A DNA stretch of 64,000 nt from Bacteroidota bacterium. GTDB taxonomy: Bacteria; Bacteroidota; Bacteroidia; Chitinophagales; Chitinophagaceae. The notes beneath the pieces are model-generated. The model searched no databases. It was not told where the DNA came from and saw nothing but the letters and a program-made list of their open reading frames with translations. Shown here in pieces: positions 1-64,000 of the stretch (the stretch's first letter is position 1; each line of letters starts with the position of its first letter). The translations under genes and the position numbers were made by a program. The stretch spans positions 1 through 64,000 of the forward strand of contig PSRI01000258.1 in the NCBI GenBank assembly GCA_003175935.1, given 5' to 3'.

Positions 1-73
1 AGGGGGTCGAACCCACATGCCTTGCGGCGCTAGATCCTAAGTCTAGTGCGTCTGCCAGTTTCGCCACATCCGC
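1..73 (-). tRNA. tRNA-Leu (anticodon TAG), 3' end cut by the window
   Basis: Read on the minus strand the sequence starts with the acceptor strand GCGGATG, then T8-G9, a D arm with the long leucine-type loop (GCGAAACTGGCAGACGC), and a 5-bp anticodon stem CTAGA/TCTAG closing the loop CTTAGGA, which gives anticodon TAG. A variable region and the T-arm motif GGGTTCGA follow, and the 3' acceptor strand lies beyond base 1. The T stem pairs imperfectly in its outer part as far as it can be seen, so the 3' portion should be checked on flanking sequence. Leucine identity follows from the anticodon and the long variable arm. Confidence 0.9.
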
Positions 74-173
74 AGAATATTTACCTGATTGGTTCCCAGG
101 GTCAAAATTGTTTTGAATGCTTCATTTTTAAACAAAATCAACCAGCAACGAAACCCATTCGAAAAAGGGAGTG

Positions 174-181
174 CAAAGGTA
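174..181 (-). promoter_or_regulatory. -7 promoter box, probably for tRNA-Leu
   Basis: TACCTTTG on the minus strand matches the Bacteroidota -7 consensus TAnnTTTG. It lies about 100 bp upstream of the tRNA-Leu 5' end. The -33 region is only a partial match (TTTCG). The same 8-mer is found in front of tatA and rplS. Confidence 0.45.
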
Positions 182-182
182 A

Positions 183-190
183 TAGATTTG
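183..190 (+). promoter_or_regulatory. Possible -7 box for the ppGpp enzyme gene
   Basis: TAGATTTG fits TAnnTTTG and lies 44 bases upstream of the chosen ATG. No clear -33 TTTG is seen, so this is tentative. It is almost back to back with the opposite-facing box of tRNA-Leu. Confidence 0.35.
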
Positions 191-234
191 AGCTAAACCC
201 CGAAAGAAAAGCATTTTACTTAAATTTGGGACAT

Positions 235-2475
235 ATGGATACTGATGTCAGGATATCGAAGTATAATCTGAGCGAAGAAGAGGAAAAAAAAGAGATAGTC
301 CGTCAATACCGCGCCCTGCTGAGATGCTTGAAACCCAAGTTGAAACCCGGAGACAGGGAGCTGGTAAGGCTGGCTTTTGAAATGGCCGCCGATGCTCATA
401 AAACCATGCGACGTAAGAGTGGCGAACCCTATATTCTCCACCCCCTCGCCGTTGCCAGAATTTGCGTTGAAGAAATCGGATTGGGTGTGCGCTCGACTAT
501 ATGCGCACTCCTGCACGATACTGTTGAGGATACTGACCTCACTCTGGATGATGTGGAACGTGAATTTGGAAACGAAATAGCACGCATCATTGATGGTCTT
601 ACAAAAATTTCAACCGTAGTTGATACAAACACCACCCAACAGGCAGAGAATTTCAAAAAAATTCTCCTCACACTTACTGATGATCCGAGGGTCATTCTAA
701 TTAAACTCGCTGATCGCCTCCACAATATGCGTACGCTCGACAGTATGAAACGTGAAAAGCAGTTGAAAATATCAAGCGAAACTGTTTACGTGTATGCTCC
801 CCTCGCCCATCGAATGGGTCTATATAATATTAAGACCGAGATGGAAGATCTGGCGATGAAATATCTCGAATCAGATACCTATCGTGACCTTGCAAAAAAA
901 CTTGCTGAAACAAAGAGAGAAAGAACACGATACATTAATGAATTCATCAAACCCATAAAAGATGGTTTGGAAAAAGCAGGATTGAATTTTGAAGTATATG
1001 GAAGACCCAAATCCATCCACTCCATCTGGAATAAGATGAAGAAAAAAGGAGTAGCATTTGAAGAAGTGTACGATTTGTTTGCAATCAGACTTATTCTCGA
1101 TGCGCCACCAGAAAGAGAAAAAGAAGATTGTTGGAAAGCTTATTCTCTTGTCACAGACATGTACACACCTTCGCCTGAGCGTTTACGTGACTGGCTCAGT
1201 AATCCAAAATCGAATGGGTACGAAGCATTGCATACCACGGTAATGGGTCCTCAGGGCAAATGGGTTGAGGTTCAAATTCGCACCAAGCGAATGAATGAAA
1301 TTGCAGAAAAAGGATTGGCCGCCCACTGGAAATACAAGGAAGGCACAAATGATGAAAGCAGGTTCGACAAATGGTTTTCTCAAATCAGGGAAGCGCTTTC
1401 CAATCAGGATATGAGTTCCATTGATTTTCTTCAGGATTTCAAAACTTCATTTCTCGCCGAAGAAATTTATGTATATACACCAAAAGGCGATGTGAAAATG
1501 TTGCCTATTGGAGCAACAGCCCTTGACTTCGCGTTTTCTGTTCACAGTGCCATCGGCTCAAAATGTATTGGCGCAAAAGTGAATCATAAACTGGTTCCCA
1601 TCAGTCATAAATTAAGAAGCGGTGACCAGATCGAAATCATTACAAGCAACAAACAAAAACCTTCTGAAGACTGGCTGAATTTTGTTGTCACTACAAAAGC
1701 AAAAAGCAAAATCAAGGATGCCCTCAAAGAAGAGAAAAGAAAAATTGCCGACGAGGGTAAATATATTTTGCAACGCAAACTGGAAGGACTGGGTGCTGCA
1801 ATGAATCAACACAACATTGATGAACTCACCAATTTCTATAAACTCCCATCGCAACTCGATCTCTTCTACAATATTTCGATACGTATCATTGACCTTAAAG
1901 AATTAAAAGATTTTCATGTGATCGGCGATAAGCTGATGGCTCCAAAACCTCAGAGGCCCGAACCAGAAATCAAGCCTGATCACGAACTCACAAGACCAAG
2001 TTCAAAGAAAGATGCTGAGCTGATCATATTCGGAGAAAGCAGCGACAAAATCATGTATACACTTGCGAATTGTTGTAAACCTATTCCTGGCGATGACGTA
2101 TTTGGTTTTGTTAGCACTGGAAAGGGACTCATCATACATCGGACAACATGTCCGAATGCAGCCCGCCTAATGGCGAACTTTGGTCACAGGATTGTCAAAA
2201 CTAAATGGGCAAAGAACAAAGAAATCTCCTTCCTAACGGGTTTAAAAATTGTTGGGTTGGATGATGTTGGTGTAATTCACAAAATCACGAACCTCGTTTC
2301 CGGTGAACTAAAAATTAATATCGCAGCTTTAACTGTTGAAGCTAAAGACGGACTTTTTGAAGGGAACATCAAACTTTTCGTCCACGACAAGGAAGAGCTT
2401 GACGAACTCGTTATTAGATTAAAACAACTTTCAGGAATTGAATCTGTTGAAAGATATGATACAGAAAGTGTGTAA
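235..2475 (+). CDS. RelA/SpoT family (p)ppGpp synthetase/hydrolase
   Basis: This enzyme makes and degrades the alarmone (p)ppGpp, the signal of the stringent response. In its 746 residues one sees an N-terminal HD hydrolase domain with HDTVEDT and the later KLADRLHNMRT stretch, both typical of an active hydrolase. A synthetase domain follows (YDLFAIRLI, then SNGYEALHTTV), then a TGS domain (EIYVYTPKGDVKMLP), a zinc-finger-like region with CCKPIPGD, and a C-terminal ACT domain. The ATG at 235 is preferred because the open frame upstream runs back into the tRNA gene and lacks family similarity. It stands alone upstream of the SusC/D pair. Both active sites look intact, so a bifunctional Rel is the best call; whether to name it rel or spoT cannot be settled here. 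Confidence 0.95.
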   Translation: MDTDVRISKYNLSEEEEKKEIVRQYRALLRCLKPKLKPGDRELVRLAFEMAADAHKTMRRKSGEPYILHPLAVARICVEEIGLGVRSTICALLHDTVEDTDLTLDDVEREFGNEIARIIDGLTKISTVVDTNTTQQAENFKKILLTLTDDPRVILIKLADRLHNMRTLDSMKREKQLKISSETVYVYAPLAHRMGLYNIKTEMEDLAMKYLESDTYRDLAKKLAETKRERTRYINEFIKPIKDGLEKAGLNFEVYGRPKSIHSIWNKMKKKGVAFEEVYDLFAIRLILDAPPEREKEDCWKAYSLVTDMYTPSPERLRDWLSNPKSNGYEALHTTVMGPQGKWVEVQIRTKRMNEIAEKGLAAHWKYKEGTNDESRFDKWFSQIREALSNQDMSSIDFLQDFKTSFLAEEIYVYTPKGDVKMLPIGATALDFAFSVHSAIGSKCIGAKVNHKLVPISHKLRSGDQIEIITSNKQKPSEDWLNFVVTTKAKSKIKDALKEEKRKIADEGKYILQRKLEGLGAAMNQHNIDELTNFYKLPSQLDLFYNISIRIIDLKELKDFHVIGDKLMAPKPQRPEPEIKPDHELTRPSSKKDAELIIFGESSDKIMYTLANCCKPIPGDDVFGFVSTGKGLIIHRTTCPNAARLMANFGHRIVKTKWAKNKEISFLTGLKIVGLDDVGVIHKITNLVSGELKINIAALTVEAKDGLFEGNIKLFVHDKEELDELVIRLKQLSGIESVERYDTESV

Positions 2476-2755
2476 ATAATTCAACAGTCTTTCAAGATAA
2501 GTTGCGTGCGTAAATCATACATTCATTGAATTCTACATAATTTTATTTCCCAAAAGGCATTCTATTTTTCGCAAGGCTTTTATTTTTTTTCAGGAAATAT
2601 TTAATCTTAAGAATTATTTTCTTTTCTTACCATCTTCTTTCCTCCCAACTTACCCTAGCCCTTACCGATAGACAGTAACCTTTAGTCTGTGCAGCTACTA
2701 TGTAAGCCAGGTTGTCTCATTTTGATTGCGATATTCTTAACAAAAATAAATTAGC

Positions 2756-5722
2756 ATGAGAAAGTCAACTGTTGCAGCTCTGCACCTGTTATGGGCGAGC
2801 CTGCTATCACTTTGTTTGCATGCGCAAAACTCAGTGGTTACAGGTAAGATAACAGAAGGAGCAAATAATACTCCCGTAGTAGGAGCCTCCGTAGTTGTTA
2901 CCGGCACAACAGTAGGTACAACAACTGACAACGAAGGAAAATTCAGAATCACATTGCCCACAGGAAAAAATTCCCTCACAATTAGTTCTGCAGGATTCAA
3001 ATCACAAACCGTAAAAGCTACGAGCGGCCAGGACCTCAACGTTAAACTGGAAGAGGACTATGGCAAACTTGATGAAGTTGTAATTACGGGACTTGCATCC
3101 AGCATTAAGAGAACTAATCTTGCAAACTCTGTTGCTTCCGTTTCAGGAAGAGATTTAAATGGTACAACGGTACAATCAACAATGGATGGTGCTCTTTACG
3201 GAAAATTTACCGGAGCAAATATTTCAGAGAATTCCGGTGCGCCAGGCGGTGGTATATCCATCAAACTCCGGGGCATAACATCACTGGTTGCAAACTCTCA
3301 ACCTCTTTACATTGTGGATGGTGTTTATTATGATAACTCTGCAATTCCGGCAGGTTTGAACTCTGTATCAAAAGCTGCGGGTCAGGGTAGTGTTGCCAAT
3401 CAGGATAATCCTTCAAACAGGATTGCGGATCTTGATCCGGAAGATATTGACAGGATTGAAATCCTCAAAGGTGCATCAGCCGCCGCGATATATGGTTCAA
3501 GAGCTGCAGGTGGCGTTGTGTTGATCACCACCAAAAGAGGTAAAGCAGGAAAGCCAAGGATTGAAGTGGGTCAAACCACAGGTGTACAATGGCAATTGAA
3601 AAAACTTGGAATGAGATCCTGGGATGAGGACAAAGTTGTTGCCGCATACGGCGCCTCCAAGCTTCCGCTCTATCAAGCAGCAAATGGAAAAGTTTATAAT
3701 TATGAAGATGAGCTTTACGGTGAAAAGGGACTTATGAGCACAACCCGTGTATCAATTAGCGGAGGCGGAGATAAAACTTCATACTTCGCTGGATATACAA
3801 GGAAAGATGACGACGGAATAGTAAAAGGTACAGGTTACAAGAAAAATTCCATTCGTCTGAATCTTGATCAAAAGCTAGCCAAATTCCTTGATCTCTCTAT
3901 CAATTCGAACTATGTAGAATCACAGGCCGACCGTGGATATTTCAACAATGATAATACCAGTACTACACTCGGTGTGTCTTTTGTATCCACGCCATCCTGG
4001 GTTGAATTGCATCCGGATGCAAATGGAAACTACCCAAACAATCCACTCGCACCATCAAATTTTCTTCAAACAAGAGACCTGGTTACTAACAGTGAAAAAA
4101 TAAACAGGTTTTTATTGGGAGGCACACTGACTCTCAAACTTTATAATGACAGCAAAAACGATTTGAGAATAATAGGAAGAGCAGGTTTGGACTATTACAC
4201 TTTAAATACCATTGCAATTTTCCCAAGAGAATTGCAATTTGAAAAAGACGGCAATGGAACAAACGGTGCTTCTATTTATGGTACCACTATTACCCGAAAT
4301 AGTAATTACAATGCTTTCATCCTTCACAATTATACACCATCAGACAAACTCAATTTTAAAACACAGATTGGTGTTACGCAGGAAAACGTTGATCTGGACA
4401 ATGTGTTGAGTACTGCAACTCAATTGATAGGTACTCAAACAAATTTGAATCAGGCAGGAGCCATCCAGGTGCAGGAGAATAAAGTGAAACAACTTGATAA
4501 AGGATTTTTCGCACAGGAAGAAGTGAATTTCAATGACGTGCTCATTGCAACCATTGGAGTGCGTGGTGATAAATCCTCAAGGAATGGTGATGCAGATAAA
4601 CTCTATTATTATCCAAAAGCTTCGGCCGCCGTAAATGTCAATAAGTTTGATTTCTGGAAATGGGACAATGTGAGTCAGTTTAAACTTCGGGCCGCTTATG
4701 GAGAGTCTGGAAACTTTGCACCTTTCGGGGCCATCTATTCTCCGCTGGTTCCGGCAGTTTTTAATAATAGCACAGGTTCACTCATCGGATTAACGAGAGG
4801 AAATCAGAACCTGAAACCAGAAAGACAAAAAGAATTGGAAATGGGTGTTGATTTGGGTTTTTTAAAAAACCGTGTTGGACTTGAATTCACATATTATACT
4901 AAAAAAGTTGAAGACCTCCTGCTCAATGTTGCAGTTCCAACTTCGTCAGGATTTTCAACCGCATGGGAAAACGTAGCAGCGATAAAGAATCATGGAATTG
5001 AAATAGCCCTGAATGCAATGCCCATTAGCGGTAAGGATTGGAAATGGAATACCAGGGTAAATTTTTGGCAAAACAGAGCTGTAGTTTCAGAACTGGATGT
5101 ACCTGCATTTAATACAGGAGCATTTGGAGCAACTCTTGGAACCTACAGGATTGAACAGGGTAAAAGTCCAACGCAATTGGTTGGAATTGGAACAGCAGAT
5201 CAAAAGCCAGATCCCAATAGCGGACTCGTACATTTTGCAGATGCGGAACCAGATTTTCAAATGTCATTCCAAAATACCATCACCTGGAAGAGATTTGAAT
5301 TTGCATTCCTCATGCACTGGAAAGAAGGAGGTAATAATATTAATCTCACCACATTGCTTTCAGACATATTCGGTACTTCACCGGATTATGATAAGAAGAC
5401 ACTCGATCCTGCCGGACAGAAAACAAACGGAGATTACAGGCTCGCGGCCCTCGGTGTGACAGCTCAACCATGGATTGAAAACGCAGGTTATTTCCGTGTA
5501 AGGGAAATTGGATTGTATTACAGCATGCCAAAAGAATGGTTCAAAAGTATTGCAGCTGTGAAAGTTGGTTTTTCAGCACATAACCTGATCAACTTCTTTA
5601 AGTATAGCAGCTATGATCCTGAAGTTTCAAATTTTGGTATCGACGCAATATCAAGCAATGTAGAGGTAACTCCTTTCCCTTCTGCTAAATCAGTTCACTT
5701 TGATGTAACCATTACATTCTAA
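2756..5722 (+). CDS. SusC/RagA-type TonB-dependent outer-membrane transporter
   Basis: This is an outer-membrane beta-barrel that imports a nutrient, usually a glycan fragment or peptide, together with the SusD lipoprotein encoded just downstream. Its 988 residues begin with a signal peptide ending around HAQ (residue 24). A carboxypeptidase-regulatory-like domain (about 27-100) follows, then the plug with the family marks LDEVVITG, LRGITS, LYIVDGVYYDN and EILKGASAAAIYGSRAAGG, and then a long barrel ending in the aromatic-terminated strand FDVTITF. The length is normal for the family. No STN domain is seen, which fits the absence of an anti-sigma factor nearby. The substrate cannot be told: there is no glycoside hydrolase or regulator next to it. 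Confidence 0.95.
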   Translation: MRKSTVAALHLLWASLLSLCLHAQNSVVTGKITEGANNTPVVGASVVVTGTTVGTTTDNEGKFRITLPTGKNSLTISSAGFKSQTVKATSGQDLNVKLEEDYGKLDEVVITGLASSIKRTNLANSVASVSGRDLNGTTVQSTMDGALYGKFTGANISENSGAPGGGISIKLRGITSLVANSQPLYIVDGVYYDNSAIPAGLNSVSKAAGQGSVANQDNPSNRIADLDPEDIDRIEILKGASAAAIYGSRAAGGVVLITTKRGKAGKPRIEVGQTTGVQWQLKKLGMRSWDEDKVVAAYGASKLPLYQAANGKVYNYEDELYGEKGLMSTTRVSISGGGDKTSYFAGYTRKDDDGIVKGTGYKKNSIRLNLDQKLAKFLDLSINSNYVESQADRGYFNNDNTSTTLGVSFVSTPSWVELHPDANGNYPNNPLAPSNFLQTRDLVTNSEKINRFLLGGTLTLKLYNDSKNDLRIIGRAGLDYYTLNTIAIFPRELQFEKDGNGTNGASIYGTTITRNSNYNAFILHNYTPSDKLNFKTQIGVTQENVDLDNVLSTATQLIGTQTNLNQAGAIQVQENKVKQLDKGFFAQEEVNFNDVLIATIGVRGDKSSRNGDADKLYYYPKASAAVNVNKFDFWKWDNVSQFKLRAAYGESGNFAPFGAIYSPLVPAVFNNSTGSLIGLTRGNQNLKPERQKELEMGVDLGFLKNRVGLEFTYYTKKVEDLLLNVAVPTSSGFSTAWENVAAIKNHGIEIALNAMPISGKDWKWNTRVNFWQNRAVVSELDVPAFNTGAFGATLGTYRIEQGKSPTQLVGIGTADQKPDPNSGLVHFADAEPDFQMSFQNTITWKRFEFAFLMHWKEGGNNINLTTLLSDIFGTSPDYDKKTLDPAGQKTNGDYRLAALGVTAQPWIENAGYFRVREIGLYYSMPKEWFKSIAAVKVGFSAHNLINFFKYSSYDPEVSNFGIDAISSNVEVTPFPSAKSVHFDVTITF

Positions 5723-5744
5723 TGACTGAATTAAAAACCAAAAA

Positions 5745-7070
5745 ATGCGAAAAATGAAATCTCAATATAATTTTTTAAGCAAAATAAGGACGGTGATTTT
5801 AGTTTCGTTCCTGCTTTGGATAAATGCCTGCAAGATCGATCCAATCCCCGATCCCAACAACCCCAGCATAACCAGCATTACCCAAAATGCGTCTCTGGGT
5901 GAAATACAAAACCTGGTGGATGGTACAGAATCCGCAATGAGAGATAACCTCGGTAATTATTTCGATGGCGTTTGCGTAATTGGTCGCGAATATTACAGAT
6001 TTTCCACTTCGGATCCCAGGTTCACTTCCGATCTTTTAGGCAAAGGAAATGCGACACTCGACAGCAATACTTTTTATACAACTAATCCTTTTGCAGCAAG
6101 GTATCGGGCAATAAAAAATGCAAATATTCTTATTGAAGCACTTACAAATACAAAAGCATCTATTACAGATGAGCAACGCAAAGCAGGAATTGCTTACGCC
6201 AAAACAATCAAAGCGTATGAACTTCTGCTCGTGTTTAATGAACAATATGGAAATGGAATTCGCGTAGATGTTAGCGACCCCGATAAACTGGGACCATTCC
6301 TTGACAAGGACGGATCACTCAATGCAATCGCAAGTTTGCTGGACGAAGCAAATACCGACTTATCAGGTCAAACCACCGAGTTTCCGTTTACTTCAACTAT
6401 TTATACGAACGATGCAGCTACATTTTCAAAGTTCAACAGAGCCATCGCAGCAAGAGTGGCAGTTTACAGAAGCGACTGGAATGGAGCTCTGACTGCTTTG
6501 AGCAATTCGTTCTTTGATATTAATGGACCACTTAACAAAGGCAGCTATCATATTTTCTCCACCGCTGGTGGTGATCAACTAAACCCTATGTTCTTTCCAT
6601 TGGAATCAAATGGGGAAACCCGTGTTGCCCAGCCAGACTTTGTAAAAGACGCTGAAGCGGGAGATACAAGACTTAGTAAAGTTGTTCAAAGAAGTGATAC
6701 TGCATTTCAGGACGGGCTTTCGAGCAACTATGATTTTTACCTTTATACGAGCAACACAGCAAATATTCCATTGATCAGGAATGAAGAGTTGATATTAATT
6801 TATGCTGAGGCAAACATCCAGTTAAATAATCTCACAGAAGGAAGAGATGCTCTAAATAAAATTCGCACGGCTGCTTCACTTCCAAATTATAGTGGCGCAT
6901 TAACCCAGGATGCACTGATTGATGAAATGCTTAAGCAAAGGAGGTATTCTCTTTATGGTGAAGGTCACAGATGGGTTGATATGAGAAGATACAACAGACT
7001 GGATCAGCTTCCCATTGACAGGCCAGGCGATGATGTATGGGTTCAGTTCCCCAGACCAACAAACGAATAG
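5745..7070 (+). CDS. SusD/RagB-type nutrient-binding lipoprotein
   Basis: This is the surface-exposed partner of the SusC transporter, 22 bp downstream and surely co-transcribed. The N-terminus has a hydrophobic stretch followed by a lipobox ending at INAC, so it should be lipid-anchored. The mature part is helical and TPR-like, with the family-typical C-terminal features IRNEELILIYAEA, ALNKIRTAA and the RRYSLYGEGHRWVDMRRY block near the end. At 441 residues it is at the short end for the family (often 480-600). The start could be the first ATG or the one nine bases later; both keep the lipobox. Confidence 0.95.
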   Translation: MRKMKSQYNFLSKIRTVILVSFLLWINACKIDPIPDPNNPSITSITQNASLGEIQNLVDGTESAMRDNLGNYFDGVCVIGREYYRFSTSDPRFTSDLLGKGNATLDSNTFYTTNPFAARYRAIKNANILIEALTNTKASITDEQRKAGIAYAKTIKAYELLLVFNEQYGNGIRVDVSDPDKLGPFLDKDGSLNAIASLLDEANTDLSGQTTEFPFTSTIYTNDAATFSKFNRAIAARVAVYRSDWNGALTALSNSFFDINGPLNKGSYHIFSTAGGDQLNPMFFPLESNGETRVAQPDFVKDAEAGDTRLSKVVQRSDTAFQDGLSSNYDFYLYTSNTANIPLIRNEELILIYAEANIQLNNLTEGRDALNKIRTAASLPNYSGALTQDALIDEMLKQRRYSLYGEGHRWVDMRRYNRLDQLPIDRPGDDVWVQFPRPTNE

Positions 7071-7110
7071 TCGTTCGTATAAATTATTATTTTTTGGGAT
7101 TGAGAATTCT

Positions 7111-7145
7111 GAAACTGCCGGTTAAATTACTGGCAGTTTCTTTTT
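7111..7145 (+). terminator. Intrinsic terminator after the SusC/D operon
   Basis: A perfect 9-bp stem (GAAACTGCC at 7111-7119 with GGCAGTTTC at 7132-7140) closes a 12-base loop and is followed directly by TTTTT. It lies 41 bases after the SusD stop. Confidence 0.9.
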
Positions 7146-7286
7146 GGTGTAATGGATAAAGAAATAAAATGAGCTAAACTGCTCAGTCTTATGGCTATTA
7201 AACATATTCAGGCAGCTTCATTCATTGGTCCGCCAATGGTATCGGCAACGCCTTTCTTTTTATTTTCCTTATTGAACTCATTCCTC

Positions 7287-7294
7287 TATTTTTG
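7287..7294 (+). promoter_or_regulatory. Possible -7 box for purA
   Basis: TATTTTTG fits TAnnTTTG and lies 26 bases before the purA ATG. The -33 region shows no clear TTTG, so the call rests on one box and on position. Confidence 0.4.
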
Positions 7295-7319
7295 CTGCCT
7301 GCATAAACTTTGCTTATAG

Positions 7320-8585
7320 ATGGTCGACGTTTTATTAGGCCTCCAATGGGGCGATGAAGGAAAAGGAAAAATTGTTGATTTCTTTGCTCCCCAATATGAT
7401 CTGATCGCCAGATTTCAAGGAGGACCCAACGCAGGACATACCCTTTATGTAAAGGATAAAAAAATTGTCCTACACCAAATTCCCTCAGGAATATTTCATG
7501 AAAAGACACTCAATTTAATTGGAAACGGCGTTGTGCTGGATCCCGTTACTTTAAAAAGAGAATGCGAAACTGTTGCATCTTTTGGAGTTGATTTTCGGAA
7601 AAATCTCTACATCTCGGAAAGAACGAATCTCATTCTTCCAACGCATCGCGCTCTGGACAAAGCATCAGAAGCTTCAAAGGGAAATGAAAAAATTGGTTCC
7701 ACTCTTAAAGGGATTGGTCCGGCCTACATGGATAAGACTGGTCGTAATGCATTGCGTGTGGGAGATATCCTCGACAAAAATTTTACTACTCAATACATTA
7801 AGCTTCGCCTCAAGCATCAGAAATTGCTTGACAGTATGAATTTTCATGAAGACATTTCTAACTGGGAAGAAGAATTTTTTGAAGCGGTAGAATTTATGCG
7901 TTCATTCAATATCGTGAACGGAGAATATTTCATCAACGAAAAAATCAGTTCAGGGAAATCAGTTATGGCCGAGGGTGCCCAGGGTAGCATGCTTGATGTG
8001 GATTTTGGAACCTTTCCTTTTGTAACTTCTTCCAATACAATTTCTGCTGGTGTTTGTACCGGACTTGGAGTAGCTCCTCAAAAAATAAGGGAAGTAATTG
8101 GTGTGACTAAAGCTTATTGCACTCGCGTGGGCAGTGGTCCATTTCCTACGGAATTAGAAGATGCCACAGGCGAAGAGCTTCGTAAATTGGGAAGTGAGTT
8201 TGGTGCTACTACAGGAAGACCCAGAAGATGTGGTTGGATTGACCTGGTTGCTTTAAAATTTGCCGGAATGGTAAACGGCGTTACGCAACTGGTAATGACG
8301 AAAGCAGATGTATTGGATTCATTTACAGAATTGAAAGTGTGCGAAACTTATAAAATAAATGGAAAAGAAACATCCGAAGTTCCCTATCAAATGAGTAAAT
8401 TGAATATTGAGCCGGTCTATAAATCGTTTAAGGGTTGGAATCTCGATATTTCTGGTATTTCTGCTTACGAGGAATTACCTGATTCAATGAAAAAATACGT
8501 AGCTTATATCAACAACTATCTCAACACTAAAGTAAAATACATCTCTACTGGCCCCGGAAGAGAACAGATCATTCTGGCTCCATAA
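7320..8585 (+). CDS. purA: Adenylosuccinate synthase
   Basis: This enzyme joins IMP and aspartate using GTP, the first committed step from IMP to AMP in the cytoplasm. The N-terminal GLQWGDEGKGKIVD is the P-loop-like signature with the catalytic Asp and Lys. It is followed by GGPNAGHTLY and by GIGPAYMDKTGR, and the GTP-binding region appears as TGRPRRCGWIDL and later STGPGREQ near the C-terminus. The length of 421 residues is normal. It lies between the SusC/D terminator and the acidic protein gene, so it probably has its own promoter. I see no purine riboswitch in the 170 bp upstream. Confidence 0.97.
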   Translation: MVDVLLGLQWGDEGKGKIVDFFAPQYDLIARFQGGPNAGHTLYVKDKKIVLHQIPSGIFHEKTLNLIGNGVVLDPVTLKRECETVASFGVDFRKNLYISERTNLILPTHRALDKASEASKGNEKIGSTLKGIGPAYMDKTGRNALRVGDILDKNFTTQYIKLRLKHQKLLDSMNFHEDISNWEEEFFEAVEFMRSFNIVNGEYFINEKISSGKSVMAEGAQGSMLDVDFGTFPFVTSSNTISAGVCTGLGVAPQKIREVIGVTKAYCTRVGSGPFPTELEDATGEELRKLGSEFGATTGRPRRCGWIDLVALKFAGMVNGVTQLVMTKADVLDSFTELKVCETYKINGKETSEVPYQMSKLNIEPVYKSFKGWNLDISGISAYEELPDSMKKYVAYINNYLNTKVKYISTGPGREQIILAP

Positions 8586-8677
8586 TTGATGGCTTTGTGG
8601 GGGGTAAAAAAATCTTAAAAATAATTTGGCGGTTTAAAAAACTCGTAGAAATTTTACGGTGTTAATACTTGCAGACA

Positions 8678-9127
8678 ATGGCGAAATCTGAAAAAGAAAA
8701 AAAACCAAGCGCTAAGAGCTCCGAACCTGGCAATGCCAAATCAAAGGCAGAAAAGCCTTCATCCAAATCTAAGAAACCACAAGATGACGATGATGATGAT
8801 GACGATGATTTTGAGAATGAAGAAGAAACATCATCAAAGAAAAATGGTAAGGTTGCAGCAAAAGCAAAGAATAAAGATGATAACGAGGATGAAGATGATG
8901 AAGATGTAGAAGTTGAAGATGATTGGGAAAAAGTGGATGAGGAAGACAACTGGGATCCAGACTTCGAAGAATTTGATATACCAAAGTCAAAAACCAAGAA
9001 GAGCACTGGTGGTGGAAAAAAAGGTGGTGACGAAGATGAAGATTTTGGTATTGATGAAGAGTTCAAGGATATGGGACTCTTTGATGATGGCACAGGTGGT
9101 GGTTATGATGATGATGACGATTTTTAA
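8678..9127 (+). CDS. Small, highly acidic low-complexity protein of unknown function
   Basis: I do not recognise this 149-residue protein. It begins with a Lys/Ser-rich basic half (KSEKEKKPSAKS, KAEKPSSKSKK) and turns into acidic runs (nine Asp in a row, then EDEDDEDVEVEDD), with a short more ordered segment around DNWDPDFEEFDIP. It ends GGYDDDDDF. It is probably disordered, and the charge reversal suggests binding to nucleic acid or basic proteins. The ATG is preferred over a TTG nine bases upstream. The gene ends 9 bp before pabB, so the two are probably co-transcribed. The terminal acidic tip with a final Phe resembles the tip of single-strand binding proteins, but this is only a resemblance. 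Confidence 0.75.
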   Translation: MAKSEKEKKPSAKSSEPGNAKSKAEKPSSKSKKPQDDDDDDDDDFENEEETSSKKNGKVAAKAKNKDDNEDEDDEDVEVEDDWEKVDEEDNWDPDFEEFDIPKSKTKKSTGGGKKGGDEDEDFGIDEEFKDMGLFDDGTGGGYDDDDDF

Positions 9128-9136
9128 AATCATTGC

Positions 9137-10453
9137 GTGAAACGCATATTCCGAACATTTCCCATAAAGGAATTCAGGAAAACAAGATTGCAAATGTTGA
9201 GCTGGGCCAGCCAGTTCAACATTTGTAGTTTTTTGGATAACCATCAATACCATTTACCCGGTCATAGCTATGAATGTCTCGCGGGTGTTGGTATGATTCA
9301 TAAAATAGAAGCTTCTGCAGGAAATGCTCTTCGAAAATTTCAGGAATTTGTCAATGCAAATCGTGATTGGTGTTTGGGCCATTTTGCTTATGATCTAAAA
9401 AATGAAATTGAAGATCTGCATTCACATCATTCTGATTTCATACAATTTCCCGACCTCTTCTTCTTTGTTCCGGAAATAGTTTTAATTCTAAAGGAAAATC
9501 AAATTTCAATTGGAGTATTTGACCATTCGCATGAAACAATATTTGAAACAATTTCCAGTTGCGATTACAATCTGCCCGACAAAAAATTTCACACACCCAT
9601 TATCAAAAACCGGATCAGCAGGGAGAAATATCTCGAAACAATAAATGCATTGCAATATCATATTCGCCGGGGTGATTGCTATGAGATAAATTTTTGCCAG
9701 GAATTTTATGCCGATGAAATCGAAATAGATCCACTTCGCTTATACCTTGGGTTGAGTGCAGTTTCACCCAGTCCGTTTTCAGCATATTATAAAATTGATG
9801 ACAAATGGCTTTTATGTTTGAGCCCGGAACGCTTTCTGAAGAAAACGGGACCACAAATAATTTCCCAGCCTATGAAAGGAACCTGGAAGCGGAATACAAA
9901 GGATGAAGTGTTAGATGAAATCAACCGTAAAAATTTACAGGAAAGCAAAAAGGACCGCTCTGAAAATGTAATGGTGGTAGATCTCGTTCGTAATGATTTT
10001 TCAAGAATTTGTAAGGAAGGCTCTGTTCATGTTGAAGAAATGTTCAGCATTCAAACTTTTCCGCTTGTTCACCAAATGGTTTCCACAGTAAAAGGAATTC
10101 TTTCAGATGATATTACAATGGATCAGTTGATACGCGCCTGCTTCCCAATGGGATCAATGACTGGTGCTCCAAAGAAAAGAGTGATGGAACTTATAGAAGA
10201 GTTTGAAGAAAGCAGACGAGGTTTGTTTTCGGGGGCAGTAGGCTATGTTGCCCCTAACGGTGATTGTGATTTTAATGTAGTAATCAGGAGTGTGCTATAC
10301 AACAGCTCGAATAAATACCTTTCTTTTCCGGCTGGCTCCGGCATTACCCACTTCAGCGATCCTGAAAAAGAATATGAAGAATGTCTTCTTAAAGCCAAGG
10401 CAATAAAAAAGGTGCTGGAACAAAGTCCAACACCTCACAAAAACCTAAGCTAG
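9137..10453 (+). CDS. pabB: Aminodeoxychorismate synthase component I
   Basis: It makes 4-amino-4-deoxychorismate from chorismate and ammonia, on the way to p-aminobenzoate and folate. The chorismate-binding domain is clear: SPERFLKK, PMKGT (the Lys distinguishes PabB from anthranilate synthase, which usually has Ala there), ENVMVVDLVRND, FPMGSMTGAPKKRVMELI and FSGAVGYVAPNG. The predicted start is a GTG just after the acidic protein gene; an ATG at 9194 is possible but would cut family-like N-terminal sequence (CSFLDNHQY region). At 438 residues it is normal. No pabA amidotransferase or pabC lyase lies nearby; a partner must be elsewhere. Confidence 0.9.
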   Translation: MKRIFRTFPIKEFRKTRLQMLSWASQFNICSFLDNHQYHLPGHSYECLAGVGMIHKIEASAGNALRKFQEFVNANRDWCLGHFAYDLKNEIEDLHSHHSDFIQFPDLFFFVPEIVLILKENQISIGVFDHSHETIFETISSCDYNLPDKKFHTPIIKNRISREKYLETINALQYHIRRGDCYEINFCQEFYADEIEIDPLRLYLGLSAVSPSPFSAYYKIDDKWLLCLSPERFLKKTGPQIISQPMKGTWKRNTKDEVLDEINRKNLQESKKDRSENVMVVDLVRNDFSRICKEGSVHVEEMFSIQTFPLVHQMVSTVKGILSDDITMDQLIRACFPMGSMTGAPKKRVMELIEEFEESRRGLFSGAVGYVAPNGDCDFNVVIRSVLYNSSNKYLSFPAGSGITHFSDPEKEYEECLLKAKAIKKVLEQSPTPHKNLS

Positions 10454-10454
10454 A

Positions 10455-11633
10455 CTATTTTTTAACGACTTTCTTTTTCTTATTAGTAATCAGAGTTTCT
10501 TTAGTTGCAGGAGCAGAAGGTAATTTTATTTCTTCAGGATATTTTACAACTTCATCATTTGAAGCTGTATCACTCAATAATTCCTGCACAGAATCATTGA
10601 GAATATCATATTTATCTGAATTGAAAAGATCAGTTTTATCAATTGGCAACCTCATTGCATATCCGGTCACGTCAACATTACGATCGAATTCAGGATTGAG
10701 ACGATTAAATTGGTTCCAATCCATTCCAAGTGCTTTAGCTACTACTTTGGAATTATACTTCCCCATTACCTGTTGGATCCTGGTATTTGCCAGTTCATCT
10801 TCAGTAAGTGCATTTGCTTTTTGTTTGCCGATGTCAGCAGTAACGGTTGTAGTAATTCCACCCTGACCTTCCATGATATAATGGGTGGCTATATATTTTT
10901 TAACGTGATTTCTTGATTCAGTTGGCAGATAACGTTGAAGTTTCCAAAAATTACGGCTATGGCTCTTACGGATCGCGCTTTCCACTTTTGCAGAACCTCC
11001 ATTATAAGCCGCAATTACAAGCAACCAGTCGTTAAATTCAGAATAGAGGTCTCTTAAATATTTTGCAGCAGCGTGAGTACTCTTATAGAGGTTTTTGCGC
11101 TCGTCGTTATATTTATTAATCTTCAAACCAAGCAGGCGACCGGTTTCTGACATCAGCTGCCATGGTCCTACGGCACCCACTCTGGAAACAGCATTACTTG
11201 AAAGGTCTGATTCGATAACAGCCAGATACTTTAATTCCTTAGGCAGACTGTATCTCTCGAGGATATTATCGATCAAATTGAACTGGGCAATCTGTTTGGT
11301 CTTCATTTTTTGAAGACGTTCTTCGTTCTCCTCTTTATAATCATTTACATAACTAACCGCCATTGGGTGCAACTGAAAAGCGCTGAAGCGGGCCACAGTT
11401 GAAGTACCAGCGTTAGCAAGCAAATCCGCACCATTATTATAGGCAGACAATTGAATATTCTCGTTTTGAGAGGAAATTGAGGCTGAATTAGCCGGAACAA
11501 CAGCAGACGTTGCCGTAATTGCTGTGTCCATTTTTAGTAGGGTCGGGAAATCCAGATTACCGTTATCAGCCCTAAAAGCCGCGAACAAGGTAAAGGAGAA
11601 AAAACCAAAGCCCAGTAAAACCATCTTATTCAT
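10455..11633 (-). CDS. MltD-like lytic transglycosylase (SLT domain)
   Basis: This exported enzyme cuts the peptidoglycan glycan strand, leaving a 1,6-anhydro end. A signal peptide (FGFFSFTLFAAFRA) starts the protein. The SLT catalytic domain lies around residues 100-240, with the catalytic Glu in LAVIESDLSS followed by GAVGPWQLM, YNDERKNLYKSTHAAAKYL and VIAAYNGG. The C-terminal part (about 270-340) resembles the spacer before LysM domains in MltD proteins, but I see no clear LysM repeat. The tail is lysine-rich (TNKKKKVVKK). It converges on pabB with one base between the stop codons. Confidence 0.88.
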   Translation of the reverse strand: MNKMVLLGFGFFSFTLFAAFRADNGNLDFPTLLKMDTAITATSAVVPANSASISSQNENIQLSAYNNGADLLANAGTSTVARFSAFQLHPMAVSYVNDYKEENEERLQKMKTKQIAQFNLIDNILERYSLPKELKYLAVIESDLSSNAVSRVGAVGPWQLMSETGRLLGLKINKYNDERKNLYKSTHAAAKYLRDLYSEFNDWLLVIAAYNGGSAKVESAIRKSHSRNFWKLQRYLPTESRNHVKKYIATHYIMEGQGGITTTVTADIGKQKANALTEDELANTRIQQVMGKYNSKVVAKALGMDWNQFNRLNPEFDRNVDVTGYAMRLPIDKTDLFNSDKYDILNDSVQELLSDTASNDEVVKYPEEIKLPSAPATKETLITNKKKKVVKK

Positions 11634-11679
11634 AACTCATTTTTTTGGTTTGCCCCCGTTCTACAAGAATAATTCCAAA

Positions 11680-11719
11680 TCACAGGGGTTACGGATAAAT
11701 GGTTAATTCACAGGGGTTA
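11680..11719. repeat. Two direct copies of TCACAGGGGTTA upstream of the transglycosylase gene
   Basis: The 12-mer occurs at 11680-11691 and again at 11708-11719, a 28-base spacing (close to three helical turns at about 9.3 bp per turn, so phasing is only approximate). It lies 47-86 bp upstream of the transglycosylase start on the opposite strand, and between it and gatA. It could be a pair of regulator sites. Confidence 0.5.
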
Positions 11720-11794
11720 ATGAATTCTTAAAATGGTTTTACACTCGGATTCATTGAATACGGAGAGGGAATTCTATAGGTATGGAGGAGGTAT

Positions 11795-13216
11795 TTACAA
11801 GGACTTGGAGAGATGAAGCAAAGATAACTCTTGAAAACGGTTTGTCATAACCTGTACCCCAAAAGGCATGCCTGATTTATGGTAAAAAATGGGTACTGAG
11901 AGGGAGGGTATACCGACAAGATTGGCAAAAACTGTATAAATGTCAGCTAAAAACATAGCAATGGGGTCATTATTCTTTTCCCCGAGCTTAAAAGCCACGG
12001 AAGGAGCTGTGGGCATTATAATAGCCTCGTAATCAGCGAATATCTTATTAGTCTTTTCTATTAATAGTTTCCTAACTTGTTGAGCCTTATTGAAATATGC
12101 GTCGTAATAGCCGGCGCTCAAAACAAAGGTTCCAAGCATTATTCTTCGCTTTACTTCCCCTCCAAAGCCCTCAGATCGGGTTTTCTTATATAAGGAGGTA
12201 AGATCAGACGCCGCTTCAGAGGCCCTGTAGCCATATTTAACCCCGTCGTAGCGTGAGAGGTTAGAAGAAGCTTCAGCGGTAGTTAGCACATAATAGGCAG
12301 GAACGATATAATCCAGGAACTCGAACTTTACAGGCTCAACCGTATGGCCCTCTGCCTGTAGTTTATCAATAAGTCCTTCGATTGCCGATCTGATTTCAGG
12401 ATCAAGAGAAGGATGTTCCAGGGTTTCCCTGAAGTATGCAATTTTATATGGCCTGGCGGGCATGTTTTGAATCTCAGAATATTCGGGAACTGGCTTTGAA
12501 CTGGAAGTACTGTCAAAATCATCGGCCCCGGACACTACCTCGAGAACCAATGCCGCATCAGGAATATTCTTACTAAAGATTCCAATCTGATCAAAAGACG
12601 AAGCATAGGCCAATACACCATATCTTGATATGCGGCCATAAGTCGGTTTCAATCCGACGATACCGCAAAAATCTGCAGGCTGTCTCACTGAACCACCAGT
12701 ATCGGTACCCAGGCTCACCATACAACAATTAGCCTGAACTGCAACTGCTGAACCACCTGATGAACCACCCGGAACCCTGCTTTCATCAATCGCATTTAAA
12801 ACATTACCGTAAGAAGAATTCTCACTTGAAGAACCCATCGCAAATTCATCGCAATTCAAACTGCCGATGATAATAGCATCTTCATCTAATAATTTTTCGA
12901 CTGCAGTGGCACTATAAAGGGAGACAAAATTCCTGAGGATTGCAGAAGCTGCAGTCACTTTGTGATCTTTAAAGCAAATCACATCTTTGATACCTACAAC
13001 GACTCCAAATAATTTTCCTGATGGAATACCCTTTTGCTTTTTTTCATCAAGATCTTTTGCTCTTTGGAGTGCTTCTTCAGCATAAACTTCTACAAAGGCA
13101 TTTAGTCTTTTGCTTTGCTCGATGTTTTGCAAAAAATAACGAACCACCTGTTCGCAGGTGATTCGTCCGGTATTAATATCCTGGTGGAAATCCTGTATTG
13201 TAGTGAATGAATACAA
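11795..13216 (-). CDS. gatA: Asp-tRNA(Asn)/Glu-tRNA(Gln) amidotransferase subunit A
   Basis: GatA releases ammonia from glutamine for the amidation of mischarged Glu-tRNA(Gln) or Asp-tRNA(Asn). The amidase signature is complete: the catalytic Lys in VGIKDVICF, the cis-Ser region RVPGGSSGGSAVAV, and the nucleophile Ser in GTDTGGSVRQPA, followed by GLKPTYGRISRYG. The length of 473 residues is usual. The start is probably TTG, because an in-frame stop lies a few codons upstream and no ATG fits the family N-terminus. It follows tatA by 61 bp and may share its transcript. gatB and gatC are not in the window. Confidence 0.95.
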   Translation of the reverse strand: MYSFTTIQDFHQDINTGRITCEQVVRYFLQNIEQSKRLNAFVEVYAEEALQRAKDLDEKKQKGIPSGKLFGVVVGIKDVICFKDHKVTAASAILRNFVSLYSATAVEKLLDEDAIIIGSLNCDEFAMGSSSENSSYGNVLNAIDESRVPGGSSGGSAVAVQANCCMVSLGTDTGGSVRQPADFCGIVGLKPTYGRISRYGVLAYASSFDQIGIFSKNIPDAALVLEVVSGADDFDSTSSSKPVPEYSEIQNMPARPYKIAYFRETLEHPSLDPEIRSAIEGLIDKLQAEGHTVEPVKFEFLDYIVPAYYVLTTAEASSNLSRYDGVKYGYRASEAASDLTSLYKKTRSEGFGGEVKRRIMLGTFVLSAGYYDAYFNKAQQVRKLLIEKTNKIFADYEAIIMPTAPSVAFKLGEKNNDPIAMFLADIYTVFANLVGIPSLSVPIFYHKSGMPFGVQVMTNRFQELSLLHLSKSL

Positions 13217-13277
13217 ATCCCCGATTCAATTAAAAGGATTTCTTTCAATTATTTTTTAGTAAAAAACAGAAGGAGAA

Positions 13278-13502
13278 TTAAGCCTGTTGTTTGGGCTTGT
13301 CTTTATCGTTCATGCCTTCTTCAATCTCTTTCTGCACATTGCTTTTTGCATCATTGAATTCACGAATTCCGCGACCAAGTCCGCGCATGAATTCAGGAAT
13401 TTTGCGACCACCGAAAAGAATGAGTACAGCAAGAATGATGAGTATCCATTCAGTTCCACCAGGCATCGACAATAACAGAGAATTGTAGTTCAGTAAAAGC
13501 AT
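13278..13502 (-). CDS. tatA: Sec-independent protein translocase TatA/TatE
   Basis: This small membrane protein forms the pore-like part of the twin-arginine translocase. It has one N-terminal membrane helix (EWILIILAVLILFGG), the conserved hinge GGRKIPEFMRGLGRGIREF, an amphipathic helix and a short charged tail. The first ATG gives 74 residues; a second ATG at 13466 would start MPGGTEW and matches family N-termini better. At least two proteins in this window (near 59-62 kb) have twin-arginine-type signals and could be its clients. tatC is not seen. Confidence 0.93.
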   Translation of the reverse strand: MLLLNYNSLLLSMPGGTEWILIILAVLILFGGRKIPEFMRGLGRGIREFNDAKSNVQKEIEEGMNDKDKPKQQA

Positions 13503-13528
13503 CGTTAATTGATTTAGATGTTAGAGGG

Positions 13529-13536
13529 CAAAGGTA
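13529..13536 (-). promoter_or_regulatory. -7 promoter box of tatA
   Basis: TACCTTTG on the minus strand, 27 bases before the first tatA ATG. No good -33 element is seen. Confidence 0.5.
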
Positions 13537-13600
13537 CTGTTTTAATTTATTAGAATGCTGAAGATAATTCCTCACATATTTACTTAACCCCCACTTAACA

Positions 13601-13633
13601 AAAAACGGAAAGCGCGAAACACTTTCCGTTTTT
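13601..13633 (-). terminator. Intrinsic terminator of rplS, symmetric enough to act both ways
   Basis: A core stem ACGGAAAG (13605-13612) / CTTTCCGT (13622-13629) is extended by four A-T pairs and flanked by A and T runs on both sides. On the minus strand the hairpin starts 20 bases after the rplS stop and runs into a T tract. Confidence 0.88.
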
Positions 13634-13652
13634 ATATGATTTGAGGGCTAAT

Positions 13653-14009
13653 TCAGAGATTAACTCTTTTTTCCTTAATCCTTGCGCTCTTACCGCTACG
13701 GCTTCTGAGGAAATACAATTTAGCACGGCGAACTTTACCAGCTTTGTTCATGACCACAGATTCGATATTTGGTGAAAACAGGGGGAAAGTTCTTTCCACG
13801 CCAACACCATCAGAAATCTTTCTAACCGTAAAAGTAGCCGTGTGGCCAGTTCCCTGACGCTTAATCACATCTCCTTTAAAACTCTGAATACGAGTCTTAT
13901 TACCTTCAACTACTTTATAGTTAACGGTGATATTATCACCTGCTTTGAACTTTGGAAATTCTTTCTTTTCCGTCAATTGTTCATGTACGAACTGAACTGC
14001 TACGCTCAT
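13653..14009 (-). CDS. rplS: 50S ribosomal protein L19
   Basis: L19 sits at the interface of the ribosomal subunits. The 118-residue protein shows the family features: [49 protein letters not shown], and the basic C-terminal half [26 protein letters not shown]. It is transcribed alone from a well-formed Bacteroidota promoter and closed by its own terminator; the usual partners trmD and rimM are not adjacent. Confidence 0.98.
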
Positions 14010-14030
14010 GACTTAATTATTTAAGGGATG

Positions 14031-14062
14031 CAAAGGTAAGTTCCAATCTGGAAAGAGCCAAA
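14031..14062 (-). promoter_or_regulatory. Promoter of rplS, full -33/-7 match
   Basis: On the minus strand TTTG (14062-14059), a 20-base spacer and TACCTTTG (14038-14031) match the Bacteroidota primary-sigma consensus TTTG-N19-20-TAnnTTTG. Transcription should start near 14024, giving a leader of only about 15 bases before the ATG. Confidence 0.8.
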
Positions 14063-14085
14063 TAAATGTGCCTTTTCGTGGAATT

Positions 14086-15651
14086 TTACCTGGCTACGTT
14101 TACAGTTCTTTTTTCCCTGATTACCGTCACCTTAATCTGACCGGGATAAGTCATTTCGGTCTGGATTTTCTGCGCTATTTCAAAGCTAAGCTTCTCGCTG
14201 TCAGCGTCGGTTACTTTATCAGCTTCTACTATAACCCTTAGTTCCCTGCCCGCCTGAATCGCGTAGGCCTTCTCCACTCCAGGGTAAGTTAATGCCAGGG
14301 TCTCAAGTTCCTTGATCCTTTGAAGGTATTGTTGCATGATTTCCCTTCTGGCACCAGGTCGCGCTCCGCTGATGGCGTCGCAGGATTGGATGATTGGAGA
14401 AATCACATATTGCATTTCCATTTCATCGTGGTGCGCCCCGATGGCGTTTACCACTGCAGGATTTTCACCATATTTTTCAGCGAGCTTGGCCCCAAGCAAA
14501 GCGTGGCTCAATTCAGTTTCTTCATCAGGCACCTTCCCAATATCATGTAACAATCCCGCTCTTTTGGCGAGTTTGGGATTTAGTCCCAGCTCAGCTGCCA
14601 TAATTCCACATAAGTTGGCGACCTCCCGGCTATGCATGAGAAGGTTCTGGCCATATGAGGACCTGAAACGCATCTTTCCTACTATTCTTACCAGTTCCTT
14701 ATGCAAACCGTGGATACCCATTTCAATTACGGTTCTTTCGCCTATTTCAAGAACCTGCTCTTCCAATTGACGACGGGTCTTTTCAACTACCTCTTCAATA
14801 CGGGCAGGATGAATTCTTCCATCTGCAACCAATCGTTGGAGCGATAAACGTGCGATCTCCCTTCTTAATGGATCAAATGAAGAGAGCACTATTGCTTCCG
14901 GAGTATCATCAACTATAAGGTCAACTCCGGTTGCCGCTTCAATAGCACGAATGTTCCGGCCTTCCCTTCCAATGATCTGGCCTTTGATTTCATCGCTTTC
15001 GAGATTGAAAACAGTAACCGTATTTTCAATGGTCTGTTCTGCAGCGGTTCTTTGGATGGTTTGAATGACGATTTTGCGAGCTTCTTTGTTGGCTTTCACT
15101 TTAGCGTCCTCAATGATTTCCTGCTGCAATGATAAAGCGTGGGTTTGAGCTTCCTGTTTAAGACTTTCTACCAGTTGGGACTTTGCTTCTTCAGCAGATA
15201 AACCGGCAATTTTTTCCAGCCTCCTGATATGCTCTTCCTGATGCTTTTCGAGCTCAGTTCTTTTCTGATTAACAACCTCAATCTGGCGATTCAATGTTTC
15301 TTTAATGGCATCGTTTTCCTTGGACTGTTTATCCAGGTTATCCAGTTTTTGGTTGATACTTTGTTCTTTTTGTTTGATTCTGTTTTCCGAGTCGCTGATT
15401 TTCCTGTTTTTATCAAGAACTTCCCTATCATGTTCTGCCTTCATCTGTACAAACTTCTCTTTTGCTTCGAGTAGTTTTTCTTTTTTCAGATTTTCAGCAG
15501 AGGTTTTTGCATCAGAGATAATTTTTTGTGATTGGGATTCAGCTTCTTCAACAATTTTTTTAGTGTTTCTGGCGAAAATGAATTTACCCGCTATTATGCC
15601 GGCAATAAGGCAAATTCCACCAATTATAATGGACAAGACATTCGGTTCCAT
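14086..15651 (-). CDS. rny: Ribonuclease Y
   Basis: RNase Y is a membrane-anchored endoribonuclease that starts mRNA decay. The 521-residue protein has an N-terminal membrane helix (about 6-24), a long coiled coil (about 30-190), a KH domain with [13 protein letters not shown] (about residues 215-228), and an HD domain with LLHDIGK and GAHHDEME. This is the standard order and length. It is divergent from the TlpA-like gene, with 181 bp between. On the minus strand it precedes rplS but the latter has its own promoter. Confidence 0.97.
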
Positions 15652-15832
15652 GAAATTCTTTTTTAAACTGTTCTACCATGTTTTTTCCTCCCTATGTTAG
15701 TGATACCCATAGCAGGACCTAATGAGCGAAGATACAAAACCAAGCCTATTAGAAGCGCACTGGTATTGATTTTGTTAAATGAGAAAGGCCGTCCTCAGAT
15801 TTATGTAACTTGCCCCGAGCAAAAACCGATTC

Positions 15833-16996
15833 ATGAATAAAAAGTGTTTACTCTATTTACTTCTTTCTTTCAGCTTTTTAAGTGCTTTCAGTCAAGCCAA
15901 CAATTCCAAACCATTTACGATCTCAGGTGACCTAAAAAAGGTTAAGCAGCAGGTTGAATCAGTGCTGTTATATTATGTTGTGAACGGACAAGCAATCAAC
16001 GACAGTTGCAAAGTGGTTGGTGGGAAATATAGCTTTAAAGGCAATCTTGCTGAACCTACCATTTCCAGGATGAAAGCAGTTTACAAGGTGAGTCCGAATA
16101 CTCCTGCTAAACCTGTTAATCAGGCGAGGGATCTTACTTATCTTTTTATTCAATCCGGCAAACTGACTGTTTCGCACGTGGATTCATTTTCGAATATACA
16201 GGTTACCGGATCCCCGGCACATACTGATTTCAAAAAAATTCAAACGCTCGCCAAACCTTTTAATCTAAAGTTGCAGGCTCTATATGCAAAGTACGCGCAG
16301 TATAGAAACAGTGGGGATATGGTGAATATGAGGAATACCGAAATTTCAATTGATTCCCTCTCCCGCGTAATGAATGATAAAGTTTGTGGCGATTTTTTAA
16401 GATCTAATCCAAATTCTCCCATTGCCATTTTTGCACTTCAGCAATATGCAGCTGACGAATCAGTAGATATGAATAAGGTCGATTCATTTTTTAATTCACT
16501 TCCTGAAAGTGCTCAATCTACGCCCGCTGGAAGAGAATTACGTGCAAGGATCGATAATGTAAAAAATACGCAGATAGGTGCTGAGGCCATTGACTTTACC
16601 CAAAACGATACTTCCGGAAATCCCGTTAAACTATCTTCTTTCCGCGGAAAATATTTGCTAATTGATTTTTGGGCCAGCTGGTGCGGACCCTGTCGCCAGG
16701 AAAATCCAAATGTGGTCAGGGCATTTGCAAAATACAAAGACAAAGGCTTTTACATCCTTGGCGTTTCCCTGGATCGCCCTGATGGTAAAGAAAAATGGCT
16801 GAAGGCTATTCACGATGATGGCCTGGTATGGACCCATGTTAGTGACCTCTTATATTGGAACAATGCCGTTGCCCGTTTGTACGGCATTCAGTCTATTCCG
16901 CAAAACTTTTTGCTCGATCCGAATGGTAAGATTATAGGTAAAAACCTGAGAGGGGAAGAATTGGAAAGGAGTTTGGAAAAGATTTTCGGCAATTAA
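15833..16996 (+). CDS. TlpA-like thioredoxin-fold protein with DUF4369 domain
   Basis: This is an exported disulfide reductase-like protein common in Bacteroidota. After a signal peptide (residues 1-21, ending AFSQA) comes a DUF4369-type beta domain (about 27-125), a helical linker, and a C-terminal thioredoxin/AhpC domain (about 245-385) with the redox motif WASWCGPCRQ, the phrase IDFWASW just ahead of it, and a cis-Pro in QSIPQNFLL. The redox cysteines are intact. It ends 3 bp before the convergent SDR gene. The substrate is unknown; roles in respiration or in repairing exported thiols are typical for relatives. Confidence 0.92.
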   Translation: MNKKCLLYLLLSFSFLSAFSQANNSKPFTISGDLKKVKQQVESVLLYYVVNGQAINDSCKVVGGKYSFKGNLAEPTISRMKAVYKVSPNTPAKPVNQARDLTYLFIQSGKLTVSHVDSFSNIQVTGSPAHTDFKKIQTLAKPFNLKLQALYAKYAQYRNSGDMVNMRNTEISIDSLSRVMNDKVCGDFLRSNPNSPIAIFALQQYAADESVDMNKVDSFFNSLPESAQSTPAGRELRARIDNVKNTQIGAEAIDFTQNDTSGNPVKLSSFRGKYLLIDFWASWCGPCRQENPNVVRAFAKYKDKGFYILGVSLDRPDGKEKWLKAIHDDGLVWTHVSDLLYWNNAVARLYGIQSIPQNFLLDPNGKIIGKNLRGEELERSLEKIFGN

Positions 16997-16999
16997 GTT

Positions 17000-17599
17000 T
17001 TAATAGAGCCTGATTATTTCGCCATTGATTATTCCTTCTACACTTTTCACATAAGCATTCACGACTTTGCTCATTGGTTGAGGATTGTGACCGGGAAAAC
17101 TGCGCGCATATTTTTCAGCAGAGTCTTCCACCACGCCGGAACTCACAATATTTATTCTTAATGATTTTGGCATTTGCAAAGACGCGGCTTTTACAAAACT
17201 ATTCAGCGCCCCGTTTACCATACTCAATCCCACAGAATCTTTTACGGGATCATCAGCCAGAATACCACTTGTAAGTGTAAACGAACCTTTTTCATTGATA
17301 TAATTCTTTCCAATCATTACCAGGTTTACCTGTCCCATTAATTTATTACGAATGCCCTGATAAAAATTTTCTTCGGTCATGGATTCAAAAGGACCAAAAT
17401 AAGCAGAACCGGTACAGGACACCAGGGCATCGAATGGACTTGCTGCTTTAAACATTTCCTCTATAGAACTATGGGAAGTTATATCCACTTTAAGGCTTGA
17501 ATTCTTTGCGCTGGCTGGAATTACTTCATGCCTCTGGCTTAGCTCAGCTGTAATCTTTCTGCCAATGGTACCTGTGGCGCCAACAATTATAATTCTCAT
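17000..17599 (-). CDS. Atypical short-chain dehydrogenase, Lin1944-like
   Basis: A 199-residue Rossmann-fold protein with the NADP-type glycine motif at the very N-terminus (VGATGTIG) and the SDR phrase DALVSCTGSAYFGP. At the place where catalytic Tyr-x-x-x-Lys should be, the sequence reads SMVNGALNSFVKAAS, so the Tyr and Lys are missing. This fits the Lin1944-like SDR subgroup, known for a good nucleotide site but absent catalytic residues and unknown function. It lies 19 bp downstream of zapA on the same strand and may share its transcript. Confidence 0.85.
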   Translation of the reverse strand: MRIIIVGATGTIGRKITAELSQRHEVIPASAKNSSLKVDITSHSSIEEMFKAASPFDALVSCTGSAYFGPFESMTEENFYQGIRNKLMGQVNLVMIGKNYINEKGSFTLTSGILADDPVKDSVGLSMVNGALNSFVKAASLQMPKSLRINIVSSGVVEDSAEKYARSFPGHNPQPMSKVVNAYVKSVEGIINGEIIRLY

Positions 17600-17618
17600 A
17601 AGATAAATGATGTGGTTT

Positions 17619-17906
17619 TTACGGAACCATTGCTTTGTTCATCTGATTTTCCATACGATCCAGGATTTCCCCTAAATCTTTTTCCAGCACTGAAGAATGG
17701 CCACTCTGTTGCTGTGTGGCATACCACATGATAACCATTGCCACATAATCCTGCATATCCTTGCCTGCAAACTGCGTTTTAAATTCAATTATTTTATCAT
17801 TTATTATCTTAAGCGTTTTCCTAACCTGCTCCTCGTCGGACGGAGAAATTCTGATACGATAAGTTCTGTCTCCGATTGGAATATTTATTGCTATTAGCTC
17901 TTGCAT
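17619..17906 (-). CDS. zapA: Cell division protein ZapA
   Basis: ZapA binds FtsZ and bundles its filaments at the division ring. The 95-residue protein has the family start (INIPIGDRTYRIRI), a predicted globular head and a C-terminal helix that forms the dimeric coiled coil (ending ILDRMENQMNKAM). The segment QDYVAMVIMWYATQQQ is typical of Bacteroidota members. The gene lies in the same-strand neighbourhood of pheT and a coiled-coil gene, an arrangement that I recall as common in the phylum, but here an oppositely directed small gene sits in between. Confidence 0.9.
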   Translation of the reverse strand: MQELIAINIPIGDRTYRIRISPSDEEQVRKTLKIINDKIIEFKTQFAGKDMQDYVAMVIMWYATQQQSGHSSVLEKDLGEILDRMENQMNKAMVP

Positions 17907-18057
17907 ATATTAAATATTCAGTTTACATTTATTCACACCTTTTCAACAGGCCAACCTAATGCATCGCGCCAAAAATAAATCTTTCCCGTAGAAAATATTT
18001 TTAGCATTCCGCCCTGCCCCGAATGAAAGCCTACGAAAATCCAAAACCAACCGTCGG

Positions 18058-18312
18058 ATGTTTGCCAAATTGAAATCTCAGATGTTCATTGACACATTGA
18101 CCTTTGAACTCAGTGAAACTTCCAACCCTTCGCTTCGGGCTGTATTAAAAGATGAAAGTGGAATCGTTTGCAGCATGCTTGACACAACGGTTGAACCAAG
18201 TCAAAAAGTGTTCCGCTGGAATGGCCTCAACGATTTGCCTTATGGGATCTATACTCTCCAATTGTGGAGAGGAACAGAGGAACAACTTGTACGACTGGTC
18301 AAACGAGTGTGA
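18058..18312 (+). CDS. Orphan small beta-domain protein, FlgD-Ig or T9SS-tail-like
   Basis: I do not know this 84-residue protein as a named family. The pattern of alternating strands, then RWNGLNDLPYGIYTLQLW, then a last strand ending VRLVKRV, resembles FlgD-type Ig folds and the C-terminal sorting domain of type IX secreted proteins (pattern ...LPAGxYxLxI...KLVK). Yet it has no signal peptide and no large domain in front. It is the only plus-strand gene within a minus-strand block, and its stop abuts the stop of the coiled-coil gene through a shared TGATCA. Coding status is likely but not certain. Confidence 0.55.
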   Translation: MFAKLKSQMFIDTLTFELSETSNPSLRAVLKDESGIVCSMLDTTVEPSQKVFRWNGLNDLPYGIYTLQLWRGTEEQLVRLVKRV

Positions 18313-18603
18313 TCAGTTACTTCCCAGTACCGCAATGCAGCGATCGATTTCCCGGATGTAGTGGTTGATGCGTTTCTCAAATTCTTTTTTCGAGGCCTCG
18401 TCTGATTTACCTGATGAGGCCTTTACTATTGCAATTTGTTGCTGCAGCAATTCCAGTTTTTCTTTGGAGATATCTTCAATTTCTTTTTGGGCCTGCAGAT
18501 CTGCCTTCAACTTCTCATTTTCCCTTCTTAGTGAAGCATATTCTTTCAACAATTGTTGAAGCTTTTCATTCACACGCCTTACTTGTTCCTGAATAGTTTC
18601 CAT
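18313..18603 (-). CDS. Coiled-coil protein, candidate ZapA partner
   Basis: A 96-residue almost all-helical protein with heptads through residues 1-60 (VRRVNEKLQQLLKEYASLR, LQAQKEIEDISKEKLELL) and a short C-terminal helix EFEKRINHYIREIDRCIAVLGS. I do not recognise a named family. It lies 87 bp downstream of pheT and upstream of zapA on the same strand. Small coiled-coil partners of ZapA are known (ZapB in enterobacteria, ZauP in Caulobacter), so a division role is a reasonable inference from position and shape. No catalytic motif is seen. Confidence 0.7.
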   Translation of the reverse strand: METIQEQVRRVNEKLQQLLKEYASLRRENEKLKADLQAQKEIEDISKEKLELLQQQIAIVKASSGKSDEASKKEFEKRINHYIREIDRCIAVLGSN

Positions 18604-18690
18604 TGCCCTCGAAATTGAAATTGAAATTAATTATTTTCAAACGATCCGTAAGATTTTCTATACTCTAAATATCACCATTCGCGCGAAAGC

Positions 18691-21156
18691 TTATTTTCTG
18701 ATGACTGCATTCAATTGTGATTCAAAACCGTCCAGGATTTTTTTCATCATTTCATCAATTTCAGAGTCCGTCATTGTTCTTTCTTCATCCAAAAAAGTGA
18801 AACTTACAGCGACAGATTTCTTCCCTGCTCCCAGCTTCTCACTCTCGAAAACATCAAAAAGTTTCATCGACTGCAATCGCGGAATCTGTAATTTCCTGAC
18901 CACATTTTCCACTTTCTCGTAAGGAATATTTTTATCCAGGATAATTGCAAGATCCCGCTGCACTGCAGGAAATCTTGGTATTTCCTGGTATACGAGTTTT
19001 TGTCCTGTGGCTATACTCACCAGGTCTTCCCAGGCAAAATCAGCATAAAAAACATTTTGCTTAATATCAAATTTTTGAAGCAAACTATGACTCACTTTCC
19101 CAAAATTGATAAGTGTCTTGTCCGAAGTACCATATGAAATCCCATTATCCAGTTGATTTCCATTGAATCTCTTTGCTTCGAGAGATTTCAACCCCAAAGT
19201 TTTCAATATTGCGGCAACCACCCCTTTGATAAAATACAAATCCGCCGGCTCGGCCTTAGAGTTCCACGAATCTTCACGCATGACCCCACTAACGTAAACG
19301 CTTAGGTGAATTTTTTCATCATATTGTCCAGGTCCGCTGGTGCTATAAGTTTTGCCAAACTCAAAAAAGCGCAGGTTATTATTCTTGTGGTTGAGGTTAT
19401 GAGCAATGCTGGCTAAGCCAGTCTCAAGCATAGAGGGCCTCATCACATTCAATTCTGCACTAAGATTATTCTGCATTTTCACTGTTGACTTCAAAACTTC
19501 CTCAGAAAAATACTGGCTATTCGTTATGGAGTTGGTGAATATTTCATTGAATCCTGCACCTACAAGAAAATTGGCTACTTTATTTTTAAAAGCTGTTTCG
19601 CCTGCCATCGCTTCCACTGCAGGAGTAATGGTTATCGACTGAGGGATTTCAACATTATCAAATCCATCAATACGCATCACCTCTTCCACCAGGTCGGCCG
19701 ACAATTCAATATCTGGCTTACTATAGGGAACGGATACCCGTATTTCATCAATGCCATCCTTGTCCAGTTCAAATCCAAGACTTGTCAGGATCTTTTTCAC
19801 CTTATCGGGATGATAATTTTTCCCACTCAACTTTTTCAGGTAATGAAATTTTAATCCCACCTGCTTTTTAGGTTCCGGAGAAGGATATACATCAACCATA
19901 TCTCCGCTAATTTCTCCTTCAGCCAACTCCCTGATCATCAAAGCTGCTCTTTTCAAAACATTCACTGTGTTGCTGATGTCGACTCCTTTTTCAAAGCGCG
20001 TTGCGGCATCAGTTCTTAAATTATGTCGGAACGAAGATTTACGAATACTAATCGGATTAAACCAGGCGCTTTCCAGGAAGATATTTTTTGTCTTTGGACT
20101 TACACCACTATTGAATCCTCCAAATACCCCGGCAATACACATTGGTTTTCCATCTCCATCACAAATCATCAGGTCCTCTGCACTTAGAATTCTTTTCTTT
20201 TCATCCAAACTCAAAAATTCTGTCCCTTCAGGAAGGTTCTTAACAATTATTTTACTACCACCAACTTTATCGGCATCAAATGCGTGCAATGGCTGCCCTG
20301 TTTCATGGAGAATAAAATTGGTGATATCGACAATATTATTGATGGATCTTACTCCAATAGATTGCAGTCTTTGTTTAAGCCAGTCCGGGCTTTCTTTGAT
20401 AGTAACATTGTTAATGCTGATGCCGGAATATCTTCTGCAGGCATCTTTATTTTCGATACTAACGGTGAAGGTTACACCAGGTTTATCCGATTTAAAATTT
20501 GCAATAAACGGCGATCGGACAGTGAAATTATTTTTAGAATGATTGGTCAAATAAGCGCAAACATCCCTTGCAACTCCCAAATGACTCATCGCGTCCATTC
20601 TATTCGGAGTAAGACCTATTTCATAAATCCAATCTGAATACAAGTGAAAATATTCCGCAGCCGGCATTCCCTTTCTTGCACTTGCAGGGAGCACCATAAT
20701 GCCTGCATGGCTTTCACCCATTCCAATTTCATCTTCGGCGCAAATCATCCCGAAACTTTCTACTCCTCTGATTTTAGCCACTCTCATGGTAAGGGCATCT
20801 CCCTTCACAGGATGAATGGTCACACCAACGGGAGCAACAATAACTTTTTGTCCGGCCGCAACATTGGGAGCTCCGCAAACTATTTGTAAAGCTTCCCCTG
20901 ACCCGATGTCAACTTTAGTCAGACTAAGCTTATCTGCATTGGGATGTTTGGAAACTTCAAGAACTTCTCCAATAACCAGACCCTGCAATCCACCTTTAAC
21001 CTGCTCAAATTTTTCCATGCTCTCAACTTCAAGTCCTATTGAGGTAAGAATTTTGCTCAGTCTCTCCGGTTCAATTTTATTATTAACCATTCCCTGTAGG
21101 CTGGTTCCTGAGTTCTCCGGAAGATATTCACAAAGCCAGTTGTAACTAATTGTCAT
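18691..21156 (-). CDS. pheT: Phenylalanyl-tRNA synthetase beta subunit
   Basis: PheT forms the alpha2-beta2 enzyme with PheS and carries editing and tRNA-binding functions. The 821-residue protein shows the EMAP-like tRNA-binding domain (VIGEVLEVSKHPNADKL), the B3/B4 editing domain (about 220-400), B5 (SYSKPDIELSADLVEEV region), the catalytic-like core and the C-terminal anticodon-binding FDX-ACB domain (RFPAVQRDLAIILD through FTFLDEERTMTD). The length is usual for the phylum. pheS is not in the window. A -7 promoter box lies about 70 bp upstream, mirrored by that of lpxC-fabZ. Confidence 0.97.
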   Translation of the reverse strand: MTISYNWLCEYLPENSGTSLQGMVNNKIEPERLSKILTSIGLEVESMEKFEQVKGGLQGLVIGEVLEVSKHPNADKLSLTKVDIGSGEALQIVCGAPNVAAGQKVIVAPVGVTIHPVKGDALTMRVAKIRGVESFGMICAEDEIGMGESHAGIMVLPASARKGMPAAEYFHLYSDWIYEIGLTPNRMDAMSHLGVARDVCAYLTNHSKNNFTVRSPFIANFKSDKPGVTFTVSIENKDACRRYSGISINNVTIKESPDWLKQRLQSIGVRSINNIVDITNFILHETGQPLHAFDADKVGGSKIIVKNLPEGTEFLSLDEKKRILSAEDLMICDGDGKPMCIAGVFGGFNSGVSPKTKNIFLESAWFNPISIRKSSFRHNLRTDAATRFEKGVDISNTVNVLKRAALMIRELAEGEISGDMVDVYPSPEPKKQVGLKFHYLKKLSGKNYHPDKVKKILTSLGFELDKDGIDEIRVSVPYSKPDIELSADLVEEVMRIDGFDNVEIPQSITITPAVEAMAGETAFKNKVANFLVGAGFNEIFTNSITNSQYFSEEVLKSTVKMQNNLSAELNVMRPSMLETGLASIAHNLNHKNNNLRFFEFGKTYSTSGPGQYDEKIHLSVYVSGVMREDSWNSKAEPADLYFIKGVVAAILKTLGLKSLEAKRFNGNQLDNGISYGTSDKTLINFGKVSHSLLQKFDIKQNVFYADFAWEDLVSIATGQKLVYQEIPRFPAVQRDLAIILDKNIPYEKVENVVRKLQIPRLQSMKLFDVFESEKLGAGKKSVAVSFTFLDEERTMTDSEIDEMMKKILDGFESQLNAVIRK

Positions 21157-21226
21157 ATTTATTGTTCAGTAACCTGATTTGTATTTCAAAAGAATGCTTC
21201 AAAATTCTCTTATTAAAAAAAGCAAG

Positions 21227-21234
21227 CAAAGATA
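21227..21234 (-). promoter_or_regulatory. -7 promoter box of pheT
   Basis: TATCTTTG on the minus strand, 71 bases upstream of the pheT ATG; no clear -33 element. It would leave a leader of about 65 bases. Confidence 0.45.
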
Positions 21235-21322
21235 GCAGAATGAATCTAGAAGAGAAGGCATTCGGCGGCTATAGGTACTATTTATGTATCCGGTAAACCG
21301 CTTAATGCAACCGACTATTTAT

Positions 21323-21330
21323 TATCTTTG
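21323..21330 (+). promoter_or_regulatory. -7 promoter box of lpxC-fabZ
   Basis: TATCTTTG lies 18 bases before the ATG of the fusion gene, so the leader would be very short. The same 8-mer, facing the other way, serves pheT 90 bp away. Confidence 0.5.
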
Positions 21331-21348
21331 GCGCCTCAAAAATATTTC

Positions 21349-22755
21349 ATGGACGCGAATTTCAACCAGGATAAGCAGCATACGCTCAAATCTGCGACCA
21401 GCATTTCCGGAACAGGTCTGCATACAGGTATCAAGGCAGACATGACCCTGAAACCAGCTAATCCAGGCTTTGGTTTGCAGTTCCAAAGGATCGATTTACC
21501 GGGTCAACCCATCATTAAAGCGGATTGTGACCTGGTAACGGATACTTCGAGAGGTACCACCATTGAAGATAATGGAGCCCGGGTAAGTACGGTGGAACAT
21601 GTTCTAGCTGCGCTGGTTGGTATGGGCGTGGACAATTGTTTGATTGAAATAAATGGCCCTGAAACACCAATTATTGATGGAAGCTCATCACCTTTCGCGG
21701 ACATAATTGAGGAAGCAGGTGTGGAAGAGCAGGATGCAGCGAAATCGTGGTATACCATCGACACCAATATTACGCATTACGACGAAGTAAAGAGAGTAGA
21801 GATGGTTGCGATGCCGGCCATGGAGTATAAGATTACAACCCTTATTGATTTTAATAGTCCTGTTCTGGGGACGCAACATGCAGGTTTAAAGCACATGTAT
21901 GAATTCAGAAAAGAAATAGCACCCTGCCGCACTTTCTGTTTTTTGCATGAGCTGGAGATGCTGCTGGATAATAACCTTATAAAAGGTGGAGATATCAACA
22001 ATGCGATCGTTGTAGTTGACAAACCGGTTACTAAAGAAGAAATGGAACGCTTAGCCAAAGCATTTGGAAGAAAAAAGATTGAAGTGATGAGCGAAGGCTA
22101 TTTGAATAACCTGGAATTAAGATTCCCGAATGAACCAGCGCGTCATAAATTATTGGATGTAGTAGGAGATCTTGCATTAATTGGATACCCGATCAAGGGG
22201 CATATTATTGCGAACAGGCCAGGACATTCTTCGAATGTGGATTTTGCCAAGAAAATAAAGCAATACATACGGAAGAATAAGCAGATGCTGGATGTGCCGG
22301 TTTATAATCCAAATCAGGCTCCTGTTTTTAATTCGCAACAAATTGAAAAAACTCTTCCTCATCGTTATCCATTCCTGTTAGTTGATAAAATTATTGAGCT
22401 ATCAGATAAACAAATAGTAGGCATCAAGAATGTAACTTTTAATGAACCCTTTTTCGTGGGGCATTTTCCAGGGAATCCAATTATGCCTGGGGTTTTGCAA
22501 ATAGAGGCTTTGGCACAAACCGGAGGAATCCTGGCCATCAATGCCATGCCTCCAGGACAATACGATACCTACTTTGTAAAGATTGACAACTGTAAATTCA
22601 AGCAAAAGGTAGTACCCGGAGACACTATGATTCTCAAAATGGAGTTAATCGCGCCTATCCGTAGAGGCCTATGCGAAATGAGAGGCACCGTTTACATTGG
22701 AAATAAGATTGCAACTGAAGCCATATTAATGGCCCAGCTGGTAAAAAGAGACTAA
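21349..22755 (+). CDS. lpxC/fabZ: Fused LpxC deacetylase and FabZ dehydratase
   Basis: One polypeptide carries two enzymes: UDP-3-O-acyl-GlcNAc deacetylase (first committed step of lipid A synthesis) and 3-hydroxyacyl-ACP dehydratase (fatty acid elongation). LpxC occupies about residues 10-310, with zinc ligands in STVEHVLAAL and in the RHKLLDVVGD block. FabZ occupies about 325-468, with LPHRYPFLLVD, the catalytic His in GHFPGNPIMPG (around residue 372) and the Glu in QIEALAQTGG. Such fusions are a mark of Bacteroidota. The ATG at 21349 is preferred over a TTG 21 bases upstream. lpxA follows, so the lipid A genes are clustered. Confidence 0.97.
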   Translation: MDANFNQDKQHTLKSATSISGTGLHTGIKADMTLKPANPGFGLQFQRIDLPGQPIIKADCDLVTDTSRGTTIEDNGARVSTVEHVLAALVGMGVDNCLIEINGPETPIIDGSSSPFADIIEEAGVEEQDAAKSWYTIDTNITHYDEVKRVEMVAMPAMEYKITTLIDFNSPVLGTQHAGLKHMYEFRKEIAPCRTFCFLHELEMLLDNNLIKGGDINNAIVVVDKPVTKEEMERLAKAFGRKKIEVMSEGYLNNLELRFPNEPARHKLLDVVGDLALIGYPIKGHIIANRPGHSSNVDFAKKIKQYIRKNKQMLDVPVYNPNQAPVFNSQQIEKTLPHRYPFLLVDKIIELSDKQIVGIKNVTFNEPFFVGHFPGNPIMPGVLQIEALAQTGGILAINAMPPGQYDTYFVKIDNCKFKQKVVPGDTMILKMELIAPIRRGLCEMRGTVYIGNKIATEAILMAQLVKRD

Positions 22756-22834
22756 GAGTTAATTCTGGATAGAGACTTTCTGTGAGTTACTCTTAGTTTT
22801 CTGGATAGTATTATCTTTTTCCTATTTTTGCCCC

Positions 22835-22860
22835 CGTCAGGAAAATGCCTGGCGTTTTTT
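22835..22860 (+). terminator. Terminator-like hairpin between lpxC-fabZ and lpxA
   Basis: CGTCAGG (22835-22841) pairs with CCTGGCG (22848-22854), with one T-G wobble, around a 6-base loop and is followed by TTTTTT. A TATTTTTG sequence (22823-22830) just before it could be a -7 box for lpxA, in which case the hairpin would lie in the lpxA leader. Confidence 0.65.
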
Positions 22861-22910
22861 GTATGTAGAATTTACTAATACATGAAACAAGAACCAGGAA
22901 AAAATTGCTA

Positions 22911-23717
22911 ATGATTCATCCGCATACATATATTCATCCGAATGCCAAACTAGCTACTAATGTGAAAGTGGATCCTTTTACAGTGATCCATCACAATGTG
23001 GAGATCGGAGAAGGAACCTGGGTAGGTAGCAACGTGACCATAATGGAAGGCGCAAGAATCGGAAGAAATTGCAGGATTTTTCCGGGGGCGGTGATCTCTG
23101 CGGCTCCTCAGGACCTGAAATTTGAGGGAGAAGAAACAACGGTTGAAATTGGTGACAATGTCACCATCAGAGAGTTTGTAACCGTGCATCGGGGTACTCG
23201 CGATCGCTGGACCACCAAAGTTGGAAAAAACAGTATGATCATGGCTTATAGCCATATCGCCCACGATTGCATCATTGGAAAGAACTGCATTTTGAGCAAT
23301 AATACCCAGGTAGCCGGGCACGTGATTATGGGTGATTGGGCCATTTTAGGTGGTATGTGCGCTGTCCATCAGTTTGTGCAGGTTGGTCAACATGCATTCA
23401 TTAGCGGAGGATCCCTGGTTGGTAAGGATGTGCCTCCTTTTATCAAAGCGGGTCGCCAGCCATTAAGTTACGCGGGAGTGAATTCTGTTGGTATGAAAAG
23501 AAGAGGATTCACCGTTGAAAAAATTAATCATATTCTTGAAATTTATCGTGTCATATATAACAAGGGTTTGAATACTTCCCAGGCTCTTGAATATCTCGAA
23601 GAAGAATTTCCAGCTACAGACGAGAGAGATGAGATTGTAACATTTGTTCGTGAGAGTGGAAGAGGCATCATTAAGCGCTACACTAAAAACAGCGTTGATG
23701 ACGATATCGCTGACTAA
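22911..23717 (+). CDS. lpxA: UDP-N-acetylglucosamine O-acyltransferase
   Basis: LpxA transfers a 3-hydroxyacyl chain from ACP to UDP-GlcNAc, the first step of lipid A synthesis. The 268-residue protein is a left-handed beta helix of hexapeptide repeats (IHPNAKL, VEIGEGTWVG, IMEGARIGRNC, VTIREFVTVHRGT), with the catalytic-His region AYSHIAHDC and, later, GHVIMGDWAILGG and HQFVQVGQHAFISGGS. The C-terminal part is helical. ATG at 22911 gives the family-like start MIHPHTYIHP. It overlaps the ABC gene by 20 bp, indicating co-translation. Confidence 0.96.
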   Translation: MIHPHTYIHPNAKLATNVKVDPFTVIHHNVEIGEGTWVGSNVTIMEGARIGRNCRIFPGAVISAAPQDLKFEGEETTVEIGDNVTIREFVTVHRGTRDRWTTKVGKNSMIMAYSHIAHDCIIGKNCILSNNTQVAGHVIMGDWAILGGMCAVHQFVQVGQHAFISGGSLVGKDVPPFIKAGRQPLSYAGVNSVGMKRRGFTVEKINHILEIYRVIYNKGLNTSQALEYLEEEFPATDERDEIVTFVRESGRGIIKRYTKNSVDDDIAD

Positions 23718-24330
23718 TACCGGCAAACGCTTCAACCGCGATTGGATTTTTCGTCATTTCGATTTCCAGTTTATTCCGGATAAACATTATGCAATCACCG
23801 GACCCAATGGTTCGGGAAAGTCTACTTTACTTCAATGCATAGCAGGCGCTATTGCTTTGTCAGAAGGTAAAATCAATTGCAGGGACGATGTCTCGCAAAA
23901 AGAAATTCCTTCAGATTCTATTTTTAAATTCATTTCCATAGCGGCCCCTTATTTAGAACTTGTTGAAGAAATGACTCTTTTGGAATTTTTAAAATTTCAC
24001 AACCAGTTTAAGCCTCTCGTAAGCACGGAAAGTTTTGAAACTATCATGGAAACTTTGGGCCTGGCAGGAGCATCGTCCAAACAAATTCGGTATTTCAGCA
24101 GTGGAATGAAGCAAAGGCTTAAGCTGGGGCAGGCATTTTTTTCTGCAACTCCTGTTATTCTACTGGATGAACCCTGCACTAACCTGGACAATCAGGGAAT
24201 AGAACTTTACGATACTTTGGTTGCCAAATTCAGCAAGGGAAGGATGATCATTGTGAGTTCTAATGATCAAAGGGAGTATCAATTCTGTGAAAAAATAATA
24301 GACATTCGGGATTACAAGAAATCAAATTAA
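23698..24330 (+). CDS. ABC transporter ATP-binding protein
   Basis: A 210-residue ABC ATPase: Walker A GPNGSGKST, a Q-loop region near KFISIAAPY, signature YFSSGMKQRLKLG, Walker B VILLDEPCTNLD, and an H-loop position that reads VSSNDQREYQF, where the usual His is replaced. The start codon lies inside the end of lpxA. No permease gene follows, because the next gene is convergent and overlaps by 4 bp (shared TTAA stops). It may work with a permease encoded elsewhere; a lipid A-linked role is only suggested by position. Confidence 0.9.
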   Translation: MTISLTNTGKRFNRDWIFRHFDFQFIPDKHYAITGPNGSGKSTLLQCIAGAIALSEGKINCRDDVSQKEIPSDSIFKFISIAAPYLELVEEMTLLEFLKFHNQFKPLVSTESFETIMETLGLAGASSKQIRYFSSGMKQRLKLGQAFFSATPVILLDEPCTNLDNQGIELYDTLVAKFSKGRMIIVSSNDQREYQFCEKIIDIRDYKKSN

Positions 24331-25541
24331 CGCTGGCTCGCGATCAAAAGATTTAAATCGGTGTACTTTAAATTGAACCTTTGACTGAGATGAATATTTG
24401 TGAGGGCTCCTTTAAATAAATAGATTCCGCTTCTGATATTGAATTTGTGCCAGATCAGATTTTCCAAGCCACCTTCACCACCAATTTCAAGCAACAATGG
24501 CATCAGTACGTTGCTGATAGCCTGCGACGCTGTGCGTGCAAAACCTGAAGGAATATTTGGGACGCAATAGTGAATAACACCATGCTTAATGAATATTGGA
24601 TTTTCGTGTGTTGTAAGTTCAGATGTTTCGAAGCATCCTCCACGATCAATACTAACGTCAACGACCACACTACCCGGACGCATTTGTGTAACCATTTCTT
24701 CGGTAACAATAATAGGAGTTCTGCCTCCGGTGGAAGTTAGAGCTCCAACTGCCACATCACAAGTTTTTAGTTGTTTGGCGAGAATTTTAGGTTCAATAAC
24801 TGAGGTCCACATGCGGACTCCCATATTATTTTGCATTCTCTTAAGCTTGTAAATATTATTATCGAAAACTTTAACACTGCTACCCATTGCCAGGGCGGTG
24901 CGGGCAGCATATTCGCCTACAATACCAGCCCCAATAATAATTACCTTGGTTGGAGGGATACCCGAAATACCACCGAGTAGCATTCCCTTTCCATTATTGG
25001 CATTGCTTAAATAATTACCGGCGATAAGCATTACAGCGCTTCCGGCTATTTCACTCATTGAACGAACAATGGGATTGTGGCCAGAATCATCTTTTAGATT
25101 TTCGAAAGAGAGAGCGGTAATTTTCTTCTCCATCATTTTTTGCAGTATTTCTGTTTTCATTACTGCAAGGTGGATGGGAGAAATGATGGTTTGATTTTGC
25201 CGAAGGCAATCGAGTTCGCTATCATTTACCGGAGCTGATTTAATAATAAGGTCACATTGAAAAACTTCCTTTTTATCATATGCAATTTTTGCACCGGCAT
25301 CACTATAATCTTTTTCGGAAAAGTGTGCACCTTCACCTGCCCTGTGCTCAACCACTACACGATGTCCGTTTGCGGCAAGTACTCCAACAGCGTCGGGAGT
25401 AAGTGCAATTCGATTTTCCTGGTATAAATTTTCCCTGGGGATCCCAATCAATAATTCAGCGCCTTTTGGCTTAATATCGAGTGTCTCTTCCAAAGTTTCG
25501 TAGCTGAATGATGCGCTCACTGCAGGTTTGCCAGACGCCAT
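24327..25541 (-). CDS. ald: Alanine dehydrogenase
   Basis: It interconverts alanine and pyruvate with NAD and ammonia. The N-terminal domain has PRENLYQENRIALTPDAVG and HRAGEGAHFSEKDY, and the NAD domain has VIIGAGIVGEYAARTALAMGSSVKVFD and the phrase GRTPIIVTEEMV. The 404 residues exceed the usual 370: there is a 30-residue N-terminal extension, which I recall as typical of Bacteroidota members. The related transhydrogenase alpha subunit is an alternative, but that would be expected beside a beta subunit. It lies 36 bp downstream of tsaE on the same strand. Confidence 0.88.
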   Translation of the reverse strand: MASGKPAVSASFSYETLEETLDIKPKGAELLIGIPRENLYQENRIALTPDAVGVLAANGHRVVVEHRAGEGAHFSEKDYSDAGAKIAYDKKEVFQCDLIIKSAPVNDSELDCLRQNQTIISPIHLAVMKTEILQKMMEKKITALSFENLKDDSGHNPIVRSMSEIAGSAVMLIAGNYLSNANNGKGMLLGGISGIPPTKVIIIGAGIVGEYAARTALAMGSSVKVFDNNIYKLKRMQNNMGVRMWTSVIEPKILAKQLKTCDVAVGALTSTGGRTPIIVTEEMVTQMRPGSVVVDVSIDRGGCFETSELTTHENPIFIKHGVIHYCVPNIPSGFARTASQAISNVLMPLLLEIGGEGGLENLIWHKFNIRSGIYLFKGALTNIHLSQRFNLKYTDLNLLIASQR

Positions 25542-25577
25542 GAATCGGGATTAATTTGAAGGAACAATGTACAAAAA

Positions 25578-26015
25578 TTAGCTGGTAAACTCAAGTTTCA
25601 ATTGCCTGGTATTTGCATCTACAAATTGAATACGAATCGAGATTGTATCGGGAGGTAATAGCCCTGGTGCTTTTTCAGGCCATTCCACGAAGCAAATATT
25701 CCCCGAATAAATGCAGTCTTCAATACCTGCTCTTATAGCTTCTTCCTCATCCTTTAATCGATAAAGATCCAGGTGATAGATTTTTTCAAATTTTGAATTT
25801 TCCCTGATTCGATATTCATTAATGATGGAAAAAGTAGGACTGGTTACATGATCACTCACTTTTCTATAGTTGCAAAGCGCATGTACAAGTGTTGTTTTTC
25901 CTGCTCCCATTTCTCCATACAATGCAATTATTTTATGGTTGCCAATTGTTGTCCATAATTCACCAGCAATCCTGTCAATCTGGGCCAAATCATATTTCCA
26001 TTCTTTATTTGTCAT
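25578..26015 (-). CDS. tsaE: tRNA threonylcarbamoyladenosine biosynthesis ATPase TsaE
   Basis: TsaE is the ATPase needed with TsaB, TsaC and TsaD for t6A modification at position 37 of ANN-decoding tRNAs. The 145-residue protein has the P-loop GEMGAGKTTLVHALC, the segment VTSPTFSIINEY, the phrase IYHLDLYRLKDEEEA and IYSGNICFVEWPEKA; the last two are typical of the family. It heads a two-gene unit with ald. Confidence 0.95.
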   Translation of the reverse strand: MTNKEWKYDLAQIDRIAGELWTTIGNHKIIALYGEMGAGKTTLVHALCNYRKVSDHVTSPTFSIINEYRIRENSKFEKIYHLDLYRLKDEEEAIRAGIEDCIYSGNICFVEWPEKAPGLLPPDTISIRIQFVDANTRQLKLEFTS

Positions 26016-26117
26016 GTGGGTGTAAAACCTCTTTGCGTAAACGCGTTTTCCTGATTTAGTTATACATTCAGTTCAATCCTTAAAGAACACAAAAGCAAAT
26101 ATATTTTTCATATTCGG

Positions 26118-26125
26118 TAATTTTG
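26118..26125 (+). promoter_or_regulatory. -7 box directly at the copper ATPase start
   Basis: TAATTTTG ends only 4 bases before the ATG of the ATPase gene, so transcription could begin at or right beside the start codon. No -33 match is seen. Confidence 0.4.
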
Positions 26126-26129
26126 CAAA

Positions 26130-28241
26130 ATGGAAAAAGTTCAATGGAAAGTTGAGGGTATGACTTGTTCAAATTGCGCACTAACCATCAACAATTATCT
26201 TGAGAAAAAAGGTCTGGAAAATGTCAAAGTAAATCTAATGGGTGGAGATGTAGCTTTTGACATGAATGAGACCATAAAAAAGGAAACGCTTCAAAAGGGC
26301 ATTGAAGAGCTTGGGTATAAGGTTGTAAATAATGAAAAGTTAACTCCGGGGCAAAAAAAAATAAATCGATTTCTCCGCTATTTTTTGATTTGTTTGCCAT
26401 TTACTGTTGTATTGATGCTGCATATGGTACATGGCTGGTTACAATGGCATTGGCTCATGAATGGATGGGTGCAGATGGCGCTTTGTATTCCCGTTTATGT
26501 ACTTGGAATGTCTTTTTTTGGCAAATCGGCAATTCAAAGCATCCGCAATGGGATGCCTAACATGAATGTATTAATTGCCATTGGTGCATCAGCAGCTTTT
26601 GCGTATAGTTTGATTGGCACAATTCTGAATTTAGGCGAAGGTTATTTATTTTACGAAACTGCAGCAGCAATTATCACACTTGTTTTTCTGGGAAACTATA
26701 TGGAAGATGTTTCCATTCACTCCACACAGAAAGCACTAAATAAACTTGCCAAATCTCAAAAGGTGATGGCGAATATGATCGCCTTTGATGAGCACCATCA
26801 GGAAGTGATTCTTCCGGTTGAAAATACGGCCTTGCGTTCCGGTGACCTCGTGCTGATTAAAAATGGTGAACAGGTACCGGCTGACTGTAAAATACTTTGG
26901 GGTGATGCAAGTGTTAGCGAAGCAATCATTACAGGGGAATCTCTTCCAATAACCAAAAAAGCCAAGGATATTTTGATTGGAGGCAGTTTAATAATTAGTG
27001 GCACAGTTAAAGCGCAGGTGACCGCCTCTGCCGATCATTCTGTCCTCGCAAATATTGTGAATCTTGTTAAGCGGGCCCAGGGTGAAAAACCTCCCGTGCA
27101 ACAGTTGGCTGATAAAGTAAGTGCCATATTTGTACCCGTTGTACTTGGCATAGCTCTACTAACTTTTCTTCTTAATTATTTCATCATCCATGATTTCACC
27201 ATTGCATTAATGAGAAGCATTGCAGTATTGGTAATTGCCTGTCCATGTGCCATGGGTCTGGCTACCCCCGCTGCCATAGCGGTTGGTTTGGGTAGAGCAG
27301 CTAAAAATGGAATCCTATTTAGAAATGCGAAAAGTCTTGAACTTTTTAAAAATATAAACCAGGTAGTATTTGACAAAACGGGAACCCTTACCACGGGAGC
27401 ATTTGCAATCCAGGGATACAAAATAATTAATGGAGACGAAGATGAATTTAAGAAGATTGCATTTTCACTTGAAAAGTATTCTGTACATCCCATTGCTCAA
27501 TCCATTGCAACTAATTGGAAAACGAACCAGGATATCAAGTGGACAAAAATTGAAGAAATAAAAGGCCTGGGCATGAAGGGAATTGCAACAAACGGTGATG
27601 AATATTTTGCGGGATCCAAAAAAATTGCTCAAAACCTTACACAGGAAGAAAACCATAACGTTTACATTGTAAAAAACGGTGAGTTACTGGGATGGATTGA
27701 TGTAAAAGATGAATTGAGAGCCGATGCGCAACAGGTTGCTTCTTATCTGAAATCGAAAAAAATAAAAACTATTTTGCTTAGCGGTGATCGATTGGCTCCG
27801 AGCGAACAAATTGCAAAGCAAATAAATCTGGATGAAGTAATTGCTGAGCAAAGTCCGCAACAAAAACTTGCAAAAGTTGAAGAATTAAATAAAATCACGC
27901 CTACGGCGATGATTGGGGACGGCATTAATGATGCCCCCGCTTTGGCGAAGGCCACCATTGGAATAGCGATGAATGATGCTTCACAAATTTCAATGCAAAC
28001 AGCAGATGTGATTTTGATGAATAAGGGTTTAAAGAATTTACCGCTGGCTCTTGGATTGGGTAAGCACACTTTTCTAACAATCAGGCAAAATTTGTTTTGG
28101 GCATTTATTTATAACATTGCCGCCATTCCACTTGCAGCTTTTGGTTTCATGCCTCCGGCCCTTGCTGCATTGGCTATGGGATTCAGCGACGTTATACTTG
28201 CTATAAATTCTGCCAGGTTATATGTGAAGAAAGTGGTTTGA
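26130..28241 (+). CDS. copA: Copper-translocating P1B-type ATPase
   Basis: A membrane pump, most likely exporting Cu(I). The 703-residue protein has one N-terminal heavy-metal domain with the metal-binding pair in GMTCSNCA (around residues 10-17), transmembrane helices from about residue 80, the phosphatase motif ITGESLP, the ion-site motif CPC at residues 371-373, the phosphorylated Asp in DKTGTLTTG (about residue 415), and the hinge GDGINDAPAL. CPC together with a CxxC domain is the Cu type. No regulator or chaperone gene lies beside it. A possible -7 box touches the start codon. Confidence 0.95.
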   Translation: MEKVQWKVEGMTCSNCALTINNYLEKKGLENVKVNLMGGDVAFDMNETIKKETLQKGIEELGYKVVNNEKLTPGQKKINRFLRYFLICLPFTVVLMLHMVHGWLQWHWLMNGWVQMALCIPVYVLGMSFFGKSAIQSIRNGMPNMNVLIAIGASAAFAYSLIGTILNLGEGYLFYETAAAIITLVFLGNYMEDVSIHSTQKALNKLAKSQKVMANMIAFDEHHQEVILPVENTALRSGDLVLIKNGEQVPADCKILWGDASVSEAIITGESLPITKKAKDILIGGSLIISGTVKAQVTASADHSVLANIVNLVKRAQGEKPPVQQLADKVSAIFVPVVLGIALLTFLLNYFIIHDFTIALMRSIAVLVIACPCAMGLATPAAIAVGLGRAAKNGILFRNAKSLELFKNINQVVFDKTGTLTTGAFAIQGYKIINGDEDEFKKIAFSLEKYSVHPIAQSIATNWKTNQDIKWTKIEEIKGLGMKGIATNGDEYFAGSKKIAQNLTQEENHNVYIVKNGELLGWIDVKDELRADAQQVASYLKSKKIKTILLSGDRLAPSEQIAKQINLDEVIAEQSPQQKLAKVEELNKITPTAMIGDGINDAPALAKATIGIAMNDASQISMQTADVILMNKGLKNLPLALGLGKHTFLTIRQNLFWAFIYNIAAIPLAAFGFMPPALAALAMGFSDVILAINSARLYVKKVV

Positions 28242-28303
28242 TCCTTCCCTATTGTGGAAGAAATTTTCTTTCATGTCCATTTTAAATTCCCATCTTTAAC
28301 TAC

Positions 28304-30211
28304 ATGACTGCGGCCCAGAATATTTTGAAACAGTATTGGGGATACAATCAATTCCGCCCATTGCAGGAAGAGATCATTCAGTCTGTAATTGACGGAAAAG
28401 ATACACTGGCTATTTTACCCACCGGAGGCGGAAAATCCATTTGTTTCCAGGTGCCTGCAATGCATAAGAAAGGAATTTGCCTGGTGGTATCTCCTCTTAT
28501 AGCTTTAATGAAGGACCAGGTTGCGAACCTGAGAGCGAAAGGTATTCAGGCACTCGCTATTCATTCGGGAATGAATTTTTCCGAAGTAAAAAAAACTTTG
28601 GACAATGCCCTCTACGGAAATTTTAAGTTTCTGTATGTTTCTCCCGAAAGATTGGAGACTGATTTTTTCAAAGAATATTTACCGGCATTGGATGTGAATT
28701 TGATTGCCGTTGATGAAGCACATTGTATTTCGCAATGGGGATATGATTTCAGACCTTCTTACCTCAACATTGCGAAACTCCGCGAAGAAAAGCCCAAAGT
28801 TCCTATTCTTGCTTTGACTGCTTCCGCGACAAGGGAAGTACAAAATGACATCTGCGAGAAATTATTATTCAGAGGCCACAGCGTTTTTCAAAAATCATAT
28901 GAAAGACCTAACCTTTCTTATAGTTGTTTTAAGGTTGATGTAAAAATCAATAAGCTACTCGAGATACTTCAAAAAACGGACGGATGCGGAATTGTTTACT
29001 GCAGAAGCAGGAGAAGATGCCAGGAGATCTCGAATCTGCTCAATCTTCATGGAGTGCAGGCAGACTATTACCACGCAGGATTGTTGCATGAAGAAAGAAA
29101 TCAGAAGCAGGAAAACTGGATCCGAAATCAAACAAGGATCATCGTTTGCACGAATGCATTTGGGATGGGAATTGATAAGCCTGATGTGAGAGTTGTAGTT
29201 CATGTAGACGTTCCCGAAAGTCTCGAGAATTATTACCAGGAAGCAGGAAGAGCAGGCAGGGATGGCAAGAAATCTTATGCAGTATTACTCTATCAGCAAA
29301 AAGACCTGGATGAATTAAAGGAGTTGTCTGACTTAAGATATCCCGGATTAGAATTAATCCGCAAAGTTTACCAGGCGTTGGCAAATTATCTGCAGCTTCC
29401 GGTTGGCTTTGGAAAGGACCAATCGTTTGATCTGGACCTGGATGAATTATCCGAACGATTCAAATTGGATCCTGTAATTGTAATGAATGTATTGAAGATT
29501 TTGGAGCAGGAAAAAATATTGAGCTATAACGAAAATTTATTACTGCCTTCCACCGTAGTATTTACATCAGGAAACCAATCATTGCGGGAATTTGAAACAG
29601 AATATCCTCAACTTGATCCTCTAATCAAAACTCTTCTCAGGAATTATTCAGGGATATTGGACATGCCGGTAACAATAAGGGAAAATGCAATTGCACGGAT
29701 GTTGAAAAAAGAGGTAGACAAAGTAAGAGTGGAATTGGATCAATTAAATAAAGCCCGTATCCTTCAATATAAACCGCAAAGTGAAAGTCCTCAAATTATG
29801 TTCCTCGAAAAAAGGATTGCTACAGAAAATCTTGTTATTGACCAGGTAAACTATTTAAAACGAAAGAAAGCATTCGAAGATCGTGTGGGTAGCATGATTA
29901 ATTATACTGAGGCAACGAATGCATGCCGATCTCTTACCATTGCCCGATATTTTAATGACCTCAGCTCTAAAGAATGCGGTATTTGTGATAATTGTCTTAA
30001 AAGAAAGAAATCTGCCCTGAATAAATCTGAATTTTATGAAATCAGTCATCGAATATTTCAGAGCCTGGATGAAGGCCCACTTTCGGTGAGGGAATTGCTT
30101 TCAAATCTTACGAGTCTCAATTCAGAGCACACCTTAAATATCATTGATCACTTAATATCTGAGCGTAAAATAGAGATGGATGAGGGAGGAAGGATCAGGA
30201 AATCTCCATAA
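28304..30211 (+). CDS. recQ: ATP-dependent DNA helicase RecQ
   Basis: RecQ unwinds DNA 3' to 5' in recombination and repair. Visible parts are motif 0/I (YNQFRPLQEEII, LPTGGGKSICFQ), motif II DEAHCISQWGYDFRP, SAT in ALTASAT, motif V/VI (NAFGMGIDKPDVR, YYQEAGRAGRDG), and the zinc-binding region with spaced Cys (ACRSLTIARYF then CGICDNC). It lacks a clear C-terminal HRDC domain, and at 635 residues it is of the medium length frequent in this phylum. It follows copA by 62 bp. Confidence 0.95.
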   Translation: MTAAQNILKQYWGYNQFRPLQEEIIQSVIDGKDTLAILPTGGGKSICFQVPAMHKKGICLVVSPLIALMKDQVANLRAKGIQALAIHSGMNFSEVKKTLDNALYGNFKFLYVSPERLETDFFKEYLPALDVNLIAVDEAHCISQWGYDFRPSYLNIAKLREEKPKVPILALTASATREVQNDICEKLLFRGHSVFQKSYERPNLSYSCFKVDVKINKLLEILQKTDGCGIVYCRSRRRCQEISNLLNLHGVQADYYHAGLLHEERNQKQENWIRNQTRIIVCTNAFGMGIDKPDVRVVVHVDVPESLENYYQEAGRAGRDGKKSYAVLLYQQKDLDELKELSDLRYPGLELIRKVYQALANYLQLPVGFGKDQSFDLDLDELSERFKLDPVIVMNVLKILEQEKILSYNENLLLPSTVVFTSGNQSLREFETEYPQLDPLIKTLLRNYSGILDMPVTIRENAIARMLKKEVDKVRVELDQLNKARILQYKPQSESPQIMFLEKRIATENLVIDQVNYLKRKKAFEDRVGSMINYTEATNACRSLTIARYFNDLSSKECGICDNCLKRKKSALNKSEFYEISHRIFQSLDEGPLSVRELLSNLTSLNSEHTLNIIDHLISERKIEMDEGGRIRKSP

Positions 30212-30218
30212 AAAAAAA

Positions 30219-30247
30219 GGGCCAGGATAGAAATCCAGCCCGTTTTT
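30219..30247. terminator. Bidirectional intrinsic terminator between recQ and the HerA-like gene
   Basis: GGGCCAGGAT (30219-30228) pairs imperfectly with ATCCAGCCC (30233-30241) around a 4-base loop. On the plus strand it is followed by TTTTT; on the minus strand by a run of eight or more Ts. Confidence 0.75.
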
Positions 30248-30271
30248 AAAATCCAATATCCTATGAAAAAC
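30219..30271 (-). ncRNA. Candidate small RNA transcribed toward recQ
   Basis: A minus-strand promoter (30307-30278) would start a transcript near 30271 that ends after about 50-60 bases at the terminator hairpin and its T run. No plausible protein is encoded. It could equally be a chance promoter match next to the terminator of the HerA-like gene. Confidence 0.3.
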
Positions 30272-30277
30272 CGGATT

Positions 30278-30307
30278 CAAAGATAAGGAGGCGGCACCGA
30301 CAACCAA
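30278..30307 (-). promoter_or_regulatory. Intergenic promoter match (TTG-N19-TATCTTTG)
   Basis: On the minus strand TTG (30307-30305), 19 bases, then TATCTTTG (30285-30278) give the consensus spacing. There is no gene start downstream on that strand before recQ's end. Confidence 0.45.
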
Positions 30308-30412
30308 TACCCTGTTAGTGGTATTCTCTTAATTTTTATAAACATATTGTTCATTCAGTGTGCCCCTAACACTTTAAATCGGCTATCTAATTTTTTTGCA
30401 TTAATAAGTTAT

Positions 30413-31951
30413 TCAAAACCAACTATTCTTTTTCGAACTCCTCCCACCTAAACCAAGAGCACCTAATAGACTTCTGGTAATTACACTTGCTGCTGTGCGC
30501 TCTACCTGTCTGGCGGCCTGACTATCCAACACTTTTTCGAGAGTGGATTTCTCTTGTTTGGCTCCCGGCTTCGGTTGGTCGGCACCTTTATTTCCGGCCT
30601 GTTCCAATTTATCGTTAAGAATTTCGTAGGCACTCTTGCTGTCTATGTCGGCCGCATATTTTTTTACAAGCTTTGATCCTGAAACCAATGAACTTATTTC
30701 CTGTTCAGTCAAAACGTCCATTCTTGATTTTGGTGGAAACATCATCGTATGAACCAGTGGAGTGGGGATTCCTTTTTCATTAAGCATGGTTACGAAAGCT
30801 TCACCAATGCCCATTTGTGTAATAAGATCATCCACATCATAGTAGGTCGTTTCGGGATAATTTTCTGCAGCCTGCTTGATGGTTTTGCGGTCGGCTGCTG
30901 TAAACGCTCTCAGTGCATGTTGTACTTTCAGTCCAAGTTGGCTTAGTACACTCGCCGGAATATCCTGCGGATTTTGTGTACAGAAGAAAATGCCAACACC
31001 TTTAGATCTTATCAGTTTAATTACTGTCTCAATTTGTTGCAGCAAAGCTGAGGATGCTTCCTGGAAAACGAGGTGGGCCTCATCAATAAATAATACCAGC
31101 TTGGGTTTATCCATATCCCCTTCTTCCGGGAGTGTGGCGTATAATTCTGCAAGCAGACTTAACATGAAAGTGGAAAATAGTTTTGGGCGGTTCTGCATGT
31201 CCGTTACCCTCAGCACACTGATCATTCCTCTTCCGTCATCAGCAATCCTCATCAGGTCGTTTACTTCAAATGAAGGTTCTCCAAAAAAAACATCGGCACC
31301 CTGTTGCTGCAGTTCAACTACTTTTCTAAGGATGGTACCGGTACTTGTGGTGGCAATTTTTCCATAAGCTTTTTCGATATCCGCCTTACCCTCGTTGCTT
31401 ACGTATTGCAACACTTTAGTGAAATCCTTAAGATCCAGAAGGGGCAATTTGTTATCATCACAATATTTAAAAAGCATGGCAACCAGTCCTTCCTGCGTGT
31501 CATTAAGATCAAGCATTTTAGAAAGAAGAATGGGTCCAAACTCACTTACGGTTGCGCGTAAGCGAACTCCTTTTTCATTGCTAAGGCTCATCAATTCTAC
31601 AGGATAGGCAGAAGGTTTATAAGATATCCCCATCTTACCACATCGTTCCGTGATTTTTTCGTTTGCAACTCCCGGCGCTGCAATACCACTCAAATCACCT
31701 TTTATATCCATAAGCATAACCGGAACGCTTGCGTCGCTTAATCCTTCTGAAATAACCTGTAATGTTTTGGTCTTTCCCGTACCTGTAGCTCCCGCAATCA
31801 GGCCATGCCTGTTCATGGTTTTCAGTGGGAGATTGATAAAACTTCCCGGAATAAGTTCTCCATCTAACATCGCAACTCCGATCGGGAAATGATCACCTTT
31901 GAAATCGTAACCGGATTGGATTAGTGCTGCAAATGCTTTTTTATCAGCCAT
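30413..31951 (-). CDS. HerA-like ATPase (DUF853, YjgR-type)
   Basis: A 512-residue P-loop ATPase of the FtsK/HerA superfamily: Walker A AGATGTGKTKTL, Walker B PKLVLFIDEAHLVF, then the sensor-like phrase GVGIFFCTQNPQDIPASVL. Family members (DUF853) are widespread and thought to act on nucleic acid or protein complexes; the exact role is unknown. The C-terminus is a low-complexity basic linker (AGNKGADQPKPGAKQEK) ending in GLGGRSSKKNSWF. It is transcribed after no obvious partner; nurA, the nuclease of archaeal HerA, is not present. Confidence 0.9.
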   Translation of the reverse strand: MADKKAFAALIQSGYDFKGDHFPIGVAMLDGELIPGSFINLPLKTMNRHGLIAGATGTGKTKTLQVISEGLSDASVPVMLMDIKGDLSGIAAPGVANEKITERCGKMGISYKPSAYPVELMSLSNEKGVRLRATVSEFGPILLSKMLDLNDTQEGLVAMLFKYCDDNKLPLLDLKDFTKVLQYVSNEGKADIEKAYGKIATTSTGTILRKVVELQQQGADVFFGEPSFEVNDLMRIADDGRGMISVLRVTDMQNRPKLFSTFMLSLLAELYATLPEEGDMDKPKLVLFIDEAHLVFQEASSALLQQIETVIKLIRSKGVGIFFCTQNPQDIPASVLSQLGLKVQHALRAFTAADRKTIKQAAENYPETTYYDVDDLITQMGIGEAFVTMLNEKGIPTPLVHTMMFPPKSRMDVLTEQEISSLVSGSKLVKKYAADIDSKSAYEILNDKLEQAGNKGADQPKPGAKQEKSTLEKVLDSQAARQVERTAASVITRSLLGALGLGGRSSKKNSWF

Positions 31952-32000
31952 GGCATAAAATTTAGGGTAAGTTATGCAAAAGATGAATCTGGCATAAGGA

Positions 32001-32372
32001 TCAAAGATCTTCTTCGCGTTCCAGCATCAGGATAGCGCTTTGGGGAACGATAAAATATTTGTCATTTTCATACATGACTTCGGTTGCCCCACTCAGTAAG
32101 AAAATGGCTAAATCACCTTCGCGCGCCTGAAGTGGGAAATATTTTACCTGCTCTTCTTCTGTTTTCCAGGTTTCGCCTTCAACCGGCATAGGGATAGCAT
32201 ACCCTGGTCCTGTTTTAATTACATACCCCTGCTGAACTTTTTCTTTTTCCTGAACTCCGGGCGGAAGGTATAGTCCACTAGCCGTTCTTTCATTGGCTTC
32301 CAAAGGTTTTATTAATACCCTATCGCCAATCACTACAAGTTTCTTGAATTTGTTATCAGTTGTAAGTCGCAT
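32001..32372 (-). CDS. Stand-alone GroES-like co-chaperone
   Basis: A 123-residue Cpn10-family protein. It shows VIGDRVLIKPLEANERTASGLYLPP, the typical GroES strand with its mobile-loop region, then a longer central part (YAIPMPVEGETWKTEEE) and the closing strand (SAILMLER). It is longer than standard GroES (about 95 residues), and there is no groEL next to it. It may cap a chaperonin encoded elsewhere or be a diverged form with another job. A -7 box ends 4 bases before its ATG. Divergent from the response regulator. Confidence 0.85.
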   Translation of the reverse strand: MRLTTDNKFKKLVVIGDRVLIKPLEANERTASGLYLPPGVQEKEKVQQGYVIKTGPGYAIPMPVEGETWKTEEEQVKYFPLQAREGDLAIFLLSGATEVMYENDKYFIVPQSAILMLEREEDL

Positions 32373-32376
32373 GTCG

Positions 32377-32384
32377 CAAAGTTA
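32377..32384 (-). promoter_or_regulatory. -7 box directly at the GroES-like start
   Basis: TAACTTTG on the minus strand ends 4 bases before the ATG, so the transcript could be nearly leaderless. No -33 match is seen. Confidence 0.4.
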
Positions 32385-32416
32385 ATTGTTGGTGGGTTTA
32401 TAGCTTGTGGTTTTGT

Positions 32417-32444
32417 CTAGGTACTAGGTACTGGGTACTCTTAG
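32417..32444. repeat. Short 7-base tandem repeat, TACTARG type
   Basis: CTAGGTACTAGGTACTGGG plus GTACTC holds three imperfect units of a 7-base repeat (TACTAGG, TACTGGG, TACTCTT). A related array on the other strand occurs at 40885-40916. It lies in the divergent gap before the response regulator. Confidence 0.6.
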
Positions 32445-32590
32445 TCATTATTTCGTTTTGTTGAATAAAGACCAACATTTCTTAATTACTTTGTATCTTT
32501 CAATTCCTTTTAACAAAAATTTATTCGCATTTAGCGTACTACTGCAAACGTTTGTTATTTATTTGTTCGTCAAAGTATAAACACAAGGAC

Positions 32591-33289
32591 ATGGAAACAC
32601 ATAAACCCAAAATTTTGTTGTGCGAAGATGATCAGAATCTCGGAATGGTTTTAAAAAATTATCTGGAGCTGAATGATTATGAAGTTGTATTGGAAAGAGA
32701 TGGACGACTGGGTCTGGCCGCATTTCAAAGAGAAAGATTTGATCTCTGCCTGCTGGATGTAATGATGCCTCATATGGATGGTTTTAAACTTGCAGAAGAA
32801 ATTCGAGACATCAATCCAGATGTTCCGTTATTCTTTCTGTCGGCAAAAACCATGAAAGAAGATATCATTCAGGGATACAAATTAGGCGCCGATGATTATA
32901 TCACCAAGCCATTCGATAGTGAAGTACTCCTGCTTAAAATCAAGGCCATTCTCAAGCGCAATGATGAATTAAGCAAAGACAATGTAAACGTTGAATATGA
33001 TCTTGGAAAATATCACTTCAATCCCAAGCTCCGGGAATTGACAGTGGATGGGAAAATGCAAACACTTTCTCCAAAGGAAAATGAGTTATTAAAAATGCTT
33101 TGCGAATACAAGAATGATCTTCTTCCCCGAGAAATTGCTTTAAAAAGAATTTGGGGTAGCGATACCTATTTCAATGGGAGGAGCATGGACGTATACATTG
33201 CAAAACTCAGGAAATATTTAAAGGAGGATTCCAGTATCGAAATCGTAAACATTCACGGTAATGGATTCAGACTTGTTGTACCTGCCTGA
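32591..33289 (+). CDS. OmpR-family response regulator
   Basis: A two-component DNA-binding regulator of 232 residues. The receiver domain has the acidic pair in LLCEDDQN, the phosphorylated Asp in LLDVMMPHMDG (residue 56), the Thr/Ser position in FFLSAKT, and the Lys in ITKPFDS. The C-terminal winged helix has LTVDGKMQTLSPKENELLKMLC and FNGRSMDVYIAKLRKYL. The ATG at 32591 is preferred; the open frame upstream lacks family sequence. The nearest sensor kinase (convergent, just downstream) is of the HisKA_3 type, which normally works with NarL-type regulators, so the partner is probably elsewhere. Confidence 0.95.
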   Translation: METHKPKILLCEDDQNLGMVLKNYLELNDYEVVLERDGRLGLAAFQRERFDLCLLDVMMPHMDGFKLAEEIRDINPDVPLFFLSAKTMKEDIIQGYKLGADDYITKPFDSEVLLLKIKAILKRNDELSKDNVNVEYDLGKYHFNPKLRELTVDGKMQTLSPKENELLKMLCEYKNDLLPREIALKRIWGSDTYFNGRSMDVYIAKLRKYLKEDSSIEIVNIHGNGFRLVVPA

Positions 33290-33311
33290 AATTGTCTTAC
33301 AATAAATTCGA

Positions 33312-33345
33312 CCACGTCATAGATTTGCCATCGGCGTGGCTTTTT
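33312..33345 (+). terminator. Intrinsic terminator after the response regulator gene
   Basis: CCACGTC (33312-33318) pairs with GGCGTGG (33333-33339), with one T-G wobble, across a 14-base loop, and CTTTTTATTT follows. Confidence 0.75.
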
Positions 33346-33356
33346 ATTTAGAGCGA

Positions 33357-36300
33357 TTATGCTTTGTGGGCGAGGCTACTTACGGGGATATCGAAGACAA
33401 CCGTTGTTCCCGTTTTGTTTATGATATTAAAACTTCCTTTGAGTGCCTCTACTCTACGGCGCATATTAACGAGGCCATTTGCCCCAAGACGAATATTTTC
33501 AGTATTAATTCCTTTACCATTATCATGCACTTCAATTTCCAACACGTCGCTTACAGCAAATCTTATCTGAACACCTGAGGCCTGTGCATGTTTCACAATA
33601 TTGTTAAGTGCTTCTTTTACCAGCAGAAATATATTTCTTCTATTGGTTCCGGCAACTGTAATCTCAGGAATCTGTTCAGGCACTTCTACGTTGCATTGAA
33701 TATTGACATCATCGAGATAAGATACCGCATATTGGCGTGTATAAGTTATTAAACTCTGCAGGTTGTCGTGATTAACATTCAGTGCCCAAACTATTTCATT
33801 CATTTTCTGAATGAGATCGTTCGAGCCCTGGGAGATTTTTTCGAGATAAGTCCTTGTATTTGCATCCTCACTCTTTTCTTTAATCATTTCACTCATGAGT
33901 CTGATTGCTGTGAGGCCACCCCCTATATCATCGTGCAATTCTGTGGAAATTCTGGCCCGCTCCAGTTCGAGCATTTTCTGACGCTCGAGCAATTGTTTTT
34001 GTTTAAGCAATCTTGTTTTTGTGTAAGATCTAACCGAAAAAAATGCAACTGCAATCACACTTATAAAAATCAAAATCTTAAACCAGCCCGTTTTCCAAAA
34101 TGGAGGAACAATATAAATTCTCAATTTCCATTTTGCATCACTCCAGATTTTATCATTATTCCCCTGCTGAACATATAAATCATAGAAGCCTGGTTCGAAG
34201 TTGATCAATTGAATCTGACTGTTTTTACCATTGTCCACCCATTGATCACCAATTTGAGGAATTTTATATCGAAGCGTGTACTCGCTCGAACTGTATGATA
34301 GAGGAGAAAATTCCATTACCAAATCGTCGTGGTATCTTATTTCGAGATATTTATCCTGGTTCGTCGCGGTAATAACTGAATCACTGTAAAGAACATTATT
34401 GATTCGCACTTTGGATAAATACACCCGTGGTGGAAATATATTTCTGGGCATGTTAGAGGGCGTGAAAGAAATAATGCCATTAATCGTACCCATAAAAATT
34501 TCGCCATGCTCATTTTTAAAACTCGAATACAAATTAAACTCATTAGCCTGCAAGCCATCATTCACTGTGTAATTGGTGAATTGATAAGTTTGAGTGTTGA
34601 ACCTTGAAAGGCCAGAATTGGTTCCCAGCCAAATAATGGAATCATTTTCGGGAACAAGGGAATAAATAGCATTGCTGCTGAGTCCGTGTTGAGTTGTAAA
34701 ATAGGTGATAGAGCTGTCTTTCTTATTAAACCTATTAAGTCCGCCTCCATAAGTTGCCAGCCAAAGTGAATTGCCGTCATCGTATACATCGTATACCAGG
34801 TTATTGTTCAGTTTTCCAATCTTTGCATTCAGACTATTAGAAATATTGAAAAAAACTGAATCGCCTCTTGCAAGAATTGACATTCCCGAGTGGGTTCCCA
34901 CTATCAAATTTCCTTTTCTATCAATTGAAAGCACGTCAATCACATCACTGGGCAAGCTACTTTCATCAGTTGCATCGTGCATAAAAGTCTTGATAGTTTG
35001 TTTATCAAAGTCGAGATGCAATAATCCTTTGCCATAAGTGCCAAACCAGTAATCATGATCAAGGTCCTGCACTGCATACATAATATTATATTGTTCGAAG
35101 TATTTCCAGGGCTTGAGGGCTGGCGGTCTTCGAACCAAATATTTTCCTTCGGACCGAATCAGTTCATAAACGCCGCGATCGCTGAATAGCCACCAGGTGT
35201 CTTTGTCTATTTTCTGAATGATTCTGTATCGGGTGTGCAATCCATATTCATCTTTAACCGAAAGAAATTCAAGCTTTTTTCTGTCATAAGCGAGAATGCC
35301 GGCAGAACTTGCAATAATCAATTCATTATTGCTTTCGTAGATTCCATATAATATCGTTCCCTGAACTTTTTCTGAACTTGTATTGAGATCAGGATAGATA
35401 AAAAACTTTTGTGAATCAAAATAAAAACTCTGAACTCCATTTTCGCCTCCTACCCACATTCCTCCCTTAGGATCTGCATAAAGACAACTCAGGCGATTGC
35501 TTAATAAACCCCGTACAGAATTAAAGTCCTCTTTGTAATGATCCAGTCTTCCATTTTCCATATTGTACAGAAACAAACCATCCACCCTGCTTGCAATCCA
35601 GGCATTACCCTTTTGATCAAAGCGAACACTCCGTACACCAATACTGCCGGGGAAAAATTCTGCTTTTTGTATAATTAAATCTTCGAAAGGTCCATTCTTT
35701 TTGAAAAAATAAATTCCATTTGAAGTGCTTAGCCAAATCTTGCCGTATTTGTCTTCGGTAATATCCCAAACGCTATTGGCAAAATAGCTACCACCTGCAG
35801 ATTGCAATGATCTTGTGTTCGGATCCCAAACAAGTAAGCCACATTTTTCGGTGCCAACCCATATTTTTCCTGAAGCATCTTCATAAAGAGACCGAACAAG
35901 AAGCTCGTCTTTGTGAACTGGGCAGGTGCTAATATTTGTAAAAGTTTCTGTATTCTGGTCATAAATCGAAAGTCCCTCCTCCGTGCCCAGCCAAATATTG
36001 TCTTTTCGGTCCACCAATAATGCGGAAGCGTACTGACTTAGCAAACTATTTTTTCCATGTGTAGGTTTGAAGTTTCGGAATTGAGTGGAGTGATAAGGCA
36101 ATACTGACATTCCTGCATTATAAACGGCAAACCATAAATTTCCTTTGGAATCTTCTGCTATTGCTTTGATGGTATTATCTGAGATGCTTCCCGGATTATT
36201 TGTTTCGTGGTTAAAGTGAGTGAAATATTTTCCATCGTACCTGTTCAGTCCAAACCATGTTCCAATCCAAAGAAATCCTTCATGGTCCATGTACACACAA

Positions 36301-36428
36301 TTCACTTCACTTTGTGAGAGACCATTAGTGCTGCTGTAATTTTTGAATGCGAGATTATAATATTGTGCAGAAACCTTCCCGGAGAGGGCGAATAAAATCA
36401 GGGAAATATAAACTCCGGTTTTTACCAT
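33357..36428 (-). CDS. Two-component sensor histidine kinase with propeller and Y_Y_Y domains
   Basis: A 1023-residue membrane sensor. After a signal peptide (ending KVSA) come repeated two-component propeller blades (GFLWIGTWFGLNRYDG, NLWFAVYNAG, NIWLGTEEGLSIYD and others) forming a likely periplasmic double propeller through about residue 670. A Y_Y_Y domain follows (ALSYS..EYTLRYKI, FEPGFYDLYVQ). The membrane helix is around residues 782-800, then the dimerisation/phosphoacceptor helix with His at about residue 832 (ELHDDIGGGL, HisKA_3 type), and the ATPase domain with KEALNNIVKHA and DNGKGI. There is no receiver or AraC domain, unlike hybrid sensors. It may respond to a polysaccharide-derived ligand. 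Confidence 0.95.
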   Translation of the reverse strand: MVKTGVYISLILFALSGKVSAQYYNLAFKNYSSTNGLSQSEVNCVYMDHEGFLWIGTWFGLNRYDGKYFTHFNHETNNPGSISDNTIKAIAEDSKGNLWFAVYNAGMSVLPYHSTQFRNFKPTHGKNSLLSQYASALLVDRKDNIWLGTEEGLSIYDQNTETFTNISTCPVHKDELLVRSLYEDASGKIWVGTEKCGLLVWDPNTRSLQSAGGSYFANSVWDITEDKYGKIWLSTSNGIYFFKKNGPFEDLIIQKAEFFPGSIGVRSVRFDQKGNAWIASRVDGLFLYNMENGRLDHYKEDFNSVRGLLSNRLSCLYADPKGGMWVGGENGVQSFYFDSQKFFIYPDLNTSSEKVQGTILYGIYESNNELIIASSAGILAYDRKKLEFLSVKDEYGLHTRYRIIQKIDKDTWWLFSDRGVYELIRSEGKYLVRRPPALKPWKYFEQYNIMYAVQDLDHDYWFGTYGKGLLHLDFDKQTIKTFMHDATDESSLPSDVIDVLSIDRKGNLIVGTHSGMSILARGDSVFFNISNSLNAKIGKLNNNLVYDVYDDGNSLWLATYGGGLNRFNKKDSSITYFTTQHGLSSNAIYSLVPENDSIIWLGTNSGLSRFNTQTYQFTNYTVNDGLQANEFNLYSSFKNEHGEIFMGTINGIISFTPSNMPRNIFPPRVYLSKVRINNVLYSDSVITATNQDKYLEIRYHDDLVMEFSPLSYSSSEYTLRYKIPQIGDQWVDNGKNSQIQLINFEPGFYDLYVQQGNNDKIWSDAKWKLRIYIVPPFWKTGWFKILIFISVIAVAFFSVRSYTKTRLLKQKQLLERQKMLELERARISTELHDDIGGGLTAIRLMSEMIKEKSEDANTRTYLEKISQGSNDLIQKMNEIVWALNVNHDNLQSLITYTRQYAVSYLDDVNIQCNVEVPEQIPEITVAGTNRRNIFLLVKEALNNIVKHAQASGVQIRFAVSDVLEIEVHDNGKGINTENIRLGANGLVNMRRRVEALKGSFNIINKTGTTVVFDIPVSSLAHKA

Positions 36429-36533
36429 AGAATTCAGGTTCGTCAGTTATAGGTGGTGTCTATGATTTCCTTATGAAAGATAAGGCTGAATTCAGAGGAT
36501 TACAATAGCAGGCAGGTATCATACCTCACAATA

Positions 36534-37565
36534 TCAAAACAAAAGATTTTCTCCTGCCCTTCCCGGAAAAATTTTTCCCAGATGCTCATACGCTTTTTGA
36601 GTCGCCTCTCTACCTCTTGGAGTTCTTTTTATGAATCCTTCCTGGATTAAAAAAGGTTCGTAAACTTCCTCCAGTGTCCCTGGCTCTTCCGCAACTGCAG
36701 TAGCAATGGTTGTGATTCCAACTGGTCCTCCTTTAAATTTATCAATTATCGTTGACAGTATTCGATTGTCCATATCATCAAGTCCGTGTTCATCCACATT
36801 GAGTGCTTTTAATGCATGCTCTGTAATACCAATATCAATCATGCCATCATTGAGAACCTGTGCAAAATCTCTTACTCTCCGTAAGAGTGCGTTTGCGATC
36901 CTGGGTGTACCCCGACTTCTTCGAGCAATTTCTCCGATAGCATCAGATGAAATTTCAGCACCCAGGATAGAAGCCGATCGTGAAATTATTTTTTGAAGTG
37001 TTTTTGCGTCATAATATTCAAGCCGGGATTTAATTCCAAATCTTGAAAGCAATGGCGCGGTTAGCAAACCACTCCTGGTTGTGGCACCGATAAGCGTAAA
37101 AGGATTCAGGTTAATTTGTATGCTTCTTGCACTTGGGCCGCTGTCAATCATAATATCAATCCTGTAATCTTCCATTGCTGCGTACAGGTATTCTTCAACT
37201 ACGGTGCTTAAACGATGTATTTCATCTATAAACAACACATCGTGAGGCTGGAGGTTGGTGAGTAACCCTGCCAGATCCGCGGGCTTTTCAATTACGGGTC
37301 CTGATGTTTCCTTTATGTTGACCCCAAGTTCGTTGGCAACAATCCTGGACAGGGTAGTTTTACCAAGACCGGGTGGACCATGAAAAAGTATATGATCCAG
37401 GGCCTCGCCTCTTAATTTGGCAGCCCTAACGAAAATGATGAGATTTTCTATGACCTGTGACTGCCCGGCAAATTCTGCAATTTCTTTGGGCCGGATATTA
37501 TTCTCAAATTCCTTTTCTACGGCTGTTAAGGAATCTTTATCTGTATTTAAGTTTGGATTGGGCAT
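36534..37565 (-). CDS. ruvB: Holliday junction branch-migration helicase RuvB
   Basis: RuvB is the hexameric motor that moves Holliday junctions with RuvA. The 343-residue protein has Walker [21 protein letters not shown], Walker [11 protein letters not shown], sensor [18 protein letters not shown], the arginine finger in [17 protein letters not shown], and the C-terminal winged helix ([20 protein letters not shown]). It is transcribed alone and divergently from the amidotransferase gene. ruvC is also in this window, 15 kb away; ruvA is not. Confidence 0.97.
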
Positions 37566-37642
37566 CGTAAATTTTCAACTTTGTAAATCTACGGAAAAGA
37601 ACTCAAGAGAATCCAGTATCCAACACCTGAAAATTCAGCAAT

Positions 37643-38326
37643 ATGAATGTGCATTTTATTCAACACGTTTCATTTGAATCCCCCGGCACTTTGATTGACT
37701 GGTGCGTCGATAAAAATCATTTCACAAGCTTTACCAGAGTATATGAATCCTCAAATTTTCCGCATCCCGGCGAAATAGATTTACTGGTGATCATGGGTGG
37801 ACCCATGAGTGTACACGACGAAAATCAATTTGCATGGCTGAAAGAAGAAAAGTTATTCATAAAAAAATATATTGCCACAGGAAAAAAAATTTTGGGTATT
37901 TGTTTAGGTTCGCAATTATTGGCTGAGGTTTTGGGTGCGAGGGTATTTTTAAATGGAGAAAAGGAGATTGGGTGGTGGCCGGTGATCAAAATAAATAAGG
38001 AAGGTTTTGAAAACCTGCCATCCGAATTCGAAACTTTTCACTGGCATGGTGAAACTTTCGATTTGCCAACAGATGCGCAATTATTGTTTAGCACGGAAGG
38101 TTGCAAAAACCAGGGGTTTTTAGTTGGTACTCAAATTGCAGCACTTCAGTTTCATATGGAGATGGATATGCCTCTTATGAAAGCAATGGTTTTGCATGGT
38201 CTGCATGAATTAGCTAATTCGAAATATATTCAATTGGAAAATGAAATGTATGAAAACGGAATTCAATTTATGGCGGCACAAAAAAATTATATCAGTTCTT
38301 TTTTGGATTGCTTTTTGAATTTATAA
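37643..38326 (+). CDS. Class I glutamine amidotransferase domain protein
   Basis: A 227-residue stand-alone amidotransferase-fold protein. The nucleophile elbow is GICLGSQLLAEVLGA with Cys around residue 90, and the His of the catalytic dyad lies in LQFHME with Glu following; the segment FHWHGETFDLP is typical of the GMP-synthase-like GATase1 branch. The first step of a three-gene plus-strand unit; no synthetase partner is nearby, so the ammonia acceptor or other function is unknown. It may instead act on gamma-glutamyl compounds. Confidence 0.85.
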   Translation: MNVHFIQHVSFESPGTLIDWCVDKNHFTSFTRVYESSNFPHPGEIDLLVIMGGPMSVHDENQFAWLKEEKLFIKKYIATGKKILGICLGSQLLAEVLGARVFLNGEKEIGWWPVIKINKEGFENLPSEFETFHWHGETFDLPTDAQLLFSTEGCKNQGFLVGTQIAALQFHMEMDMPLMKAMVLHGLHELANSKYIQLENEMYENGIQFMAAQKNYISSFLDCFLNL

Positions 38327-38354
38327 TTGAATTGTTCACACTAAAATATATTTT

Positions 38355-39002
38355 ATGAAAGTGGGAATTATCGGCTCAGGAGTTGTGGGCCAGGTTTTGG
38401 GAAACGGTTTTTTACAGGAAGGCCACCAGGTAAAAATAGGAACGAGAGATACAACCAAGCCTCAATTGGTACAATGGGAAAAAGATAATAAAGGGGGAAC
38501 ACTCGGAAGCTTTGAAGATGCAGCAAAATTCGGCGAATTAATTGTGCTTGCGACGGCAGGAAATGTGGTTGATGAGGCAATTGAAATCGCAGGGAAAGAA
38601 AACTTCAGAGGAAAAACTGTAATTGATGCGACAAATCCCATAGCGAAAGCACCTCCACAGCATGGCGTATTAAAGTTCTTTACTACCCTGGATGAATCTC
38701 TAATGGAACGAACACAGAAATTAATTCCCGAGGCCAGCCTGGTAAAAGCGTTTAACAGTGTTGGAAATGCCAGCATGTATAAACCTTCTTTTGAAGAAGG
38801 TAAACCCACCATGTTTATTTGTGGTAATGATGAAAAAGCAAAGGCTGCGGTGGAAGATATACTCGCGGCTTTTGGTTGGGAAACGGAAGATATGGGTTCG
38901 ATAGAAGCCGCCAGGGCCATTGAGCCACTCTGCATCCTCTGGTGCATTCCGGGATTTTTGAGGAATCAATGGCAACATGCATTTAAATTATTGAAACCCT
39001 GA
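38355..39002 (+). CDS. NADPH-dependent F420 reductase-like protein
   Basis: A 215-residue Rossmann-fold oxidoreductase of the F420-dependent NADP reductase family. The dinucleotide motif GIIGSGVVGQVLGNGF at the N-terminus is followed by KIGTRDTTKP, which contacts the NADP phosphate in relatives, then ATAGNVVDEA and the typical VIDATNPI and VKAFNSVGNASM. Most bacteria with this family lack F420, so the true substrate is unknown. It lies 28 bp after the amidotransferase gene and 39 bp before the next small gene. Confidence 0.85.
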   Translation: MKVGIIGSGVVGQVLGNGFLQEGHQVKIGTRDTTKPQLVQWEKDNKGGTLGSFEDAAKFGELIVLATAGNVVDEAIEIAGKENFRGKTVIDATNPIAKAPPQHGVLKFFTTLDESLMERTQKLIPEASLVKAFNSVGNASMYKPSFEEGKPTMFICGNDEKAKAAVEDILAAFGWETEDMGSIEAARAIEPLCILWCIPGFLRNQWQHAFKLLKP

Positions 39003-39041
39003 GTTCAGCATCAGGATATTATTGACTATTATTTTTTTAAA

Positions 39042-39332
39042 ATGGAATACAAAGATTTCATTGATTCATTAAAAAATTCTGAATCACCAAAGAATATGTC
39101 AATTTATCTCCAGGCTCTTTGGGAGGATGGGAAAAAGAATTGGGATCGCGCGCACGAATTGATCCAGGATGTTGAAGATGAAAATGCTTCATGGATCCAT
39201 GCTTATCTCCATCGTAAAGAAGGTGACGCCGGGAACGCACTTTATTGGTATAACCGTGCAAGAAAAAAAATGCCCAATATTTCTTTGGACGAAGAATGGA
39301 AATTTCTTGTTGAAAATTTTTTGAAGGAATAA
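39042..39332 (+). CDS. Small conserved-looking helical protein, function unknown
   Basis: I do not recognise a named family. The 96-residue protein begins MEYKDFIDSL and has helix-turn-helix pairs (SIYLQALWEDGKKNWDRAHE, then DAGNALYWYNRARKKMP) reminiscent of a TPR-like hairpin, with NASWIHAYLHRKEGD between them. No signal or membrane segment. It closes a three-gene plus-strand unit. Confidence that it is a real gene is good because of spacing and composition. Confidence 0.75.
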   Translation: MEYKDFIDSLKNSESPKNMSIYLQALWEDGKKNWDRAHELIQDVEDENASWIHAYLHRKEGDAGNALYWYNRARKKMPNISLDEEWKFLVENFLKE

Positions 39333-39351
39333 TTTCCTCCTACTTAATAAT

Positions 39352-39380
39352 AAAAAAGGGGCCGTCAATTAACGAGCCCC
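39352..39380 (-). terminator. Terminator of the OmpA-like gene
   Basis: GGGGC (39358-39362) and GCCCC (39376-39380), with inner CGT/ACG pairs, form the hairpin; on the minus strand it runs into TTTTTT (39357-39352). On the plus strand no T run follows. Confidence 0.75.
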
Positions 39381-39400
39381 GCTATTAATGTATTTAAAAA

Positions 39401-40051
39401 CTATTTTTCTCTAACACTTACCGAAATTCTCCTGTCTTTTTTCCGCTCTTCATCAGAAGCCGTGGCATCCACTTTTGCAAATTGTGAACCATAACCCTCC
39501 GCTCCGGTAAGTTGGGAGGGATTGCCTCCGGCTGATTTGATAGCATCAAGAGTTGCATCAGCCCTGTCCTGCGATAATTTCTTATTAATTGCAGAATCGC
39601 CTGTTTTGTCTGTATATCCGCCAATTTTTATTTTCACTTTTGGGAAAGCTTTCAGTATAGCAGCAATATTTTTTATTTGCTGTTGACTCTCTGCAGTAAT
39701 TTTTGCACTGCCTGTTTCAAAATTCAATTCATCAAAATCAAACCATACATCTTTACCAGCCTTAGAATTTGGATCATTAAGAAAAGCCACCAGTTGATCT
39801 TCAATTCCTCCTTTGTGCGCATCTAACTCACTGCCATCGGGTAGTTTAACTTTCAACGATTCTGTGGCAGTTGCTGCGGCAGCGGGCTGCACCGGGGCAA
39901 CTTCAACTTTTCCCGTTGTTGTATCAGATTCAACAACTGGAGTGGCGCTATTTGACCCACATCCTTTCACAAAATAAAGCATGAGAGCGAACGCAAGTAC
40001 AGCAAGCAATACGGGCAGCAGCCATTTCATACTTGAAGCAGATTTTTCCAT
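39401..40051 (-). CDS. OmpA-family protein with N-terminal anchor
   Basis: A 216-residue envelope protein. It has an N-terminal hydrophobic helix (WLLPVLLAVLAFALMLYFV), a short Pro/Ala/Thr-rich linker, and a C-terminal OmpA peptidoglycan-binding domain with FDELNFETGSAKIT, VKIKIGGYTDKTGD, LSQDRADATLDAI and the closing RRISVSV. The domain should bind diaminopimelate in the cell wall. There is no beta-barrel part, so it is not a porin; the helix is probably an uncleaved anchor in the inner membrane or a signal peptide. The Cys after it (VKGC) does not make a good lipobox. Confidence 0.88.
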   Translation of the reverse strand: MEKSASSMKWLLPVLLAVLAFALMLYFVKGCGSNSATPVVESDTTTGKVEVAPVQPAAAATATESLKVKLPDGSELDAHKGGIEDQLVAFLNDPNSKAGKDVWFDFDELNFETGSAKITAESQQQIKNIAAILKAFPKVKIKIGGYTDKTGDSAINKKLSQDRADATLDAIKSAGGNPSQLTGAEGYGSQFAKVDATASDEERKKDRRISVSVREK

Positions 40052-40122
40052 CTTATCGGTTTTTTGAAAAGTTAGGATTTATCAATAGAAAAAGCAAGAA
40101 TCGATTAACGTTAATGCAAAGT

Positions 40123-40857
40123 TCACAAAGACTTTATGGCAAATTTTGTGAGTTGAAGAATGGTTTCAGGATCAGGGGAATTGCTAAGCCACTTAACTTT
40201 TTCCGAAATCTTGCATACACCAGGGTAGTCTCCCCTGTACATACCAATATCCAGAATAATTTGAAAGTGCAAATGTGGCGGCCAGTAGCCGTTCTCGTTA
40301 GTATTTCCAAAATGACCAATAGTTTGTCCGATTGAAACATAATTGCCCGGAACCAATTTTTCTATATCCTGCAGGGAAAGATGTCCATACAGAGTATAAA
40401 ATGGAAGCCCATCAAGTTGATGAAGCAATATTAATGTAGCACCATAATCTCCGAACTGATTATTAAAGCCGGTGCTATGAACCATGCCGCCCATAAAAGC
40501 CAGAACCGGAGTACCAACTACCCCCCAAACATCAATGCCGAGGTGTATTGTTCTCGGCTCTTCGTCAGGTTTATTTGAATCAAACAATTTACTCCGACTA
40601 TATACAATTCTATTTTCTCCATATCCGCCAATTGCAAATTTTGCATGGTTTCTTTCGAGGATATTGTAGATATATGCGGAGAATAACTCAGTATCAGAAA
40701 AAGTATTTGGTTCGAGGGTTTTGTTTTGGCCAGTAAGATCCAGTGCAATTATTATTTCTGATTTGGGCTTAAATGGCACTACTGCATGGAAATTTTTTTG
40801 ATGCCTTAAAGCAATATCTTCGAAGTTAGCAGGCAGGGGCTGTCGCTGAATTTCCAT
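40123..40857 (-). CDS. M23-type metallopeptidase domain protein without export signal
   Basis: A 244-residue protein whose second half is an M23 (LytM) domain. Zinc ligands are seen in HLGIDVWG (His and Asp) and HLHF, and the other family His in TLYGHLS. The N-terminal 100 residues are not a signal peptide, so it is predicted cytoplasmic, odd for a peptidoglycan peptidase. Similar M23 modules without export signals occur inside aminotransferase-kinase fusion proteins, which hints at a non-wall substrate (inference). No neighbour explains it. Confidence 0.78.
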   Translation of the reverse strand: MEIQRQPLPANFEDIALRHQKNFHAVVPFKPKSEIIIALDLTGQNKTLEPNTFSDTELFSAYIYNILERNHAKFAIGGYGENRIVYSRSKLFDSNKPDEEPRTIHLGIDVWGVVGTPVLAFMGGMVHSTGFNNQFGDYGATLILLHQLDGLPFYTLYGHLSLQDIEKLVPGNYVSIGQTIGHFGNTNENGYWPPHLHFQIILDIGMYRGDYPGVCKISEKVKWLSNSPDPETILQLTKFAIKSL

Positions 40858-40884
40858 TTATTCTATTTGAACTGATAAATAGCA

Positions 40885-40916
40885 AAAGTACTTAGTACTT
40901 AGTATAGAGTATATAG
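40885..40916. repeat. Short 7-base tandem repeat, TACTARG type (other strand)
   Basis: AAAGTACTTAGTACTTAGT followed by ATAGAGT holds three units which, read on the minus strand, are TACTAAG, TACTAAG and TACTTTT. This is the same family as the array at 32417-32444. It lies between the M23-like gene and the VOC gene. Confidence 0.6.
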
Positions 40917-40936
40917 ACAAAGCCAAAAATTATCAA

Positions 40937-41308
40937 CTATATGGACTTGCCAAATTGAAGGATATAACCATTATTATCGTAAATCGCAAACTCTCGCATT
41001 CCATATTCAAAATCTTCCATTGGATAACAAATTTTTACATCAGTTTTCAAAGAATCCCAGAGAATTTCGACATCATCTGTATTCATGTATAAAGATCCAC
41101 TCATCATTGTCTCCTTCAAATTGCGATGTGCATTTGGAACTGAAAACATAATATTTACATCATCTTTATGCAAATGTGCCCAGCCCCATTCTTCGGAATG
41201 ATTATCGCAGATAAAATATAATTTTTCAGTGTAAAACTTTAGCGTACCAATCAGATCTTTGGTCTCAAGCATGGGAGTAAGACTAGTCAATTTATAATTC
41301 ATATCCAT
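40937..41308 (-). CDS. VOC-superfamily (glyoxalase/bleomycin-resistance-like) protein
   Basis: A 123-residue two-module beta-alpha-beta-beta-beta protein. It has LTPMLETKDLIGTLKFYTEKL, then a phrase around EEWGWAHLHKDDVNIMF, and the closing MREFAIYDNNGYILQFG, which carries a typical metal-ligand position near the end. Such proteins range from dioxygenases to drug-binding proteins; the substrate cannot be told. The start may be at the first ATG or two codons later. Shares direction with the upstream HHGSCNCG gene (17 bp apart). Confidence 0.85.
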   Translation of the reverse strand: MDMNYKLTSLTPMLETKDLIGTLKFYTEKLYFICDNHSEEWGWAHLHKDDVNIMFSVPNAHRNLKETMMSGSLYMNTDDVEILWDSLKTDVKICYPMEDFEYGMREFAIYDNNGYILQFGKSI

Positions 41309-41325
41309 TCAAATGATCGTGGAAA

Positions 41326-41796
41326 TTAAACAGGTAAGGGAGAAGAAAGCAAGGATTTACAGTCAACCTGTATCTGCATCAATAAATTCTCTTCTAATAT
41401 ATCTGCAAAGCAATCAAAATATTCTACAACATCTTCTCGTACATTTTTGTTGAGCCATCTGAAACCTCCAGGTAACGCTTCAAGCACAGCGCGATCTTCC
41501 AAATATTCCAGGTTGTGGATGTCTGAAGTTGTAAGACCTAAATCTTCCAGTTTTGAAATCAACAAGTTTACTGGAGTTTGAGAAACCGGACAATATTCTT
41601 CAGCCAGTTCGGTCCATTCACCGTTTCCTGTGCGCGCATAGGCCAAAATTTCTTCTTTTGAAAGTTTGGTTACTACCTGCAATAAATTTCCGCAATTGCA
41701 GGAACCATGATGTCCCCATGCATAATGTGCACCATTTCTTAGTCTTGATGCTGTCTCACGAAGCGCTTCTACCAACAAATTGTTCGCGTGTGCCAT
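41326..41796 (-). CDS. Conserved-looking protein with HHGSCNCGNL motif, function unknown
   Basis: I do not recognise a named family. The 156-residue protein is soluble, begins with a helix (NNLLVEALRETASRLRNG), then AHYAWGHHGSCNCGNLLQ, with His-His and Cys-x-Cys close together, and later EEYCP. These could bind metal. The second half is helical and acidic, containing LEYLEDRAVLEALPGGFRW. It is likely co-transcribed with the VOC gene. No signal peptide. Confidence 0.72.
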   Translation of the reverse strand: MAHANNLLVEALRETASRLRNGAHYAWGHHGSCNCGNLLQVVTKLSKEEILAYARTGNGEWTELAEEYCPVSQTPVNLLISKLEDLGLTTSDIHNLEYLEDRAVLEALPGGFRWLNKNVREDVVEYFDCFADILEENLLMQIQVDCKSLLSSPLPV

Positions 41797-41947
41797 ACCT
41801 AAATTTCCGAAATTATTTTCAGATAATAAACAGTGCGGCTTAACTCTTTCGCTTGTTTGCTACAATTCTATTTTAACATTTTAGAAGAAATATCCGGCAC
41901 CAAATTGCGTTAATTTTTATCATTCCCTTAAATCAAAATCTGTCAAC

Positions 41948-42988
41948 TTGAATAAAGCCGCAATCTTAATTCTGATTATGTTATCCCTGAATTTAGTTTC
42001 AGTGGAAGCACAACAAATCACAGGAGTCTGGGAAGGAAAGATCAATAACAAAAGAGTAGAATTGAAAATTGTGCAGAATGGAGATAGTCTGACAGGCACA
42101 TCCTATTATTACGATTTGGGCAAGAACTATCGTCGGTACGCGATCAAAGGTTATTTTGATTTCAAAGAAAATTTCGTGGTTTGGTGGGATGATCATTTGA
42201 TTGTAAATAAATCTTCAGGATTACTTCCGGGTTCTAAAAAAGGAGGCGATTTATTTTCTTCCGCGGACTTTAGTTGTCCCGGCGGCGATAAAATGTGGCT
42301 GAATGGAAGTTGTGCACCAAAAGATGATCGTGATCAAATTACGGGAACCGTTTCGTTAGAAAAAACAGGTAACCCTCATTTCAGTGATGAATGGGATTAT
42401 GTGATTGAAAATTATACTTCGGGTAGCAACGACCGCCAATTGATAGAACAAACAACTGCGATGAGCTATCCCGGAACAAACTATAATCCTCTACCGGAAA
42501 CAAACACAGTAACAGAAGCACGGCAAACCCAGAAACCTATACCGAATAAAGACAATGCAATCATAACTCCAGAGAAGGCTGTTGTAGTTCCTGTGAAATT
42601 TCAAAGCAATGAGGAAAGGCTTGTAACCAGGAAAAAAATAGTCGCAACGGAAATTCCTCTTACCGGCGACTCTGTTGAATTGAAATTTTACGATAACGCA
42701 GAAATAGATGGAGATTCAATTGCTTTATTCATGAATGAAAAACTCATGTTCGAACACGTGCGACTGAGCGATACTGCTTACTCCATAAAAATTTCGGTAG
42801 AGGAATTAAAGAATCACAATGAGCTAACAATGGTTGCTGAAAACCTTGGAGCCATTCCTCCAAACACTTCATTCATGGTCGCTTTGGTTGACGGAAAAAG
42901 ATATGAAGCCCGGTTAGAGAGTACGGAACAAACCAGTGCGACAATCAGGTTTGTCGCACCGGCCTCAAATTCTAAAGGACAACATTGA
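41948..42988 (+). CDS. Exported two-domain protein of unknown function
   Basis: A 346-residue exported protein. It most likely starts at TTG (no ATG before the signal peptide KAAILILIMLSLNLVSVEAQ). The N-terminal domain (about 22-150) is a beta barrel-like domain starting ITGVWEGKINNKRVELKIV. A Pro/Thr-rich linker follows, and the C-terminal domain (about 225-340) has VELKFYDNAEIDGDSIALF and LTMVAENLGAIPPNTS, a pattern I recall from several Bacteroidota envelope proteins. The gene overlaps the end of leuS by 17 bp on the opposite strand. Confidence 0.75.
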   Translation: MNKAAILILIMLSLNLVSVEAQQITGVWEGKINNKRVELKIVQNGDSLTGTSYYYDLGKNYRRYAIKGYFDFKENFVVWWDDHLIVNKSSGLLPGSKKGGDLFSSADFSCPGGDKMWLNGSCAPKDDRDQITGTVSLEKTGNPHFSDEWDYVIENYTSGSNDRQLIEQTTAMSYPGTNYNPLPETNTVTEARQTQKPIPNKDNAIITPEKAVVVPVKFQSNEERLVTRKKIVATEIPLTGDSVELKFYDNAEIDGDSIALFMNEKLMFEHVRLSDTAYSIKISVEELKNHNELTMVAENLGAIPPNTSFMVALVDGKRYEARLESTEQTSATIRFVAPASNSKGQH

Positions 42989-45923
42989 TCATTTTATTTT
43001 TCACGTAGATGATCTTTTTGGGTGCACCTCCGTTCAACCATTTTTTTATAATCTCATTGTCCAAAATGATTTGTTCTACCTCCTGCTGTGAAGCATCCAG
43101 CGTAATATCAATTTGAGTCCTCACTTTGCCATTAATCGAAACCGGATAATTTTTGGAGGTTTCTACCAGGAATTTCTCATTTGCTTTTGGATAAGTAGCA
43201 TCCAGGATCGAAGTACTGTTACCAAGCAGGTGCCATAATTCTTCGGCAACGTGGGGAGCGTAAGGAGTTAATAGAATCAGGAGCGGTTCCAGAATTTCTT
43301 TCTTGCTACATTTTATGTCGCTCAGTTCGTTCACAAAAATCATAAATCCACTCACACCGGTATTAAATGAGAATCGTTCTGTATCTTCTCCTATTTTTTT
43401 GATTGATTTATGCAAGATCTTTAATTCTGCTTCGCTGGCTTTTTCTTCATTCCAAACTTTGCCTTTCATATCATCATAAAATAAACGCCATAATTTCTTG
43501 ATGAATCTATGCACTCCTTCGATGCCTTGTGTTTCCCAGGGTTTGCTTTGTTCAACCGGACCAAGAAACATTTCATACATGCGGTAAGTATCGGCACCAT
43601 ATTTCATCACGATATCGTCAGGATTCACCACATTATAATAGCGCTTACTCATCTTCTCAACCTCTGCCCCACAAGTATACGTCGAAGTTGAACTTTCTCC
43701 CGGCTTCACGACCGAGCCGTCATCCATGATGAAATATGCGTTTTCATATTCAGTTCTCCAATTTCTTAAACCAGCTAAATCGAGCTCCAGCCCTGAAACT
43801 AGATTCACATCAATGTGGAGACCCGTAATGGCCGAAGATGCAAAAATCTTTGAAGCATCCTGACTGTTAAACTGGTCTACTTTTGAAACAATAAATTCTG
43901 CCAACCCTTTTTCATTTTCTTTGAACTTCTCAACAATTGGATGAGAAATTAGGACAGGATTTTCAGCATTCAAATTTACTCCGTCGTTCAATTTATAATC
44001 AAACCTGTAAACAAACCGGCTGCTTCCCTGAATCATTCCCTGGTTAACCAATTTGCGATAAGGCTCATCGTATCCAATAAAGTCGAGGTCAAATAAAACT
44101 TTGGTCCACATACGGCTGTATAAAAGATGCCCAACTGCATGTTCTGTTCCACCAATATAAAGATCAACCTGGTTCCAATAATCTGATGCCTGGCGGTCAC
44201 AAAATTCATTTTCGTTATGGGGATCCATATACCTAAGGAAATACCAGCTTGATCCCGCATATCCGGGCATCGTATTTACTTCCCTGATTCCACCTTTATA
44301 ATGTTTCCATGAATCAAGATTTGCAAGGGGACCTTCAGCGTCAGGTCCGGGTTTTAATTCGTCAAGATGAGGCAGCAACACCGGCAATTCGCTTTCAGGC
44401 AGTGGTTCGGCTATTCCATCTTTCCAAACAATCGGAAAAGGTTCTCCCCAATAACGCTGACGGCTAAACGCCGCATCCCGCATTTTATAATTTACTTTTC
44501 GCTGACCAATTTTCATGCTCTCCAGTTTTTGAAGCACTACTTCAATCGCGTCACGCATGATCATACCATTCAGGAAACCACTATTTTCTAAAATCGCATC
44601 TTTAGTGGGATTAGCTTCCACCCCATCATAATGTTTCCCAATAATATTGGTAATTGGGATTTTAAAGTGCCTGGCAAATTTGTGATCACGTTCATCACCA
44701 CAGGGTACGCCCATTATTGCGCCTGTACCATATCCTGCAAGGACATATTCACTGATCCATACGGGAATTTTCCTGCCATCGAATGGGTTTTCAGCGTAGG
44801 TGCCGGTGAAAACTCCCGAGATTTTCTTTTCAGCCATTCTTTCTCGCTCGCTTCTACTCTTAACATAACTGAGGTAACCCTCTACTTCCTTTTGTTGTTC
44901 GGCTGATGTGATTTTTTCAACCAGTTCGTGTTCCGGGGCAATTACCATAAAATCCACCCCAAAAATGGTATCGGGCCTGGTAGTATATACCCTAAGAAAA
45001 GAGTCTCCGGACGGAGAGGGGTTGGGGGTGAGGTGAAAATCAATCTCAGCACCATAACTCTTGCCGATCCAATTCGTCTGCATTTCCTTCATTGAATCAC
45101 TAAACTCAACTGTGTCCAATCCTTCCAGCAGCCGATCTGCATATTCAGTGATACGCAGGTACCATTGCCTGAGTTTCTTTTTTACCACAGGATATCCTCC
45201 ACGCTCACTTACGCCATTAATTACTTCGTCATTAGCAAGCACAGTTCCCAGCGCTTCGCACCAGTTTACTTCACCATAACCGCAAAATGCCAAACGATAA
45301 TTCATCAATATATCCTGACGCTGCTTTTCATCAAATGATTTCCATTGGTCAGCCGAAAAATCTATCGAACCTGATTCATTTCCTCCAGCGGCTGATTGCG
45401 TTCTCCCAATTTTCAGGTTGCCCTCTTTTTCAAAAATGGCTTCCAGTGTAGAAATTGATTCCGCCTTTTTCGTGCTTCTATTGTACCAGCTTTCAAATAA
45501 TTTTAAAAAAATCCATTGCGTCCATTTGTAAAATTTGGGGTCGCTCGTTCTTACTTCACGGCTCCAGTCAAATGAGAAACCTATATTATCAAGCTGCTTG
45601 CGGAAATTGCTGATGTTTTGATCGGTACTTACGGCAGGATGAATGCCATGATCAATCGCGTATTGCTCGGCGGGTAAACCAAATGCATCATAACCCATCG
45701 GGTGTAATACATTAAATCCCTGAAGTCTTTTGTAGCGCGCAAAAATATCACTGGCAATATATCCCAGGGGATGGCCAACATGCAACCCGGTTCCACTTGG
45801 GTAAGGAAACATATCAAGCACGTAATATTTGGGCCTGACTGAATTATTACTTACCTCGTAAGCTTTCTGCTCCTTCCATTTTTCCTGCCATTTCTTTTCA
45901 ATGTCCCTGAAATTGTATTCCAT
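42972..45923 (-). CDS. leuS: Leucyl-tRNA synthetase
   Basis: It charges tRNA-Leu with leucine in the cytoplasm. The 983 residues include the HIGH region as FPYPSGTGLHVGHPLG (about 38-54), the editing domain CP1 with TTRPDTIFG and the LGRP-like PWETQG area, the phrase SSWYFLRYMDP, and the KMSKS motif as EKMSKRYYN. The extra N-terminal region before CP1 (FSADQWKSFDEKQRQ) is typical of Bacteroidota. At residues 296-308, just before TTRPDT, the peptide LTPNPSPSG is encoded by a REP-like repeat (see 45001-45036) that remains in frame. Confidence 0.96.
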   Translation of the reverse strand: MEYNFRDIEKKWQEKWKEQKAYEVSNNSVRPKYYVLDMFPYPSGTGLHVGHPLGYIASDIFARYKRLQGFNVLHPMGYDAFGLPAEQYAIDHGIHPAVSTDQNISNFRKQLDNIGFSFDWSREVRTSDPKFYKWTQWIFLKLFESWYNRSTKKAESISTLEAIFEKEGNLKIGRTQSAAGGNESGSIDFSADQWKSFDEKQRQDILMNYRLAFCGYGEVNWCEALGTVLANDEVINGVSERGGYPVVKKKLRQWYLRITEYADRLLEGLDTVEFSDSMKEMQTNWIGKSYGAEIDFHLTPNPSPSGDSFLRVYTTRPDTIFGVDFMVIAPEHELVEKITSAEQQKEVEGYLSYVKSRSERERMAEKKISGVFTGTYAENPFDGRKIPVWISEYVLAGYGTGAIMGVPCGDERDHKFARHFKIPITNIIGKHYDGVEANPTKDAILENSGFLNGMIMRDAIEVVLQKLESMKIGQRKVNYKMRDAAFSRQRYWGEPFPIVWKDGIAEPLPESELPVLLPHLDELKPGPDAEGPLANLDSWKHYKGGIREVNTMPGYAGSSWYFLRYMDPHNENEFCDRQASDYWNQVDLYIGGTEHAVGHLLYSRMWTKVLFDLDFIGYDEPYRKLVNQGMIQGSSRFVYRFDYKLNDGVNLNAENPVLISHPIVEKFKENEKGLAEFIVSKVDQFNSQDASKIFASSAITGLHIDVNLVSGLELDLAGLRNWRTEYENAYFIMDDGSVVKPGESSTSTYTCGAEVEKMSKRYYNVVNPDDIVMKYGADTYRMYEMFLGPVEQSKPWETQGIEGVHRFIKKLWRLFYDDMKGKVWNEEKASEAELKILHKSIKKIGEDTERFSFNTGVSGFMIFVNELSDIKCSKKEILEPLLILLTPYAPHVAEELWHLLGNSTSILDATYPKANEKFLVETSKNYPVSINGKVRTQIDITLDASQQEVEQIILDNEIIKKWLNGGAPKKIIYVKNKMINVVL
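45001..45036. repeat. REP-like palindromic repeat inside leuS
   Basis: TCTCCGGACGGAGA followed by GGGGTTGGGGGTGAGG. The first part is an imperfect palindrome (TCTCCG/CGGAGA, loop GA). The whole matches a repeat I recall from many genomes, read in one frame as LTPNPSPSG or similar. Only this copy is seen in the window. It lies in frame within leuS. Confidence 0.75.
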
Positions 45924-46099
45924 TATATTATTGGGTTCTTATTAATTGCACAATCATTCTGAGATCGGACCTAAAAGGTTCCGGAAAGCAGAACTAATAA
46001 AGGTTGAGAAAAAGTTAAATAAACTCTGGTCTCAAAAATATTCTGGCAAAGCATCCGTTAAGTGGGTGACAAAAATACGGATTGAAAAGCTAAAACCGC

Positions 46100-46107
46100 T
46101 ATTTTTG
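46100..46107 (+). promoter_or_regulatory. Possible -7 box for ftsX
   Basis: TATTTTTG, 56 bases upstream of the ftsX ATG. A mirrored TATTTTTG on the minus strand (46077-46070) could serve leuS. Neither has a clear -33 element. Confidence 0.35.
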
Positions 46108-46163
46108 CTAGCACTCAAATCCTTACCCGCGTTGCATTTAACCAAACCAATTAATCCTATCGC

Positions 46164-47033
46164 ATGGCAGAAATTAGCAAGGTCTCTATGAAGAGAAGCA
46201 AGCCTTCTTATTTTTTTAGCATCCTCGGAGTTGCAGCGCTCCTTATCCTCATCGGTATATTAGGTTGGATCCTCATTAATGGCAGCAAGCTCGAACATCA
46301 TTTTCGAGGAAGTGTGCAGGTTCAGATTTACCTGAAAGAAAATGCTATACAAAGAGATGTTGATAGTTTCAAATCATATGTCAGCTCCCAGCCTTATGCA
46401 GTAAATGTGGTATATGTATCCAAGGAAGAAGCTAAGGAAAGGTTTTTGAAAGATGGAAATGAGGGATGGGATAAAGTACTCGATTATAATCCCCTGCCCG
46501 CCAGCATCGAATTTTTCTTAAAACCCGATTACGTAAATAAGGACACGCTTACACAAATTACCGCGGATCTTCAGCAGAATCCCCTGGCAAAAGACATACA
46601 CTATCCCAGCGCCGTAGTAAGTAACCTCAATTTAGTTCGCAAGGTCGGCTGGGTTCTCGTAGGGATTGTATCCTTACTTGCAATTTTAGTAATCCTACTG
46701 ATCGATAATACAATAAAGCTGGCAATGTTCAGCAATCGATTCCTCATTAAAACCATGCAAATGGTAGGAGCTACGCGATGGTTTATTTCGAAACCATTCG
46801 ATGCAAAAGCCGTTATCAATGGACTTTGGAGTTCTATCATTGCTATTGTCGTAATCCTGATTATCATTTTTGGGGTCGAGCAATGGGTACCGGATTTTAA
46901 AGCACTGAGAGACTATACCTTGCTTGGCATCCTTTTCATAGGCATTATTATGGTAGGGATCGGAATTACTTTCATCAGCACCCATCGAAGTGTAATCAAG
47001 TACCTGAAAATGAAACTGGACGACTTATATTAA
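46164..47033 (+). CDS. ftsX: Cell division protein FtsX
   Basis: FtsX is the membrane part of the FtsEX ABC-like complex that activates peptidoglycan hydrolases at the septum. The 289-residue protein has a first membrane helix (SILGVAALLILIGILGWILI), a periplasmic domain (about 45-160, RGSVQVQIYLKENA, IEFFLKPDYVNKDTL), and three C-terminal helices, with NTIKLAMFSNRFLIKTMQMVGATRWF typical of the family. ftsE is not adjacent. DUF3098 follows, as is usual in this phylum. Confidence 0.93.
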   Translation: MAEISKVSMKRSKPSYFFSILGVAALLILIGILGWILINGSKLEHHFRGSVQVQIYLKENAIQRDVDSFKSYVSSQPYAVNVVYVSKEEAKERFLKDGNEGWDKVLDYNPLPASIEFFLKPDYVNKDTLTQITADLQQNPLAKDIHYPSAVVSNLNLVRKVGWVLVGIVSLLAILVILLIDNTIKLAMFSNRFLIKTMQMVGATRWFISKPFDAKAVINGLWSSIIAIVVILIIIFGVEQWVPDFKALRDYTLLGILFIGIIMVGIGITFISTHRSVIKYLKMKLDDLY

Positions 47034-47111
47034 TTTCCATCCTAATATTCCGATCGCGCAGGGGAATGGGGATATCGAAAAAGCTTTATATTGCGCCATC
47101 AAATTTTAATT

Positions 47112-47351
47112 ATGCTAGAGAAGAAACCAGAAAATGCGATGTTCGATAAACAAAACTACAGGTGGATGATTATTGGCGCCGTTGTGGTAACCCTGGGTTT
47201 ATTGCTGATGTCGGGTGGTAAAAGTCCGGACCCCAAAGTTTTCGATTACAAAGAAGTTTATAGTTTCAGACGCATAACAATCGCTCCTTTCCTGATCATT
47301 ATCGGATTGATTATAGAAGTTTATGCGATTATGCGCCGTCCAAAAGCTTAA
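47112..47351 (+). CDS. DUF3098 family membrane protein
   Basis: A small protein (79 residues from ATG 47112) with two membrane helices (MIIGAVVVTLGLLLMSGG and ITIAPFLIIIGLIIEVYAIM) separated by a short loop with DPKVFDYKEVYSFRR, the pattern of DUF3098. It follows ftsX by 78 bp on the same strand and is found beside ftsX in many Bacteroidota (recalled). Function unknown. An alternative start is the ATG at 47139, and a TTG at 47091 is less likely. Confidence 0.85.
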   Translation: MLEKKPENAMFDKQNYRWMIIGAVVVTLGLLLMSGGKSPDPKVFDYKEVYSFRRITIAPFLIIIGLIIEVYAIMRRPKA

Positions 47352-47372
47352 TCAAATTTTATTTAATTACTG

Positions 47373-47399
47373 AGCGATGCCCTGCATCGCTTTTTTTTT
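47373..47399 (+). terminator. Intrinsic terminator after DUF3098
   Basis: AGCGATGC (47373-47380) and GCATCGCT (47384-47391) form an 8-bp stem with a 3-base loop, followed by a run of nine Ts. It separates ftsX-DUF3098 from uppP. Confidence 0.92.
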
Positions 47400-47446
47400 A
47401 AGCGGGTTTGAAAATAAAATAGAATCTTCAATAGAATTACATCGCT

Positions 47447-48229
47447 ATGAATATTGTCCAGACAATCATTATCGCCATTGTAGAAGGGATTACAGAATAT
47501 TTGCCCATTTCTTCTACCGGGCATATGATCATCACTGAAAAGTTATTGGGAATTGAATCTTCAGATTTCGTGAAAACTTATACGGTCGCCATTCAACTGG
47601 GGGCGATACTATCTGTAGTTGTTTTGTACTGGAAAAGGTTTTTGGATTTTTCGAGGTGGCGTTTTTATTTGAAATTAATCATCGCGGTAATCCCTGCGCT
47701 GGTATTGGGATTTCTTTTCAGCAAAAAAATTGATGCATTATTAGAGAGTCCGCTCACGGTGGCTATCACAATGCTTGCAGGTGGTATTATCCTTTTGTTT
47801 ATTGATTCATTATTTAAAAATCCACAGATTCATAAGGAAGAAGAAATCACTAACGGTAAGGCTTTTGTTATTGGTATTTGGCAATGTTTGGCAATGATTC
47901 CCGGCGTAAGCAGAAGTGCGGCTTCCATTATAGGAGGTATGCAACAAAAACTCACCAGAAGTTTGGCAGCTGAATTTTCCTTTTTCCTCGCAGTTCCAAC
48001 TATGATTGCTGCCACCGGATATAAACTACTCAAAGAATACAAGAATATCCATACCGAAGAAATCAAATTGCTGGCTATAGGAAATATTGTTGCATTTGTT
48101 GTTGCGATCCTGGCGATCAGGTTTTTCATCGGCTTTCTTCAGAAACATGGATTCAAATGGTTTGGGATATATCGTGTACTGGCTGGCACCATCCTGCTCA
48201 TCCTGATTCTTACGGGCTTTATCAAATAG
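47447..48229 (+). CDS. uppP: Undecaprenyl-diphosphate phosphatase
   Basis: It removes one phosphate from undecaprenyl diphosphate so that the lipid carrier of cell-wall synthesis can be reused. The 260-residue membrane protein has the two family signatures, EGITEYLPISSTGHMI near the start and IPGVSRSAASIIGG in the middle, and several membrane helices (e.g. VAIQLGAILSVVVLYW and LRILLIL-type C-terminal helices). Length and signatures are normal. It is separated from DUF3098 by a terminator and so has its own promoter. Confidence 0.96.
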   Translation: MNIVQTIIIAIVEGITEYLPISSTGHMIITEKLLGIESSDFVKTYTVAIQLGAILSVVVLYWKRFLDFSRWRFYLKLIIAVIPALVLGFLFSKKIDALLESPLTVAITMLAGGIILLFIDSLFKNPQIHKEEEITNGKAFVIGIWQCLAMIPGVSRSAASIIGGMQQKLTRSLAAEFSFFLAVPTMIAATGYKLLKEYKNIHTEEIKLLAIGNIVAFVVAILAIRFFIGFLQKHGFKWFGIYRVLAGTILLILILTGFIK

Positions 48230-48287
48230 AAAGGAGTCGGGGAATTTATTTTGAATTATCCTTACATTCAACCTACAAATTACCCTA

Positions 48288-49628
48288 ATGCAGACCTACT
48301 CAAAAAAAATCGTGAATGGCTGGGTGATGTATGACTGGGCAAACTCCGTTTACAATCTGGTAATCACCACAACTATTTATCCCGCATATTATGTTGCAGT
48401 AACAAGCGACAAGGATAACAATACTGTTGACTATGTTTATTTCCTGGGAAGGAGATTTGTAAATTCTTCCCTGTACGATTATGCTTTTGCGTTTGCCATT
48501 TTGATTGTTGCATTTCTTTCACCTATACTATCTTCCATTGCAGATTACAAGGGTAATAAAAAAAGATTTTTGAGTTTTTTCTGTATTCTGGGAAGCATCT
48601 CCTGTAGCGGGTTATTTTTCTTTAAAGGATTGGATACTCTTTGGATCGGCATCATGTTCTCAATCCTCGCCTGCATTGGCTTCTGGAGCAGCCTGGTTTT
48701 TTACAATTCTTATCTCCCGGAAATTGCGCCATACGAAGACAGGGATCGCGTGAGTGCGCGCGGATTCACTATGGGATATATTGGAAGTGTATTGATGCAA
48801 TTGATTTGTTTTGTTTTTGTATTTAAACCCGAATGGTTTGGAATGCAAAATGATGGAACACTTCCTGCGCGAACTTCTTTCCTTTTCGTTGGTGTTTGGT
48901 GGTTGGGATTTGCCCAAATAACATTAAGAAGGTTGCCAGCAGGAACTCCTGCAGAAAAAAGACCACAGTTTGGAATCCTCAGTAATGGCTTTATTGAATT
49001 GAAAAATGTTTGGAAAGAGCTCACGCATCAACCCTTGCTGAAAAGATATCTTACTGCTTACTTCTTTTACAACATGGGTGTGCAAACAGTAATGCTTGTT
49101 GCTTCAGTTTTTGGAAGCAAAGAGCTCAATCTCCCTATGGAAAAACTGATCATCACATTACTCATCATTCAGTTAGTTGCAATTATCGGTGCATGGGGGA
49201 TGGCTAAGCTCTCCGGTGTATTCGGAAACCTGCCTACATTAATGGGAGTGGTTGTGATTTGGATCGGCATATGCGTGGCAACTTATTTTATTGCATTGCT
49301 CCACGATCAGGGCACCAATGTTGAAATACATTTTTATGCTTTGGCGGGTGTTGCCGGATTAGTAATGGGTGGCATTCAATCATTGAGCCGTTCAACTTAT
49401 TCCAAACTCATGCCAGTGACTCATGATACAACCTCCTACTTTAGTTTTTACGACGTAACTGAAAAAATTGCCATGGTGATAGGCATGATCAGTTTTGGTT
49501 TAATAGAAGAAATTACAGAATCTATGAAGAAATCCGTGTTGGCTCTGATTGTATTTTTTGTAATCGGACTATTCCTTTTGTTTTATGCTTACTCGTGGCA
49601 AAAGAAAAAATCTCCCGCATTAACCTGA
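48288..49628 (+). CDS. MFS transporter, UMF1 family
   Basis: A 446-residue multi-pass membrane protein of the UMF1 (Atg22-like) branch of the major facilitator superfamily. The start NGWVMYDWANSVYNLVITT is the family hallmark, and later YLPEIAPYEDRDRVSARGFTMGY and GVAGLVMGGIQSLSRSTYSKL are also typical. About twelve helices are seen. Substrate unknown; amino-acid export is known for some eukaryotic members. It is followed after 4 bp by the MBL gene, so the two are probably one operon. Confidence 0.92.
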   Translation: MQTYSKKIVNGWVMYDWANSVYNLVITTTIYPAYYVAVTSDKDNNTVDYVYFLGRRFVNSSLYDYAFAFAILIVAFLSPILSSIADYKGNKKRFLSFFCILGSISCSGLFFFKGLDTLWIGIMFSILACIGFWSSLVFYNSYLPEIAPYEDRDRVSARGFTMGYIGSVLMQLICFVFVFKPEWFGMQNDGTLPARTSFLFVGVWWLGFAQITLRRLPAGTPAEKRPQFGILSNGFIELKNVWKELTHQPLLKRYLTAYFFYNMGVQTVMLVASVFGSKELNLPMEKLIITLLIIQLVAIIGAWGMAKLSGVFGNLPTLMGVVVIWIGICVATYFIALLHDQGTNVEIHFYALAGVAGLVMGGIQSLSRSTYSKLMPVTHDTTSYFSFYDVTEKIAMVIGMISFGLIEEITESMKKSVLALIVFFVIGLFLLFYAYSWQKKKSPALT

Positions 49629-49632
49629 TATC

Positions 49633-50475
49633 ATGAAACTTTATACCATAAATACCGGATATTTTAAATTGGATGGTGGCGCAATGTTTGGTGTGGTGCC
49701 GAAAACTCTTTGGAATAAATTAAATCCGGCTGATGAAAATAATCTTTGCTCATTCGCTTTACGTTGCCTGCTCATTGAAGACGATGGCCGACTGATCCTT
49801 GTTGATACCGGATTGGGAAATAAACAGGATGCCAAATTCTTCAATCACTATTATTTATTTGGAGATGATTCGATGGATAAATCTCTTGCTGCGCATGGAT
49901 TTACCAGGGACGATATTACTGATGTTTTTCTAACACATCTCCATTTCGATCATTGCGGGGGTGCCATTCAAATCGAAGGAAATAAAATGGTTCCTGCTTT
50001 TAAAAATGCCACTTACTGGAGTAATGAAAAACACTGGCAGTGGGCCATCAAACCAAACGACCGGGAGAAAGCATCATTTCTCAAAGAAAATATTCAACCC
50101 ATTCAGGACAGCGGGAAATTAAAATTCATTGAAACAAGGGAGGACATAAAATTCACAAACAACATTACAGTACGATTTGTATTTGGACATACTGATTCCA
50201 TGATGCTTCCTCAAATAAATAATTACAAAGGAAAGACGGTTGTATTTATGGCAGATTTACTTCCTACAATTGCCCATATTCCTATTCCGTATGTAATGGC
50301 TTACGATATGTTTCCTCTCACTACACTCCAGGAAAAAAAAGCATTCTTACAGGAAGCCCAGCAGCAGGATTTTATTTTGTTTTTCGAACACGATCCTAAT
50401 GTTGAATGTTGTAATCTTCAAATTGCAGAAAGAGGGATCCGGCAGAAAGATGTATTTACCCTTGCGTCTTTGTAG
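49633..50475 (+). CDS. MBL-fold metallohydrolase
   Basis: A 280-residue metallo-beta-lactamase-fold enzyme. The zinc motif THLHFDHCGG lies around residues 100-107, followed by GHTDSM and MADLLP with further ligands, and EHDPN near the end. The overall layout resembles lactonase-like or quorum-quenching-like MBL proteins, but the substrate is not known. It is cytoplasmic (no signal). Its last codons (LASL, then stop) fall in a region built of GCGTCTTTG repeats that runs on beyond the stop, so the C-terminus may be repeat-derived. Confidence 0.9.
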   Translation: MKLYTINTGYFKLDGGAMFGVVPKTLWNKLNPADENNLCSFALRCLLIEDDGRLILVDTGLGNKQDAKFFNHYYLFGDDSMDKSLAAHGFTRDDITDVFLTHLHFDHCGGAIQIEGNKMVPAFKNATYWSNEKHWQWAIKPNDREKASFLKENIQPIQDSGKLKFIETREDIKFTNNITVRFVFGHTDSMMLPQINNYKGKTVVFMADLLPTIAHIPIPYVMAYDMFPLTTLQEKKAFLQEAQQQDFILFFEHDPNVECCNLQIAERGIRQKDVFTLASL

Positions 50476-50510
50476 CGCGTCTTTGCGTTCCTTGGCGTCT
50501 TGGCGAGAAA
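50461..50510. repeat. GCGTCTTTG-type repeat across the MBL gene end
   Basis: Three degenerate units occur: GCGTCTTTG at 50464-50472 and 50477-50485, GCGTCTTGG at 50495-50503, with CGTTCC between. The stretch ends GGCGAGAAA. It covers the last codons and stop of the MBL gene and almost all the gap to the convergent DUF3108 gene. Similar sequences are frequent in intergenic DNA of many bacteria (recalled). Confidence 0.65.
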
Positions 50511-50511
50511 T

Positions 50512-51306
50512 CTATCGGAAACTAATCATGGAAGACAACGGATATCTCAGGTTGCGGTAGCCCATCATATCAACTTTTACACTTCCCACACTAATCGGAC
50601 TTTCAACGCGCAATGGAAGATGATTGGCATCATCACTTACCCAAACGGTCATTTTTTCTCCACCCTCAAAGATGGTTCCTTTAATGAGAAGCGGTTTAAA
50701 TTTTATGGATTTGAATTTTCCATAGCGGGTTTTCACTGTTTCCTTGCCCATGTACCGGATATAAAGATTGTGAACCTCATCATCCATGAACATCGTGAAA
50801 TTTATTTTATCGCCGGGATTGTATTTTTCGAAATCAATATTGCGAGCATAATAGATTGCGCTTAGCACATCCTGTATGCATTCAGGAACTTTATATACTC
50901 CCTTTGTAGTTACTACACTGCCTGCATCATGGTTAAAGGTTACATTCTCATATTTCTTGTAACCACCTTCATCAATATTGCGGATAAATTTATAAGGCTT
51001 GAGCGTTTGAGTATCTATATAACTTTCGTAGCGGTCGCGAACTTTGAAGATCCAGTCATAGGATGAATTGGATGTTCCTTCTCCTACAACATGGTATGTA
51101 TTTTTTCCGTTGAACCTTTCAAGGTCAGCGGCAAATGTTGCCGTTCCGGCATCTACATAGATACCAATAACGTTGTAAAAAACTTTGAACGTGATGCGTT
51201 CACCGGAGAGAAATGTTGTATTGCGTATAGTGCAAAAATCATCTCCAGCACTCAGATGTATCCAACCCAATAAAAGCACAAGGGTACCGAAAAATCTTCT
51301 CCTCAT
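50512..51306 (-). CDS. DUF3108 family exported protein
   Basis: A 264-residue protein with a signal peptide (residues 1-21, ending HLSAG). The rest shows the DUF3108 pattern: GERITFKVFYNVIGIYVDAGTA, NTYHVVGEGTSNSSYDWIFKVRD, YESYIDTQTLKPYKFIRN, and closing strands with GGEKMTVWVSDDANHLPLRVE. Family function is unknown; a beta-rich periplasmic or outer-membrane associated domain is expected. It starts inside the end of the flippase-like gene (ATGA overlap), so translation is coupled. Confidence 0.88.
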   Translation of the reverse strand: MRRRFFGTLVLLLGWIHLSAGDDFCTIRNTTFLSGERITFKVFYNVIGIYVDAGTATFAADLERFNGKNTYHVVGEGTSNSSYDWIFKVRDRYESYIDTQTLKPYKFIRNIDEGGYKKYENVTFNHDAGSVVTTKGVYKVPECIQDVLSAIYYARNIDFEKYNPGDKINFTMFMDDEVHNLYIRYMGKETVKTRYGKFKSIKFKPLLIKGTIFEGGEKMTVWVSDDANHLPLRVESPISVGSVKVDMMGYRNLRYPLSSMISFR

Positions 51307-52259
51307 CTTTTTTCATTAAAAATTTTAACTCCTATTATCAGCAAACTCCCAGCTAAAGCCGGCACCACAAGATTGACCAACCATATACCAGTTGCCGTTG
51401 CATAAATTCCGACAGAATTTGAGCTATATAGTTTAAACAACAAGATACTTGCTTTTCCCCGTATTCCTAGCTCCAGCAGTGCAATGGTAGGTACTACTGC
51501 GAGCACCAGGTATAAAACACCAATCAGCCAAAATGCTTGCCACCAACCCATATAGACATGCATTACATCAAATAATAAAATGTACTGAACTACGAAAACC
51601 ACATATCTCACGAAAGACAAACTTAACACTCTTAACAAAATTGTAACACTGATTGTTTCCAAAATGGTCACTTGTTTTACAAATCTTGAAACAAGCGGAA
51701 CCTTCTCAAAACTTCTAACTATCCAGGCTAATCGAAAATAAATTAGCAAACAAAAGATTGCTGCAATAAATACGGCCCACATCAAAACATTCAAAATAAG
51801 CGATAAGGATTCTCCCGGATTGCCATTTTCAATGAGTCCCTTTTTTGAAAATAAAACGCCAAGACCTCCCATGAATAATGTTATGATGAGCTGACTAAAA
51901 CTGCCTGCAATTGTGAGTGCTGCTGATTGAATTCTTTTTCCTTCTGAAACATATAAAATTCTTCCTCCGTATTCTCCTATTCGATTAGGCGTATTAAGTG
52001 CGAAAGAAACGCCGGATAAAACAGCTTTGAATGCTCTCCAAAACGAAATCTTTTCCAGGGAGTTCATAAGTACCTGCCATTTCCGCGCTTCCAATCCCCA
52101 GTTCAAAAACATCATGGCAATGACGATCCAGAATTTTCGCGATTTCAATCCAAATGCTGATTCCTGTAAGTATCTGAGTGATTCGTTTAAATTGGGCTGA
52201 TGGCGAACCTGGATGATAATGGACCAGGTTAACCAAATAAACAACAAAGGTCCAACCAC
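51303..52259 (-). CDS. Lysylphosphatidylglycerol synthase-like flippase membrane protein
   Basis: A multi-pass membrane protein, about 318 residues, of the UPF0104/LPG_synthase_TM group, related to the flippase half of MprF and to AglD. It shows RKFWIVIAMMFLNWGLEARKW, SGVSFALNTPNRIGEYGGR (family signature) and LELGIRGKASILLF. The start is uncertain: no ATG exists upstream; a GTG at 52259 gives the listed protein, but sequence homologous to the family continues to a CTG at 52292 (MNKNIKIFLNWV). Translation is coupled to DUF3108 by an ATGA overlap. Confidence 0.85.
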   Translation of the reverse strand: MVGPLLFIWLTWSIIIQVRHQPNLNESLRYLQESAFGLKSRKFWIVIAMMFLNWGLEARKWQVLMNSLEKISFWRAFKAVLSGVSFALNTPNRIGEYGGRILYVSEGKRIQSAALTIAGSFSQLIITLFMGGLGVLFSKKGLIENGNPGESLSLILNVLMWAVFIAAIFCLLIYFRLAWIVRSFEKVPLVSRFVKQVTILETISVTILLRVLSLSFVRYVVFVVQYILLFDVMHVYMGWWQAFWLIGVLYLVLAVVPTIALLELGIRGKASILLFKLYSSNSVGIYATATGIWLVNLVVPALAGSLLIIGVKIFNEKR

Positions 52260-52316
52260 CCAGTTGAGGAATATTTTAATATTTTTGTTCAGGCAAGATT
52301 TATTTATTCAAAAATA

Positions 52317-52922
52317 GTGTTCACATTGGAATCGAGGCAACAAATCATACTTGGCATTGATCCCGGCACCCTGGTTATGGGTTATGGATTAATTTGCATT
52401 GAAGAAAATCGCATCGTACTCCTCGAGATGAATGTTCTAAAATTACCTCCCCGAAAAGATAATTATAAAAGGCTTTCCATCATCCACCAAAAGGTCTGCG
52501 AAATCATAGATAAATTCCAGCCACACCATTGCGCCATCGAAGCTCCTTTCTTTGGCAAAAATGTGCAGAGTATGTTGAAGCTGGGAAGGGCTCAGGGCGT
52601 TGCTATTGCTGCGGCCATGCAGGCAGGCATTCCCGTTACTGAATATTCTCCAAGAAAAATTAAACAATGCATAACGGGCAATGGTAATGCCGACAAAGAA
52701 CAGGTCTGGAAAATGCTTCAAAGATTAGCGTCTATTGAAGAATCCCCAAAATATTTGGATGCTTCAGATGCACTCGCTGTAGCTATCTGCCACCATTTCC
52801 AAATTTCCTCACCAGTTTTGAAAGCTGCTTTGTCATCCAATGGTTCTAAAAAAACTAAAAAATCTAAATCGGGATGGAAGGAATTCATTGAAGCAAATCC
52901 TGACCGGATTCACCTGCGATAA
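52317..52922 (+). CDS. ruvC: Holliday junction resolvase RuvC
   Basis: RuvC cuts Holliday junctions in concert with RuvAB. The 201-residue protein has the acidic residues in ILGIDPGT, AIEAPFFGKN and DASDALAVAICH, and the phrase ALKLGRAQGVAIAAA-like VLKLGRAQGVAI. It has a longer C-terminal tail, rich in Lys and Ser, than E. coli RuvC. The start is a GTG (or a TTG 9 bases later); no ATG is available. It is divergent from the flippase-like gene with only about 25-57 bp between, and convergent with the HIT gene with no gap. Confidence 0.94.
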   Translation: MFTLESRQQIILGIDPGTLVMGYGLICIEENRIVLLEMNVLKLPPRKDNYKRLSIIHQKVCEIIDKFQPHHCAIEAPFFGKNVQSMLKLGRAQGVAIAAAMQAGIPVTEYSPRKIKQCITGNGNADKEQVWKMLQRLASIEESPKYLDASDALAVAICHHFQISSPVLKAALSSNGSKKTKKSKSGWKEFIEANPDRIHLR

Positions 52923-53312
52923 CTATAGGTTCCGCAATATTTTTTCCTGAACGGATTTCAACTCATCTGGCGAAAGCCTGAGTTTGGCTTTTGTAAAATT
53001 TAAATCGTTTGAAGTGTTTATGGGCACAAGATGGATATGCGCATGGGGAACTTCTAATCCAATGACGCTAATTCCGCACCTGTTACAGGGAAATGATTTT
53101 TCTATAGACTTCGCAATTGGTTGCGCAAATTTCAGGATCCCTTCGAGGTACTCAGCAGGAAGATCAAACAAATTATCAGTTTCAATTTTGGGAACAACGA
53201 GTGTATGCCCTTTTACCAGTGGAAATATATCCAGGAACGCAAAATATCTGTCATCCTCAGCAATTTTGTATGATGGTATTTCGCCTGCGATAATCTTTGA
53301 AAATATGGTCAT
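52923..53312 (-). CDS. HIT-family nucleotide hydrolase
   Basis: A 129-residue protein of the histidine-triad family. It has FSKIIAGEIPSYKIAEDD near the start, YFAFLDIFPLVKGHTLVVPK, and the catalytic triad HAHIHLVPI. Such proteins hydrolyse nucleotide-lipid or AMP-type bonds; the branch near PKCI/HINT is most likely. It abuts the stop of ruvC. Downstream of greA on the same strand with 75 bp between. Confidence 0.93.
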   Translation of the reverse strand: MTIFSKIIAGEIPSYKIAEDDRYFAFLDIFPLVKGHTLVVPKIETDNLFDLPAEYLEGILKFAQPIAKSIEKSFPCNRCGISVIGLEVPHAHIHLVPINTSNDLNFTKAKLRLSPDELKSVQEKILRNL

Positions 53313-53386
53313 AACCGAAAATTGAATTTCAAAGAAGTTAAAATAGTTCCCCGGAATTTTCTTGCGAAAAAGATATCCTGCAGAAA

Positions 53387-53857
53387 TTAAACACCAATTT
53401 CTTCAATCTTAAATTTAATAACGCCGGCGGGTGCCTGCACTTCTGCAACCTCACCAACCTGCTTACCTAACAAGCCTTTTCCGATAGGTGATGTGATTGA
53501 AATTTTTCCAGCTTTCAGGTCAGCTTCTTTTTCAGATACTAACTGATATGTAACCTGCTTTTTAGTATTGAGATTTGTGAGAGTAACTTTTGTAAGAATG
53601 CTCACTTTACTTATATCAATATTATTCGTTTCGAGGATTCTTGCATTCGCAATATCACCCTCGAGCTTAGCAATTCTTGCTTCTAAAATTCCCTGTGATT
53701 CTTTGGCCGCATCGTATTCCGCATTTTCTTTGAGATCGCCTTTTTCACGGGCTTCCGCAATAGCACGGGAAGCCGCCGGCCTGTCTACCGCACGCATTTT
53801 CTGAAGTTCAGCCTTCATCTGCTCTAGCGTTTCCTTAGAAACGTACATTACACTCAT
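53387..53857 (-). CDS. greA: Transcription elongation factor GreA
   Basis: GreA rescues backtracked RNA polymerase by stimulating RNA cleavage. The ATG at 53857 gives 157 residues: YVSKETLEQMKAELQKMRAV, the acidic coiled-coil tip GDLKENAEYDAAKE (with the Asp/Glu needed for activity), then the C-terminal domain with VTYQLVSEKEADLKAGKISI and SPIGKGLLGKQVGE. This is standard. An upstream ATG (53869) is possible. A promoter and a terminator-like hairpin lie in its leader, see 53881-53968. Confidence 0.95.
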   Translation of the reverse strand: MSVMYVSKETLEQMKAELQKMRAVDRPAASRAIAEAREKGDLKENAEYDAAKESQGILEARIAKLEGDIANARILETNNIDISKVSILTKVTLTNLNTKKQVTYQLVSEKEADLKAGKISITSPIGKGLLGKQVGEVAEVQAPAGVIKFKIEEIGV

Positions 53858-53880
53858 GGTTAACCCCATTTTGGTTATAA

Positions 53881-53922
53881 AAGAAAAAAATAACAACGCC
53901 TCAGTTCATGCCTGAAGCGTTG
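53881..53922 (-). terminator. Terminator-like hairpin in the greA leader
   Basis: CAACGC (53894-53899) pairs with GCGTTG (53917-53922), and TCAG with CTGA inside, with one mismatch and a 7-base loop. On the minus strand it is followed by TTATTTTTTTCTT (53893-53881). It lies between the greA promoter and its start codon, so it can stop transcription before greA. Confidence 0.75.
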
Positions 53923-53937
53923 CACTATGTATTGGGG

Positions 53938-53968
53938 CAAAATTAAAAGAAAATTGATTTCAAACAAA
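53938..53968 (-). promoter_or_regulatory. Promoter of greA, full -33/-7 match
   Basis: TTTG (53968-53965), 19 bases, TAATTTTG (53945-53938) on the minus strand. Transcription should start near 53931, about 10 bases before the hairpin. Confidence 0.75.
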
Positions 53969-54024
53969 CTTTAAAGCACTTTCCTTGAAAGATGGCTTTT
54001 GCCTGAAATCCGTGCATAAACTGA

Positions 54025-54585
54025 TTAATGCCTGAATTTATATTGTGCAAAACCTTCCACAGATGTTATTTTTCCATTCCTCAGCCCCCAATTTTCCTGA
54101 TAAATTGTTGAGTCGGCTTTTCCATTTAAGGACACTGCCTTTTCTTTCATCCAGGTGGAAACCCAATCCTCATTGCGATCATTACTGTGTAATGGAATGA
54201 ACGCGAGGAATGATTCGTTTAACGATTTGAACCTGGCCCTGAAAGTTGCAATCCTTTTAACGGCTTCATCCGCACTAACATTACCCGAACGGGTATCATA
54301 AAGTCTAAACTTAACCGAATCAGCAAAAAATTTTTTTAATTCATCCGTCTTTCCTTCTTCTAAAGCTTTATAAAAATCCAGTACCACCCTGGTATTATTC
54401 GGATCTCCGATTTTCCATTCTGCCGAATATTCTGCTGCATAAGGATAATCAATTTTCGGCGTGGGCTTCACTTCCGCAACGGTAGTGTCGGCAGGCTTTT
54501 TTTCTTCCACTACAGGCGTAGATGCCTGATTGTTGCAAGACATCATAAAACCAACAGCGATAAATGATCCTAATAATTTTTTCAT
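54025..54585 (-). CDS. NTF2/SnoaL-like lipoprotein, copy 1
   Basis: A 186-residue exported protein. The lipobox ends at MMSC (residue 17), followed by a Pro/Thr/Lys linker. The mature domain (about 50-180) shows a helix-rich start (YPYAAEYSAEWKIGDPNNTRVVLDFYKALEEGKTDELKKFF) and a sheet (NEDWVSTWMKEKAV, YQENWGLRNGKITSVEGFAQYK), the pattern of SnoaL-like folds. The ATG at 54585 is chosen because sequence upstream of it would overlap the next gene. It is a tandem paralog of the gene at 54623-55174. Confidence 0.82.
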   Translation of the reverse strand: MKKLLGSFIAVGFMMSCNNQASTPVVEEKKPADTTVAEVKPTPKIDYPYAAEYSAEWKIGDPNNTRVVLDFYKALEEGKTDELKKFFADSVKFRLYDTRSGNVSADEAVKRIATFRARFKSLNESFLAFIPLHSNDRNEDWVSTWMKEKAVSLNGKADSTIYQENWGLRNGKITSVEGFAQYKFRH

Positions 54586-54622
54586 AGCATCAAAGTTTTT
54601 TCTTGATAATTTGAAATGGTTT

Positions 54623-55174
54623 TTATTTTTCAGCGGCTGGAAATTTCTGATCGTATTCTCCCCAATATGAAATCCTGCCGTTCTTAACCTGATACATTCC
54701 ATGAGATTGAGTCGAATCTTTTGAACCATCCTTATGCGTTTCATATAATTCGTACCAAACAAAAACCCAGTCTTCATTTTTATCAACTGCATGTACCGGC
54801 ATCCAGGCTGTAATTTTGTAATCCATTGCCTGAATTTCCTCTCTAATTTTGGCTCCTAATTCAGCGAGACTATCACCGGTTCCACTGAAGTGATTCCCGT
54901 CAGCAAAATCTGCGTTAACCGTGTCGGCATAATATTGACGAAGATCCTTTGTTCTACCGTCGCGCCAGGCCATAAAAAGATCAAGAACCAGTTTAGAATT
55001 TTTTGGATCACCAGTTGTGAAATTGGACGAATATTCTGCATTGAATGGATATACAATAGGAGCCGCCAAAGTAACTGTATCCTTCTTTTCCGCAGCTGCA
55101 TTTTGATTTGCCCCTGAACTGCAGGAAACGAATACAACCATTAAAAGGCATCCGGTAATCAGGTAATTTTTCAT
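54623..55174 (-). CDS. NTF2/SnoaL-like lipoprotein, copy 2
   Basis: A 183-residue exported protein, upstream of its paralog on the same strand. The lipobox ends at VSC. Clear matches to the other copy: VYPFNAEYSSNFTTGDPKNSKLVLDLF, RTKDLRQYYADTV, and NEDWVFVWYELYETH with a final YQVKNGRISYWGEYDQ. The domain is probably a SnoaL-like ligand-binding fold with unknown ligand. A perfect 12-bp palindrome (55210-55221) lies 36 bp before its start. Confidence 0.82.
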   Translation of the reverse strand: MKNYLITGCLLMVVFVSCSSGANQNAAAEKKDTVTLAAPIVYPFNAEYSSNFTTGDPKNSKLVLDLFMAWRDGRTKDLRQYYADTVNADFADGNHFSGTGDSLAELGAKIREEIQAMDYKITAWMPVHAVDKNEDWVFVWYELYETHKDGSKDSTQSHGMYQVKNGRISYWGEYDQKFPAAEK

Positions 55175-55209
55175 GATTTGAATTTTAATTGATGAATCCC
55201 ATTAGGGTG

Positions 55210-55221
55210 CGGATTAATCCG
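55210..55221. promoter_or_regulatory. 12-bp perfect palindrome upstream of the lipoprotein pair
   Basis: CGGATTAATCCG reads the same on both strands. It lies 36 bp before the start of the first lipoprotein gene and could be an operator, but no regulator is known. Confidence 0.35.
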
Positions 55222-55359
55222 GGCAGGACGAATAACTAATAATGTAATAATTAAACGAATATTATCAGGAATTCACTGGAAGAAATAAAATAAAACATAA
55301 GGTAAAAAACTATCCCGGCTCCAACAAATCAATCCCTGCGGTTTTAACCGTTACATGGC

Positions 55360-56283
55360 TTACAATTTCAATTTCTCGAGGATGATTTTGGCCATTTTAA
55401 AAAAGGCCTCATGACTGTACCCTGCAATATGCGGAGTAATGAGAACATTTGGCTGGTCACTCAACCACTTTAATTGATACTTTTCTTCAGGAGTATAAGT
55501 ATCCAGTTTTTCATTTTCAAGAACGTCTAATCCAGCCCCTGAGATTTTTTTATCCTCCAACGCCTTAATGATCGCAGAAGTATTCTGAATTTTTCCTCTT
55601 GAAGTATTAATGAAAATCGGCTTATTTTCAAGACGATTAAAGAATTCAGTATTTGCCAAATGAAAAGTTTCCTGGGTGAGTGGTATATGTAAACTGATCA
55701 CATCAGCATATTTTGAAATTTGGTCCATATTCGCCTCGTGAACATTTCCTTTTGCAAATCCAAATTTGTACTTATCATAAGCCAGGATTGAAACATCAAA
55801 GGCAGAAAGCAGCTTTGCAAACGAGCTACCGGTATTGCCAAATCCAATTATTCCAACCGTTTTACCTGTCAATTCTGTTCCCCGATTGGCATCCCTTATC
55901 CATTTTCCATCTGCAACTTCTTTGGAACTACTATTTAAATTATTCAACAAAGTAAGCAACATTCCCAGGGAATGCTCTGCAACTGCATTTCGATTTCCTT
56001 CAGGACTACTTTCGCACCTTATTCCTTTAGATTCAGCATACGCCACGTCTATTAACTCCATGCCACTACCCAAACGCCCAATCCATTTTAATTTGGGAGA
56101 TCGATCGATGATATTTTTATCAATTTTCAATCTCGTTGTTACTATCAAACCCTCGGTATCTTCCATATCTTTTTCAAGCTCTTCATAACTGATCCGGGGG
56201 CTATAGTGAACAGTAAATCCTCTTTGCTTCAACTGGTCAATCAAATATTCATGCGCTTTTGCTGTGATAATTACCTTCCTCAT
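55360..56283 (-). CDS. D-2-hydroxyacid dehydrogenase
   Basis: A 307-residue enzyme of the D-isomer 2-hydroxyacid dehydrogenase family, reducing 2-keto acids with NAD(P)H. It shows the cofactor motif [15 protein letters not shown], the basic residue in [10 protein letters not shown], the acidic residue in [11 protein letters not shown], and the His in [10 protein letters not shown]. Phosphoglycerate dehydrogenase-like is possible, but the C-terminal ACT domain is absent, so the substrate cannot be fixed. It lies 7 bp after rsmA on the same strand. Confidence 0.9.
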
Positions 56284-56290
56284 AATTCTT

Positions 56291-57055
56291 TCAGGAAATA
56301 TTTTTTTTCATTTTAAAAGTGAGATTACCAAAATCCTCCAGGCTTAGCTGTTCGGCTCTTTTGTCAAAAATCGGATCCTTAATAATTTCTTCGTCAAATA
56401 ATTTTCTAACGGCATTACGCAAGGTCTTACGCCTTTGATTAAACGCTGTTTTAACAAGCAAAAAATAATCCTCTTCGCTCCTCATGTTTGGGCCAGTTGC
56501 ATTGGGTAGCAATCGGATGACGGCGCTTTTAACTTTAGGTGGCGGATTGAAACATTTTTCATGTACCTCAAACAGATATTCAACCTTAAAAAACGCCTGC
56601 ACTAATACGCTGGTTATTCCATAAATTTTTGATCCCGGCTTAGCTGCAACTCTTTGTGCAACTTCTTTTTGGAACATACCCACCATACATTCCACATCTT
56701 TCTTCCAGTCCAGTATTTTAAAAAGAATTTGTGATGAGATATTGTATGGGAAATTACCAACAACGGTAAATGGGCCCTCAAATGGTTTATCTATTTCAAG
56801 AATGCTTTTATGAATGATTTTCCCGGTAATTGATGGAAAATTCGTTTCCAGGTATTCAACTTTTTCTTCGTCCAGCTCAACAGCCTTAAATTTTATATCA
56901 GGAATTTCCAACAGGTGTTTTGTAAGGGCGCCTGCACCAGGGCCCACTTCCAGAAGTTGATCAAAGGGTCGATCCTTAATAGAGGCAATAATCTTCAGGA
57001 CCATATTTTCGTCCCGCAAAAAATGCTGACCCAATGATTTTTTCAGCTTATACAT
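56291..57055 (-). CDS. rsmA: 16S rRNA adenine dimethyltransferase RsmA (KsgA)
   Basis: RsmA dimethylates two adjacent adenines near the 3' end of 16S rRNA. The 254-residue protein has [18 protein letters not shown] at the start, the SAM-binding [16 protein letters not shown], the catalytic [10 protein letters not shown] and the phrase [13 protein letters not shown]. The ATG at 57055 is preferred over the TTG at 57067. In many bacteria it lies beside pdxA, as here, although here divergent. Confidence 0.96.
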
Positions 57056-57127
57056 AAAGGATGTCAAAAGTACAAAAGAGCAGCCTCATAAAGGTGAATG
57101 CATTAAATTCGCATAATAATTTGAGCT

Positions 57128-58231
57128 ATGCCCAACGAAATTAATAAGCCTGTTATTGGAATTTCATGCGGAGATATTAATGGAATAGGTATTGAACTTA
57201 TCATCAAAACCTTTGGTGACAACAGAATACTTGAACAATGCACCCCTATTATATTTGCATCTAATAAGGTCATTAATTTCTATCGCAAATCAATCCCTGA
57301 AGTAAATTTTAATTTTCAGAGCGTCCGCGAAACAAACCGCGTTAATCATAAACAAATTAACGTTTACAATTGCTGGGAAGAAGAGGTCAACATCAATCCT
57401 GGTCAGCTTACTGAGGCGGGTGGCAAATATGCAATCAAATCTCTACAGGTGGCCATTCAGGCACTCAAAGATAGCTCCATCAATGGCCTGGTAACTGCAC
57501 CCATACACAAAAAAAATGTGCAATCTCCTGAGTTTAACTACAGTGGCCATACTCCATTTTTAAAAGTTGCATTTGGGGCCGAAGACGTGCTAATGCTCAT
57601 GGTAGCTGAAAATATGCGAGTGGGCCTGGTTACCGAACATCTACCCCTAAGCGAAGTTGCAGGAAATATTACCCGCCAGGCCATTCTCAGCAAACTGCAT
57701 ATTCTAAAAGAAAGTCTCCAAAAAGATTTCAGAATTGATAAACCGAAGATTGCAGTTTTAGGATTGAATCCACATGCAGGGGATGAAGGATTGATTGGAA
57801 AAGAAGAAGAAGAAATCATTAAGCCCGCAATTAAAGAAGCCAAGCACGCAAATATCCTTGCAAATGGTCCTTATAGTGCTGACGCATTTTTTGCACGAGG
57901 CGGTCACGAAAAATTTGATGCAGTTTTAGCAATGTACCACGACCAGGGATTGATCCCTTTCAAATCTCTTGCTATTGGAACTGGTGTGAATTATACTGCA
58001 GGCCTACCGGTTGTGCGTACCAGCCCCGACCATGGAACAGCCTTTGACATTGCCGGAAAAAATAAAGCAGATGAATCTTCTTTCCGCGCTGCTATTTTCA
58101 AAGCCGTGGATATTTATCAAAGCAGAATTGAGTATGCTCAAAACCGGGCCAATCCAATGAAGCGCATGTCTGAAGTGGTTCTTACAAATGTGGAGGATGA
58201 AAAAATTGAAGAATCGGGAGAAGGAGCATAA
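57128..58231 (+). CDS. pdxA: 4-hydroxythreonine-4-phosphate dehydrogenase
   Basis: PdxA makes 3-amino-1-hydroxyacetone phosphate in the vitamin B6 pathway of the DXP-dependent type. The 367-residue protein has GISCGDINGIGIELIIK at the N-terminus, SGHTPFLKVAFGA, the metal-binding His-containing MYHDQGLIPFK, and VRTSPDHGTAFDIAGKNKAD. Divergent from rsmA (72 bp) and its stop abuts that of the LolA-like gene. Confidence 0.95.
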   Translation: MPNEINKPVIGISCGDINGIGIELIIKTFGDNRILEQCTPIIFASNKVINFYRKSIPEVNFNFQSVRETNRVNHKQINVYNCWEEEVNINPGQLTEAGGKYAIKSLQVAIQALKDSSINGLVTAPIHKKNVQSPEFNYSGHTPFLKVAFGAEDVLMLMVAENMRVGLVTEHLPLSEVAGNITRQAILSKLHILKESLQKDFRIDKPKIAVLGLNPHAGDEGLIGKEEEEIIKPAIKEAKHANILANGPYSADAFFARGGHEKFDAVLAMYHDQGLIPFKSLAIGTGVNYTAGLPVVRTSPDHGTAFDIAGKNKADESSFRAAIFKAVDIYQSRIEYAQNRANPMKRMSEVVLTNVEDEKIEESGEGA

Positions 58232-58927
58232 TCATTTAAACACCGAATCTGATATTCCTTTATTAATAGTGTAAGATTTGTAAGAAATCTCGAGCCTCCC
58301 TTTTTTATTCTGGGTTTTTGCTGCATTTTGACCCTGCGGTTGATCTTCTTCATATTCAAAAGTTACACCCTTCGGTATTTTGTAATCTTTCGTATTGAAT
58401 ACAAAGACAACTTTATCAGGCAATCCATATTCTGAATACTTCCCGTAAGTTAGTTCCATTTCATAAGTTCCATTTTCTTTAGTAGTCGTGATGGCCTTCC
58501 TGATCAAAAGATTTTTTTCATCGATGTACATTGTTGTAAGAACAACATCGGAGTTGTCGCTGAGCGGAATAAGTTTCACAACTGTAACCGGGCTGTTCCC
58601 AATCGTTGAATTACCTGCAGGAACTGCCGTAAAATCATCAGTAACCAGCATGGAATTGAGATTAATGCTAACTCCACCTTTGGGCATAATAGAAATGCCA
58701 CCCTCTTTTCGAATTTTGAAATGATCCGGTTTCTTGAAGAATATATTTACGTTTGATTCGGGAACTTTTAGGAATGCAACATCAGTTTTTAGTGTGCCCA
58801 TTGCTTCATAATCATTCACCTTTTCAAGCTTTTCTCTCACTTTATTCACGAGTGCTTTCGCGTCCTGAGCCTGAATATTTTGAAGAACAGAGGTCAGCAG
58901 GAATGTAATGAAGAGCCACTTACTCAT
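58232..58927 (-). CDS. LolA-like exported protein
   Basis: A protein of about 232 residues of the LolA-like (outer-membrane lipoprotein carrier) fold. Signal peptide MSKWLFITFLLTSVLQNIQAQ, then a helix ALVNKVREKLEKVNDYEA, antiparallel strands (SNVNIFFKKPDHFKIRKEGG, VVLTTMYIDEKNLLIRKA) and a closing strand SYKSYTINKGISDSVFK. A start at 58945 is also possible; longer versions overlap the next gene. It may be a lipoprotein carrier or, in this context, a substrate-binding helper. Downstream of the TIM-barrel gene on the same strand with 79 bp between. Confidence 0.82.
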   Translation of the reverse strand: MSKWLFITFLLTSVLQNIQAQDAKALVNKVREKLEKVNDYEAMGTLKTDVAFLKVPESNVNIFFKKPDHFKIRKEGGISIMPKGGVSINLNSMLVTDDFTAVPAGNSTIGNSPVTVVKLIPLSDNSDVVLTTMYIDEKNLLIRKAITTTKENGTYEMELTYGKYSEYGLPDKVVFVFNTKDYKIPKGVTFEYEEDQPQGQNAAKTQNKKGRLEISYKSYTINKGISDSVFK

Positions 58928-59006
58928 AGGTTCCATCCATTTCATAGTCCATAATACGACAATCCTTCGGCAAAGTTTTTTCCCCTGATGCTTTTTAACT
59001 AAATCA

Positions 59007-59933
59007 TCACAGGAAATTATCGCTATCGCGATATGCTTTGATAAGAGCCTGCTCGCCTTCCTTGCCGGGTTTGGCATTTCCATGTTCCATCCCAAGCACA
59101 CCTTTAAATCCTTTTTCGTAAATGTGTTTGAAGATATTCTTATAATTCATTTCTCCCGTCGTGGGTTCATTTCTGTGTGGGTTATCTCCAATTTGGAAAT
59201 AGGCGATTTCACTCCAGCATTTATCGATGTTATTAATAATGTTACCCTCATTGCGCTGCATATGATACATGTCGAACAATATTTTACATGACGGACTATT
59301 CACCGCCTTGCAAATCATATATGTTTGATCGGAATCCCTGAGAAATAAATCAGGAGTATCACTTAAAGGTTCCAACACCATAATGAGGTTATTTTTTTCC
59401 AGGATCTCAATTCCTTTTCTCAATCCTTCTATAACATTAGCTGTTTGAATCCCGATGGGCAATTCCCTGGCAAAATCTCCGGGAACCATGGTTGTCCATT
59501 TTGCATTAACGCGTTTAGCAGCTTCTACAGCCGTTTTACAACCCTGCACAAAAATGTCCACTGATTCTTTTTTGCCAGAAGCGAGAGTATTTGCACCATT
59601 TCCACCCTTGGGCAGCACAAAAACACCCATGCTCATTCCCAATTTAGCCATGGTATCCCCAATCTTCGATTGCATTTCGGGTGTACGGCCACACAATCCA
59701 TTATCTTCCATGGCACGAAATCCCATGTCATATGCAAATTTCAGCTGATTCAAAAAATCATCTCCGGCGCTGTTCTTAAACATTCCGTCGTGGATCGCAT
59801 AATTGAGGTTGAAAGGCTTTTCTGCCGGCCCAAATTTTTTATTTCCCAAAATTTCATTTGCTACCAGGGTTCCGCCGGCGAGAGTAGATGCACCGGTCAT
59901 GATTCCATTTTTTAAAAAACTTCTTCTTTGCAT
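59007..59933 (-). CDS. Tat-exported TIM-barrel protein, hydroxypyruvate isomerase-like
   Basis: A 308-residue xylose-isomerase-like TIM barrel. The N-terminus carries a twin-arginine signal (RRSFLKNGIM... with a following hydrophobic run), so it is exported folded. The metal-site pattern is intact: Glu in MVLEPLSD, Asp and His in ILFDMYHMQ, His in IGDNPHRNEP, and Glu in GMEHG. The closest named relatives are hydroxypyruvate isomerases and sugar-phosphate epimerases, but export suggests another substrate, perhaps a sugar derivative in the periplasm. Divergent from the FGE-like gene. Confidence 0.88.
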   Translation of the reverse strand: MQRRSFLKNGIMTGASTLAGGTLVANEILGNKKFGPAEKPFNLNYAIHDGMFKNSAGDDFLNQLKFAYDMGFRAMEDNGLCGRTPEMQSKIGDTMAKLGMSMGVFVLPKGGNGANTLASGKKESVDIFVQGCKTAVEAAKRVNAKWTTMVPGDFARELPIGIQTANVIEGLRKGIEILEKNNLIMVLEPLSDTPDLFLRDSDQTYMICKAVNSPSCKILFDMYHMQRNEGNIINNIDKCWSEIAYFQIGDNPHRNEPTTGEMNYKNIFKHIYEKGFKGVLGMEHGNAKPGKEGEQALIKAYRDSDNFL

Positions 59934-60109
59934 ATGGCAATAGTTTGAAAAATAAATTTAGGTACAAAGAACAGCATGTGCCAAAAAATATTGAATAAAC
60001 ACTTATTGATTTTATCCTCAATTTCCGAAACCGATTGCGTAAAAGTTCCTTATGGTACAGGTCAGGATTTTTAAATTCTTTTCTTAACTTTCCACACCCA
60101 GCAAAACGG

Positions 60110-61081
60110 ATGAATTTGAAAAAAGCCCTATCAGCAGCGATATTGATCAAAATTACATTTATTGCACAGGCACAAACGAGTACTCAGGATACCAGTTTCA
60201 AACCGTACTCACAAAATATTCCCGGAACCAGTACCAGTTTCAAAATGGTTGCTATTCCCGGTGGTTCTTTTATGATGGGTGGTGGGGAATCTGATAAATC
60301 AAAAAATGAAGATGAAGCTCCTGCAAAAAAAGTTACCATATCTCCATTTTGGATGGGAGCTTTTGAAGTTACGCATGACGAATTCGATCTTTTTTTCAGG
60401 GATGAAGCGACACCTGTAAATTCAACCGTGGATGCTGTAACCAGGCCAACGCCTCAATACATTGATTTGAGTTGGGGTATGGGAAAAACAGGAGGCTTTC
60501 CAGTGAATAGCATGAGCCAGGATGCTGCCATGATGTATTGCAGATGGCTTTATCAAAAAACCGGCTTTTTTTATCGTTTGCCTACGGAAGCAGAATGGGA
60601 ATATGCGTGCAGGGCCGGGAGCACAACTGTTTACCCTTTTGGAGATGACGCCAGGGACCTTGGGAAATATGCCTGGTTTAAAGGAAATAGTAAAGAGAAA
60701 TATCATAAAGTAGGACAAAAGCTTCCTAATGCATGGGGGTTATATGATATGCTGGGAAATGTGAGTGAGTGGACCCTGGATCAGTACGACGAAAAATATT
60801 TTGTTTCATTATCTGATAATGCAGTTGATCCATTAACGCCACCCGCTACCAGGTACCCGCGAACCATTCGGGGCGGAAGTTATTTGGATGATGCATCTGT
60901 ATTGAGATCCTCGGCACGCAAACATTCAGAAGCATCCTGGAACAAAAGAGATCCGCAGATTCCGAAAAGTCGCTGGTGGCTCACTGATGCAATGTTTGTA
61001 GGATTCAGGCTGGTTCGTCCACTTAAACAACCCAGTGCGGAAGAAGCCGACGCGTTTTACAAACAATATCTGAAAAATTGA
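60110..61081 (+). CDS. Exported formylglycine-enzyme-like (SUMF1) domain protein lacking catalytic Cys
   Basis: A 323-residue protein with a signal peptide (KKALSAAILIKITFIAQAQ). The FGE-sulfatase domain is visible: MVAIPGGSFMMGG, PFWMGAFEVTHDEFDLFF, RLPTEAEWEYACRAGSTT, LGNVSEWTLDQYD, TIRGGSYLDDASVLRSSA, and FRLVRP. In true formylglycine-generating enzymes the Cys pair lies right after GGSY; here the sequence reads LDDASVLRS, with no Cys. So it probably does not activate sulfatases, and it may be structural or bind ligands, like GldJ/GldK relatives. Followed after 23 bp by the Gfo/Idh gene. Confidence 0.88.
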   Translation: MNLKKALSAAILIKITFIAQAQTSTQDTSFKPYSQNIPGTSTSFKMVAIPGGSFMMGGGESDKSKNEDEAPAKKVTISPFWMGAFEVTHDEFDLFFRDEATPVNSTVDAVTRPTPQYIDLSWGMGKTGGFPVNSMSQDAAMMYCRWLYQKTGFFYRLPTEAEWEYACRAGSTTVYPFGDDARDLGKYAWFKGNSKEKYHKVGQKLPNAWGLYDMLGNVSEWTLDQYDEKYFVSLSDNAVDPLTPPATRYPRTIRGGSYLDDASVLRSSARKHSEASWNKRDPQIPKSRWWLTDAMFVGFRLVRPLKQPSAEEADAFYKQYLKN

Positions 61082-61104
61082 TTGCTTCAAATAAAAACCA
61101 AATC

Positions 61105-62439
61105 ATGAACAAGAATAATCCATCTGGCAACAATTCTACCCGCCGCGAATTTGTGAAGAACACTTCTTTACTGGCTGGTGGAATTTTGGCTGCTCCGCTT
61201 CTTTCAAGAGCGAATTTTTTCTCAGGGTCTGATGATGTAATTAAGGTTGCACTCATTGGATGTGGCGGCCGCGGCACCGGTGCTGCTACTCAGGCGCTCA
61301 TGACCAAACAAAATGTAAAACTGGTAGCAATGGCCGATGCATTTCGCGATCGGTTGGATAATTCATATAAGGAACTCACTTCAGGGGATAATTCTGATGG
61401 AAATGTGAAAGCCCGCGTTGATGTTCCCGAAGAAAGAAAGTTTGTAGGGTTCGATGCCTATCTCAAAGCTATTCCCCTCGCAGATGTAGTAATTCTCGCG
61501 ACGCCTCCGGGATTCAGGCCTATACACTTTGAAGAAGCTGTGAAGCAAAACAAACACATATTCATGGAGAAGCCTGTAGCAACAGATCCTGCAGGCATTA
61601 AAAGAGTTTTAGATGCTGCTGCAATTGCGAAACAAAAGAAATTGAATGTGGTGGTAGGATTGCAAAGACATTTTCAATATTCATATCGCGAGCTCATCAA
61701 GAGAAAAGATATGATTGGTGATATTATTTCTGCCCAGGCATGGTGGAATAATGATGGCGTTTGGGTGCATCCACGTCAGGCCGGTTGGACCGAAATGGAA
61801 TATCAAATGAGAAACTGGTATTATTTTGTCTGGCTTTGCGGAGATCATATTACAGAACAACACATTCACAATTTGGATGTGATCAACTGGTTCAAAGGAG
61901 GCTACCCGGTTAAAGCGCAGGGAATGGGCGGAAGAGAAGTGAGAGTTGGAAAAGATTATGGAGAAATTTTTGACCATCATTATGTAGAGTTTCATTATGC
62001 AGATGGATCAGTACTGAATAGCCAGTGTCGACATCAACCGAAAACAATGAGTAAAGTGGATGAATTATTCATTGGAACAAAAGGAAAAATCTATTGTGGC
62101 GATGCAAATATTGTAGATCATAAAGGAAAGGTTTTGTATCAGTTCGACAGGAAAACTGAAAACAATCCTTACCAAACAGAGCACGACGAACTATTCGAAG
62201 CCATTGCAAAAGGTGAATACAAATTTGATCAGGCTGAGAATGGCGCTAAAAGTAGCATGACTTCAATTCTTGGTCGTATGGCCACTTATAGCGGACAAAT
62301 TGTAGAATGGGACAAAGCCATCAATTCAGGAATTGATTTACATCCCAAGGTTTATGACTGGGCAGCCAACCCTCCTGTATTGCCTGGTGCTGATGGAATG
62401 TATCCTGCAGCAAAACCTGGGGTTACTAAATTCGCTTAA
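61105..62439 (+). CDS. Tat-exported Gfo/Idh/MocA-family oxidoreductase
   Basis: A 444-residue NAD(P)-dependent oxidoreductase. The N-terminus has a twin-arginine signal (TRREFVKNTSLLAGG). The Rossmann motif IGCGGRGTG is at about residue 48, then MADAFRDR, FMEKPVATDPAG, and the conserved His region GDHITEQHIHNLDV. The C-terminal domain is complete. Similar proteins oxidise or isomerise sugars in the periplasm. It lies directly downstream of the SUMF1-like gene and converges on the cytochrome gene with a terminator between. Confidence 0.92.
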   Translation: MNKNNPSGNNSTRREFVKNTSLLAGGILAAPLLSRANFFSGSDDVIKVALIGCGGRGTGAATQALMTKQNVKLVAMADAFRDRLDNSYKELTSGDNSDGNVKARVDVPEERKFVGFDAYLKAIPLADVVILATPPGFRPIHFEEAVKQNKHIFMEKPVATDPAGIKRVLDAAAIAKQKKLNVVVGLQRHFQYSYRELIKRKDMIGDIISAQAWWNNDGVWVHPRQAGWTEMEYQMRNWYYFVWLCGDHITEQHIHNLDVINWFKGGYPVKAQGMGGREVRVGKDYGEIFDHHYVEFHYADGSVLNSQCRHQPKTMSKVDELFIGTKGKIYCGDANIVDHKGKVLYQFDRKTENNPYQTEHDELFEAIAKGEYKFDQAENGAKSSMTSILGRMATYSGQIVEWDKAINSGIDLHPKVYDWAANPPVLPGADGMYPAAKPGVTKFA

Positions 62440-62461
62440 AGAAAAACCCGGCTTAATATTT

Positions 62462-62498
62462 TGCGCCAACCAGTATTTAGGTTGGCGCATTTTTTTTC
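62462..62498 (+). terminator. Intrinsic terminator after the Gfo/Idh gene
   Basis: TGCGCCAACC and GGTTGGCGCA form a perfect 10-bp stem with an 8-base loop (62472-62479), followed by a run of eight or more Ts. Confidence 0.93.
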
Positions 62499-62502
62499 AA
62501 GA

Positions 62503-63816
62503 TTAATTTATTTTCTGATACACCACCGGTTCAAGGTCATAATCCGTTAGAGCAATAACTTTTCCTGAGGCGTTTTTGATAAAACTGATGGGAGAAGGAA
62601 GATTATTAGCGCTGAATTTTATTTTATCTATAGCAAATAAATTTCCATTTTCAACTTGGCCCTGAGTGATCCATAGTTTCTTATTCTTAAATCGAATAAG
62701 AACAGTATCGTGAACGCTATCGTTTACATAAGTGCCCGCATAATTTGGAAAAAGAGTTTCATCACCTTGCACAGGTTTAGAATTTACAATTTTGTTTTGA
62801 TCACCGAACCCGTGCATTTGTCCGCATACAGGGCACAATGTTGGTTTCAGTCCATTCACTACGCGATGGTTGACGGGAACAGTTGTTTTAAGCGCTGCAA
62901 GAATTGCTTTAAGATCTCCATCATTCATATTGGCAAATTGGGTCCAGGGCATTGCAAATTTTAATGTTCCACTTTTGCCTGTTCTTATAACGCGAATGAA
63001 TGTTTCATCGTCCCATCCACCAATTCCTGTTTGGATATCTGACGTAATATTTGGACTTGCCACTTTTTCAGTGTCGTTCAGCCCAACAAGATTTCCTCCG
63101 CCAAAATATCCTGGATTTCTAACATACCAGCCTGTATGGCAACCTTCGCAATCAGACAGCTTTATAAGGTATTTTCCCTTTGCCACCAGCGTCGAAGTAT
63201 CTGGTGTCGACACCGGGTCATCTGACATTGGTCTGGGTTGATTTTGTAGCCTTAGTTCCCTTTCCTTCGTTAATATTCTTGGAGCAACATAATTGGAAAT
63301 CGGAGGAAGTGATCGTATATAAACAACGACCGAAGCAAGATCCTCATCACTTAAATTTCTGAATCCGGTCCAGGGCATTGTTCCAAGTCCGCGCCCATCA
63401 TGACCAACACCCTGACGAATTGCTCTTGCGAACATATCATCCGTCCAGTTTCCGGCACCAGTTTCTTTATCAGATGAAATATTTGGTGCCCCAAATCGCA
63501 AACTATCCTTATCAAACCAAAGATTACCGCTGCCTAACATATTGGGAAATGGAGGATATCCGGGTTTACTGCTATCAACTTTTGAATGACAATTGAAACA
63601 GAAAAGAATTCCATTTGCCAAATATTTACCACGAGCCAAACGGTCAGGTGTAACCGCAAATTTTCTATCCGTCAATTGCCTTGCATACTTCGACTGCAGT
63701 GCCGTAGTCTGGTCCACAGGCTTAATTTTTTCATGTGGCTTTTTATCGTGTTCACATGAAACAACAAATGCAAAACCCACTATGAGAAAGCCAAACGCGA
63801 CTAATATTCTTTTCAT
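62503..63816 (-). CDS. Diheme cytochrome c lipoprotein
   Basis: A 437-residue exported protein. The lipobox ends at VVSC, then EHDKKPHEK. Two CxxCH haem sites are seen: CFNCH (first third) and CEGCH (middle). Each is followed by sequence expected around c-type haem (DMFARAIRQGVGHDGRG; PWTQFANMNDGDLKAILAALK). The last about 100 residues carry no haem but a segment CPVCGQMHG and a beta-rich end (ISFIKNASGKVIALTDYDLEPVVYQKIN). It probably passes electrons from an exported oxidoreductase to the respiratory chain. The downstream direction continues with a paralogous tail at 63850. Confidence 0.92.
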   Translation of the reverse strand: MKRILVAFGFLIVGFAFVVSCEHDKKPHEKIKPVDQTTALQSKYARQLTDRKFAVTPDRLARGKYLANGILFCFNCHSKVDSSKPGYPPFPNMLGSGNLWFDKDSLRFGAPNISSDKETGAGNWTDDMFARAIRQGVGHDGRGLGTMPWTGFRNLSDEDLASVVVYIRSLPPISNYVAPRILTKERELRLQNQPRPMSDDPVSTPDTSTLVAKGKYLIKLSDCEGCHTGWYVRNPGYFGGGNLVGLNDTEKVASPNITSDIQTGIGGWDDETFIRVIRTGKSGTLKFAMPWTQFANMNDGDLKAILAALKTTVPVNHRVVNGLKPTLCPVCGQMHGFGDQNKIVNSKPVQGDETLFPNYAGTYVNDSVHDTVLIRFKNKKLWITQGQVENGNLFAIDKIKFSANNLPSPISFIKNASGKVIALTDYDLEPVVYQKIN

Positions 63817-63849
63817 TTGTTTTGGTTGCTTTTAATGAGCCAGGTCAGT

Positions 63850-64000
63850 TTAGTCAACCCGTTTATAAATGGTGGGTTGTAAATCAGCTGCATAAAACGA
63901 ACCCGCTTTTCCGTCCTTTCCCTTCGTAAAAATTATTGGATATGGCAACCCTTCAGCGTAATATTTACCTTTTGAAATTTCTTTCAATTCAATTTCGGGA
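63850..64000 (-). CDS. C-terminal fragment of a second gene related to the diheme cytochrome tail
   Basis: The minus strand is open from the window edge to a stop at 63850-63852, giving about 49 codons ending GSFYAADLQPTIYKRVD. It matches the last residues of the adjacent cytochrome gene (LPYPIIFTKGKDGKAGSFYAADLQPTIY versus LPSPISFIKNASGKVIALTDYDLEPVVY). It is thus probably the end of a tandem paralog or a related exported protein. The rest lies outside the window. Confidence 0.7.
   Translation of the reverse strand, partial: PEIELKEISKGKYYAEGLPYPIIFTKGKDGKAGSFYAADLQPTIYKRVD

Follow-up and report, generated by a model that had tools for sequence, protein, structure and literature searches.

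The window analysed here is the whole stretch of 64,000 nucleotides of contig PSRI01000258.1 (assembly GCA_003175935.1), and the feature under study lies on its minus strand, directly ahead of greA. This gene (53387..53857, -) encodes a protein of 156 amino acids with both GreA/GreB Pfam domains (PF03449, 6e-26; PF01272, 3e-25), and PF03449 had one match only in the organism's own genome in a profile search. Direct reading of the upstream sequence revealed a -33-like element TTTG (53968-53965, -), a 19-nt spacer and the -7 promoter element TAATTTTG (53945-53938, -), which has the form TAnnTTTG; the consensus of the B. fragilis sigma factor sigma-ABfr is TTTG / TAnnTTTG, as cited in PMC7366714. 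From the promoter consensus, transcription is predicted to start at 53930..53933 (-), about 5-8 nt past TAATTTTG. A 12-bp hairpin (53923-53893, -) begins 14 nt past TAATTTTG, some 7-10 nt from the predicted start, and is followed by TATTTTTTTC, still upstream of greA. It is composed of the 5' arm GCAACGCTTCAG (53912..53923, -), the loop GCATGAA (53905..53911, -), variable in sequence and length among relatives, and the 3' arm CTGAGGCGTTGT (53893..53904, -), and it runs into the T tract TATTTTTTTCTTTT (about 53879..53892, -), where the sequence and the terminator scan place the predicted RNA 3' ends. The two arms were recovered by terminator scan, folding, family model and covariation, and the stem includes one internal U-G wobble and a G-U closing pair. 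When folded from its likely start (about 53932), the RNA forms a single hairpin of -19.3 kcal/mol, and from the hairpin end to the greA ATG (53857, -) there are 35 nt in the window, usually about 30 in relatives. The initial annotation had described a full TTTG-N19 promoter, a hairpin and a T-rich run before the greA ATG, and all three are present; the hairpin that it took to be imperfect and of about 10 bp does exist but measures 12 bp, and its closeness to the promoter holds, with 14 nt after TAATTTTG instead of the roughly 10 bases proposed.

Farther upstream, a lipoprotein-like gene (54025..54585, -) is co-directional with greA and represents a lineage-specific neighbour, outside the element. 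Two lipoprotein-like genes related to each other (SnoaL-like / DUF4783-like) lie in tandem at 54025-55174, between greA and the gene for a 2-hydroxyacid dehydrogenase homologue (55360-56283), and the insertions in this interval vary among relatives.

Terminator-like sites as such are found at chance level in the 8 kb around greA, where the terminator scan returned 7 against 6.7 expected. The stem in the greA leader is the longest of them, with 12 pairs against 8 for the runner-up, and the site is not a chance occurrence because all 108 family greA leaders possess one, compared with 56/324 shuffled leaders. In the centroid fold of the window sequence only, a CCCC/GGGG pairing surrounds the hairpin. 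A further hairpin that resembles a terminator and has a long T tract is located at 62455-62498 on the plus strand; among the matches of the greA-leader model in the window it ranks third (E 0.42).

The leaders of Chitinophagaceae were collected from 80 named genome loci, 30 loci from whole-genome relatives and a few more, chosen by similarity to the query, and 108 distinct leaders were left after removal of duplicates. Every one of them carries a terminator hairpin, whether the criterion is relaxed (5 T of 8, -8 kcal/mol) or strict (6 T of 8, no G). A covariance model of the leader was then built on 23 diverse family leaders. In the organism's own genome it gave a single match below E 1, at the greA leader (E 5e-8), followed by a match at E 1.6 and by the greA hairpin itself on its reverse strand. 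In a genome survey that drew family genomes evenly, the model matched 279 of 296 at E<=1 and about 260 at E<=0.01 (count from the table). Among 83 family-model matches, three of which are reverse-strand hits, 98.5% of the stem cells are paired, wrong (shifted) registers pair only 34-58%, and double-changed cells number 29 compared with 4.4 in shuffles. This covariation of the upper stem indicates a conserved RNA pairing in the greA leader, so that the hairpin conservation and the compensatory changes that the initial annotation had suggested looking for across Chitinophagaceae are both there. The six pairs at the stem base, CAACGC/GCGUUG, behave differently: they are the same in all 76 distinct family sequences, which pairing alone would not demand, and we therefore conclude that an additional sequence constraint acts on them. 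In the T tract, each of positions 4-10 after CGTTG is a T in at least 95 of 106 family leaders. In most family members, and also in E. coli GraL, an A stands at the second or third position of the tract, before seven T's.

An inverted repeat lying right after a promoter, with an invariant CAACGC/GCGTTG core, could also be read as a DNA operator for a repressor acting at the start site. However, the spacing between the arms is not fixed, ranging from 11 to 21 nt, the near-universal G-U pairs are non-palindromic as DNA, and the T tract is found on one side only; we give this possibility hardly any credence. It could likewise be proposed that the locus serves mainly to make a small RNA acting in trans, with greA merely as its host, since trans effects are known for E. 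coli GraL (PMC6829880) and the stem base is conserved in sequence beyond pairing. These conserved letters, however, are in the stem, whereas the loop and the 5' overhang differ among relatives in both sequence and length. No conserved seed is thus left single-stranded, and this speaks against a conserved role in trans. Since the element is moreover always tied to greA, we regard a main function in trans as very improbable.

To read the leader beyond the family, we could not rely on the family model, which as a class-wide detector matched only 55/395 class genomes, with most of the weak hits away from greA. This poor performance is due to the drift of the stem sequences (examples outside the family are GAAACGCTTC..GAAGCGTTTC, AAAGAGTCCCG..CGGGATTCTTT and AGAGGTGTTCGCC..GGATACCTCT), and greA leaders were therefore read directly. 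With the relaxed criterion a hairpin and T tract were found in 20 of 22 leaders of the order outside the family, in all 33 from elsewhere in the class and in 13 of 14 from the remaining classes of the phylum, where the class and phylum leaders are those most similar to the window GreA per draw and not a random sample. By the same criterion a terminator precedes 43 of 191 control genes (co-directional 32/105, divergent 11/86), taken as simple ORF calls from 19 stretches of relatives and from the window, and it appears in 70/489 shuffled leaders. The strict criterion retains 108/108 leaders in the family, 17/22 in the order, 22/33 in the class and 11/14 in the other classes, against 20/191 controls. 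The initial annotation had spoken of an analogous arrangement in a distant phylum, and this turned out to be an understatement, as nearly every Bacteroidota greA leader examined carries the feature.

The promoter accompanies the hairpin. A strict TAnnTTTG within 35 nt before it was found in 79 of the 108 family leaders (4% of shuffles) and in 21 of 39 order and class leaders (2.5% of shuffles). The median distance from the end of the promoter element to the hairpin is 10 nt, and, with the start placed by the consensus, only about 4 nt of RNA are predicted to precede the stem. A classical antiterminator was considered and rejected, since this predicted spacing leaves no room for one. A leader-peptide attenuator was also discarded, as an ATG at the stem base occurs in only 36/108 leaders and is not conserved. 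A stem near the 5' end with a short overhang protects mRNAs such as E. coli ompA, and the predicted overhang of about 4 nt has just this geometry. The hairpin could thus be a 5' stability element protecting the greA mRNA from decay, with termination incidental. This explanation, however, leaves the conserved T tract unexplained and gives no account of the T tracts that follow unrelated stems in other orders, and it appears to us quite unlikely.

It had also to be evaluated whether the hairpin is a plain terminator of the upstream gene, overlapped by chance by the greA promoter. The upstream gene is in fact co-directional in 87/102 family loci, the gap from its stop to the hairpin is often 20-60 nt (in many loci 20-30), and a terminator-like site likewise precedes 30% of the co-directional control genes. 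However, in the loci where the upstream gene is divergent the hairpin is retained in 15 cases out of 15, with the same stem sequence, compared with 11/86 divergent controls (Fisher 3e-11); these divergent neighbours, identified by eye, include a TonB receptor, a membrane protease, an ATPase and DUF2911-like proteins. Nor does the hairpin travel with a former neighbour: in 51 loci the 2-hydroxyacid dehydrogenase gene is the direct neighbour, in 20 it is displaced and in 30 it was not found, while the hairpin is always with greA. Conservation of the stem sequence follows greA, and a TAnnTTTG promoter immediately precedes the site. The hairpin differs also in kind from the ordinary 3' terminators of the same family, an A-T6+ tail being present in 84/108 greA leaders against 3/44 of these terminators and an internal G-U in 104/108 against 22/44. 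In many Chitinophagaceae 3' terminators an A-rich 5' arm pairs with the T run, so that they look bidirectional, and the greA hairpin is unlike them. That the hairpin is just the terminator of the upstream gene is unlikely on these grounds; the hairpin belongs to greA rather than to the upstream gene, although it may additionally serve a co-directional upstream gene as a second job. Because TAnnTTTG lies just upstream and the hairpin is only about 30 nt before the ATG, greA transcripts must cross the terminator.

The interpretation that we consider probable, from the arrangement of these sequences, is that of a promoter-proximal intrinsic terminator whose read-through sets the GreA level, with an RNA of about 45 nt as a by-product. 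The initial annotation had proposed a promoter-proximal terminator in the greA leader, and conservation, covariation and the likeness to E. coli GraL support it. The greA promoter would fire into an intrinsic terminator starting about 10 nt after the predicted start; most or part of transcription would halt at the T tract, freeing the hairpin RNA, and the polymerases running through would yield greA mRNA, so that the frequency of read-through would set the amount of GreA. Termination with partial read-through is likely, although a 12-bp stem with seven T's resembles a strong terminator and would have to let through enough transcription for greA. Since only a few nucleotides of RNA are predicted to precede the hairpin, tuning is expected to act on the early elongation complex and not through alternative RNA pairing. 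Candidates for this control would be an elongation factor (GreA or a different one), pausing, or a start site moved into the 5' arm, by which the hairpin would be lost. As in E. coli, the most economical tuner would be a partner factor or GreA itself, and we hold feedback by GreA on this terminator, suggested by analogy, to be possible but somewhat short of an even chance. More tentatively, and with still lower confidence, it could be hypothesized that throughout Bacteroidota GreA controls its own synthesis via the promoter-proximal terminator and that in Chitinophagaceae CAACGC/GCGUUG is read by a specific factor, resulting in attenuation that is free of an antiterminator. RNA polymerase, a Nus factor or GreA-bound polymerase would be candidate readers of the invariant pairs.

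Premature terminators upstream of greA have been predicted clade-wide in bacilli, Clostridia and Proteobacteria (Naville and Gautheret 2010, PMC2965389), and Bacteroidetes are not named in the text of that paper. The greA leaders reported there were drawn with antiterminator structures, whereas the Bacteroidota element is predicted to have almost no RNA ahead of the hairpin. In Flavobacterium psychrophilum, a member of the same phylum, 64 undescribed structured 5' regions were listed (PMC9723704), and the main text of that work does not name greA among the structured leaders. Rfam gave no family match at the greA-leader site, even at E 5, and a search of the open literature found no description of a Bacteroidota greA terminator. 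The sequences thus point to a greA-leader attenuator that is phylum-wide and, as far as we could find, undescribed in Bacteroidota, while greA-leader attenuators as such are known.

The known system closest in design is GraL, so far studied as a curiosity of E. coli. The E. coli greA leader was submitted to the same scan as a positive control and returned GCTGACCTGGG-ACTTGTA-CCCGGGTCGGT with tail ATTTTTTTG, a stem of 11 bp with one U-G and -18.6 kcal/mol. On side-by-side reading no homology to the GraL stem or leader was found, the stem sequences being unrelated. Termination at GraL in E. coli goes up in vivo when GreA is catalytically active; this autoregulation was observed only in vivo, requires an unknown factor and was not reproduced in vitro (PMC6829880), so that the anatomy of a leader does not by itself imply feedback. 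The Bacteroidota leader can be classed as a GraL-type attenuator in that an intrinsic terminator stands early in the interval from the greA promoter to the start codon and belongs to greA. The leader in the window and GraL also share a stem of 11-12 bp, a 7-nt loop, one internal U-G and then (T)ATTTTTTT, with an A before seven T's, and a short 5' part, which in GraL is of 19 nt (PMC6829880). They differ in the promoter, which in the window is that of a phylum-specific sigma factor, and in the position of the hairpin, nearer both to the predicted start (about 10 nt) and to the ATG (35 against about 100 nt). By analogy, the Bacteroidota element may work like GraL, as a likeness of design for which we do not claim common descent. 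The Bacteroidota leaders represent natural variants, and Flavobacterium, Bacteroides and Chitinophaga are tractable hosts in which the effect of GreA on a terminator within the first 50 nt could be studied. Finding this design in so remote a phylum, under a different sigma factor and different promoters, suggests that early termination is a general means of holding the level of GreA, whether termination ahead of greA is ancestral or has evolved repeatedly.
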